Assembly: GCA_903917615.1 (NCBI GenBank)
Contig: CAIXBH010000059.1
Location: forward strand, 1 to 45,813
Length of the DNA stretch: 45,813 nucleotides
Source of the DNA: an uncultured Chloroflexota bacterium
GTDB taxonomy: Bacteria; Chloroflexota; Dehalococcoidia; UBA2979
Direction: 5' to 3'
Shown piece after piece: positions 1 to 45,813 of this stretch. A program made the position numbers and the translations under genes. Numbering within the stretch: the first letter of the stretch is position 1; every line of letters starts with the position of its first letter. Under the pieces are notes generated by a model. That model did no database searches. It worked only from the letters and a program-made list of their open reading frames with translations, and was not told the DNA's origin.

Positions 1-71
1 CGAGCATCGGGAACAGCCCGTCTCTGAAGATCGCTGGCCGTTTCTCGAATCACCGCGGAGCAGGGGATCTC

Positions 72-3000
72 ATGGTTGCAGACTCGTCGGCAGACATTAG
101 GCGCTACGTCGCTGCACGTCTGAAACAGTTCGCCACCGAGTTGCTCGACCTGTCTGGTCGAAGTCGCCTGCTGAACTACCGCGAGTCATGGACCGACCGC
201 ATCGGCCCCGTCGGCTTCAGTTCCTCTTTGACGATTGACGCGGTCTTTCGATACCTCGACGACGGACGCCGCCTTGAATTCCCCGTATCGGACACAGCCG
301 CACCGACGCTGGTGAATCCCATCTCGTCGAGCCGAGTGCTGCTAGGCGTGCCCCAGATGCCTCCAGCGCAACTGCGGCGAGCACTGAAAAAACTCAGCGA
401 TGCCTACAACGAAGGCCAACGGGAGAAGGGGACGAATCACGTCTTCGCTATGTTCGGCTTCCTCGAATACGTCGCTGGAACTGTCGGCACCGATGGCATC
501 GAAGGCGATCGACGGCTCGCGCCTGTTGTACTGGTCCCTCTAGAGGTGCAGCGGGTCAGTCGCAGCGGCACTTGGCAGTACTCGTTTGTCAGTGCCGGCC
601 CAGCGGAAGTCAATCCGGCTCTCGCGGTGCTGCTAAGCACCAACTTCAACTTGGACATCCCGGCCCTAGAGGAGGGCATCCAGAACTCGACGACCGGCCT
701 ACAACTCTCAACCTACTTCCGCGCTGTTGAGCGACAGATCATCTCCAGGAAGCCGACTTGGCGGCTCCTTCCCAATCTGGCGGTCGCCGCTCTTCCGGCA
801 AGAGGCCGGATGGTCATCTACGAGGACTTGAGTCAGGGATGCTCACCGAACGACGACGACGCGATCTGGATGGCAAATCCTTGGGTCGCGAACGAGCGAG
901 TAACCAAGCTACTGGCCGGCTCCACGGATTCCGCTGACACGCTGCAAAGCGCCGACATACATCCGGTCGATTCACCAGCGCTACGCGGCGAGATCCCCGT
1001 CTTACCGCTACCGGCAGACTCGACACAGTTGTCGGCGGTTATCGATGCGCTCCGAGATCGCGACTTGGTGATTAAGGGGCCACCCGGTACCGGCAAGAGC
1101 CAGACGATTGCGAACCTCATCGCGGCGTTGCTTCAAAGACAGAAGTCAGTTCTGTTTCTCGCCGACAAGGCGGCAGCACTGGAGGTCGTACAAAAGCGGC
1201 TCGATGATGTTGGTCTAGGCCCGTTCTGCCTGCAGATTCATTCTCAGCAAGCCACACGGACAGAAGTCCTTCGGCAAGTGCGTTCGCACCTCGCGGCTGT
1301 CCGTAATAGGACTGCTCGGCCAGCCGAGTCGCTTGAAGAAGCCCGCACCCTGTATTTCGACATGCTCGACGATCTCAACCGACGAGTCGCGCTCCTGGGT
1401 GCGCGACTTGGAGAGACGCGCTACTCGATTCATTCCGCCCTGGCTGAGTTAGACGCGGTTCCCGGCTCTCGGACTTCACCGAGCGAGATGTTGTCGCTCG
1501 CCTGGGTCACGAAACGGATCACCGACCGTGACATCCAGGAGTACGTCGCACTGTGCCGCCGAATCGAGTTGCTACGCGAGACGCTGGCGCAGGACTTTGG
1601 GGTTGGCGCCGACCACCCATGGCTTCAACTCCATGACGATCAGCTCGATAACCCGGACTCGATACCGACGATCTTGGACGCACTCCGAGGCTACCGCGAC
1701 GCGACCGCACGGCTTGCCCAAGCAAGCTCGATCTTGATGGCCGAGCCAACGATCGCTGACGTGAACACGATTTCTGACTCGCTGCTCGCTAGCGTTGCTG
1801 AGCTGGGGCACCCGTCCCCTAGTGAACTCCGACCGAAAGCAATCGCCCTTCTCCAAGAAAGCGCGAAACGCCAGACTTACCGATCGGTGCTCGACCTGTC
1901 CGATCAGTTGGATGGACTCACGGAACGTATTCGGGCTCTCGCTTCCTCGCCCCCCGACCCGACGCAAGTCCTCGCCGCCAAAGACCTTCTAGAGTCGAGG
2001 AAACTTCTGGGATCCTCCCAATCGGTCTTGGCGTGGGACACGGATCTTGCAGAGGCTTGTAACCGACACAATCGACTGGTCGGGGCGACAGGTGCGTTGA
2101 CTGCGCTCACGACCCGGCTCGCCTTACCCCCGTTGCGCTCCCGCGACGACGTTCTCGCATTCAGCGAATGCCTCGACCTCGCCCAACAGCTTCGGATGCT
2201 ACTTCACGTGCGCCGCCAATCACTCGCATCACCTGATGCACTGGAGTCAGTCAAACGACTCGGTCAACGCGCGGCTGAGTTACGAGCTGCTAGCACCGAG
2301 CAGGCGCGCGAGTTCGTCGTTGTATCCGCTCAAACCAGCTCAGACGAAGTGCTCCGAGCTGCGACGAGTCTCAGGACCGCCGGGATGTTCTCGTTCCTCA
2401 GCAAAGAGGATCGGGCTGCGCGACGCCTCTACAAGACGCTCCACCGCAGGGATGCTCCCGCTTCGGTACCGGCCGCTGACGCCCTACAGACCTTCGGCCT
2501 GCACCTCCGAGACATCGAAGCATTTCGCGGATCGAACGAAGCATCTTCTCTGTTGGGGGATCTCTTTGATGGCGTCGAAACGGACTTCGCACCGATCCTC
2601 ACTTGCGCCGAGGTCCTAGACGCTGCCACCCGGCTTCGACGGCACGGAGAACTAGGTTCCACGTTGGCCCGCGTTCTCACGCACGGCACGAATGAAGAAG
2701 CCGCGTCGCTTGCCGATCTGCCTAGCCCTGAGGAATCCGAAGCGATCGGAGTGCTGCTATCAGAACTTTCATCGGCAGAGCCTGACATCACGGCGCTCGT
2801 CGTTGCGAAATCTTCCTGGATTCAGTCCGCGACCGAAGTACTGGAAGCCCTACGTTCCACGCATCTACGCGAGGACATTCCATTCGGTCCGGCGGTGACC
2901 GAGTTGTTCCAGGTGCTCGGGCAACGCGCAGAGAACCGCGAGGCCAGCGCGCGCTTCGCATCGGCACTGGCTGAGCTGACCGAGGCCGGGTATGACGTGT

Positions 3001-5372
3001 CGGGGCAGGGCGACCGGGTTACCCTCAGCCAGGATTTGGATCTGTTTGATTCATTGGAGACCGTTGCTTCGTATTGCGAAGTGCCTCCGCTGTTCGATGG
3101 GGGGGCCGTCAGTGCCTTCCTCGCGAGGACTCACAGCAACATCTCTGAGTTGGCAGCCGCGGTTGCTGGCCTGCGCCGCCAGCGTATCCACGTCGACGCG
3201 CTCTTCGGTTCGACTCCAATTCCTCGCCTTCAAGACAACCAAAGTCCTCAATCTGTCGTCGAAAGTTGCGATGAGCTTGTTGGCCAGCACGCTTCGCTCG
3301 CGGTCGCTCTGCAGTTCCTTGGCGCTGTCAGGGATGGTAGGCGGCTAGGCCTGCTTGATGGCGCCCCTAGTGGCGCCGTATTCGATTCGACCTTCTTTCA
3401 AGATGCCCACCGACGACTGTTGGTGACCCTTCTGCGGCTCGTCTTCCCGAACTTTCGAGCGATCGCGGAGGTCTCGCGAACGGAGATGGAGTCGCTGCGG
3501 GAGCGATTCGCGGATGCAGGAACACGTCTACGCAGACTGTCATCTGCGGCGGCGAACTCCGAACTTCGCGGCCGTCCGCACGTTAGCGGGGTTTCGCGGG
3601 GCAAGAGGTCCGATTGGACCGAGTGGAGTCTACTGGAGCACCAAGCATCACTGACGCGCCCGTCATTGCCCCTTCGCTCTCTACTTGAGCGCTCGGCACA
3701 TGCGCTCAAGTCCAACATGCCGTGCTGGATGATGTCGCCAAGCTCTGTCGCTCAGTTCGTGTCGCCGACGCAACGCTTCGATGTTGTGATCATCGACGAG
3801 GCGAGCCAGATGCGTCCGGAGGAGGCCGTCACGTCGATCGGGAGAGCCGAACGGTTCGTAATCGTCGGAGACGAACAACAGCTTCCTCCAACGTCATTCT
3901 TCGAGGCAGATCCCTTCGGCAACATCCCCGATGAGGAGCAAACTGAATCGATCCTGGAACTCGCCGCGGCCGTGGCACGGCCAGTTCGGGAACTGCTCTT
4001 CCACTACCGCTCGCGTCACGAAGATTTGATTCGATTCTCGAATACGAACTTCTATGACGATCGGCTTCAGATCTTCCCGTCTGCCGAGCGTGTTCTGGAG
4101 GGAGTCCCTCTCGGCGTTATCCATCATTTCGTCGGCGGCACTTATCAAGGCTCGGGCCTCAACGAAGAAGAGGCTCAGGTGGTTGCGAAAGCCGCCCTGG
4201 AGCACATGCGAACCCGCGCCGACTGGTCGCTAGGGATTGCCGCAGTCAACCAGGCCCAAGCCGATGCGATCTCTAACCTGTTGGATCAATTGGTTGTGCG
4301 GGATCCCGTAGCGCAGCGATTCTTGGCTCGCTGGGACTCGACGACGGAGCCGTTCTTCGTCAAGAACCTCGAATCGGTCCAAGGTGATGAGCGCGACGTC
4401 ATTATGATCAGCACCGTCTATGGGAAGCAGCAGGGTCAGACACGAGTTCAGCAAACCTTCGGCCCGATCAACTCCTTGAATGGACATCGTCGGCTGAATG
4501 TCCTAATCACTCGCGCGAAGTACCGGTGCGAGGTCTTCACCTCAATGCAGTCCTCGGACATCACGCCCGGACCTACGACACATCGAGGAGTCACAGTGCT
4601 CCGCGACTACCTTGCGTATGCCGCCACGGGCCATCTGTCGCGGATGATTGCGCCGACCGACGCACCAACCGGCGATTTCGACAGCCCATTTGAGGAAGCG
4701 GTCGCCGCGGCGCTTGGCGATGCCGGCTGGAAGGTGCACACACAGGTCGGCGTGAACGGATTCCGAGTCGATCTCGCAGTCGTCGATCCCGAGAATCCCG
4801 ATCGGTACATCACGGGAATCGAGTGCGACGGAGCGACCTATCACTCCTCCGCCTCTGCTCGTGACCGAGATCTGTTGCGGCAGGAAATCCTCGAAAGCAA
4901 AGGCTGGCGGCTGTATCGAATCTGGTCCGCTGATTGGTTTGCTGACCGGGAAGCCGAGCTCTCCCGCGTCCTGAGGTTCCTGGATGACCTCGTGGTCAAA
5001 CAGGACGACGGCTTCGTAGTGCCGGAGGTCGTCGGACCTGCACATGCTCATGCCGCGCCGAGCTTGCCAGCGGCAATTGAATCGTCAACGGAGGTTGCGC
5101 AAGCGCAGTGGACTCAGACTGAGACTGCCGTTGCAGATTCGGCATCGTCCACCGACGGCGACGAACGAGCTGAGGAAATCCGTCGGCTCATCCGATGGAC
5201 GGTTCCGGAGCGCGGGAGGATTTCATGGCTGGCTCTTCAAGAGTCGGTTGCCAAGGCACTTACCGAACATCTCACCGATGAACTTCGGATCGAGATCGAC
5301 CGCGAGGTGGCTGCCCTCGTTGCAGCGAAGGAAATTGCAACGGACTGGCATGACTTCTGGCGACGCGACTGA
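72..5372 (+). CDS. Large DUF4011-type SF1 helicase with C-terminal MTES_1575-like PD-(D/E)XK nuclease domain (probable defence-associated helicase-nuclease)
   Basis: 1766-aa ORF; N-terminal LLDLSGRSRLLNYR (DUF4011-like); Walker A GPPGTGKSQTIANLI; Walker B VIIDEASQM; motif VI-like NVLITRAKYR; nuclease-like FRVDLAVVDPENPDRYITGIECDGATYH; C-terminal DUF3320-like tail. Confidence 0.9.
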   Translation: MVADSSADIRRYVAARLKQFATELLDLSGRSRLLNYRESWTDRIGPVGFSSSLTIDAVFRYLDDGRRLEFPVSDTAAPTLVNPISSSRVLLGVPQMPPAQLRRALKKLSDAYNEGQREKGTNHVFAMFGFLEYVAGTVGTDGIEGDRRLAPVVLVPLEVQRVSRSGTWQYSFVSAGPAEVNPALAVLLSTNFNLDIPALEEGIQNSTTGLQLSTYFRAVERQIISRKPTWRLLPNLAVAALPARGRMVIYEDLSQGCSPNDDDAIWMANPWVANERVTKLLAGSTDSADTLQSADIHPVDSPALRGEIPVLPLPADSTQLSAVIDALRDRDLVIKGPPGTGKSQTIANLIAALLQRQKSVLFLADKAAALEVVQKRLDDVGLGPFCLQIHSQQATRTEVLRQVRSHLAAVRNRTARPAESLEEARTLYFDMLDDLNRRVALLGARLGETRYSIHSALAELDAVPGSRTSPSEMLSLAWVTKRITDRDIQEYVALCRRIELLRETLAQDFGVGADHPWLQLHDDQLDNPDSIPTILDALRGYRDATARLAQASSILMAEPTIADVNTISDSLLASVAELGHPSPSELRPKAIALLQESAKRQTYRSVLDLSDQLDGLTERIRALASSPPDPTQVLAAKDLLESRKLLGSSQSVLAWDTDLAEACNRHNRLVGATGALTALTTRLALPPLRSRDDVLAFSECLDLAQQLRMLLHVRRQSLASPDALESVKRLGQRAAELRAASTEQAREFVVVSAQTSSDEVLRAATSLRTAGMFSFLSKEDRAARRLYKTLHRRDAPASVPAADALQTFGLHLRDIEAFRGSNEASSLLGDLFDGVETDFAPILTCAEVLDAATRLRRHGELGSTLARVLTHGTNEEAASLADLPSPEESEAIGVLLSELSSAEPDITALVVAKSSWIQSATEVLEALRSTHLREDIPFGPAVTELFQVLGQRAENREASARFASALAELTEAGYDVSGQGDRVTLSQDLDLFDSLETVASYCEVPPLFDGGAVSAFLARTHSNISELAAAVAGLRRQRIHVDALFGSTPIPRLQDNQSPQSVVESCDELVGQHASLAVALQFLGAVRDGRRLGLLDGAPSGAVFDSTFFQDAHRRLLVTLLRLVFPNFRAIAEVSRTEMESLRERFADAGTRLRRLSSAAANSELRGRPHVSGVSRGKRSDWTEWSLLEHQASLTRPSLPLRSLLERSAHALKSNMPCWMMSPSSVAQFVSPTQRFDVVIIDEASQMRPEEAVTSIGRAERFVIVGDEQQLPPTSFFEADPFGNIPDEEQTESILELAAAVARPVRELLFHYRSRHEDLIRFSNTNFYDDRLQIFPSAERVLEGVPLGVIHHFVGGTYQGSGLNEEEAQVVAKAALEHMRTRADWSLGIAAVNQAQADAISNLLDQLVVRDPVAQRFLARWDSTTEPFFVKNLESVQGDERDVIMISTVYGKQQGQTRVQQTFGPINSLNGHRRLNVLITRAKYRCEVFTSMQSSDITPGPTTHRGVTVLRDYLAYAATGHLSRMIAPTDAPTGDFDSPFEEAVAAALGDAGWKVHTQVGVNGFRVDLAVVDPENPDRYITGIECDGATYHSSASARDRDLLRQEILESKGWRLYRIWSADWFADREAELSRVLRFLDDLVVKQDDGFVVPEVVGPAHAHAAPSLPAAIESSTEVAQAQWTQTETAVADSASSTDGDERAEEIRRLIRWTVPERGRISWLALQESVAKALTEHLTDELRIEIDREVAALVAAKEIATDWHDFWRRD

Positions 5373-5401
5373 CGATACGACGACGGTGAAAGGAGGCAGC
5401 C

Positions 5402-5587
5402 GTGCAGCATCAGATTAGGTTCTCGATCGAGAAGGAAACGAAGAACACTGTCCGATACCAGGAGGAGTCAGGCGGGAAGCCCCCGGTCATTGGAACTCTT
5501 TATGTGCAGAAGTGGGCCTTGGGAGTAGACGTGCCCTCAGTTCTCTCATTGACCATCAGTACCGACCCCCCTCCGCCCGATCAATGA
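5402..5587 (+). CDS. Small 61-aa protein of unknown function, GTG start, downstream of the helicase
   Basis: Strong Shine-Dalgarno AAAGGAGG at 5389-5396 ahead of GTG at 5402; protein VQHQIRFSIEKETKNTVRYQEESGGKPPVIGTLYVQKWALG... has ordered, non-low-complexity composition. Confidence 0.75.
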   Translation: MQHQIRFSIEKETKNTVRYQEESGGKPPVIGTLYVQKWALGVDVPSVLSLTISTDPPPPDQ

Positions 5588-6819
5588 CTCAACCGGTCCA
5601 TCTGTGCCTCGTATGCCGGCAACAGCGTTGGGGGCAATCCGTCAATCTCCTCAGCAGCCTTTCGCACTGCTTCGGGTAATCGCCCAAGCAGGTCGCTCAC
5701 AATCTCAACTGCGCGCGAACCAGATAGCCCCCACGCCGTCGCCTCGGCCACGAGACGATCTGACGTGACACGATCAATGCGTTGAACAGAATCGACGTAC
5801 ATCGACATGTGCTCCGTCACCCCTTCCGCCTTGTACGCGAGCGTCGACATCAAGTCGTACAGAGGCGCAAGCCGCAAGCTCAGGTCTTGAAGGTGGAGCA
5901 GAGAGAAGTTCTTCCCATGTGCATCCGCGTTGCCGAGCGCGACGTTGAAGGTGACGGCCCTCAGTAGTGCTTCGAGTGACGACCGCTCCGTCGCGCTCAT
6001 GAGCACAGCTGCGACCTTCCGGAGAGATGGACCGCCGTCTTCCTGGTACTTGTTCTTTGGCAGAATCCCGAGCGCCTGACACAGGTCTTCTTGGTGCACG
6101 CGAGTCACGATCCTCTGTGCATCGACCGTTCGGTCGAATCGTTCAATAACGATCAGCTTGCGGCCTTCGACCTGAATGACCTCGACCTCTGCCACGGGAA
6201 GCCCTGCGTACTTCGCGACGCGCATGCAGAAGGCTTCGTTCTCGACGGTGTTGCGGTACGTGGCGTGAGGGGGCTTCAGGATGTGCGTTGACGGCGTGTT
6301 GTCCACGGGCCGCCCCCAGGAGCCATCTGGCATCTTCGTCAGAAGCAGCTTGTCCTGGATGCCGGCGAGAGAAAGTCTCACACGGCCACTGACGCCGAGG
6401 GGCCGCGAACGAAGCCCTCGAACAAGTTCATCGAGCTCGGTGTCGGACAGCGGTGTAGCGGTGGACGTTGTTGCCTGTGCCGGGGGCGATGATTCGTCCG
6501 GGAGCACGATGAGCGCCCCGGCACAGTCACGGCCGAGTTCACGCAGCAAACCGAAGGTGTCATTCGCGACGAGGTCGAACTCGGCGGCGATCGTGGCGCG
6601 CGTCTCCCCTTCCGGGAGTAGGCCATCCAAGAACGCCCGCGTGCGCGCATTTGGGTATGGCTGGTCGACCACCGGCAGATTCAGCGACAGCAGCGGCGTT
6701 CCCAGGCCGAACTGGGTACGAGCATCATCGGTGTACTGGAGACGAAGACGACCGTTGCTGCCCTGCTCGATGCGAGCCACGAGGGTTCCGTAGAGCCAGA
6801 TTGAAAGGCCCCCGGCCAT
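5581..6819 (-). CDS. hipA: HipA family serine/threonine kinase toxin
   Basis: 412 aa; FLDGLLPEGETR, SLAGIQDKLLL, GNADAHGKNFSLL catalytic motif, APLYDLMST; overlaps hipB by 1 nt. Confidence 0.95.
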   Translation of the reverse strand: MAGGLSIWLYGTLVARIEQGSNGRLRLQYTDDARTQFGLGTPLLSLNLPVVDQPYPNARTRAFLDGLLPEGETRATIAAEFDLVANDTFGLLRELGRDCAGALIVLPDESSPPAQATTSTATPLSDTELDELVRGLRSRPLGVSGRVRLSLAGIQDKLLLTKMPDGSWGRPVDNTPSTHILKPPHATYRNTVENEAFCMRVAKYAGLPVAEVEVIQVEGRKLIVIERFDRTVDAQRIVTRVHQEDLCQALGILPKNKYQEDGGPSLRKVAAVLMSATERSSLEALLRAVTFNVALGNADAHGKNFSLLHLQDLSLRLAPLYDLMSTLAYKAEGVTEHMSMYVDSVQRIDRVTSDRLVAEATAWGLSGSRAVEIVSDLLGRLPEAVRKAAEEIDGLPPTLLPAYEAQMDRLSH

Positions 6820-7052
6820 TACCAGTCCGCCTCTTGCAGCGACATTCGGACGCCCAACTCCCGGAGGATGCGGAAGAGCCGCCTCATGTGCTCGGTCTCT
6901 CGGCCCTGCTCGATCTCCGACAGGTAGCTCCGGTGAAGCCCGACTCTCTCCGCGAGCTCTGCCTGTGTCAGGCCGGCCCGCGCCCGGTAGTGCTTGATTG
7001 CCGCTCCCAGCGAGTCCGCTGAGTAGATGCGGAACAGAGGCTCTTCGCCCAT
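6819..7052 (-). CDS. hipB: HipB-like XRE/HTH antitoxin
   Basis: 77 aa; HTH GLTQAELAERVGLHRSYLSEIEQGRE; directly upstream of hipA; AGGAG RBS. Confidence 0.93.
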   Translation of the reverse strand: MGEEPLFRIYSADSLGAAIKHYRARAGLTQAELAERVGLHRSYLSEIEQGRETEHMRRLFRILRELGVRMSLQEADW

Positions 7053-7065
7053 CGGTTGCTCCTAA

Positions 7066-7194
7066 TGTCGTAATTCACCGACATCATAGCAATCTACACC
7101 GATGTCGGCAAATCACGACAACCGATGAGGATGGACATATGTCTTGAAATCAAGACAAGAGTCAAAGACTACTCCTTGTCGGGATATTCAGACA
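7066..7194. promoter_or_regulatory. Array of four HipB-type operators TGTC-N10-GACA at 7066-7083, 7103-7120, 7140-7157, 7177-7194
   Basis: TGTCGTAATTCACCGACA, TGTCGGCAAATCACGACA, TGTCTTGAAATCAAGACA, TGTCGGGATATTCAGACA; starts exactly 37 bp apart; same arm-N8-arm layout as E. coli TATCC-N8-GGATA. Confidence 0.85.
7083..7111 (-). promoter_or_regulatory. Predicted sigma70-type hipBA promoter: -35 TTGCCG (7106-7111), 17-bp spacer, -10 TATGAT (7083-7088)
   Basis: Read on minus strand: TTGCCG-ACATCGGTGTAGATTGC-TATGAT; -35 lies in operator 2 and the expected start site lies in operator 1. Confidence 0.75.
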
Positions 7195-7745
7195 ACCGTC
7201 GCTGCCCGAGTCTCATCTACCAGCGATACCGCGAGACGGAACGGCGCGACCGTGATTTCGCCGCCGGTGAACAGTGATTCCGATGTTTGTGCAGTGGTAG
7301 CGACGGCGCGGACTTAGCCGCAGCGTTGCTATCCGCCCGCAACCAGACACAACCCTGACAGCCCCGCCATCGACGAGGATTTGCCTCGCTTTGGCGGTGC
7401 CCCCCGACCCGCAGTCGCTTCCGCCATTCGCGAGGTCGGTCCCTCTCGACACTTCGCGGCGCCGAGTTCGACGCCTGTTGCGCGTGTCACGGCCGGGTGA
7501 CGGCTTCGACCCGATACTCCGCCCGCACGACGTGGCCGACGGGGTAGCGGGAGACGTGCCTCGGCGGATCCGCGTGGGGTTGGACACGCCCTGGACGAAC
7601 CAGCAGCGGGACGACTCACCGTGAGATCCTCGATCAGGTCGGCGGACGCAGGACCGAGGCGGCTCCGCCGCGGCGTTCGCCGCCCCGTGGCTGGGCAGGT
7701 CACGCGTCCCAGAGTTCTGACAAGGCACACATTGGGAGGCGGACA

Positions 7746-8150
7746 ATGGCATCGACCGCGATTGCAGCGGCAGCGACGCTCGTGACGATGGGCGTGCTCG
7801 ACGCGATCTGGCTGACGACGATGACCACACGCCTCTACCGCAGGCAGCTCTCCGGCCTGCTGCTCGACGCACCGAGCATGGTCCCCGCGCTCGCGTTCTA
7901 CCTGCTGTACGCCATCGGCGTCCTGGTGCTGGTCGTGCGTCCGGCGCTCGACGGCGACTGGCCGCTGAGTCGCGTGGTCGCCGTTGGTGCACTGCTGGGC
8001 CTGGTCGCGTACGGCACCTACGACCTCACGAATCAGGCTACCGTCCGAGGATGGTCGATGGTCGTCACCATCGTCGACATGGCGTGGGGAGCGTCCCTCA
8101 CCGCCGTCGTCGCCGCGATCGCCATCGTGGTTGCGCGCCGGTTTGCCTAG
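7746..8150 (+). CDS. DUF2177 family membrane protein
   Basis: 134 aa, TM-rich, GVLDAIWLT...YGTYDLTNQATVRGWS motif typical of DUF2177; upstream GGGAGG. Confidence 0.85.
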   Translation: MASTAIAAAATLVTMGVLDAIWLTTMTTRLYRRQLSGLLLDAPSMVPALAFYLLYAIGVLVLVVRPALDGDWPLSRVVAVGALLGLVAYGTYDLTNQATVRGWSMVVTIVDMAWGASLTAVVAAIAIVVARRFA

Positions 8151-8175
8151 TGCGCAACGCACGGACGGGGTGCTC

Positions 8176-9174
8176 ATGGGCGCGCTAGCAAGAGTCGTGG
8201 ACCGCGCCATCGAGTGGCCGGTGGTGACCTCATTCACGTGGATCGGTTACGCCGTGCGACGTCGTGTCGCCCGGTGGCGGGCACTGGAGTCCTACGACCT
8301 CTCCGGCCGCATAGCGTTGGTCACGGGGGGCACGTCCGGCATCGGCTTCGCGGCCGCGCTGGCGCTCGCGAAGATGGGCGCCCACGTCATCATCCTTGGT
8401 CGCGACGAGGCACGGACCGATGCGGCACGCCTCGAGTTGGTGAGGCTCGCCGACTCTCAGCGCATCTCGACAGTCCTGGCATCGATGGACGACGCCGAGG
8501 AGGTGCGACGAGCAGCGGCCGAGGTGCTCGCGCAGCACGCTCGACTCGACATCCTGGTTCACAACGCGGGAGCGCTTGCGGCGGAGTATCGCTGCTCTCC
8601 GATGGGGGTCGAGCAGACCTCCGCGGCGCAGGTCGCCGGACAGTTCCTCCTGACGGGACTGCTGCTCACGCGACTTGAGATCGGCGCTCCCGGCCGCGTG
8701 ATCACGGTCTCGTCCGGCGGTGCCTACCTCGCCCCGCTCACCGTCTCAGGCCTCGACCCCGCGCCCGCCGCATTCGATGGCGCGAAGCAGTACACTCTGG
8801 CGAAACGCGCACAAATCGCGCTTACGGAACTGTGGGCCGAGCGTGCCAGGGGACGTTCCGTCGTGTTCCACTCGATGCACCCCGGCTGGGTCGACACGCC
8901 GGGCCTGGCGGCGTCGCTGCCCCGATTCCGCCAACTGCTGCGCCCACTCCTGAGATCGCCCGAAGAAGGCGCAGACACGATCGCGTGGTTGGCGGCCGCT
9001 CGCCAGCCGGAGAAGTCCAGCGGCGCGTTCTGGTTCGACCGCGTACAGCGCCCCACGCACCGCATCGCGAAGACGCGAGCGGCAGACACCGCGGAGCGGC
9101 GTGAGCGCCTCTGGCAGTGGTGCGAGGCGACGAGCGGGTGGCTGCTTGACCGGCCGGGCGAGACAGGAGCCTAG
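8176..9174 (+). CDS. Short-chain dehydrogenase/reductase (SDR)
   Basis: VTGGTSGIGFAAALALA NAD-binding motif, HNAGAL, YTLAKRA; start moved to ATG 8176 after the DUF2177 stop. Confidence 0.9.
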   Translation: MGALARVVDRAIEWPVVTSFTWIGYAVRRRVARWRALESYDLSGRIALVTGGTSGIGFAAALALAKMGAHVIILGRDEARTDAARLELVRLADSQRISTVLASMDDAEEVRRAAAEVLAQHARLDILVHNAGALAAEYRCSPMGVEQTSAAQVAGQFLLTGLLLTRLEIGAPGRVITVSSGGAYLAPLTVSGLDPAPAAFDGAKQYTLAKRAQIALTELWAERARGRSVVFHSMHPGWVDTPGLAASLPRFRQLLRPLLRSPEEGADTIAWLAAARQPEKSSGAFWFDRVQRPTHRIAKTRAADTAERRERLWQWCEATSGWLLDRPGETGA

Positions 9175-9176
9175 GC

Positions 9177-10433
9177 GTGGATATCGCGATCATCGGCGGG
9201 GGCGTCAGCGGCCTGGTTGCGGCGTACCTCCTCCAGCGGAAACACCGGGTGGACCTGTTCGAAGCGCGCGACACCGCCGGAGGACACGCCAACACGGTCG
9301 TGACGCGGAATGCGGCAGGCGACGAACTCGCCCTGGACGTCGGCTTCATCGTCTACAACCAGCGCACGTACCCCGTCTTCAGCCGCCTGCTCCGGGAGCT
9401 CGAGGTTGAGACACGACCATCCGACATGTCCTTCGGCGTGAGTTCCGAGCTCGATGACTTCGAGTACAGCAGCCGCGGGTGGCGAGGGTACCTCGGCAGC
9501 CCCCGCAACCTGTTCAGCCTGCGCCGCGCGATGATGGGTCTCGACGTCCTGCGCTTCCAGCGCAACGCGCGCGACGTGCTGCGGCGCGATGTACTGCACG
9601 ACATGCCCTTCGAGGAGTACCTCCGCCGCGGCCACTACAGTCGCGACTTCCGCGAGCGCATCATCATCCCCCTCATCGCCTCGACCTGGTCCAACGCCCC
9701 GGCCGATGTGCTCGCGTTCCCGACGAACTATCTCTTTCGCTTCCTGGACCAGCACGGCGTGCTGGCGCTGCACAGCATCCCGGAGTGGCGGTGGATCGTC
9801 GGCGGAGCCCGGAAGTACGTGGAGGCAATCCTTCGCACGCTGGACCCGACGAGCGTGCACTGCGGGACGCGGGTCACGGGTGTCACTCGGCAACGGGGCG
9901 GGGCCTGCGTGGCGCTGCCGGACGGCGAGCGCCATTTCGATGCCGTCGTGTTCGCGTGCCATGCCGACCAGGCACTGTCGCTCCTGGGCGATGCCTCGCC
10001 CGCAGAGCGCGATGCTCTCGGCGGCTTCACCTACGCGCAGAACCATGTGGTGCTCCACACGGACGAGCGCGTGTTGCCGCGGCGCGCATCGGCCCGCGCG
10101 GCATGGAACTACCACCGCATCGAGCACGATGGATTCCCGACAACGCTCACGATGAGCTACGACCTGAACCGCCTGCAGGGGCTGTCCGGATCGACGACGT
10201 ACTGCGTGTCCGTGAACCCCGGAGAGCGCGTCGATCCGGCGCGCGTGATCGCGGCGTTCGACTACGCACACCCCGTCTACTCGCCGCGCACCCTCGAGGC
10301 CCAGCATCGCCTTGAAGCGCTGCAGGGGCAGCGCCAGACCTACTTCGCTGGCGCGCACCTCGGCTATGGATTTCACGAGGACGGTGCGCGCTCCGGAATG
10401 GAGATCGCCGAGTCTCTCGGCGTCCACTGGTGA
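9177..10433 (+). CDS. FAD/NAD(P)-dependent oxidoreductase (amine-oxidase-like)
   Basis: N-terminal dinucleotide motif DIAIIGGGVSGLVAAYLL; 418 aa; GTG start directly after the SDR. Confidence 0.9.
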   Translation: MDIAIIGGGVSGLVAAYLLQRKHRVDLFEARDTAGGHANTVVTRNAAGDELALDVGFIVYNQRTYPVFSRLLRELEVETRPSDMSFGVSSELDDFEYSSRGWRGYLGSPRNLFSLRRAMMGLDVLRFQRNARDVLRRDVLHDMPFEEYLRRGHYSRDFRERIIIPLIASTWSNAPADVLAFPTNYLFRFLDQHGVLALHSIPEWRWIVGGARKYVEAILRTLDPTSVHCGTRVTGVTRQRGGACVALPDGERHFDAVVFACHADQALSLLGDASPAERDALGGFTYAQNHVVLHTDERVLPRRASARAAWNYHRIEHDGFPTTLTMSYDLNRLQGLSGSTTYCVSVNPGERVDPARVIAAFDYAHPVYSPRTLEAQHRLEALQGQRQTYFAGAHLGYGFHEDGARSGMEIAESLGVHW

Positions 10434-11191
10434 CCAACGGCCGTCGACGCCTTCGCTCGCACTTCCTCGTCGGCACGATTCGTCACCGCCGCTCGCGGGT
10501 GACGACGTATGACTTCACCCACCATGTCTGGTATCTGGCGCTGGATCTCGACGAACAGACCGAAGTGGATCGCGCGCTGCCGCTGCTCTCCTTCAACCGT
10601 CGGAATCTCCTGGAGGTCCGCGATGCCGATCACCTCGACGCCGATAGCGGGGGGCTTCGGACGGGGATCTCGAGCCGCCTGCTCACTCACGGCTTCGACC
10701 CGGCAGACCTGCACGTCACCCTCGTCGCCTACCCGCGTCTCCTCGGATACGTGTTCAACCCGGTGTCGTTCTATCTGTGCCACGACGCAGCGGGCGTCCT
10801 GTGCCTCGTGCTGGCCGAAGTACACAACACGCATGGCGATCGCCAGGTCTACGAATTCGTGCCGCGCACGGAGGGTGGGCAGGTCTTCAGGGGCACGCAG
10901 CACAAGCAGATGTACGTGTCGCCGTTCATCGCAGCGGACGCGCAGTATGAACTGCTCGTCCAGGACGACGGCGAGCGACTGGCGATCACCATCCGGGAGA
11001 GCGAGGGCAACGAGCCCGTGCTGGTCGCTCAACTGGAGATGCAGCGGGTTCCGCTCACGAATCGGAACCTGATGCGCTTGATTGCTGGCGACCCGCTTGT
11101 CGCGCTGAAGACGTCCGCGCTGATCTTCTGGCACGCGATCCGCCTGTGGTGGCGCGGAGTCCCATGGCAGCGCTACAGGCGCACGCTCTAA
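10430..11191 (+). CDS. DUF1365 family protein
   Basis: 253 aa; YDFTHHVWYLALDLDE, GYVFNPVSFYLCHD, EVHNTHGDR; GTGA overlap with upstream gene. Confidence 0.9.
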   Translation: MTNGRRRLRSHFLVGTIRHRRSRVTTYDFTHHVWYLALDLDEQTEVDRALPLLSFNRRNLLEVRDADHLDADSGGLRTGISSRLLTHGFDPADLHVTLVAYPRLLGYVFNPVSFYLCHDAAGVLCLVLAEVHNTHGDRQVYEFVPRTEGGQVFRGTQHKQMYVSPFIAADAQYELLVQDDGERLAITIRESEGNEPVLVAQLEMQRVPLTNRNLMRLIAGDPLVALKTSALIFWHAIRLWWRGVPWQRYRRTL

Positions 11192-11568
11192 CTGCAGGCC
11201 CCTTCTGGCGCGCGTGCCCCACTCCGCGCCGGCTCCATCCTCGTTCACGTCGGCTGTGCGCGACCGTGCACTCGGTATCCCAGCGGCCATGGCCGCATGG
11301 CGCAACGAATACAGCGCGTTCGGCCCTCGAGACGCCCGCAGCCACGTACCCGCCAGCGAACCCCCTCCCGCATGCGCACACGCCAGCGCGAAATGTTCCC
11401 GGCCTCAACTGGCGGATAACGCGTCACCCGATCACGCAGACCTAACGCGCCGCAAACACGAGGCTAATGCGGTGCGAACTGGCACATAACTTCCGCTCCG
11501 TACGTTGCCATCAATCGTTGCAAGGGAATCACTGATACCGCACCACGCGGGGCACCGAGAGCGAAGCG

Positions 11569-13182
11569 ATGGATCGCACAGGCACAGCAGGAAACTACTG
11601 GACTCGCAGGGTCGCTCGGCGCGGCGTAGTGCGCGCTGGCGTGTTCGGCTCCGCCGGGCTGATCGGCGCAGCGCTCATCGGCTGCGGGAACGACGCCAAG
11701 CCGACCGCGAACAACACGACGGCACTCGCAGCCGGCGGCTCCGCCGCAGCGGCCGTCCGTCGCGGCGGCAAGCTGCTGCTCAGCGACATCCCGCAGACGC
11801 AAGACCTGCACCGCCACAGCGGCACGATGCCCACCCCCTCCCTGGTGGCTGACACCCCGACGGCGATCGACGCGAACGGCGCGACGCAGAATTTCCTGCT
11901 CGACGGCGTCGAAGCCCCCGATGCCTCGACATACACGTTCAAGTTCAAGCAGGGCGTGAAGTTCCACAATGGCCGCGAGATGACGTCCGAGGACGTGCGC
12001 CAGAACTTCGCCCGCATCAAGGCGACCAAGGGGGCGTGGCTCAAGTCGGTCGCGGACGGCATCGACACGATGACGATGCCCGACAAGAACACCATCACGG
12101 TGAAGCTCAGCTCGCCGTACTCCCCGATGACCTCGCTCATTTCCGAGATGTGGCTGATGGCGCCGGAGTCGCCGGGCTGGGACAGCACGATCACCACGCC
12201 CATCGGTACCGGACCGTTCGTCTGGAAGCAGTGGATCCCGAACGACAAGATCGTCCTCGAACGGTTCCCGGACTACTGGCGCAAGGGCCAGCCATACATC
12301 GACGCGATCGACATCAAGAACCTCAAGGGCGACACGACCCCGGCCCTGCTGGCGGGCGACATTCACATGACCGGGGTCTCCCGTGACCAGCGGAAGCTGA
12401 TCGGCAGCAATCCGGCAATTACGTTCCAGCAGGAGAAGGCCACCTCGTGGCAGTTCCTGTCGTTCAACAACCGCAAGGCGCGCGCGCCGTACACGGACAT
12501 CCGTGTGCGACAGGCCATGGGGTACGCGCTCGACAAGTCGGCGCTGAACGAGTTCGCGAACGGCGACACCGGGACGGTCGCCGACCAGATGGCGCCACCG
12601 AAGTCCTTCTACTGGTCCGACAAGGTCGTCGACCCGTTCGCAAAGCGCGACATCGCGAAGGCGAAGCAGTTGCTCCAGGCAGCCGGTATCGCTCCGGGCC
12701 AGTTGAAGCCGGTCATGCCGGTCAACAGCAGCCCGCGCGAGCCCGAGGCAGTGGCGGCGCAACTGAAGGAAGCGGGCATCGCGCCTGACCTCCAGGTCGC
12801 CGATGACATTGCAACGGAGACGCGGCTGCAGTCGTACGACTGGGACATCTACTACGCCGGCTCCGGTCCAAGGTCCGACATCGCGCTCCGCTACGTGCGC
12901 CTCATGTCGGATGGCCCGAACCCGGGCCTCTGGGGAGGCCCACAGGACCCCGAGTTCGATCGCCTCGTGAAGGCGGCCTGGACGCTGGTGGACGGGGAGG
13001 CCCGGAAGGCCAAGTACCTCGAGGCATGGAAGATCGCGATGGACAAACTCTTCACCATCGTCGTCTACCACAAGGCGGGCACGACGGCTGTGCGCAAGGA
13101 GGCGGGCGGCTGGCAGACGGGGGCCGTCGCCAACTTCAACCGCATCGACGGCGGCGTCAGCTTCGTCCAGATCCAGGCGTAG
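11569..13182 (+). CDS. ABC transporter substrate-binding lipoprotein (peptide/nickel family 5)
   Basis: Signal peptide with lipobox-like LIGC; TYTFKFKQGVKFHNGREMTSEDV and PIGTGPFVWKQW motifs. Confidence 0.92.
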   Translation: MDRTGTAGNYWTRRVARRGVVRAGVFGSAGLIGAALIGCGNDAKPTANNTTALAAGGSAAAAVRRGGKLLLSDIPQTQDLHRHSGTMPTPSLVADTPTAIDANGATQNFLLDGVEAPDASTYTFKFKQGVKFHNGREMTSEDVRQNFARIKATKGAWLKSVADGIDTMTMPDKNTITVKLSSPYSPMTSLISEMWLMAPESPGWDSTITTPIGTGPFVWKQWIPNDKIVLERFPDYWRKGQPYIDAIDIKNLKGDTTPALLAGDIHMTGVSRDQRKLIGSNPAITFQQEKATSWQFLSFNNRKARAPYTDIRVRQAMGYALDKSALNEFANGDTGTVADQMAPPKSFYWSDKVVDPFAKRDIAKAKQLLQAAGIAPGQLKPVMPVNSSPREPEAVAAQLKEAGIAPDLQVADDIATETRLQSYDWDIYYAGSGPRSDIALRYVRLMSDGPNPGLWGGPQDPEFDRLVKAAWTLVDGEARKAKYLEAWKIAMDKLFTIVVYHKAGTTAVRKEAGGWQTGAVANFNRIDGGVSFVQIQA

Positions 13183-13187
13183 GCCGC

Positions 13188-14078
13188 ATGGCCACCCTCA
13201 ACATCGACCGGCCCGCCCCGCGGACGGTCGATGCGGCCGCCCCGGTGCCCGCGGTCATCCGCGAGCGCCGGCGGCCGCGCAGCCGCCAGTTCTGGATTGG
13301 CGGGGCGATTGTCTCGCTCGCGATCGCCGTCGCACTGCTCGCCCCTCTGCTCGCGCCATACGACCCGCTGGCGCAGAGCATCGCGCACCAGTACGACGGC
13401 CCGTCCTCGGCACATCTGCTTGGACTCGATGACCTCGGGCGCGACGTGCTGTCGCGCCTGCTCTACGGAGCGCGCATCACGCTGCTGACGGCCGTCCTCG
13501 CGATCGCCATCGCGCTGCCGCTCGGCACCATCATCGGCGCGTGGTCGGGGCTCTTGCGGGGCTGGTTCGACATGGTCGCCATGCGCGTCCTCGACGTGCA
13601 GCTCGCCTATCCGGGAATGCTCCTCGCACTGGTGATGATCGTCGCGCTTGGGCCCAGTCAGAAGTCCGTCATCCTCGCGTTGGCCGTCGGATACGTGCCG
13701 TACTTCGCACGGCTTGTCCGTGGCGCCGTGATGACCGAAGCGAGCATGGACTACGTGCTCGCCGCAGAGGCCCTCGGGCAGCGGCGTGCCCTCATCCTCG
13801 CGCGCCACATCGGCCCGAGCGTGGCCGGCCTCATCGCGGTGCATGGCTCGTTCGCCGTCTCGGGCGCGATGGTGACGGAAGCGTCCCTGTCCTTCCTCGG
13901 CCTGGGCGTCTCGCCGAGCAATCCCTCGTGGGGGCGCATGCTCTCCAGCGGCGCCGAGGTCATCTACGTCGCGCCCCACGTCGCGCTGGTCCCCATCGTT
14001 GCGCTGAGCATCGTCATCGTCGGATGGTTCTTCCTCGGCGAAGGCCTCCGCGAGTACCTCGACCCGAGGCGCGGCTGA
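13188..14078 (+). CDS. ABC transporter permease (DppC-like)
   Basis: HLLGLDDLGRDVLSRLLYGARITLL; EALGQRRALILARHIGPS EAA loop; start moved to ATG 13188. Confidence 0.92.
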   Translation: MATLNIDRPAPRTVDAAAPVPAVIRERRRPRSRQFWIGGAIVSLAIAVALLAPLLAPYDPLAQSIAHQYDGPSSAHLLGLDDLGRDVLSRLLYGARITLLTAVLAIAIALPLGTIIGAWSGLLRGWFDMVAMRVLDVQLAYPGMLLALVMIVALGPSQKSVILALAVGYVPYFARLVRGAVMTEASMDYVLAAEALGQRRALILARHIGPSVAGLIAVHGSFAVSGAMVTEASLSFLGLGVSPSNPSWGRMLSSGAEVIYVAPHVALVPIVALSIVIVGWFFLGEGLREYLDPRRG

Positions 14079-14983
14079 TGCTGCAGTACGCGTTCCGCCG
14101 AATACCGCCCGTGATCATCACCCTGGCGCTCGCGTCGCTCTTCACGTTCTTCATGCTGCGCATCGTGCCGGGCGATGTCGCCGACGTGCTGTCGGTACAG
14201 GGAGCCGTGTCCGAGACCGACAAGGCGCTCATTCGTCAGGAACAGGGCCTCGACCGCCCTGTGCTTCTGCAATACACGGACTGGGTCGGGCGCCTCGTCC
14301 GCGGCGACTTCGGCCATTCGTACTTCACGCATCTGCCCGTGCGAGAGCTGTTCGCATACGCGTTCCCGAAGACGTTGGAGCTTGCCGCCACGGCGATGGC
14401 GATCGCACTCGTGGTCGGATTGCCGCTCGGGACCCTCGCTGGCGCGTTCCGCGGCTCGATCTTCGATCACGCGGCAACCGTGCTTGCCATGCTCATGATC
14501 TCGGTGCCGACGTTCGCCCTGGGGATCATCGCGCTGCTCTTCTTCGCGGTGCGCCTGCAGGTGCTTCCGGCGACGGGAAGCCTCGTCCTCCCGGCCCTCG
14601 CACTGGGCATCGACATCTCGGGCACGCTCGTCAGGACGCTGCGCTCCGACATCCGCGAGGAGCTGCGGTCTGACTACGTGCGCACCGCCCACGCGAAGGG
14701 CCTCACGCCGCTCACGGTGTTGCGCCGGCACATCCTGCCGAACTCGCTGACTGCCACGATCACGGTGATGGGACTCGCCCTCGGGCACCTGCTCGGCGGC
14801 GCGGTCATCATCGAGACCGTCTTCCATTGGCCGGGCATCGGGACCCTGCTGATCGAGTCGATCCGCAATCGCGACTACCCGGTCGTCGAGGCCGTCGTGA
14901 TGGTCATCACCGCACTCTTCGTGGCCGCCAACCTCGGCGTCGATCTGCTGTACGGACTCACGGACCCGCGCGTGCGGGTGTAG
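14078..14983 (+). CDS. ABC transporter permease (DppB-like)
   Basis: MLQYAFRRIPPVIITLALASLFTFFMLRIVPGD; HAKGLTPLTVLRRHILPNSL EAA loop; ATG overlaps upstream TGA. Confidence 0.92.
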   Translation: MLQYAFRRIPPVIITLALASLFTFFMLRIVPGDVADVLSVQGAVSETDKALIRQEQGLDRPVLLQYTDWVGRLVRGDFGHSYFTHLPVRELFAYAFPKTLELAATAMAIALVVGLPLGTLAGAFRGSIFDHAATVLAMLMISVPTFALGIIALLFFAVRLQVLPATGSLVLPALALGIDISGTLVRTLRSDIREELRSDYVRTAHAKGLTPLTVLRRHILPNSLTATITVMGLALGHLLGGAVIIETVFHWPGIGTLLIESIRNRDYPVVEAVVMVITALFVAANLGVDLLYGLTDPRVRV

Positions 14984-15005
14984 TCGCGGTCGGGAAGGGA
15001 GCACC

Positions 15006-16136
15006 GTGCCCACGATTGTCATCTGTTTCGACGGCATGGCGCCCGAATACCTCGTGCATGCGGACACGCCGGTATTCGACCGCCTCGGTCGCGAGGGGCG
15101 ATGGATCACGGGGCATTGTCAGATGCCGAGCGTGACGAACGTGAATAACGTCTCCATCCTCAGCGGCGCGAAGCCAGTTGCGCACGGCATTAACGCGAAC
15201 TTCGCCATCGGATCGGACGGGGTCGAGGTCTACATGGAGTCGCCGGACGCAATCCGCGTCCCGCTGCTCCAGCAGCGAGCGGCCGACGCCGGCCAGCGCG
15301 TGGCGGCGATCTCCTCGAAGGCGAAACTCGCCGCGATCATCGGTCAGCACGCCGACGTCACGTTCTCGGTCGAGCATCCGCTGGCCTGGGTCGTCGAGTC
15401 CATCGGCGCGCCGCCGCCGATCTATTCGTTCGAGGCGAACCTCTGGCTGCTGCGCGCGGCGCGCCTGGTCATGGAACGCGAGCGTCCGGACTTCCTGTAC
15501 GTCACGACAACGGACTACCTCGGACACATGCTGCCGCCGGAGGCCGACGAAGCGCGGGCGACGTTCACCGAGTCGGATCGGCTCGTCGGAGCGCTCATCG
15601 AGGGCATCGACGACGTCAGCATCGCGATCACGGCCGATCACGGCATGAACGCGAAGCGCCGCTGCCTCAGCCCGGAGGCCATCCTCGCGGCGCACGGCAT
15701 CGAGGCCGTGTCGGTCTCAACCCTGCAGGATCGCTACACCAGGCACCACGGCAACATGTCCGGCTCGGCGTACATCCACCTCGACCGATCGATACGCGAA
15801 CGGGCCGCCGAGGTGCTGCGCGCATCCGCAGGGATCGAGCGCGTGCTCACCCGCGAGGAGGCCGCCGGGGAGTTCGCCCTCGATCCCGCGCTCATCGGCG
15901 AACTGGTGCTGCTCGGCGATATCGAGACGGCGTTCGGTGGCGGCGACGAACCGGAGTGCGCCGTTGAGATCCGTTCGCACGGATCGCTCCACGAAGCGCG
16001 TGTCCCCGTCATCACCTGGGGGCCACGCTTCGAAGGCTTCGACGGTACGGAGAACCGATCCATCGGTGCGTGGTTGCACCGCCAGTACGACGGCCTCGCC
16101 GCCGTATCGGCTCCACGCGAGGCACCTGCAGTCTAG
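15006..16136 (+). CDS. Alkaline-phosphatase-superfamily hydrolase, phosphonoacetate-hydrolase (PhnA)-like
   Basis: CFDGM, MPSVTNVNNVSILSGAKPVAHGINANF, TTTDYLGH, ITADHGMN, RSHGSLHEARVPV: full two-metal ligand pattern. Confidence 0.8.
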   Translation: MPTIVICFDGMAPEYLVHADTPVFDRLGREGRWITGHCQMPSVTNVNNVSILSGAKPVAHGINANFAIGSDGVEVYMESPDAIRVPLLQQRAADAGQRVAAISSKAKLAAIIGQHADVTFSVEHPLAWVVESIGAPPPIYSFEANLWLLRAARLVMERERPDFLYVTTTDYLGHMLPPEADEARATFTESDRLVGALIEGIDDVSIAITADHGMNAKRRCLSPEAILAAHGIEAVSVSTLQDRYTRHHGNMSGSAYIHLDRSIRERAAEVLRASAGIERVLTREEAAGEFALDPALIGELVLLGDIETAFGGGDEPECAVEIRSHGSLHEARVPVITWGPRFEGFDGTENRSIGAWLHRQYDGLAAVSAPREAPAV

Positions 16137-16147
16137 GAGTTGGCGCG

Positions 16148-17614
16148 ATGACCAAGGTCGTGATCGTGGTGTTCGATGGCATGAACGAAGAGCTGGTCAC
16201 CCCGGACCTGATGCCGCACCTGTCGGCATTCGCCTCGTCCGGTGTCCGGCTGACAAACCATCGGCCAGTCTTCCCGAGTGTGACCCGCCTCAACGCGGCC
16301 GCGATGGTGACCGGGTGCTTCCCCGGCACGCACGGCCTCGCGGCGAACCTGTCGCTGGTGCCTGAGTTCCATCCCACGGAACCGATGGATGCGCTCGAAC
16401 CGCAGCTGACCGAACTACGCAGGCGCACCGGCCAAGTGCTGTTCGTTCCCACGCTCGCGGACATGCTCGCCGAGTATGGACTCGAGTACATCGCGGCAGG
16501 CGTCGGCACCTCGGGACAGGCGTTCCTGCACCACCCGAACGGCGAAGATGCCACCCTCGGTGCGACGCTGCACACCGACTTCTCCCTGCCACGCCCGCTC
16601 TACGAGATGCTGGTCGATCGCTTCGGCCAGTGGCCCGAGAAGGTACTGCCGAACAGCGCACGCCTCGAGCACCTGACGACGCTCTTCCTCGACTACGTCC
16701 TCGACGAGCGAGATCCGGCGGTCGCCTTGCTGTGGTTCTCCGAACCGGATAGCTCACAGCACGGCACCGGGCTCAACTCGCCCACCGTGCGACAGGCCAT
16801 GCGAGACGCTGACGTCCAGTTCGGCCGCCTCCTCGACTGGATCGAAGCGAGCGGAGACGACACGAACGTCATCGTCACCTGCGACCACGGTCAGTCCACG
16901 ATCGTCGAGGGCATCTCCCTGCAGGAGCGACTCGCGGAGGCCGGCTTTGCCGCTCCCGGCGAGCTCGGCGGCGTCATCGTCGCCGGCAACGGCGGTTCCG
17001 CTCTTTTCTACGTGGATGGCCACGACCCGGAGATCGCGGATCGCCTCGCGGCATGGCTCATGGCACAGCCGTGGGCGGGACCGATCCTCGCGTCGGAGCG
17101 GGTGGGAGCAATCGCCGGGACCCTCCCGCAGTCGCTCCTGGGGATGGACGGCGAACGTTCGCCTGACCTCGCGCTGTCGTTCGCCTGGTCAAACGAAGAG
17201 AACGAGCACGGCCAGCCCGGCATGGTCTACTCGGCCGGCGGCACGGCGGGCCGTGGCACACACGGTTCGATGAGCCCGTGGGAGTTCCGCACGTTCACGG
17301 TCGCGCGAGGCCCGGCATTCAAGCGGGCGACCAGCATCGACAGCGTGACCGGACATCCTGACCTGGCGCCGACCATCCTCTGCATCCTCGGACTGGATGT
17401 GCCCGCGCACATCGAGGGACGGGTCATCGAGGAAGCGCTCGTCGATGGCGAGGCCCAGGCGCGCTCGTTGGTCGAAGAGCACACCGCCGTGCGGCGCATC
17501 GGCGATGCCGTGTACTCACAGGTGCTCCTCGTAGCTCGCAACGGCGACGCAGGCGTCCTCGTCACCGCGCGCGCAGGTCGCATCGAGTCCGCGCGAGTCC
17601 GCGTCGAAGTGTAA
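16148..17614 (+). CDS. Alkaline-phosphatase-superfamily nucleotide pyrophosphatase/phosphodiesterase-like protein
   Basis: VVFDGMNE, FPSVTRLNAAAMVTG, EPDSSQHG, TCDHGQS, RGTHGSMSP; start set at ATG 16148. Confidence 0.82.
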   Translation: MTKVVIVVFDGMNEELVTPDLMPHLSAFASSGVRLTNHRPVFPSVTRLNAAAMVTGCFPGTHGLAANLSLVPEFHPTEPMDALEPQLTELRRRTGQVLFVPTLADMLAEYGLEYIAAGVGTSGQAFLHHPNGEDATLGATLHTDFSLPRPLYEMLVDRFGQWPEKVLPNSARLEHLTTLFLDYVLDERDPAVALLWFSEPDSSQHGTGLNSPTVRQAMRDADVQFGRLLDWIEASGDDTNVIVTCDHGQSTIVEGISLQERLAEAGFAAPGELGGVIVAGNGGSALFYVDGHDPEIADRLAAWLMAQPWAGPILASERVGAIAGTLPQSLLGMDGERSPDLALSFAWSNEENEHGQPGMVYSAGGTAGRGTHGSMSPWEFRTFTVARGPAFKRATSIDSVTGHPDLAPTILCILGLDVPAHIEGRVIEEALVDGEAQARSLVEEHTAVRRIGDAVYSQVLLVARNGDAGVLVTARAGRIESARVRVEV

Positions 17615-17721
17615 CCGCGCGATCATCACCTGACGCTCGGAGTTGCTCGCAACCGCGGGACTTCGCGAATGGCGCGCGGAGGTCGAGACCGCGCCACCGA
17701 CACGCCGCGTCTTCGGTGCAA

Positions 17722-17745
17722 CGGGCCGGGCAGGTGCCCGGCCCG
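17722..17745. terminator. Perfect GC-rich hairpin CGGGCCGGGCA-GG-TGCCCGGCCCG (possible terminator, no T-tract)
   Basis: 11-bp perfect inverted repeat with 2-nt spacer, downstream of the hydrolase operon. Confidence 0.45.
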
Positions 17746-17930
17746 AGTCGATCGTGATGCGAAGCCCTGCTCCGGCGCGCCGGCTCTCCTCAGCCGCCGG
17801 AAACTCGACGAACCCCCGCTCGTTGGCTAGGCTCCCCGCAAGGGGCGCGAGGGCGGCGGGCGCCTTGCTTCGTGACCGCGTTCGTTGCATGGGCGCCTGA
17901 GCTCGGCGCAACTGGGCTGGGGCGTCATCG

Positions 17931-19142
17931 GTGGACGAGACCGCAAACCTGCTCATCAGCCTGGTGTTGATCCTGCTTGCCGCCCGCGTGAGCGCGCAGA
18001 TCGCCATCCGACTCAAGCTGCCCAGCGTCTTCGGCGTGCTCCTCACGGGCGTCATCCTCGGCCCGAGCGTCACGAACCTCATCCCCGAAACCCCCACCCT
18101 CCTCGGAATGTCGAGCATCGGCGTCGTGCTGCTGCTGTTTGTGGCGGGGCTGGAGACCGACCTCGTGCAGATGCGGCGCGTCGGCGTCGCGGCGCTACTT
18201 GCGGCCGTGGGCGGTGTCGCGGTCCCAATGGCCGCCGCGTTCTTCCTCGCGCAGCGGTTCGGCTACGGGACCGCCGAATCGATCTTCATCGGCACGATCA
18301 TGACCGCGACCAGCGTCACCGTGTCCGCCCACGTGCTCCGCGAGCTCGGCTATCTCCAGACGCGGATCGGCAGCGCGATCCTGGGCGCCGCGATCATCGA
18401 CGACATCGTGGGCGTCATGGTGCTGACCGTCGTCGTGAGCGTCGAGGGCGGCGGGAGCATGTTCGACCTCCTGCGCCTCGCTGCGTTCATCCCGATCGCC
18501 CTCTTCGCCGGGCTGTGGCTCACGCGCCTCGCCGCGCGCCGGCTGATGCACAACGACACGCACGACCGCTACATCGAGGTATTGGCGCTGGTGCTCGCGA
18601 TCTCATGGGCGGCGCAGGCAATCGGCGGCCTCGCTGCGATCTCGGGCGCGTACCTCGCGGGCGTCCTGTTTGGGCGCACGGTGCTGCGCGACGACCTGGC
18701 GAACTTCGGCAATCTGATCGGCTACGCGCTCTTCGCGCCGATCTTCTTCGTGACCACGGGCATGATGACCGACATCCACGCGGTTATCTCGACGCCGGTG
18801 TTCACGCTGCTGCTCTTCGCGACGGCCGTACTGGGCAAGGTGATCGGATCGGGTGTCGGTGCGCTGGCCGGTCGGTTCACGCCGAGGGAATCCCTCGCGG
18901 TCGGCGCGGGGATGGTGAGCCGCGGCGAGGTCGCCATCGTGATCGCGGTGCTCGGCCGCAACAGCCACGTCATCGGCGACGAGGTCTTCGCGGCGAGCAT
19001 CGTCGTGACGCTGCTCACCACCCTCGCCGCTCCGCTCCTGCTCCGGCTCACGCTGCCGGGGATCACGAAGACCACCGAGGACGAGGCCGATGCCGCACGC
19101 CGTCTGCGCCTCGAAGGCGACATCGAGCGCCTCGAAAGCTGA
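17931..19142 (+). CDS. Cation:proton antiporter (CPA2/KefB-like)
   Basis: 403 aa, polytopic; KLPSVFGVLLTGVILGP, TATSVTVSAHVL, GAAIIDDIVGV motifs. Confidence 0.9.
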   Translation: MDETANLLISLVLILLAARVSAQIAIRLKLPSVFGVLLTGVILGPSVTNLIPETPTLLGMSSIGVVLLLFVAGLETDLVQMRRVGVAALLAAVGGVAVPMAAAFFLAQRFGYGTAESIFIGTIMTATSVTVSAHVLRELGYLQTRIGSAILGAAIIDDIVGVMVLTVVVSVEGGGSMFDLLRLAAFIPIALFAGLWLTRLAARRLMHNDTHDRYIEVLALVLAISWAAQAIGGLAAISGAYLAGVLFGRTVLRDDLANFGNLIGYALFAPIFFVTTGMMTDIHAVISTPVFTLLLFATAVLGKVIGSGVGALAGRFTPRESLAVGAGMVSRGEVAIVIAVLGRNSHVIGDEVFAASIVVTLLTTLAAPLLLRLTLPGITKTTEDEADAARRLRLEGDIERLES

Positions 19143-19156
19143 CACGCGCCAGCCCG

Positions 19157-19801
19157 CTAGAGCGCGATCTCCTTCACGTCCGGGCTGACCTGCAGCGGTG
19201 CTCCAGTCAGCGAGACGACCTCCTCGACCGTGTACCCGGGCGCGTACTCCTCGAGCACGAACTGTCCATCCCGCACGGCGACCACCGCGATGTCGGTGAC
19301 GACAAGCGTCACGCCGCGGGGCGACGTGACCGGCAGCGTGCAGGCATCGAGCAGACGCGGCTTGCCCTCGCGCGTGGTGTGCTCCATCGCGAGCCAGATC
19401 TCCTTCGCGGACGCGACGAGGTCCATCGCTCCGCCGATGCCGCCGAGGTTGTCGAATGCCGAGTTGCTGAGACGCCAGTTCGCGAAGGAACCATCGGCGG
19501 CGGCCTCGTACGCACCGAGCACCGTGACATCGAGCCGTCCGCTGCGGATCAACGCGAACGAGTCCGCGTGGTGCACGAAACTCGCCCCCGGCACCAGCGT
19601 CACCTGCTGGCCGCCCGCGTTCCAGACGTCCGGGTCGCCCTCCTCGGGCGTCGCCACACGGCCGTAGCCGATCACGCCGTTCTCGGACGTGAACAGGATG
19701 TCGTCCTCCTCCCGCGTGTAGCCGGATGCGAGCGTGGGGATGCCGATGCCCAGGTTCACCACCGACCCGGGGCGCAGGCGTCGACCGATGACCGCCGCCA
19801 T
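19157..19801 (-). CDS. CoA-transferase subunit B (3-oxoacid/acyl CoA-transferase beta)
   Basis: VNLGIGIPTLA, SENGVIGYG; frame stays open upstream to 19903, right after the subunit A stop. Confidence 0.88.
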   Translation of the reverse strand: MAAVIGRRLRPGSVVNLGIGIPTLASGYTREEDDILFTSENGVIGYGRVATPEEGDPDVWNAGGQQVTLVPGASFVHHADSFALIRSGRLDVTVLGAYEAAADGSFANWRLSNSAFDNLGGIGGAMDLVASAKEIWLAMEHTTREGKPRLLDACTLPVTSPRGVTLVVTDIAVVAVRDGQFVLEEYAPGYTVEEVVSLTGAPLQVSPDVKEIAL

Positions 19802-19903
19802 CTGCTCGCGCGTCAGGCCACGCTTCGCGGGGGCGCCCCCCTCCCGTGCCTCGGCCGCGGGAGCAGCGGCACGCGCCGGGCGCAGCGGTCCGCCCGCCGG
19901 GAT

Positions 19904-20584
19904 CTACACCATGCGCGTGACGAAGACACCCGGCGTGTGGATCTCGTCCGGCGAGAACGTCCCCGCGGGGACGATGGGCTCCTCCACCTCGACGATCGTC
20001 GTCCGCCCGGCCATCGCGGCGATCGGGTTGTAGTTCCGCGCGCCGTGGCGATAGATGAGGTTGCCGGCCGTGTCGGCCTTCCACGCGTGCACGAAGGCGT
20101 AGTCCGCGACGATCCCCTCCTCGAGGACATACGTCCGCCCATTGAACACGCGGTGCTCCTTGCCCTCGGAGAGGAGCGTCCCAACGCCGGCCGGGGTGTA
20201 GAACGCGGGGATGCCGGCGCCGCCAGCACGAATGCGCTCAGCAACAGTGCCCTGCGGCAGCAGTTCGACCTCCAGCGTCCCCGCACGCGCCATCTGCTCG
20301 GTGATCGACGGGCGCGATGGGTGCGTCGCCGCGGTGAACGAGGCGATGAGCTTCTTCACCCGGCCGTCCTCGATGAGGTTGCCGACGTTCCGCACGCTCG
20401 GGTCCGTCGAGGCTTGCGCCGCACCGTTCTGGACGACGGTGATCTCCTTCGTGCCGCGCTGGTGGAGCGCCGTCAGGAGGTTCAGCGGCGTGCCGACCCC
20501 GAACCCCGGGACGATCAGCGTGATCCCGTCCGGGACATCCGCGACCGCGTCGGCCATGGTTGGGTAGATCGTCGGTCGTGCCAT
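19904..20584 (-). CDS. CoA-transferase subunit A (alpha)
   Basis: MARPTIYPTMADAVADVPDGITLIVPGFGVGTPLNLL...IVEVEEPIVPAGTFSPDEIHTPGVFVTRMV*. Confidence 0.9.
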   Translation of the reverse strand: MARPTIYPTMADAVADVPDGITLIVPGFGVGTPLNLLTALHQRGTKEITVVQNGAAQASTDPSVRNVGNLIEDGRVKKLIASFTAATHPSRPSITEQMARAGTLEVELLPQGTVAERIRAGGAGIPAFYTPAGVGTLLSEGKEHRVFNGRTYVLEEGIVADYAFVHAWKADTAGNLIYRHGARNYNPIAAMAGRTTIVEVEEPIVPAGTFSPDEIHTPGVFVTRMV

Positions 20585-20898
20585 CGCTGCCCCCCGCTTT
20601 TCTGCTCCGCACACCCCGCGCGCAGCGCGTGGAATGTACATCGTCGGCCCGGACCATGTGCGGAAGGAGCGGTGGCTCCGTCCGCCTCCCGGTGGCTGGC
20701 TCACCGCTCGGGTCTAGTTGTAGCCCCTCGCCGACCGCGGGCCGCCCAGCATGCCCACCGCGCCCTGCGCGTTCCGCACGTAACGGTTCGGTGACCCCGC
20801 GTCACGCACGATTGGGGCGACCGGGAGCCTCGACAGCGCTCCCGGGAACCACGAGCCCGGCCCGGGCGTCCTACATGGGCACGGGAAGAGGAACCACC

Positions 20899-21930
20899 AT
20901 GCGGACCACACGACAGTTCATGACGGCGATGTTCCTGCTCGTTCTGGCGAGTTTCGTCCTCGCTGGCTCGAGCGCATCGGCGGCCACCGTCGCCGACACG
21001 GGGCTCGCGAGCCCGGCGCTCGGTCAGGTGGCACCCATGCCCATGCCCTCCGGACAACTCACGCCCACCCCCGTCTACGGGAACCTCGGCCTGGCGCTCG
21101 TCGTGTACTCGGGTGGCACAGTCGACGACCTCGAGTTGACCGCCGGGAACGCCGGTGCTTCCGGCGTCTGGGTTCAGGACTCGACCGGCCGGTACCAGCT
21201 GCTGCCGGTGCAGGCCCCCACGTTCGTGAAGTCGGGCTTCGCGGCAGCCTTCCCCGCCGCAAGCGCCAGTGCGGCGAACTTCCCGCAGGCGATCGCGGTG
21301 ACCCTGGTCGCCGCGCCGACACCGCCGCAGCCCACCACGGTCACGCAGTCTCAGAACGGCACCAAGCTGACGATGCGGGTGGGGGATCGCTTCCTGCTCC
21401 AGCTGGGCGACGCCGTGACGTGGGTGCCGCAGGTCGCGGACCAGACCATCGTCAGCCGCGTGGCGAACATCGCCGTGGTGCGCGGCGCGCAGGGCGTCTA
21501 CCAGGCCAACCAGCCCGGGACCACCACCCTGAGTGCGACGGGCACCCCGCCCTGCCCAGCGGGCGCACCGTGCGCGCTCTACCTCATCCAGTTCAGCGTG
21601 ACGATCGTGGTGCTCCCCGCGCCAGGCTCATCCGGCATCCAGGGCACCGTGACGCTCGGCCCCATCACGCCGGTCTGCCAGGTCAGCGTGCCGTGCGATA
21701 GCCCGTACCAGGCGACGCTGACGATCAACAACGCGGCGGGAACTCAGGCGGCGCAGGTCCGATCCGGCGCGGACGGGCGCTACACGGTCGCGCTCCCCGC
21801 AGGACACTACACGGTCGTGCCGCTGAGCCCGCAGGGCCAGACGCTGCCCCGAGCCGCCACGATGCAGGTCGACGTGGTCACAGGGCAGTACGCGACGGTG
21901 AACGTGCAATACGACACCGGCATCCGCTAG
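20899..21930 (+). CDS. Secreted protein with C-terminal carboxypeptidase-regulatory-like beta domain; middle region possibly chagasin/I42-like
   Basis: Signal peptide MRTTRQFMTAMFLLVLASFVLAGSSASA; RVGDRFLLQLGDAVTW; DGRYTVALPAGHYTV...YDTGIR. Confidence 0.7.
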   Translation: MRTTRQFMTAMFLLVLASFVLAGSSASAATVADTGLASPALGQVAPMPMPSGQLTPTPVYGNLGLALVVYSGGTVDDLELTAGNAGASGVWVQDSTGRYQLLPVQAPTFVKSGFAAAFPAASASAANFPQAIAVTLVAAPTPPQPTTVTQSQNGTKLTMRVGDRFLLQLGDAVTWVPQVADQTIVSRVANIAVVRGAQGVYQANQPGTTTLSATGTPPCPAGAPCALYLIQFSVTIVVLPAPGSSGIQGTVTLGPITPVCQVSVPCDSPYQATLTINNAAGTQAAQVRSGADGRYTVALPAGHYTVVPLSPQGQTLPRAATMQVDVVTGQYATVNVQYDTGIR

Positions 21931-22802
21931 CGAGACCGCGGGGCCTCGTCGGATTCGGACGGGCCGCCGCGCACCTCGTAGTCAATCGGCCCGGGGTGCC
22001 ACAGCCAGCCGAGCGTGCCCTGTGCGGCGCGCTTCCCGTAGAAGCCGCCGCCGGGGCCGCGGAGCACCCACGCGAAGCCGACCGCAACCACCGCGCCGAC
22101 GAGCGGGCCGACGAGGTACACCCACCATGCCGTCCACTCCCCCAGGACCAACGCCGGCGCGAGCGAGCGGACGAGGTTCATCGACGCTCCGCTCACCGGC
22201 GCGCCTACCAACCCGGCGAGCGCGATGTACGCACTCACGCCAATCGCATTGAGCGGCCCCACGTTCTGCGCGCCGGACGAGGTCCCGAGGATGGTGGTGA
22301 CGAGCCCCGCGGTGAGCAGCGCCTCCCAGCACGCCGCAGTGAACAGGCTGACACCCGTCCCCGGCAGCGTGAGACCCGCATCGCCCTGGCGGCCGAGCAG
22401 CGCCACGAGAAGCAGCGTGGCGACGACGCCACCGACGGCCTGCGCCATGACATACCCCGGGAGGCGATTCCACGGGAAATTGCCGCGCATCGCGAACGCG
22501 ATCGTCACCGCAGGGTTGAGGTGCGCCCCGGAGACCGCGCCCATCGATAGGATGACGGCGCCGACCATCAACCCGGGCGCGATGACCTGCGCCGCCACGC
22601 TCACGGCATTTCCGCCGAAGCGCGCGTTCACCATCGCCGCACCGACCGCCACGAACACCAGTGAGAACGTACCGAGCGCCTCGGCGAAGAGGCGTCGCCA
22701 CTCGTTCGCCTCGTTCAGGAAGTCGAGGAGTTCACGGCGGACCGCAACGGGATCGGGCTCGCCCACCCCGCCTGTCCCCGTGCCGGTGCCCGGCCGCGTC
22801 AC
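21927..22802 (-). CDS. MIP/aquaporin family channel with atypical second NPA motif
   Basis: SGAHLNPAVTIAF first motif; GASMNLVRSLAPA second motif; GTG start at 22802 overlapping ppk2 stop (GTGA). Confidence 0.85.
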   Translation of the reverse strand: MTRPGTGTGTGGVGEPDPVAVRRELLDFLNEANEWRRLFAEALGTFSLVFVAVGAAMVNARFGGNAVSVAAQVIAPGLMVGAVILSMGAVSGAHLNPAVTIAFAMRGNFPWNRLPGYVMAQAVGGVVATLLLVALLGRQGDAGLTLPGTGVSLFTAACWEALLTAGLVTTILGTSSGAQNVGPLNAIGVSAYIALAGLVGAPVSGASMNLVRSLAPALVLGEWTAWWVYLVGPLVGAVVAVGFAWVLRGPGGGFYGKRAAQGTLGWLWHPGPIDYEVRGGPSESDEAPRSR

Positions 22803-23611
22803 GGGACGAGCAGACCGTGCTTCGGCTTGCCTCCGGGATACGGCAACACAACCGAATCGTCCGCATGCAGCACCGAGTCGTCCCGGCCCTCGTAGTCGAG
22901 GCGCGAGAGCAGGTCGCGCATGATGTTCATGTGCGCGCGGTGCTTGTGGTCTGCGCGCACGATCGTCCACGGCGCGTGCTTCGTGTGCGTCTGCTCAAGC
23001 ATCTCGTCGCGCGCCCGGCTGTAATCGTCCCACTTCTCCTGGGCGATGGCGTCGAGCGGGCTCGTCTTCCACTGCTTCAGCGGATCGCGCCTCCGATCTT
23101 CGAGGCGAGCCGCCTGCTCATCCTTCGACACGTCGAGGTAGTACTTGATGAGATGGATCCCGGAGTCCACGAGCATCTGCTCGAACGCCGGCGCAGAGCG
23201 CATGAACGCTTCCAGCTCATCGTGCGTGCAGAACCCCATCACCCGCTCAACGCCCGCGCGGTTGTACCAGCTGCGGTTGAACAGCACGAGCTCCGTTGCA
23301 GCAGGCAAATGCCGTACCCAGCGCGTGAAGTACCAGAGCGTCTTGTCGCGATCGGTCGGCGCTGGCAGCGCGACCGATCGCGCCTCGCGCGGGCTGAGGT
23401 GCTCCAGGAAGCGCTTGATCGTGCCGTCCTTCCCGGCCGCGTCCCGCCCCTCGAAGATGACGAGAAGTTTCCCGCCGGACGCGATGAGGTGCCGCTGCAA
23501 CTTCACGAGCTCGATCTGAAGCGGAATCAGCGCCCGGACCTCGTCCTCAGCCTTGAGCTCGTCGCGGCGAATCTCCGCATCCCGCTTCGTAACGGAGGCG
23601 TCGTTGGTCAT
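22799..23611 (-). CDS. ppk2: Polyphosphate kinase 2 (PPK2 family)
   Basis: FEGRDAAGKDGTIKRFLEHLSPR Walker A; FNRSWYNRAGVERVMGF. Confidence 0.94.
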   Translation of the reverse strand: MTNDASVTKRDAEIRRDELKAEDEVRALIPLQIELVKLQRHLIASGGKLLVIFEGRDAAGKDGTIKRFLEHLSPREARSVALPAPTDRDKTLWYFTRWVRHLPAATELVLFNRSWYNRAGVERVMGFCTHDELEAFMRSAPAFEQMLVDSGIHLIKYYLDVSKDEQAARLEDRRRDPLKQWKTSPLDAIAQEKWDDYSRARDEMLEQTHTKHAPWTIVRADHKHRAHMNIMRDLLSRLDYEGRDDSVLHADDSVVLPYPGGKPKHGLLVP

Positions 23612-23711
23612 GGAGCACCGCCCTTCACATCCATGGTAGGCATGCGACAGGCCGCGCGGTCACGCACTGCCGGACGATGCGTACGCACGCCCATGCCCGT
23701 GGAAGCGGGCG

Positions 23712-25097
23712 TCAGGCGCGCGCGCCTCGATCGGGAGGTTCGGGCGAAGCGTCGTGCAATGCCCACGCCTCGCCGCTGGCCGCCAGAGCGGCAAAGCGAG
23801 CGAGCAGCGCCCGATGTCGCCGCACGCCGCGCAGGAAGAGCGCCGCGAAGATCACCACCACGGTGAGCGCGATGACGCCGCCGGCGGTCATCGACCACTC
23901 GGTGATTGGTACCGGCAGCCAGCCGTCGAGGAACCTCGGCGCCGCCCGGAGGACGGTTGCGATCGCGAGCGCGCCTCCGAGCGCGAGACCACGCATCGGG
24001 CTCTGCGCGCCGCTGAACCGCTCGCTCGCGAATTCCGGCAGGATCAGTTGCGCCATCGCGACCATCGTCGTCAGCACCACGCCGACGGCGAACACGTGCC
24101 TCAGCGCATCGAGCACGTTCCAGGCGGGCGCGGCGCCGCTGAGGAGCGAACCCGCCCCGGTCCCGATCGCAATCAGTCCGACCAGCGTCAGCCAGCCCAG
24201 CGCGAGCTGCAGTGTGACGGCGAATCCGCGCGAGACCGGACGCACGCGCTGCGGTGGACGCCACCACCCGAACAGGCCTGACATCCACGTCACGCCGAGC
24301 CCGAGCAGCAGCAGCGCGATCCCGTCAACACCTCCGCCTGCATGCCCCGCCAGTCCCATGGGACGCACGAGCAGCAACGCCAGGCCCAGCTGCATCGCGA
24401 TGCACGGCACTGCGACCGCGCGCAGCGTCAGCCGCGTCGCCCCGAAGAACACCGGAAACGAGCGCACGCCGACGCCGAGGATGAACATCAGGTGGAAGCC
24501 GAAGAACTGCAGTAGCGTGAGTGCCCCATCCTGGTCCGGTGGCACGACCGAACCGCGCCCCACCGCTGTCGCCGCCAGCCAGCCAGCGCCCACGAGCGCC
24601 TGAATCGCAAACCACGTGGTGCCGGCGAGGAAGAACGGCCCGGTCGGATCGCCTCGGCCCGAGGAGGCTGACATGCCGGGCACGACGTTGGCAGCAGCGC
24701 ACAGCGCCCCGGCGGCCTCGGCGAGCGCGCCGGCGACCGCCAGCGCCCCGAACGCCGGCGACGGCATCCCGAGTTGGCCGATCGCCCGAGCCAGCACGCC
24801 GCCCGCGATGAGGTAGAGCGACGGCGTGACCAGCGCAGGATGCGGTAGCGCCCGGCCGCCGGTGAACCCGGGCACGAGGTGATACGCGACCCCGACGATG
24901 AACAGCCCGACAAACCCGACGGCCTGCAGATGTCCGTGCACCTGGGCCTGCGCCACCCACGCCGCATTCGAGATCCCAAGCGCCCCGAGCAGCGTCAACT
25001 CGATCGCCAGCACGAAGCCGCCGAACACCGCGATGACCACGCTCATGACGATGAACGGCACGTGGATCGGCGCAGGCCCCGGACGTCCCGCCGTCAC
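23712..25097 (-). CDS. NnrS-like polytopic heme/copper membrane protein
   Basis: 461 aa, about 12 TM, HGHLQAVGFVGLFIVGVAYHLVPGF; downstream of nirK. Confidence 0.65.
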   Translation of the reverse strand: MTAGRPGPAPIHVPFIVMSVVIAVFGGFVLAIELTLLGALGISNAAWVAQAQVHGHLQAVGFVGLFIVGVAYHLVPGFTGGRALPHPALVTPSLYLIAGGVLARAIGQLGMPSPAFGALAVAGALAEAAGALCAAANVVPGMSASSGRGDPTGPFFLAGTTWFAIQALVGAGWLAATAVGRGSVVPPDQDGALTLLQFFGFHLMFILGVGVRSFPVFFGATRLTLRAVAVPCIAMQLGLALLLVRPMGLAGHAGGGVDGIALLLLGLGVTWMSGLFGWWRPPQRVRPVSRGFAVTLQLALGWLTLVGLIAIGTGAGSLLSGAAPAWNVLDALRHVFAVGVVLTTMVAMAQLILPEFASERFSGAQSPMRGLALGGALAIATVLRAAPRFLDGWLPVPITEWSMTAGGVIALTVVVIFAALFLRGVRRHRALLARFAALAASGEAWALHDASPEPPDRGARA

Positions 25098-25104
25098 CTC
25101 GATC

Positions 25105-25527
25105 TCACGAGAGCGACGACGCGCGCGGCGCGGCGCGCAGCCACGTGATCCCCAGCCACAGCAGCGCGGTCATGATCGAAAGCGCGCCGACGATCACGAG
25201 GACCGGCGGCAGCCCGAAGATGACCTCAGCGAGGATTCCGATCGGCATCAGCAGCCCGCCGAGCGCGAGCCACGCGATGATGCGCCGCTGCGTATCTGCG
25301 GCGCTGGTGCGGGCGAGTGTCAGACCAATCGCAATATTCAGCGTGGAGAACAGCGCGCCATGCACATGCGCAAGCGTCGTCTCGAAGTGCTTGCCGGAGG
25401 CAGCCTCGGTAATCCACTGAGCGCGGCCAGGCGCGACGTCGCGGGCGTAGATCAAGACGAAACCCAGCACCATGAACCAGGCCAGGCCGAGCAGTCCGAT
25501 AGCCACGTTGTACCTGCCGTTTGCCAT
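25105..25527 (-). CDS. Small four-TM membrane protein with conserved-looking HVHG motif
   Basis: MANGRYNVAIGLLGLAWFMVLGFVL...TTLAHVHGALFSTLNIAIG; start set at 25527. Confidence 0.7.
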   Translation of the reverse strand: MANGRYNVAIGLLGLAWFMVLGFVLIYARDVAPGRAQWITEAASGKHFETTLAHVHGALFSTLNIAIGLTLARTSAADTQRRIIAWLALGGLLMPIGILAEVIFGLPPVLVIVGALSIMTALLWLGITWLRAAPRASSLS

Positions 25528-25555
25528 CCGCCTCTCCCACCTGCCCCATTCGGGC

Positions 25556-26389
25556 TCAGTCGCCGACGGCCAGCCCCACCAGCACCGCGTCGTCAACCGG
25601 GTGGCGTGTGCCCAGCGTATCGAGGTTGTGCAGCGCGATCGTCGTGATCGTGCCTTCGACGCCGAGGATCTGCAGCGCGTCGCCGCGGATCGCGAGCGCG
25701 CGGACATCGTGCGGTGAGTTCGCAAAGAGAATGCGGCGTCCCGTGGCGGCGAGCCGGGCAACGTTCAACTCGACGATCGAGCCATCCTGCGCCGCGTACC
25801 AGATCATGCGTCCCTGATCGTCGATGGCGAGCGCAGGCAGAAAGCCGGGCTCGTTCTCCAGCACGCCTGGCGGAATGGTCGCATCGAGGCTCAACCGGTC
25901 GGCGTTGTAGATCAGCATCCCACCGGTCCCGACTGGCACGATGATGCGCCGGTGCACCTCGTCGATCGCGAATGGCCGGCCGTCACTCACGGTCGCGCAG
26001 CCCACGAGCCCGGCGTCCGCGAACGACAGCGATGGCCCGAAGTCGCTCGCGTCGGCGCGCCACGAGCGGATGCCGCTGTGCGAGTCGGAGAACCACAGCA
26101 ACTGCTGTCGGCTGTCCCATCCGATCTGTGTAGCGGTCTTTGCGTAGACGTGCTTGAGGCTCGTGGTCTCGATGCGAGCCACCTCGGCCCCGTCCACCGC
26201 CCGACGCACGATGGTTCCGTCCTCGAGCGCGAACCACGTGGAGGCCGCAGCGGCCGGCGCTGGCTGCGCGTACCAATCGGCTGGCGGGCGGGGGAGTGTC
26301 CCCGTCCGCCAGCCGAGGTACGCCACCGCGACGAGCAGCGCGACCGCGAGCACGAGGCCCGTCTGCGATACCCGTCGCAGCGCGATCAC
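25556..26389 (-). CDS. Membrane-anchored beta-propeller-like protein (WD/YVTN-like)
   Basis: N-terminal TM, then WFALEDGTIVRRAVDGAEVARIETTS... repeats; GTG start overlaps nirK stop (GTGA). Confidence 0.65.
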   Translation of the reverse strand: MIALRRVSQTGLVLAVALLVAVAYLGWRTGTLPRPPADWYAQPAPAAAASTWFALEDGTIVRRAVDGAEVARIETTSLKHVYAKTATQIGWDSRQQLLWFSDSHSGIRSWRADASDFGPSLSFADAGLVGCATVSDGRPFAIDEVHRRIIVPVGTGGMLIYNADRLSLDATIPPGVLENEPGFLPALAIDDQGRMIWYAAQDGSIVELNVARLAATGRRILFANSPHDVRALAIRGDALQILGVEGTITTIALHNLDTLGTRHPVDDAVLVGLAVGD

Positions 26390-27486
26390 TGACCGACCGC
26401 CGAGAAGATGTCCGGAGCCGCGGCGCCTGTCACCACGATCTGCCCTGCCGCACCCTTGTCGAGGCGGCTCAGCGAGTGGTCGACGATGGTGAAGGTGCCG
26501 GGGACCGGCAGCGTCAGTTCCACCATCGTCGCGGAGCCCGGCGCGACGGTGATCGTCTGCACGTGCTCGGCCATCGAGCTGAACGAGCCCCATGTCGCTG
26601 CGCGGTCAAAGACGGTGCCGATGATGTGGAAACTCGACGTCAGGTTCGGACCGCCCACGCCCCAGAAGATGCGGATGCGATCGCCGACGTTCGCCTTCAG
26701 CGCGCGGTCGCCGGTGATCGCGCCGATCGCGCCGTTGAACACCACGTAGGACGGCTGCTCCTGCGCGAGCCGACCGAGGTCCGCCGCCTGCAGGCCGGGA
26801 TCGCCCGCCTTGCCGGCCGTGTAGATCTCGCCCTGGCAGATGTAGAACTCCTTGTCGACCGGCGGCAGGCCGGCGGCGGGTTCGACAACGATCAGCCCGT
26901 ACATGCCCGCGGAGATGTGCAGCGGGATCGGCGGCGTCGCGCAGTGGTAGATGTAGACGCCCGGGTGCAGCGCCTTGAAGCGGAACGTCTTCGACTGACC
27001 GACGTTCACGTTCGTCAACGCCGCCCCGCCGCCCGGCCCGAGGACGGCATGCAGGTCGATGTTGTGCGCCAGCTGGTTCCCGGTCTTGTTGCTGAGCGTC
27101 AATTCGACCGTGTCGCCCTCGCGCACGCGGATCATCGGGCCGGGCACCGTGCCGTTGAACGTCCAGAAGTGGTAGCCCGCCCCGTCGGCGAGCTTGCCGT
27201 CGAGTTCCTGCACCTCCATCGAGACCTTGACCACCTGGGAGGTCGTCCGCCGCACGGGCGGGGCAACCGCCGGGTTCGGCAGGTAAGGAAGGTCGACGGG
27301 CTTCTGCTGCGCGACGGACGCCGCACCCCCGGCAACCGGCGCTCCCGCTGGGGTGTTCAACGAGAGCGCCGGCTTCGACTTGTCGGTGCAGCCGATGAGG
27401 CTCAACGCCGGAATCGCCGCGCCGAACAGTCCGAGGTCTCGCAGGATGCGCCGCCGCCCGACTGCGTCTGTCTTGACGTCTGACAT
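26386..27486 (-). CDS. nirK: Copper-containing nitrite reductase (NO-forming)
   Basis: HNIDLHA, YHCATPPIPLHISAGMYG (type 1 Cu), SFHIIG (catalytic His region), VDHSL (type 2 Cu His); signal RRRILRDLGLFGAAIPALSLIGC. Confidence 0.92.
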   Translation of the reverse strand: MSDVKTDAVGRRRILRDLGLFGAAIPALSLIGCTDKSKPALSLNTPAGAPVAGGAASVAQQKPVDLPYLPNPAVAPPVRRTTSQVVKVSMEVQELDGKLADGAGYHFWTFNGTVPGPMIRVREGDTVELTLSNKTGNQLAHNIDLHAVLGPGGGAALTNVNVGQSKTFRFKALHPGVYIYHCATPPIPLHISAGMYGLIVVEPAAGLPPVDKEFYICQGEIYTAGKAGDPGLQAADLGRLAQEQPSYVVFNGAIGAITGDRALKANVGDRIRIFWGVGGPNLTSSFHIIGTVFDRAATWGSFSSMAEHVQTITVAPGSATMVELTLPVPGTFTIVDHSLSRLDKGAAGQIVVTGAAAPDIFSAVGQ

Positions 27487-27608
27487 GGTGGAATCTCCAT
27501 TTCCGCAATCGGCTTCAGTCGCCGCTTGCCCCGATGACACTGTGCCAATCCATGACCACGTGACTAAGGGACGAAGGTCACCCCGCGGGGCGGCATCAGT
27601 CCCTATTT

Positions 27609-27625
27609 ATGAGCCATGCGCTCAT
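27609..27625. promoter_or_regulatory. Inverted repeat ATGAGC-N5-GCTCAT in the nirK/Rrf2 divergent intergenic region (candidate operator)
   Basis: ATGAGCCATGCGCTCAT; adjacent direct repeat CATCGTTA at 27623-27630 and 27642-27649. Confidence 0.45.
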
Positions 27626-27727
27626 CGTTAAGTACAGAGGACATCGTTAGAGCAAGGCAGAGCGGGCACGGCGCGTTCGCGCACCTTCCGCGTTGAGTCA
27701 CCGCATCAGCGGATCGAGAATGGACGC

Positions 27728-28189
27728 ATGCAGATCACGCTCGGCAAACGGGGCGACTACGCGGTCCGAGCGGTGCTCGACCTCGCCCGGCACTACGGCA
27801 CGGGTATGCGCAAAGCGCGCCACGTCGCCGACGCCATGCACATCCCTCCGGCGTACCTGCCGCAGATCCTCGCGGACCTCGTCCGCCAGGGCATCCTCGT
27901 CGCCACGCCCGGGCGCGACGGCGGCTACGAGCTCGCGCGCCCCCCGCGTGCGATCTCGCTCCTCGAGGTCGTCGAGGCGGCCGAAGGGCCGCTGAACGCC
28001 ATCCGCAGCTGCGTGCTGCGCGACATCCCCTGCGGTCAGCACGGCTTCTGCGCTGCGCACGAGGCGTGGACGGACGGCCAGCAGGCGCTCGCTCGCAAGC
28101 TCGCCGGGACATCCTTCGCCACGCTCGCGAAGCGTGACTCCGCCACTGACGCAGCGACGGCACCCGGCGCCGCGCGCCGCGGGCGCTAG
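27728..28189 (+). CDS. Rrf2 family transcriptional regulator with three-cysteine Fe-S type motif
   Basis: MQITLGKRGDYAVRAVLDLARH; PPAYLPQILADLVRQGIL; CVLRDIPCGQHGFC. Confidence 0.92.
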   Translation: MQITLGKRGDYAVRAVLDLARHYGTGMRKARHVADAMHIPPAYLPQILADLVRQGILVATPGRDGGYELARPPRAISLLEVVEAAEGPLNAIRSCVLRDIPCGQHGFCAAHEAWTDGQQALARKLAGTSFATLAKRDSATDAATAPGAARRGR

Positions 28190-28197
28190 GCCCGCTC

Positions 28198-29103
28198 ATG
28201 AGTCTCGGCACAGGGATCGTCGCTGTCGCGACCGCCACGCACTCCGCGCCGCACCACGACACGCTCCGCCTCGGAGCCAGCGTGTGGGAGGCGTGGAGCT
28301 TCGACCCGGTCGTCCTGCTCGCCGCGGCGGTCGCCGCGCTGTGCTTCGCCCGCGGGCTGCGGCGCTGGCCGAACGTCGGCCGTGCCAACGCCACTTCGCG
28401 CGCGGTGTCGTACTACGTCGGGCTCGTCACCGTCGTGCTCGCCCTGCTCTCGCCAATCGACGGACTCGGCTCGCACCACCTCACCGCGCACATGGTCCAG
28501 CACCTGATGCTCACCACCGCCGTGCCGCTGCTGCTCCTCGGATCGCCGGTCGTGCCGATCCTCCGCGGTCTGCCTCGGCGCTGGGCCGCGCGGGCAATCG
28601 CCCTCGCGCGCACGCGAGGTGCCACCGCCGTCTGGTCGCTGGTGCGCCGACCGGACGTCGCGTTCATCCTGTACGGCGTCACGCTCGCCGCCTGGCACGT
28701 GATCCCCGGGTGGTACGACGCCGCGCTCCGGAATGACGAGGTGCACTACCTCGAGCACGCATCCCTGGTGGCTGGCGCCTTTCCCTTCTGGCACAACATC
28801 ATCGGTGCCGCCGGCCGCCGTCCCCTCGGCTACCTCGCGCGCATCCCCTACGTGCTCAGCCAGGGCGCACTACAGACCGGTATCGGCGTATACATCGCAC
28901 TCGCCGATCATCCGCTCTATGCCGCGTACGCGACGACCTGGCCCGTGTTCCCGCTGACGCCGCTCGAGGATCAGCAGCTGGGCGGCGTGGTGATGCTCGT
29001 CTACGGCGAGCTCGCCGACATCCTCGTCGCTTCCGTGCTCTTCGCGCTCTGGTGGGCCGCCCTCGCCCGAGCGGAGGAAGCGAACGAGGCGGCCGAGCGT
29101 TAG
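28198..29103 (+). CDS. CtaG-like cytochrome c oxidase assembly protein
   Basis: 301 aa; HMVQHLMLTTAVPLLLLGSP, DQQLGGVVMLVYGE motifs of Caa3_CtaG. Confidence 0.88.
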   Translation: MSLGTGIVAVATATHSAPHHDTLRLGASVWEAWSFDPVVLLAAAVAALCFARGLRRWPNVGRANATSRAVSYYVGLVTVVLALLSPIDGLGSHHLTAHMVQHLMLTTAVPLLLLGSPVVPILRGLPRRWAARAIALARTRGATAVWSLVRRPDVAFILYGVTLAAWHVIPGWYDAALRNDEVHYLEHASLVAGAFPFWHNIIGAAGRRPLGYLARIPYVLSQGALQTGIGVYIALADHPLYAAYATTWPVFPLTPLEDQQLGGVVMLVYGELADILVASVLFALWWAALARAEEANEAAER

Positions 29104-29150
29104 TCTCGACCGCCTCGAAGGTCATCATCAGCGCGTGCCGCCGGTCAGAC

Positions 29151-29735
29151 CTAGTGGATCAGGTAGAGCACCGGGTAGAAGAACACCCAGACCACGTCGA
29201 CGAAGTGCCAGTACATCACGATGCCGGATGCACCCCACGCGCGCGTCCCGCCGCCGTCGAACTTCCCGGCCGAGGCCTGACGGCGCGCCATCAGGAGCAG
29301 GAGCACACCGGACGCCACGTGGCCGGCGTGCATGCCGGTCATGGAGAAGAACGCGGTGCCGTAGCCATCGCCGGGCGAGAACTCCGCGAGCATCCACTCC
29401 ATCACCACGCCAGCGAGGAACACGCTGCCCATCACCGCCGTGAGCAGGAGCATGCTCCGCCCGCGAGCGATGTTCCCGTGCTCAATGGCCGTCTCAGCGC
29501 GGTAGGCGGTGAGACTGCTCAGCAGCAGGATGGACGTCATCACGAGGCCGAGGATCTGCTTCACCTCCGGCGGCGTGTGCAGCCCGTCGAGGTAGAACCG
29601 CGCGCTCAACAGGAGCGCGAACACGAGCGCGTCCGACGCGAAGAAGAGCCAGAGCCCCATGCGATTCATGCGCAGCAGGCGGGCCGGCGAGGCGTGTCCC
29701 TCGGCGCCGTGCACGGTCGAATGCGCAGCGGTCAT
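29151..29735 (-). CDS. Heme-copper oxidase subunit III
   Basis: LRMNRMGLWLFFASDALVFALLLSARF; GMHAGHVASGVLLL; WHFVDVVWVFFYPVLYL. Confidence 0.93.
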   Translation of the reverse strand: MTAAHSTVHGAEGHASPARLLRMNRMGLWLFFASDALVFALLLSARFYLDGLHTPPEVKQILGLVMTSILLLSSLTAYRAETAIEHGNIARGRSMLLLTAVMGSVFLAGVVMEWMLAEFSPGDGYGTAFFSMTGMHAGHVASGVLLLLMARRQASAGKFDGGGTRAWGASGIVMYWHFVDVVWVFFYPVLYLIH

Positions 29736-29962
29736 GCCGCCTCCTCTTCATCGGCCCACAGCCGAGGCAAGTGCATGAAGTCCTTCAGGATGTACCACGC
29801 CTTCACCAGCGCGATCGGTGTCAGTACGACCAGCAACGGCACCGACGCGCCGATCGCGATCGCCGCGATGTACTCGATGATCGTCAGCACCGCGAGGATT
29901 GCGATCACCCGCACGCCGGCGGACTGCTCCCGCTGCTCGGCGTCCGCTCCATGCATCGACAT
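29732..29962 (-). CDS. Cytochrome c oxidase subunit IV-like small membrane protein
   Basis: 76 aa, ALVKAWYILKDFMHL, located between subunits I and III. Confidence 0.8.
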   Translation of the reverse strand: MSMHGADAEQREQSAGVRVIAILAVLTIIEYIAAIAIGASVPLLVVLTPIALVKAWYILKDFMHLPRLWADEEEAA

Positions 29963-31812
29963 CAGCTGCCCCCTTCGCTGCCGGCGGCCAGTCCGCCGAG
30001 CGGACGGTTGTGCGCCGGGCCGGCGCCACCGTAGCCGTACGGGTCACCGGTGATGACCGGGATCTCATCGAAGTTGTGCTCCGGCGGCGGCGAGGACACC
30101 TGCCACTCGAGCGTGCTCGCGCGCCACGGGTTCGCCGCAGCGGCAGGACCGCGGAACCACGACGCCAGCATGTTCCACGTGAAGAAGAGGAACGATGCGC
30201 CGAGGAGGAACGCCGCGAACGAGATGAACAGGTTGTACTCCCCGTAGGCTGCCGGGTAGTCGGCCACGCGCCGGTTCATCCCCTGGATACCTACACGGAA
30301 CATCGGGATGAACGTCAGCTGGAAGCCCAGGAACATCATCCAGAAGTGGATCTTGCCCAGTCGCTCGCTGTACATGCGGCCAGTGAACTTCGGGAACCAG
30401 TAGTAGAGCGCCGCGAAGAGCGCGAAGATCTCGCCGCCGACGATCGTGTAGTGGAAGTGCGCCACCACGAAGTAGGTGTCGTGCAGGTGCAGGTCCGTGG
30501 GCACGTCAGCGAGGTAGATTCCCGTCACGCCGCCCAGCAGGAAGTTGAACACGAACGCCAGTGCGAACAGCATCGGCGTCTGGAGCCACAACTTGCCCTG
30601 CCAGATCGTCCCCAGCGCCGACAGGAAGATCAGTCCCGTCGGGATCGAGATCAGCTCGGTGAGCACGAGGAACGGCGCGTGCAGCGCCGGGTCCATGCCG
30701 CTCGTGAACATGTGGTGCGCCCACACGATGCCGGAGAGCGCCACGATGCCGAGCATCGCGCCCGCCGCCCAGCGGTAGGCGAACAGCGGCTTCTTCGACA
30801 TGTGCGACAGGATCTCGAGCGCCGCGCCGAAGCCCGGCAGCACCATCACGTACACCGCGGGGTGCGAGTAGAACCAGAAGATGTGCTCGTACAGGAGCGC
30901 GCTCCCGCCGCCTGAGGCGCGGAAGAACGACGTCCCGAGCGCGCGGTCGAGCAGCACCATCAGCAGCGCCGCCGCGAACGCCTGCGTGAAGAAGAACGAG
31001 ATGAGCGAGGCGGAGATCGCCCCCCACACGAAGATCGGGAGTCGGAACCACGTCAGTCCCGGAGCCCGCATGTACGTGACGGTCACCAGGAAGTTGATTC
31101 CGCCGAGGATGGACACCACACCGAAGGTGATGACGGCGAGGTTGAAGAGGACCTGCCCCTCCTTGTTGACCTCGGAGAGCGGTGGGTACGCGGTCCACCC
31201 GGAGTCCCACCCACCCATGCCGACGGCGATGACCAGCAGGATCGCCACCGGGGGCACCAGCCAGTAGGAGAGCGCGTTCAGCCGCGGGAAGGCCATGTCG
31301 CGCGCGCCGATCATCAGCGGCACGAGGTAGTTGCCGAACCCACCGAGCAGCGTCGCTACCGCCACGGCCACCATCGTGATGCCGTGGAAACTCATCGCTG
31401 CGTTGTACTGGTCGCTCGTGAACAGTTGCAGCCCCGGCTGCGCCAGCTCGATGCGGATGAGCATCGCGGCGAGCCCGGCGAGCAGGAACAGCACGATGAA
31501 CGTCACCGCGTACTGGATGCCGATGACCTTGTGGTCAGGACTGAAGCCGAAGTAGCGCTGCCAGCCGGTCAGCGCGTAGGGCTCGGCCTTGCCGCCGAGC
31601 CATTCACGGCCCCACTGTGGCCACACGCCGACGCCCATCAGCCACCCGAGAAGCGCGACCGGGTACGCGATCACCCAGTCCACCGTGGTGTTCCAGAAGT
31701 CGAGCCCCATCGCGGTCCGGATGCCACCGACCAGCGCCGCGGCCAGCACGAACCCAACCACGGCCCAGAACAGCCCTCGAACGATGGGCGCACGCAGAAT
31801 GCTGTGGCTCAT
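29962..31812 (-). CDS. Cytochrome c oxidase subunit I
   Basis: HGITMVAVAVATLLGGFGNYLVPLMIGA; FWFYSHPAVYVMVLPGFG; DTYFVVAHFHYTIVGG; start set to MSHSI. Confidence 0.95.
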   Translation of the reverse strand: MSHSILRAPIVRGLFWAVVGFVLAAALVGGIRTAMGLDFWNTTVDWVIAYPVALLGWLMGVGVWPQWGREWLGGKAEPYALTGWQRYFGFSPDHKVIGIQYAVTFIVLFLLAGLAAMLIRIELAQPGLQLFTSDQYNAAMSFHGITMVAVAVATLLGGFGNYLVPLMIGARDMAFPRLNALSYWLVPPVAILLVIAVGMGGWDSGWTAYPPLSEVNKEGQVLFNLAVITFGVVSILGGINFLVTVTYMRAPGLTWFRLPIFVWGAISASLISFFFTQAFAAALLMVLLDRALGTSFFRASGGGSALLYEHIFWFYSHPAVYVMVLPGFGAALEILSHMSKKPLFAYRWAAGAMLGIVALSGIVWAHHMFTSGMDPALHAPFLVLTELISIPTGLIFLSALGTIWQGKLWLQTPMLFALAFVFNFLLGGVTGIYLADVPTDLHLHDTYFVVAHFHYTIVGGEIFALFAALYYWFPKFTGRMYSERLGKIHFWMMFLGFQLTFIPMFRVGIQGMNRRVADYPAAYGEYNLFISFAAFLLGASFLFFTWNMLASWFRGPAAAANPWRASTLEWQVSSPPPEHNFDEIPVITGDPYGYGGAGPAHNRPLGGLAAGSEGGS

Positions 31813-32558
31813 CTTGCCTCCGCCGTCTTCTGCTGGCTCACAAGCCACGCCTTGAACTCATCCTGACTCACGACCCGCACGGGCATCGCCATGTATGCGT
31901 GACCGACGCCACACAGCTGGGAGCACTGGAGCCGGTACGCGGCGTCACTGGGATCGCCGATGCGATCAGGGGTGATGTAGATCGAGGAGGTCTGGCCGGG
32001 CACCGCGTCCATGCGCTGGCGGAAGGCCGGGATCCAGAACGAGTGCAGGATGTCCTTCGACGCCACGTTCACCTGAATGTGCTGGTTGACCGGGAGCACC
32101 AGCTCCTTCGCGCCCGCGATTTTCACCCCGGATGCCGGGTAGTCGACGGTCCACTGCCACATCGAGCCGGTCGCGGTGATCTCCAGGTCAGGCTTCGCGT
32201 GCTGCCGAATGGCGATCAGGCCGGTGAGTCCCGGGTACACGATCAGCACGACGGCCAGCACGGTCGTCACCGCGAACCAGACCTTCGGGATCGTGCCGCC
32301 CCCGCGGATGGGCGCGCCGTCCTCGGGCCCACCTGAGCCGCGGAAGCGCAGCATCGCCACGAAGAGCACCGCGATGACGAGGCCGAACACCGGCGTCGCC
32401 ATGTACGTGAGCGCCATGAAGGCATCGTCGATGATGCCGTCCTCGGCAGCGCCGGGCGTCGGGAACGACAGTGTCCGGAGGACGAAGTAGGACACGGCGA
32501 GGCTCGCCGCCGTCACCGCCACCCACACCGCCAGCATCAGTTTCATGTCTCGTCGCAT
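31809..32558 (-). CDS. Cytochrome c oxidase subunit II (CuA site, no heme c domain)
   Basis: HSFWIPAFRQRMDAVPG; CSQLCGVGHAYM CuA motif; ends without CxxCH. Confidence 0.93.
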   Translation of the reverse strand: MRRDMKLMLAVWVAVTAASLAVSYFVLRTLSFPTPGAAEDGIIDDAFMALTYMATPVFGLVIAVLFVAMLRFRGSGGPEDGAPIRGGGTIPKVWFAVTTVLAVVLIVYPGLTGLIAIRQHAKPDLEITATGSMWQWTVDYPASGVKIAGAKELVLPVNQHIQVNVASKDILHSFWIPAFRQRMDAVPGQTSSIYITPDRIGDPSDAAYRLQCSQLCGVGHAYMAMPVRVVSQDEFKAWLVSQQKTAEAR

Positions 32559-32664
32559 ACACACCTGCACAAGATTTCGGACGTCACGACGGCATCGTCC
32601 GCACACCGCTGTGCGGCCTTTTGGCGACTCTCGGGTGTCGGGGAAATCCGTCATAGTGACGAAA

Positions 32665-32683
32665 GTCCCAAGAATATTGGGAC
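32665..32683. promoter_or_regulatory. Inverted repeat GTCCCAA-N5-TTGGGAC between cox operon and cupredoxin gene
   Basis: GTCCCAAGAATATTGGGAC, 7-bp arms, in a divergent promoter region. Confidence 0.5.
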
Positions 32684-32758
32684 AGATCGGCTTGGGTCAT
32701 AGCGGCTCCCGTGCGAGCATCGGCCTACCAACTACACCCGCGTTTGGGAGGAAGACTT

Positions 32759-33205
32759 ATGTGGCGAGGGCACGCGCGCACGATGCTGTGGGCTGCGGTG
32801 ATGACAGGGGCCATCGGCATCGTTGGCTGCGGCGGTAGCGCGCCCGCATCGAGTTCAGGTGGGGCGGCCTCTGGCGGCCCCGTGAACGTGACGCTCTCTG
32901 AGTGGTCGGTGAAGCCGTCCGCCACCTCGGCGAAGGCCGGCAGCGTCTCCTTTGCGGTGACCAACAAGGGCACCACCCCGCACGAGTTCGTCGTCGTGAA
33001 GACGGACCTCGCCGGCGACAAGCTGCCCCAGGGCGCGGGCATCGTGGACGAAAAGCAGGTCACCGTCATCGGCCGTACCGCGTCGATCGACGCCGGCAAG
33101 TCGGAGACCAAGGCCGTGGACCTGCAGGCAGGCAAGTACGTCCTGATCTGCAACCTCCCGGCGCACTACGGCCAGGGCATGCAGATCGCCTTCACCGTCC
33201 AGTAG
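32759..33205 (+). CDS. Cupredoxin (blue copper) lipoprotein
   Basis: Lipobox-like IVGC; HEFVVVK...CNLPAHYGQGM type 1 Cu ligands; RBS GGGAGG. Confidence 0.88.
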   Translation: MWRGHARTMLWAAVMTGAIGIVGCGGSAPASSSGGAASGGPVNVTLSEWSVKPSATSAKAGSVSFAVTNKGTTPHEFVVVKTDLAGDKLPQGAGIVDEKQVTVIGRTASIDAGKSETKAVDLQAGKYVLICNLPAHYGQGMQIAFTVQ

Positions 33206-33259
33206 CGCGAGATCGAACGCACCTCGGTCCCCCGCACCCCTTCGCGAGGAAGACCGACA

Positions 33260-33295
33260 CACAGAACCCCGACGCTGTGGCGCCGGGGTTCTGTG
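33260..33295. terminator. Bidirectional terminator-like hairpin CACAGAACCCCG/CGGGGTTCTGTG
   Basis: 12-bp perfect stem, 12-nt loop, between convergent cupredoxin and P450 genes. Confidence 0.75.
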
Positions 33296-33317
33296 CTTCT
33301 CCGCGCAGCAGCCGGCC

Positions 33318-34553
33318 TCAGTCGTACGCGACGGTCAGTCGCCGCGGCCCGCGCATCTCGAACTCCGGCTCGTATTCCGCACCTCGTCCGGCGAGATGCA
33401 GCGTGGGATAGCGCGTGATGAGCGTGCAGAGCGCGACCTCCGCCTCGAGGCGGCCGAGGGGCGAGCCGAGGCAGAAGTGCGCTCCAGCGCCGAAGCCCAG
33501 ATGCCGGCGGTTCTCGCGCCGAACATCGAGACGATCCGGATCCGCGAACTGCGCCGGATCGCGGTTCGCCGCGCCGACCATCAGGTACACCACCTCGCCC
33601 CGCCTGATGACCTTCTGCGCCAGCTCGACGTCCTCGGCCGCGATGCGCATCAGCGCGTGCAGCGGGCTGTCGAAGCGTGCGAACTCGTCCGTCGCGTCCG
33701 CCATCAGCGCCGGCTCCCCGCGCACGAGGTCGATCTGATCAGGATGGCGCAGCAGCGCGAGCAGCCCGTTCCCGATAAGGCACGCGGTCGGGTCGTTCCC
33801 CGCCATCGCGACATCCACCGCGAGACCGACCACTTCGGCCTGCGACAGGGCCCCACCCGTGAACGCATCGATCATGCGCGCGAGCGCGCCGGAGCGATCG
33901 AGCGCCTCCGGGTTCGCGTGTAGCCGCGCGACGTACGCGAGGAGCGCATCGCGCGCCTCAGACGCACGCGCGACCTCGGCCGGCTCGGCGCCGCCGAACA
34001 TCGCGCGCGCGATGGCGTCGGCGTGCGCCTGGAATTCCTCGCGGTCCGTCTCCGGGATGCCGAGCTGCTCGGCGATCACCATGCGCGGCAGCGGGTACGC
34101 GAGCCCGCGCATCACCTCGAACGGCTCGCCCGGCGCCAGGCCGGCAAGCAATCCGTCGACGGCATCCGCGATGCGCTCACGCAGCCGCTGCACCGCGCGC
34201 GGCGCGAACACGGCGCTCACCGTCTCCCGCATGCGATGGTGGTCTGGCTCCGCCATGGCCGACAGGGCCGGGACGCCGCCGAGGAAGAGCTCGTTCCTCG
34301 CACGCGCCACCGCCCAGCGCGGCCCCTCGGCGGCGAGGAAGTCCGATCGGAATCGCGCGGTGTCGTGAAGCGCGAGTGAACACTCAGCGTACCGGGTCAC
34401 GATCCACGCGTTGAGATCGCGGCTGAAGAAGACCGGATCCTGCGCCCGCAGGCGTGCGAGCGCGGGGTACGGATCCTCCGCGTACGAGGGGCGGAGCGGA
34501 TTGAAGAACGGCATGACGAACGTAGTGTAGTCACGGAGGCCCAGGCGGAACAT
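33318..34553 (-). CDS. Cytochrome P450
   Basis: HLGFGAGAHFCLGSPLGRLE heme loop; AGNDPT I-helix; EFAR (ExxR). Confidence 0.94.
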   Translation of the reverse strand: MFRLGLRDYTTFVMPFFNPLRPSYAEDPYPALARLRAQDPVFFSRDLNAWIVTRYAECSLALHDTARFRSDFLAAEGPRWAVARARNELFLGGVPALSAMAEPDHHRMRETVSAVFAPRAVQRLRERIADAVDGLLAGLAPGEPFEVMRGLAYPLPRMVIAEQLGIPETDREEFQAHADAIARAMFGGAEPAEVARASEARDALLAYVARLHANPEALDRSGALARMIDAFTGGALSQAEVVGLAVDVAMAGNDPTACLIGNGLLALLRHPDQIDLVRGEPALMADATDEFARFDSPLHALMRIAAEDVELAQKVIRRGEVVYLMVGAANRDPAQFADPDRLDVRRENRRHLGFGAGAHFCLGSPLGRLEAEVALCTLITRYPTLHLAGRGAEYEPEFEMRGPRRLTVAYD

Positions 34554-34565
34554 CGCAGGAAACCG

Positions 34566-35711
34566 CTAGGGTTGCCGCTCTTCGATAGGCACTGCGAAAC
34601 GGATGCGCGTGCCACCTGCCGCTGGCCGCTCCGCGACGATCGTCCCGCCGTGCGCCTCGACGATTCCACGAGCGATCGCGAGTCCGAGCCCCGATCCCGC
34701 TGAACCATCGCCGCGGGCGAACCGTTCGAACACGTGAGGAAGCACCTCGGGAGCGATCCCCGGCCCGCGATCTTCCACCGTCACGCTCACCTCGCCACCG
34801 ACCTCGGCCACGTCGACCGTGACCTCAGAGCCGCGCGGGGCGTAGCGCAGTGCGTTCACCGCAAGGTTCGAGATCACCTGCCGCAGGCGGAGCGCATCAC
34901 CGGTCACGACGGCTGTCTCCGGCGCATGCACCACGACCCGCACGCTCGCCTCGGACGCGGCGCCGTCCAGACCGGCAGCGACGTCCCTCGCCAGCGCGGC
35001 GACGTCCACTGGCTCGTGCTCGAGGCGCAGCGCGCCCGCCTCCGCAAGTGACACCGTGCGCAAATCGTCGATCAGACGCGCCAGGACATGCGTTTCCTCC
35101 AGCGCGCTCCGCAGATGCGCCGGATCTGCGGGGTGCACGCCGTCGAGCATCGCCTCCAGCTCCCCCTGGAGCGCCGTGAGCGGCGTCCGGAGCTCGTGAC
35201 TGGTATCGGCCAGCAGGCGCTGCCGTTGATCCGCGTTCGCCTCGAGCCGTCCGGCCATCGTGTTAAAGGCACCGAGCAGACGCCGGAGCGACGGCGGCCC
35301 CCAGCCACCCGCGTCCACGCGCGCGGCGTAGTCCCCCGCAGCGACGCGCTGCGCCGCGTCGACCAGGTCCTCGAGCGGACGGGCGAGACGGCGCGCCCCC
35401 AGGGCGGCGAACGTCGCGCCCGCGAACTGCACGACCAGCACGACGAGCAGCAGCATCAGCACCATGCGCGGCGCGCGTTCCGCATGGAACCCGAACCCGA
35501 GAATCAGGAGCCCGGCGATCGCGACGAGCGCGGCGAGACCGAACACGCGGCCGATGTGGCGTCCTACCATCATCCGCGCGGGTGCTCCGCGTGGTGGCCA
35601 GGGCTCCTCAGCCGGCCACCACGGCGGCGGGGTGTGCCGCCATCGGCGGCGGTGTCGAGGCACGCGCTCGTCGCCCCGTGAGCGCGACGTCGGCTCAGTC
35701 ATCTTCGGCAA
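34566..35711 (-). CDS. HAMP/HisKA/HATPase sensor histidine kinase
   Basis: DTSHELRTPLTALQGELEAM; NLAVNALRYAPRGS; DRGPGIAPEVLPHVFERFARG; GSGLGLAI. Confidence 0.95.
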   Translation of the reverse strand: MPKMTEPTSRSRGDERVPRHRRRWRHTPPPWWPAEEPWPPRGAPARMMVGRHIGRVFGLAALVAIAGLLILGFGFHAERAPRMVLMLLLVVLVVQFAGATFAALGARRLARPLEDLVDAAQRVAAGDYAARVDAGGWGPPSLRRLLGAFNTMAGRLEANADQRQRLLADTSHELRTPLTALQGELEAMLDGVHPADPAHLRSALEETHVLARLIDDLRTVSLAEAGALRLEHEPVDVAALARDVAAGLDGAASEASVRVVVHAPETAVVTGDALRLRQVISNLAVNALRYAPRGSEVTVDVAEVGGEVSVTVEDRGPGIAPEVLPHVFERFARGDGSAGSGLGLAIARGIVEAHGGTIVAERPAAGGTRIRFAVPIEERQP

Positions 35712-36384
35712 ACCGGTAGCCCACGCCGTGCACAGTCAGCAGATAGCGCGGACGGTGTGGTTCCGGCTCGATCTTGCGTCGAAGGTTCTTCACATGGGAG
35801 TCGATCGCGCGGTCGTACGACTCCACGGCCACCCCGTGCAGCGCGTCCAGGAGCTGGGCGCGGGTGAAGATGCGCCCCGGGCGCCGCGCCAGCGTGGCGA
35901 GCAGCGTGAACTCAGTCGGCGTCACGTCCACGGCTTTCCCGGCCACCTCGGCGCGCATGCGCGAGACATCGAGGACGACGTCGCCGGCCTCGATGCGATC
36001 CGCGTCCTCCGACAGCCGCTGACGCTCGCCGCGCCGGAGCACCGCGCGCACCCGTGCGACCAGCTCGCGCGGGCTGAACGGCTTCGTGATGTAGTCGTCC
36101 GCGCCGAGCTCGAGGCCCAGCACGCGGTCGAGCTCGTCGTCGCGCGCCGTCAGCATCACGATCGGAACGTCGCGTTCCGCGCGCAGAGTACGCGCGACGT
36201 CCAGCCCGTCGAGCCGGGGCAGACCGAGATCGAGGACGACGAGGTCGGGGCGTTGCGCACGCCCCATCGCGACGGCCGCTTCGCCGTCGCGCGCCACGAT
36301 GACCTCGAACCCCGCCTGCCGCAGATAGTCCTCGGCGATCGTCACGATCTTCGGCTCATCGTCGACCAGCAGGATCGTCGTCAT
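35695..36384 (-). CDS. OmpR/PhoB family response regulator
   Basis: ILLVDDEPKIV; LVVLDLGLPRLDG; KPFSPREL; C-terminal winged helix DSHVKNLRRKIE. Confidence 0.96.
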   Translation of the reverse strand: MTTILLVDDEPKIVTIAEDYLRQAGFEVIVARDGEAAVAMGRAQRPDLVVLDLGLPRLDGLDVARTLRAERDVPIVMLTARDDELDRVLGLELGADDYITKPFSPRELVARVRAVLRRGERQRLSEDADRIEAGDVVLDVSRMRAEVAGKAVDVTPTEFTLLATLARRPGRIFTRAQLLDALHGVAVESYDRAIDSHVKNLRRKIEPEPHRPRYLLTVHGVGYRFAEDD

Positions 36385-36428
36385 GAGCGCAATCGTATCG
36401 TTCCGGTCGCCGAGGACGTGCCGCCGGA

Positions 36429-36860
36429 CTACTGCTCAGTCGGTGGCGCTGCAGGGGGCGCTGCCGGCGCGCTGACCGACGCATCGGTCCGGTGCGCCTC
36501 GCGGTGCCATTCCTCCATGCGCGCGCGCATCGGCTGGTCGTCTCCGCACATCCCGTGGTGCATCCAGTGCCGGCGTCCGCCGAAGCCGAAGAATGCCATC
36601 CGCAGGAGCCCAAAGAACAGGAACAGCCCGATCGGGAACAGCAGGAACGGGAAGAAGAAGAACCCGCCGCCGTGCATCCCGTATCCGCGGCCCATGTACT
36701 CGGGGCCCGGGTGGCCCGGACCCACGAAGCCCGCGCCGCCCCCGGCCGCGGCTGCGATGCCGCGGGTCTCGCCAAAGTGGTACGCAAACATCGCGACGAC
36801 TCCGACCACCAGCAGCAGCACGATCGCCGACGCGACGCCTCTCCACATGCCGTTACGCAT
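36429..36860 (-). CDS. Small membrane protein, Gly/Phe/Met/His-rich, upstream of the two-component genes
   Basis: TM segment plus GYGMHGGGFFFFPFLLFPIGLFLFFGLLRMAFFGFGGRRHWMHHGM...EEWHREAH; start set at 36860. Confidence 0.65.
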   Translation of the reverse strand: MRNGMWRGVASAIVLLLVVGVVAMFAYHFGETRGIAAAAGGGAGFVGPGHPGPEYMGRGYGMHGGGFFFFPFLLFPIGLFLFFGLLRMAFFGFGGRRHWMHHGMCGDDQPMRARMEEWHREAHRTDASVSAPAAPPAAPPTEQ

Positions 36861-36948
36861 TCCGCACCTCTCTCCACGCCTCGCCACTCGAGGCCGTGCA
36901 TCGATCCTCGCGCGGAGTTGTGGAGCAGATATGGAGCCGCTGCGGCGA

Positions 36949-38169
36949 TCAAGTGCAGATTCGACGTGCCTCGACCGCCTGACGCGCGTCGCCTCGGCCC
37001 CGCGGCGTGCGCTCCCAGTACCCCCGGTGTCGCCTGCCGCCGAACACGGCCTGCGCGCCGCCAACGCCAGACGCGCACAGTGCGATCAGAAAGTACCCAG
37101 GCGCGCGTATCGTCCCCGCCGCGGCTCGAGGCATACGCAGCATCGCCGGCGGAGCCAGCGCGGCACCGACGCACACCGCCGCGCCGGCCACCTCGGCCGC
37201 CGCAATCGCGCGACCGGACCGGCCGCTGTCGGCGAGCACGAGGAGGTGCGCGATGACCGCCCATGGCGAGAGCAACCGTGCCACCTTGTGCGACGCGAAG
37301 GCCCATCCCTGCAGCCCTCGCCGCGGAACGAACAGCCAGCCCAGGTGTGGCACCGCCTGCGCCAGGCCGAACGCGGTGCGCTGCTTCCGCCGGAACTCCG
37401 CCAGCACCGTCGGCGCTGCCTGCTCGTAGGCAACCGCCTCGGACGCGAACACGGTGCGCTGTCCTCCGCGCGCGACCTGTATCGACCCCCACAGGTCTTC
37501 CGCGCACGACCGCGGGGTCCGTCAATCCCAAGCCGTCCGCCGCAAGGCCCAGCAGCCCCCATCCGCCACAACCGAGATGCCGGACGCGCTCTCGTTTCGC
37601 TTGAGCCAATGCTCGAGGCGCCAGTACAGCCCCTCGCTCTCCTCGTGCACACCGCCTTCGTCCGACCGCACAATGCGCTTCGCCCCTGCGACCGCGGCGA
37701 CGAGCGGATCCGCGAACGGCGCCACAAGCGCGCTCACGGTGCGCGGCCCGAGAACCACGTTCGCGTCCGTGAGCACCACGATCTCGGCCGCGAGCTGAGG
37801 CCACGCCACCGCGATCCCGCTCGCCTTCCCGCCTCGCTCCGTGAGCGAGAGGACAGCGAACCGATCCGGCTCCGAGCGCGCCGCCTCGAGGTACCGGGCC
37901 TCCGTCGCGTCCGTGCAGGCATCCGTCACCAGCAGGAACCGCAGACGGTCGGCGGAATAGTCCTGTGCGAGCACCCCCTCGACCTGTGCGCCGATCACCT
38001 GCTCCTCGTCGTGCGCCACGCAGAGCACCACGACATGCGGAGGCTCTAATTCGAAGGAGGCCACGCGAGGTGTGCGCGGACGCCAGCGGGCGATCGCCGC
38101 AACGAGGGCGGGGTACCCGATCCACGGATACGCGGCGATCGCGCTGAGGAGCACCGCCAGCACGCGCAT
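36949..38169 (-). pseudogene. GT2 family glycosyltransferase interrupted by one in-frame TGA (37522-37524)
   Basis: Upstream part MRVLAVLLSAIAAYPWIGYPALV...GGCWALRRTAWD*; same frame continues RTPRSCAEDLWGSIQVARGGQRTVFASEAVAYEQ... Confidence 0.8.
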
Positions 38170-38173
38170 GCCG

Positions 38174-39586
38174 TCAGCCCCTCGCATGCGAGCGCGCACG
38201 CGCGTGCGCCGGCGTGGCCAGCGCGAGACCGACCGCCGCCCACGTCGTGTAGTAGAACCCGTGCAGCGCAGGCCCGCCGATGGCACCGATGCACGAGGTC
38301 GTGAGCAGCACCACCGCCAGTTGTCCCTCGCCCGCGCGTTCCGGCTCGCGCATCATCCGCAGCCCCGCCAGCAACGCGGTCGCGACCATCATCAGCATCG
38401 TGACCAGCCCGAAGAACCCCGTCTTCGCGGCGTACCACGCATACGAGTCATGGATGAACGTCCCGGCCACGGAGACAACGCGGACCTCCTCATCCGAGGG
38501 GTCGTACGCGGAACGAGCATCGATCACCGCGCCGAGGCCGAGTCCCCAGGGCGTCGCTGTGGCCTCACTGAGCGCGTCCTCCGCCTCCGTGACACGCAGC
38601 GTGAACGTGCGCGCACTCGTGCCTTCGCTCAGGCGCGCGATCGAATCCGGCGCGAGCTCGGACGCGAGCGGGAGCAACAGCCATCCGAGACTCGACACCA
38701 TCAGCAACAGCGCGACGGAGCGCGCCGCGCCTCGGACCGACTCGGTCGAGTGCGCGGCGAGGACGACACCCGACCCCGCGACCGCCACGAAGAAGTTGCC
38801 GCGCTGGCTCGCGGACACGAGCGCGACCACAAAGGTCATCGTGGTCACAAGCAGGATGAGCCGAGTCCACCGCGACCCGTGACGGCCCATCAGCACCCAC
38901 ACGTTCACGATCACGACGGTGGGAGTCTGCGCGTGGACGAAATCGACGGCGCGGAGCCCGAAGCTCTGCGCCAGGTAGGCGAGCGTGAAGGGCAGCAGCG
39001 CCAGGTTCGCCGCGAGGATCAGCGTCCCCAGCTCCCCGCGCGTGATCCCTCGCCCGCGTAGCAACGCCGCCAGCACCGCGAGGTTCGTCGTCTCGACGCA
39101 CTCGGACAGCACGACGCGGGGATCCGCGAGCGAGACGACGCCGATCAAGAGCGCGAGCCCGATCGCGGCGAGAAAGAGCGCTTCGCTCACGCGCAGCGAT
39201 GGTCGCTGCCCGGCCGCGAGCATCCTCACGAGGAGCACGCCCTCGGCCGCCGCCACGGGCACCCCCGACTGCCACGGGATACCTACGTTCCCGGGGATGA
39301 GCAGGTAGTTGATGAGCGGACCGCCCACGAACGCAAGCCCGAGCAGCGCACCGACCGGCATCCGGAACGCCGCATACAACACCGCAGGCGACACCCCGAA
39401 CACGAGCAGGTCCACATCCGACAGCCCTGCGCTGGGCGCGATGACCACAACCACCACAGCCACGGCGGTCGCCACGAGCACGAAGAGCCCGAGGATTGCG
39501 CCACTGACCGCGCCGCCGCGCGGCACGATGAGCGGCGAGGGCCGACGCCTCGGCACGATCGAACGGTGGGCTGTCCACGCCGCCAC
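38174..39586 (-). CDS. O-antigen polymerase/ligase-like polytopic membrane protein
   Basis: 470 aa, many TM segments; SVAGTFIHDSYAWYAAKTGFFGL typical of Wzy/WaaL-type proteins. Confidence 0.75.
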   Translation of the reverse strand: MAAWTAHRSIVPRRRPSPLIVPRGGAVSGAILGLFVLVATAVAVVVVVIAPSAGLSDVDLLVFGVSPAVLYAAFRMPVGALLGLAFVGGPLINYLLIPGNVGIPWQSGVPVAAAEGVLLVRMLAAGQRPSLRVSEALFLAAIGLALLIGVVSLADPRVVLSECVETTNLAVLAALLRGRGITRGELGTLILAANLALLPFTLAYLAQSFGLRAVDFVHAQTPTVVIVNVWVLMGRHGSRWTRLILLVTTMTFVVALVSASQRGNFFVAVAGSGVVLAAHSTESVRGAARSVALLLMVSSLGWLLLPLASELAPDSIARLSEGTSARTFTLRVTEAEDALSEATATPWGLGLGAVIDARSAYDPSDEEVRVVSVAGTFIHDSYAWYAAKTGFFGLVTMLMMVATALLAGLRMMREPERAGEGQLAVVLLTTSCIGAIGGPALHGFYYTTWAAVGLALATPAHARARSHARG

Positions 39587-40566
39587 TAGGTTGCTCCAAG
39601 TAGCGTCCGATACCAGGGCAATGTCTCCCGCAGCCCATCCGCCAGGCTCACCGACGGATGCCAGCCGAGCCGCGAACGAATACGCGAGCTGTCCAGCACC
39701 TGGAACGGAATCTCGTGCTCTGCGATGCCCAGCACGCGCCGTTTGAGCGCGCCAACCCCGCCGACCCGCAGCACCTCGTCCAGCGTGTCGAGCACCTCGA
39801 GTACCGAGGTCGCGTGCTCCGTGCCGACGTTGAATACAGCCCCGGCGAGGCCTTCCGCATCGAACCGCTCGGCCACCAGCAGGTAAGCGCTCACGACGTC
39901 GGTCACATGGATGTAGTCGCGCACTGGCGCGCCGTCGCTGCGGATCTCGAGCACCTCGCCGCGAAGTGCCGCTCGCAGTGCACCGGGAATCAATCGCGAC
40001 CAGTTGAGGTCGCCCGGCCCGTACGTGTTCGCGCAGCGCAGCGTAGCGACGGCGACGCCGTAGGCCTCCCCGTACGAGCGGATCAGGGTCTCCGCCGCAG
40101 CCTTCGAGGCGTCGTACGGCTGTGCGCCCCGCAACGGTAGTTCCTCGGTGTACGGGTGCTCACCGGCGGATCCGTACGCCTTGTCGCTGGACGCCACGAT
40201 CACGTGTGCGACCTTGCCGTGTCGACGGACTGCCTCGAGCACGTGGGCGGTGCCCATGACGTTCGCCGCGAACGTCGCGAGGGGGATGCGCGCCGCGACG
40301 GGCACCAGCGTCTGCGCGCCCAGGTGGAACACCGTCCGCGCGTCGCTCTCCACGAACGCCCGCTCGACGTCCGCGTATGCCTCGAGCACCCCGCGCACCA
40401 CACGGCAGCGCCCCGCTCCCACGATCGCCGCCAGCGGACTCGCGCCATCCAGGTCACGGACGAGCACCGTGACGTCCGCGCCCGCATCCACCAGGCGCGA
40501 GACGAGATGCGATCCGATGAGCCCAGACGCGCCCGTGACGAGCACGGGCCGGCCACGCCAGAGCAT
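39586..40566 (-). CDS. rfbG: NAD-dependent epimerase/dehydratase, CDP-glucose 4,6-dehydratase-like
   Basis: VLVTGASGLIGSHL; VFHLGAQTLV; ASSDKAYG; YDASK; TGATG overlap with rfbF. Confidence 0.8.
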   Translation of the reverse strand: MLWRGRPVLVTGASGLIGSHLVSRLVDAGADVTVLVRDLDGASPLAAIVGAGRCRVVRGVLEAYADVERAFVESDARTVFHLGAQTLVPVAARIPLATFAANVMGTAHVLEAVRRHGKVAHVIVASSDKAYGSAGEHPYTEELPLRGAQPYDASKAAAETLIRSYGEAYGVAVATLRCANTYGPGDLNWSRLIPGALRAALRGEVLEIRSDGAPVRDYIHVTDVVSAYLLVAERFDAEGLAGAVFNVGTEHATSVLEVLDTLDEVLRVGGVGALKRRVLGIAEHEIPFQVLDSSRIRSRLGWHPSVSLADGLRETLPWYRTLLGAT

Positions 40567-41342
40567 CAGCGGCGCAACCATGGCCGCTCCCCCGCGTCCC
40601 ATTGCTCGCGCACATCGAAGAGATCGCGCCGCGTGTCGATGCCCCGCCAGTATCCGGCGTGCCGGAACGCGTGCAGGTCGCCTCGCTCTGCCAGCGCCGG
40701 CAACGGCCCCTGCTCAAACGCAGTGGCGTCCCCCTCGATCAGGTCGAGCACGCTCGGCTCGAGGACGTAATAGCCGCCATTGATCCACTCGTTGCCCGGC
40801 GAGGGCTTCTCGCGGAACTCGGTGACGTGGTCCCCATCGAGCACGAGGTGCCCCCAGCGCGGCGGAGGGTGGACTGCCGTCAGCGTCGCCCGGCCACCGT
40901 GCGCGCGGTGAAACGCGAGCGCAGCGGCGATGTCGACGTTGGCGAGGCTGTCGCCGTAGGTCAGGCAGAAGGTCTCGTCGCCGACCCAATCGCGCAGACG
41001 CGCGATGCGGCCTCCCGTGGCAGTCTCAAGCCCGGTGTCCACGAGGTGGATGCGCCACCCGTTCCAGTCGCCGTCCTGCTCCGGGTGCGCCTCGGTCGCC
41101 CCGGTCGCGAGGTCCACTGTGAAGTCGCGCCGCATCAGCGCGTGCTCCGCGAAGTAGGACTTGATGATGTCGCCGCGGTACCCGAGTGCCACCACGAACT
41201 CGGCGATGCCATGCGCCGCGTAGATCCGCATGATGTGCTCGATGAGCGGCAGGCCGCCGACGCGCACCATCGGCTTGGGGATCACGTCCGTCTCCTCCTG
41301 AAGACGCGTGCCACGGCCGCCGGCGAGGATCACAGCTCTCAT
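40566..41342 (-). CDS. rfbF: Glucose-1-phosphate cytidylyltransferase
   Basis: MRAVILAGGRGTRLQEETDVIPKPMVRVGG; LTYGDSLANVDI; EFREKP...INGGYYVLEP. Confidence 0.88.
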   Translation of the reverse strand: MRAVILAGGRGTRLQEETDVIPKPMVRVGGLPLIEHIMRIYAAHGIAEFVVALGYRGDIIKSYFAEHALMRRDFTVDLATGATEAHPEQDGDWNGWRIHLVDTGLETATGGRIARLRDWVGDETFCLTYGDSLANVDIAAALAFHRAHGGRATLTAVHPPPRWGHLVLDGDHVTEFREKPSPGNEWINGGYYVLEPSVLDLIEGDATAFEQGPLPALAERGDLHAFRHAGYWRGIDTRRDLFDVREQWDAGERPWLRR

Positions 41343-41348
41343 CGGACC

Positions 41349-42653
41349 TCACGTCGCCCCTGCGAGCGCACGGCGGAGTTCGCGGCGGTCCGACCATGCG
41401 AGAGGCAGCAGCGCGAACGCTGCCCCCCACGCGAGCGCCGAAAGGCCGATGCGCCCAACAAGCGCCGAGGCGAACACGACCTTCAACGCCAGGGCCAGCG
41501 CGAGGAACGCGGTCTGGCGCCGCACCCGACCCATACCGTTCAACACCGTCGAATACACCGCAACGCATCCCGCGACCACCAGCCACGCCGCGAACCCGAG
41601 GTAGAGCGGCAGGTCATCGATCGCGCGTCCAGCCCAGGCCTGCACAAACGCCGGCCCGAGGACGACGAGACTCGCCCCGGCAAGACCGACCAGGAGCAGC
41701 GCGACGCGCGCTGAGCGGTCGGCGAGTTGCTGCACCTGCGCGCGTTCCCCGCGCGCGAACTCGATCGCGGCGCGCGACCACAGCGGGACGATCGCCGAAG
41801 TGAGCAATGAGAACGGCATGGAGAACAGGCGAAGGACGAGCGCGTAGTCGCCGACGCGCTCCAGCGGTAACAGCAGCGAGGCGATGAGGGTGTCGGACTG
41901 GTAGACCAGCGCGGCAACGCCCTGCAGCGCCGCGAATCCGCCGGCCGCGCGGACATCCGCCTTCACCATCCGCACGACGATCCGGGGCGGTGGAGGGCGA
42001 CGACGCCATGACGGCACACGCGCGACCACCACCAGCGACATCAGTGAGCCAAACGCCAGCATCCCGAAGTAGACGGCTGATGCTCCTACGAGTGACGCCC
42101 GCGCGAGCCCCGCCACCAGTAACGCAGCGAGCATGAGCACCCAGCGGCCCATCTCGAGAACCGCGACCGTGAATGATTCCTCGCGCGCGTACAGCGCCAT
42201 CACGCCGAGGTTCGCCGTCTGAAACAAGCCGAGACAGGCGGCCGCGATCATCGCCGCCCCTAGCTGGTCCGCGGGCCACGCGATGACACCGAGCCGCCTC
42301 GCCCCGACCATCGCGACCTCCGCGATCACGGTCACGGACAGCGCGAGGAGCGCGAGCACCAGCAGCGTTCCACCGTAGTGGGCGGCTGCCCCCGCCTCGT
42401 CACCCGCAGCGCGCAGCGCAGCCATGCGGTTCCGAGCGGCATTCCCGATCCCGAAGTCGAGGCCCACCACGAGCGTCGTCAGGCTTGCGAGCACCGACCA
42501 GAAGCCGAACTCCACCGCATCGAACGTGCGCACCATCACCGAGACGATGACGAGCGAGCAGAGGACCGCCACGACTCGCGCCGCGGCAAGCGCTGCAGCT
42601 CCCCGCACGACGCGATGCGTGAGCACCCGGGACGCGGCCTCGACCGCCCTCAC
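41349..42653 (-). CDS. Polysaccharide flippase (Wzx/MATE-like)
   Basis: 434 aa polytopic; N-terminal FWSVLASLTTLVVGLDFGIGNAARNRMA typical of O-antigen flippases. Confidence 0.82.
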   Translation of the reverse strand: MRAVEAASRVLTHRVVRGAAALAAARVVAVLCSLVIVSVMVRTFDAVEFGFWSVLASLTTLVVGLDFGIGNAARNRMAALRAAGDEAGAAAHYGGTLLVLALLALSVTVIAEVAMVGARRLGVIAWPADQLGAAMIAAACLGLFQTANLGVMALYAREESFTVAVLEMGRWVLMLAALLVAGLARASLVGASAVYFGMLAFGSLMSLVVVARVPSWRRRPPPPRIVVRMVKADVRAAGGFAALQGVAALVYQSDTLIASLLLPLERVGDYALVLRLFSMPFSLLTSAIVPLWSRAAIEFARGERAQVQQLADRSARVALLLVGLAGASLVVLGPAFVQAWAGRAIDDLPLYLGFAAWLVVAGCVAVYSTVLNGMGRVRRQTAFLALALALKVVFASALVGRIGLSALAWGAAFALLPLAWSDRRELRRALAGAT

Positions 42654-43570
42654 GCGGCGCGCTCGAAGACGGACGCCACCCGTTCGGCGATGCCCTCCGG
42701 CGTCAGTCCCATGAGACTGCGGAGATACGCCTGATCGCCCCCGACCTCGGCGTAGCGGTCCGGTACCCCGATCCGCAGCCGCGGCGCGGGCGCTCCCGCG
42801 TCCGCCGCCGCCTCCGCGAGCGCGCCGCCCAGGCCCCCGATCACCGAGTGCTCCTCCACCGTGACGACCGGCCGCGCACGCAACTCATCGAGGAGCACCG
42901 AGTCCAGCGGCTTGATCGAGACCGCGCTGATCACACCGGCATCCACCCCTTGGGACGCCAGCCGCTCGGCGGCCGCCAGCGCGACCTGCACCATCGTGCC
43001 GCACGCGACCAGCGTGACGTCCGCTCCCCAGCGCACCCGTACGCCGCGGCCCGGCGCCACGTCAGGCTTCGAAGCATGGACGGCGATCTCGCCGGCCTTC
43101 TCGAGCCGAAGGTATACCGGTCCGTCGCCAGTCCCGAGGTGCGGCATCAACGAGCGCGCCTCGAATGCGTCGCACGGCGCGAGCACCTGCATATTCGGCA
43201 GCGCACGCAGCATCGCGATGTCCTCCGTCGCGTGATGCGTCGTGCCCAGCTGCCCGTACGTGAATCCGCCGCCGAGGCCGACCAGCGTGACCGGTAGTCG
43301 AGACCGGCACAGGTCGAGCCGGATCTGCTCGATCACGCGATAGGTTGTGAAGGGCGCGATCGCGTAGACGAACACGCGATGCCCCGTGAGCGCGAGCCCC
43401 GCTGCCATCCCGATCATGTTCGCCTCGGCGACGCCGGCATTGATGAACCGGTCGGTGTGCCTCGCCTGGAAGCCCTCGACCACGGAGAAGCCCACGTCGT
43501 TCACGATGAGCACCACGCGCGGATCGGCCTCCGCAAGCATCGTCAGTTCGTCGATCAGCGCGTTGCGCAT
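42650..43570 (-). CDS. Transketolase C-terminal subunit-like protein
   Basis: Pyrimidine-binding and C-terminal domains: FINAGVAEANMIGMAAGLALTGHRVFVYAI; GVISAVSIKPLD. Confidence 0.9.
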   Translation of the reverse strand: MRNALIDELTMLAEADPRVVLIVNDVGFSVVEGFQARHTDRFINAGVAEANMIGMAAGLALTGHRVFVYAIAPFTTYRVIEQIRLDLCRSRLPVTLVGLGGGFTYGQLGTTHHATEDIAMLRALPNMQVLAPCDAFEARSLMPHLGTGDGPVYLRLEKAGEIAVHASKPDVAPGRGVRVRWGADVTLVACGTMVQVALAAAERLASQGVDAGVISAVSIKPLDSVLLDELRARPVVTVEEHSVIGGLGGALAEAAADAGAPAPRLRIGVPDRYAEVGGDQAYLRSLMGLTPEGIAERVASVFERAA

Positions 43571-44392
43571 CTACGCCACACCCGGTTCGAGGTCAGCCAG
43601 CGCGCGCGCTAGCTCCCCCGGATTCGCCGAGCGGTAGTGCCAGTCGTTATCCCCCTCCATGAATGAGACGCCGCGTCCCTTTACGGTGCGCGCGATCACT
43701 GCCGTCGGCGGGCCGCACACGTCGGCCGAGGGCCGCACCACTGCGCAGATGGCTGCGAGGTCATGTCCGTCGACCTCGACCGTGCGCCATCCGAACGCGT
43801 GCCACTTCTCGGCGAGCGGTTCGAGCGCCATGACCGCGTCCGTGTCGCCCATTCCCTGCATCCCGTTGCGGTCGATGACGGCGGTGACGCGCGCCAGCTC
43901 ATGGCGCGCGGCGAACATCGCCGCCTCCCACGTCGACCCCTCCTCGCACTCGCCGTCGCTCATGACCACCCACGTGTGGCCCTCGCTCCCGGCGAGGCGC
44001 TTGCCCAGCGCCAGGCCATTCGCGACGGAAAGCCCATGTCCGAGCGATCCGCTGCCGAAGACGACGCCGGGCACACCCGGCTCCGGGTGTCCCGCGAGGC
44101 GGCTCCCGTTCTCGTAGAAGTGATCGAGATCCCCCTCACTGATCAGGTCTCGCTGCCTGAGCACCGCGTACAACGCGACGGCGGCGTGTCCTTTGCTCAG
44201 GATGCAGTGGTCGCCCAGCGGCCCGTCGACGGCGTCGCGCATGGCGGCGAAGTAGATGGCGACCAGCAGGTCAGCCGCAGACAGCGCACTGCCGACGTGT
44301 GACGCGCGCGTCCGCGCGGTGGCCTCCAGTGCATACCGTCGCACGAGCCGTGCACGCTCCTCGAGCGACACCATCGCCTCGAGTGCCGTCAT
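43571..44392 (-). CDS. Transketolase N-terminal (ThDP-binding) subunit-like protein
   Basis: SHVGSALSAADLLVAIYF; LSKGHAAVALYA; GSLGHGLSVANGLALG; MSDGECEEGSTWEAAMFA. Confidence 0.92.
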   Translation of the reverse strand: MTALEAMVSLEERARLVRRYALEATARTRASHVGSALSAADLLVAIYFAAMRDAVDGPLGDHCILSKGHAAVALYAVLRQRDLISEGDLDHFYENGSRLAGHPEPGVPGVVFGSGSLGHGLSVANGLALGKRLAGSEGHTWVVMSDGECEEGSTWEAAMFAARHELARVTAVIDRNGMQGMGDTDAVMALEPLAEKWHAFGWRTVEVDGHDLAAICAVVRPSADVCGPPTAVIARTVKGRGVSFMEGDNDWHYRSANPGELARALADLEPGVA

Positions 44393-45528
44393 CACGCGGC
44401 CCCGATCACCTCGCGCACCGCGCGCGCGATGTAGTCCACCTGTTCCTCCGTGAGGTCGTGGCCGCTCGGCAGATTGAGCCCTGACGCCGCGAGACGCTCG
44501 GTCACCGGGAGCGGGAGCGACGGATCCGCGAATGCCGGCATCGACGGGATCGACGGGAAGAACGGACGCGTGTCGACACATCGCTCACGCAGCGCCGCCA
44601 TCAGCCCATCGCGGTCGACGGCGAGCTGCCCGTCGAGCACCAGCGACGACATCCACGCGGTGATCCGGTCGCCGTCGCGCTCGTGGTTCAGTTGCAACCC
44701 CTCGATGTCGCCGAGGCGGTCGCGGTACCAGCCGAAGATCCTGCGCTTCCGCGCGACCAGTTCCTCGATGCGTTCGAGCTGCGCGAGGCCGAGCGCGGCG
44801 ACGAGGTTCGGCATCTTGTACTTGAAGCCCACCTCGCCGATCAGGAACCCGGTGTCCATCCGGCCGTGCTCGTTCAGGCGACGCGCGCGCTCGTAGATCC
44901 CCGGATCGTTCGTGACCAGCATCCCGCCCTCGCCGGTCGATGCGATCTTCGCGCCCTGGAACGAAAACGCCGCGACATCGCCCATCGATCCCGTCTTGCG
45001 TCCCCGATACAGCGCGCCGAGGGACGGAGCCGCATCCTCGATGACGCGCAGTCCGTTGCGCTGCGCGACCGCGGAGATCGCATCCATGTCGGCAGCGTTG
45101 CCGTACAGATGCACGGGCATGATCGCCTTGGTCCGCGGCGTCACCGCCGCCTCGAGGCTCGCGGGGTCCATCGTCCACGTCTGCCGGTCCACATCGACGA
45201 AGACAGGCTTCGCGCCGCAGTACGCGACGGCGCTTGCGCACGCCACCCACGTCAGTCCCGGGATGATCACTTCGTCCCCGGGGCCTACACCCAGCGCCAG
45301 CAAACCAAGATGCAGCGCGCCCGTCGCGCTGGACGTCGCCATCGCGAAGCGCACGCCAACGTACTCAGCGAGGGCCGTCTCGAAGCGGACCAGGTATTCG
45401 TTCCACCGCTCGTTCCAGCCATGCTGGACGGCATCCGTCACGTACTGCACTTCGAGGTCAGTGATCGACGGCCCCGCGGTGAGGATGAGCGACGCAGGAC
45501 GGTACCCGGTGGGCAACGCGCGCTCCAA
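44392..45528 (-). CDS. DegT/DnrJ/EryC1 PLP-dependent aminotransferase
   Basis: SSATGALHLGLLALGVGPGDEVIIPGLTWVA; IEDAAPSLGA; FSFQGAKIASTGEGGM (catalytic Lys retained). Confidence 0.92.
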   Translation of the reverse strand: MERALPTGYRPASLILTAGPSITDLEVQYVTDAVQHGWNERWNEYLVRFETALAEYVGVRFAMATSSATGALHLGLLALGVGPGDEVIIPGLTWVACASAVAYCGAKPVFVDVDRQTWTMDPASLEAAVTPRTKAIMPVHLYGNAADMDAISAVAQRNGLRVIEDAAPSLGALYRGRKTGSMGDVAAFSFQGAKIASTGEGGMLVTNDPGIYERARRLNEHGRMDTGFLIGEVGFKYKMPNLVAALGLAQLERIEELVARKRRIFGWYRDRLGDIEGLQLNHERDGDRITAWMSSLVLDGQLAVDRDGLMAALRERCVDTRPFFPSIPSMPAFADPSLPLPVTERLAASGLNLPSGHDLTEEQVDYIARAVREVIGAA

Positions 45529-45637
45529 TCATCAGCGGCGGGCAGCGCGCGTCACGCGCAGCCGTGCTACCGGGATGCTATTGGATCGTCGAGCGCGCGA
45601 GGGGACGCGCAGCGAAACGTCAGCGCGCGCTTTCGCA

Positions 45638-45813
45638 CTAGATCTCCGCGGGTAGCAGCACCCGCGAAGCCGCCCACAGTCGCTGCGGCACGTCGGGCCG
45701 CATCCCCTCATCCCAGCACCAGAACGGCCCGACTGCGCCGTTCGCCTCCAGATTGCTCGCGCCGGCGCTGCCCACCTCGGCCCGAGCACCCAGCGCGCCG
45801 CCCGGGATCGGGC
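45638..45813 (-). CDS. C-terminal fragment of an unidentified protein running off the window edge
   Basis: Open frame to window end: ...NGAVGPFWCWDEGMRPDVPQRLWAASRVLLPAEI*. Confidence 0.3.
   Translation of the reverse strand, partial: PIPGGALGARAEVGSAGASNLEANGAVGPFWCWDEGMRPDVPQRLWAASRVLLPAEI

Follow-up and report, generated by a model that had tools for sequence, protein, structure and literature searches.

Four palindromes of the form TGTC-N10-GACA stand upstream of the hipBA genes of an uncultured Chloroflexota bacterium, each starting exactly 37 bp from the next, which raises the question of what binds them and whether such regular spacing is peculiar to this locus or a more general property of hipBA promoters. 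The locus lies in a stretch of 45,813 nucleotides, here called the window, which had been described in an earlier note made from its sequence alone.

The hipBA operon and its surroundings

Judged by its sequence, the locus is an intact hipBA type II toxin-antitoxin module and not a hipBST system. The earlier assignment to hipBA is borne out by family assignments, structure matches and kinase residues: the HipA of the window unites HipA_N (Couple_hipA) and HipA_C in one chain (PF07804, E=4e-54; PF13657, E=1e-19), it matches E. coli HipA in a PDB comparison (E=2e-40), and the residues corresponding to S150, K181, D309, N314 and D332 of the E. coli kinase are all aligned and conserved. The partner protein belongs to HTH_3 (E=4e-12) and matches HipB structures at about 1e-7, while the NCBIfam HipB models match it below their cut-offs; its C-terminus (...QEADW) carries the terminal Trp that has been described as universally conserved in HipB (PMC3376134). 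As in E. coli, hipB lies upstream and overlaps hipA by 1 nt, and a split into HipS and HipT, which would mark hipBST, is absent from the locus, where a single full-length HipA is encoded (Table 1).

The operon is adjoined on the plus strand (72-5372) by a gene for a 1766-aa helicase/nuclease with DUF4011, AAA_11/12 and an MTES_1575 nuclease domain, which matches the PADLOC candidate defence family PDC-S37 (E=1e-270) and Hhe (2e-176), so that a defence neighbourhood is possible.

Table 1. Genes, putative operators and predicted promoter elements of the hipBA locus, in window coordinates.
Feature	Position	Strand	Description and basis
hipB	6819..7052	-	77-aa Xre/Cro-type HTH antitoxin-repressor; recognition helix GLHRSYLS; C-terminal Trp
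hipA	5581..6819	-	412-aa HipA-family Ser/Thr kinase toxin; Pfam and PDB comparisons
Shine-Dalgarno AGGAG	7059..7063	-	6 nt before hipB ATG; 2 nt beyond O1; read from sequence
Putative operator O1 (promoter-proximal)	7066..7083	-	TGTCG-TAATTCAC-CGACA on + strand; pattern scan; register to -10 conserved in relatives
Predicted extended -10, TGC-TATGAT	7083..7091	-	Consensus scan; last T is first base of O1
Putative operator O2	7103..7120	-	TGTCG-GCAAATCA-CGACA; holds predicted -35; pattern scan
Predicted -35 hexamer TTGCCG	7106..7111	-	Inside O2; consensus scan; 0.3 expected by chance
Putative operator O3	7140..7157	-	TGTCT-TGAAATCA-AGACA; 7-bp perfect arms; pattern scan
Putative operator O4 (distal)	7177..7194	-	TGTCG-GGATATTC-AGACA; pattern scan

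Four evenly spaced sites upstream of hipB

A pattern scan recovered all four palindromes at the positions first assigned to them, at steps of 37, 37 and 37 bp, and since hipBA is encoded on the minus strand, the site at 7066 is the promoter-proximal O1 and that at 7177 the distal O4. These are the only exact TGTC-N10-GACA matches in the 45.8 kb, where 0.9 would be expected. Single copies are unremarkable, with 32 in the 2.68-Mb assembly as a whole, but when the entire assembly was searched blindly for two copies within 48 bp of each other, the O1-O4 array alone was matched, and a pair of sites 19-60 bp apart occurred in none of 400 simulated windows of equal dinucleotide make-up. The 19-bp spacers are unrelated (pairwise identity 16-42%, against 26% expected) and are not copies of one another, so that the equal spacing does not stem from a recent tandem duplication.

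With several 5-N8-5 palindromes upstream of hipB, O1-O4 have the make-up of a HipB-type operator array. The 5-N8-5 layout of the E. coli HipB operator, which the earlier note had ascribed to every site, holds for O1 and O2 (TGTCG..CGACA, together a 20-nt inverted repeat) and for O3 (TGTCT..AGACA), all with perfect half-sites, but in O4 (TGTCG..AGACA) the fifth pair is broken. The half-site itself does differ from that of E. coli, as had been claimed, being TGTCG or TGTCT here and TATCC there.

Promoter architecture

One sigma-70-like promoter was found by consensus scan (TTGCCG-17-TATGAT with an extended TG), and repressor bound at O1 and O2 should keep RNA polymerase away from it. The register between the -10 element and O1 (offset -5) is the same in 26 loci, the window included, and is shared by the -10 of E. 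coli, where TATAAT/ATCC (TATAATATCC) shows the same arrangement.

In about 26 relatives (for example L045, L040, L042, L026 and L109) the hipB ATG lies inside O1 (TGTCGGATATGnnGACA), about 7-8 nt past the extended -10, and in view of this proximity a leaderless hipBA mRNA is predicted for them; one site would there cover the -10, the transcription start and the start codon. The window, unlike those relatives, has a leader with a Shine-Dalgarno sequence.

Operator spacing in hipBA relatives

HipA relatives were collected from genomes of the same family and from 80 contigs drawn from a set of one genome per species (85,462 species), with further ones from plasmids and from 251 genomes of the phylum covered by a family search. 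A first scan for TGTC..GACA gave steps of 26-27 and 37-38 bp, together with 53-54 bp where the middle site is degenerate. A second scan, which assumed the 5-N8-5 layout only and no half-site, returned a wide range of half-sites, namely TGTC[CGTA], TGTGC, TGCAC, [AC]TTGC, TATGC, TGCTT, TGCTA and TATTC. The nearest relative (64% HipA identity) has three degraded sites at steps of 38 and 37 bp, which the automatic scan missed. In Syntrophales and other deltaproteobacterial hipBA loci (L055-L084), TATTC-N8-GAATA operators stand at 49-50 bp, a third spacing class.

The steps were evaluated in 67 loci under 75% HipA identity, 34 of which had arrays well above shuffles. Of the 70 adjacent steps in these 34 non-redundant loci, 65 measure 26-28, 37-39 or 49-51 bp, compared with 20% in the shuffles, and the modal step is in one of the classes in 31 loci, counts to be read with the shared ancestry of the loci in mind and with the classes having been named after the discovery data were seen. 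For the latter reason more weight attaches to the 12 hold-out loci, which came from plasmids of named organisms and from the unbiased family search. All 12 fall in the classes, only some of the steps being readable in a few of them; they include Cronobacter (28/27/28), Leisingera and Citrobacter (27 three times each), Legionella adelaidensis (27 twice), Alteromonas (26 three times) and M. avium (28). A clear array was absent from three further plasmid loci, and some distant hipBA loci either lacked an array or had a step outside the classes (46, 52 bp). When about 700 genomes from two phyla were searched blindly for paired sites, every hipBA-linked match had a spacing of 27, 37 or 38 bp.

At 10.5 bp per turn, the classes correspond to 2.5-2.7, 3.5-3.7 and 4.7-4.9 turns, and the step has changed class on the HipA tree at least 7 times, nearly always into another of the classes. 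The phased steps of these loci support helical phasing of hipBA operators. The recurrence of step classes one helical turn apart upholds the claim of the earlier note that spacing matters, and the same half-sites at random spacing, which it had named as the contrary case, were not what the relatives presented. Its description of the spacing as unusually strict has to be dropped, strict even steps being the rule in hipBA arrays and the E. coli array being phased as well.

Comparison with known operator arrays

The operators of E. coli K-12 hipBA, at steps of 28, 39 and 28 bp as computed in this analysis, resemble those of the window in being four 5-N8-5 palindromes upstream of hipB, with a -10 whose last base is also the first of O1; the steps belong to the same helical classes as those of the relatives, and the half-site is one key base away from theirs (TATCC vs TGTCC). 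The window differs in its TGTCG/T half-sites and in its uniform 37/37/37 steps, which lack the 28-bp pair formed by O1 and O2 in E. coli. Even operator spacing has already been reported for the hipBST system of Legionella, which has three operators upstream of hipB with 53-bp gaps; on the other hand, its half-sites are of 6 nt, the spacing is larger and the toxin is split into HipS and HipT in place of a full-length HipA (PMC10653801). Caulobacter hipBA1 and hipBA2 are reported to have three palindromic operator sites per promoter (PMC8545095).

In the searchable literature no general helical rule for hipBA operators was found to be stated, though structural papers may hold an earlier remark; as far as that literature shows, the phasing rule is the new part, operator arrays upstream of hipBA being already known.

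HipB as the probable ligand

It is most likely, on sequence evidence, that O1-O4 are autoregulatory operators of HipB, because the half-site shifts with the HipB recognition helix in relatives. All seven loci with the helix RSYLS have TGTCG half-sites, and these loci sit on three separate branches, whereas RTYLS loci have TGTCC or TGTCT with one exception (TGTGC); other pairs are PRNYVN with TGCAC, YRF(L/M)S with TATTC and, in E. coli, KQATIS with TATCC. The Ser/Thr of the helix tracks the fifth half-site base in a Fisher test, with the same conclusion whether 16 or 17 RT loci are counted, and the HRSYLS helix of the window, with its mostly TGTCG sites, fits the trend.

Proposed mechanism and alternatives

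The reading put forward here, which is considered probable, is that the sites are HipB operators autoregulating hipBA, with steps kept for cooperative contacts between neighbouring HipB2-HipA2 complexes. Each site would take a HipB dimer, normally with two HipA, and the promoter would be blocked once O1, which covers the -10 and the start site, and O2, which covers the -35, are occupied. Steps of n plus about 1/2-3/4 helical turn (37 bp or 3.5 turns at this locus) would let adjacent complexes touch, and these contacts would make binding cooperative, giving a steep, repression-locked array in which HipA would be sequestered too; evolution would then shift the step by a whole turn (27, 37-38 or 50 bp) and not by half a turn.

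Published work on E. coli describes cooperative binding of HipB to all four operators, in which HipA acts as co-repressor (PMC3376134, PMC3920265); the N-terminal subdomain of HipA has also been reported to dimerise on DNA (PMC6581861). The phased arrays suggest that neighbouring HipB2-HipA2 complexes contact each other along the DNA. For the contact itself, positions P86, D88 and D291 of E. coli HipA, which are linked to high persistence or to the interface of the HipA dimer, are T, G and S in the window, while G22 is kept. These positions are not a defining feature of hipBA, but with only part of them conserved, the complexes of the window may touch through a surface other than the E. coli one. 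Further points against the proposed reading are the lack of a 28-bp pair at this locus and the distant loci without an array or with an off-class step.

The earlier note had proposed coating or wrapping of the DNA by HipB or HipBA, and a complex that wraps or polymerises beyond the four operators is an unlikely competitor. The regular phase of as many as four or five successive sites is consistent with it, as is the bending of the operator by about 70 degrees by HipB in E. coli (PMC3920265). However, the arrays are short, with 3-4 sites as a rule, and end about 140 bp upstream of hipB, evidence of spreading was not found, and the steps of relatives differ by a turn, which is not readily reconciled with a single superhelix. 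The array does not establish coating or wrapping, and a cooperative chain without continuous wrapping fits the phased sites equally well.

Less probable again is that promoter geometry sets the spacing, O1 being placed over the -10 and O2 over the -35 with the rest incidental. The fixed register of the -10 on O1 and the position of the -35 inside O2 agree with this view, but the O2-O3 and O3-O4 steps, beyond the promoter, are equal to the first, and the O1-O2 step switches by a whole turn among relatives (27 vs 37) while the -10 stays in place. For these reasons promoter geometry is not the whole cause, and as a sole cause it was rejected; contacts between neighbouring DNA-bound complexes can account for the steps beyond the promoter.

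That an HTH regulator other than HipB binds the array is improbable to a still higher degree: TGTC-N10-GACA is a common palindrome, and the blind matches include an array beside a ParA-like gene and others upstream of a ClpC-like gene, yet in many loci hipB immediately follows the sites, and the half-site and the recognition helix of HipB vary together, even as regards Ser/Thr and the fifth base. Chance or a duplication artefact is next to negligible and was rejected, since, common as single sites are in the assembly, simulations yielded not even one pair in range, the spacers are not copies, and relatives, including the nearest one with its degraded sites, conserve the geometry.

The blind matches outside hipBA that were set aside comprise a parA-linked 38-bp array, in-frame coding repeats and ClpC-like pairs at 27-28 bp. 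The last are paired TGTCAA..TTGACA sites upstream of an apparent ClpC-like gene in four actinobacterial loci (L132, L133, L135, L138), with no hipA nearby, and show this step in connection with an unrelated regulator. Two Chloroflexota loci, L094 and L095, carry long TGTC..GACA palindromes at 38 bp, and those of L095, just upstream of a ParA-like gene, are perhaps a partition site.

Implications for hipBA regulation

HipBA is the classic persistence module, and its mutations to high persistence affect how HipA dimerises in complexes bound to the promoter. It is an evenly balanced proposition that, across bacteria, hipBA operators are set at n plus about 0.5-0.75 turns (27, 38 or 50 bp), with the half-site free to vary and the step shifting almost only by whole turns, and that what is conserved as the functional unit would be a cooperative HipB2-HipA2 chain with an adjustable link between neighbours, not the occupancy of single sites. 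The rule recurs in most hipBA relatives examined, in several phyla, and offers a practical route to HipB operators and to half-site prediction from sequence alone. That it is kept despite changes in DNA specificity, species and step class points to the contact between promoter-bound neighbours as being under selection.
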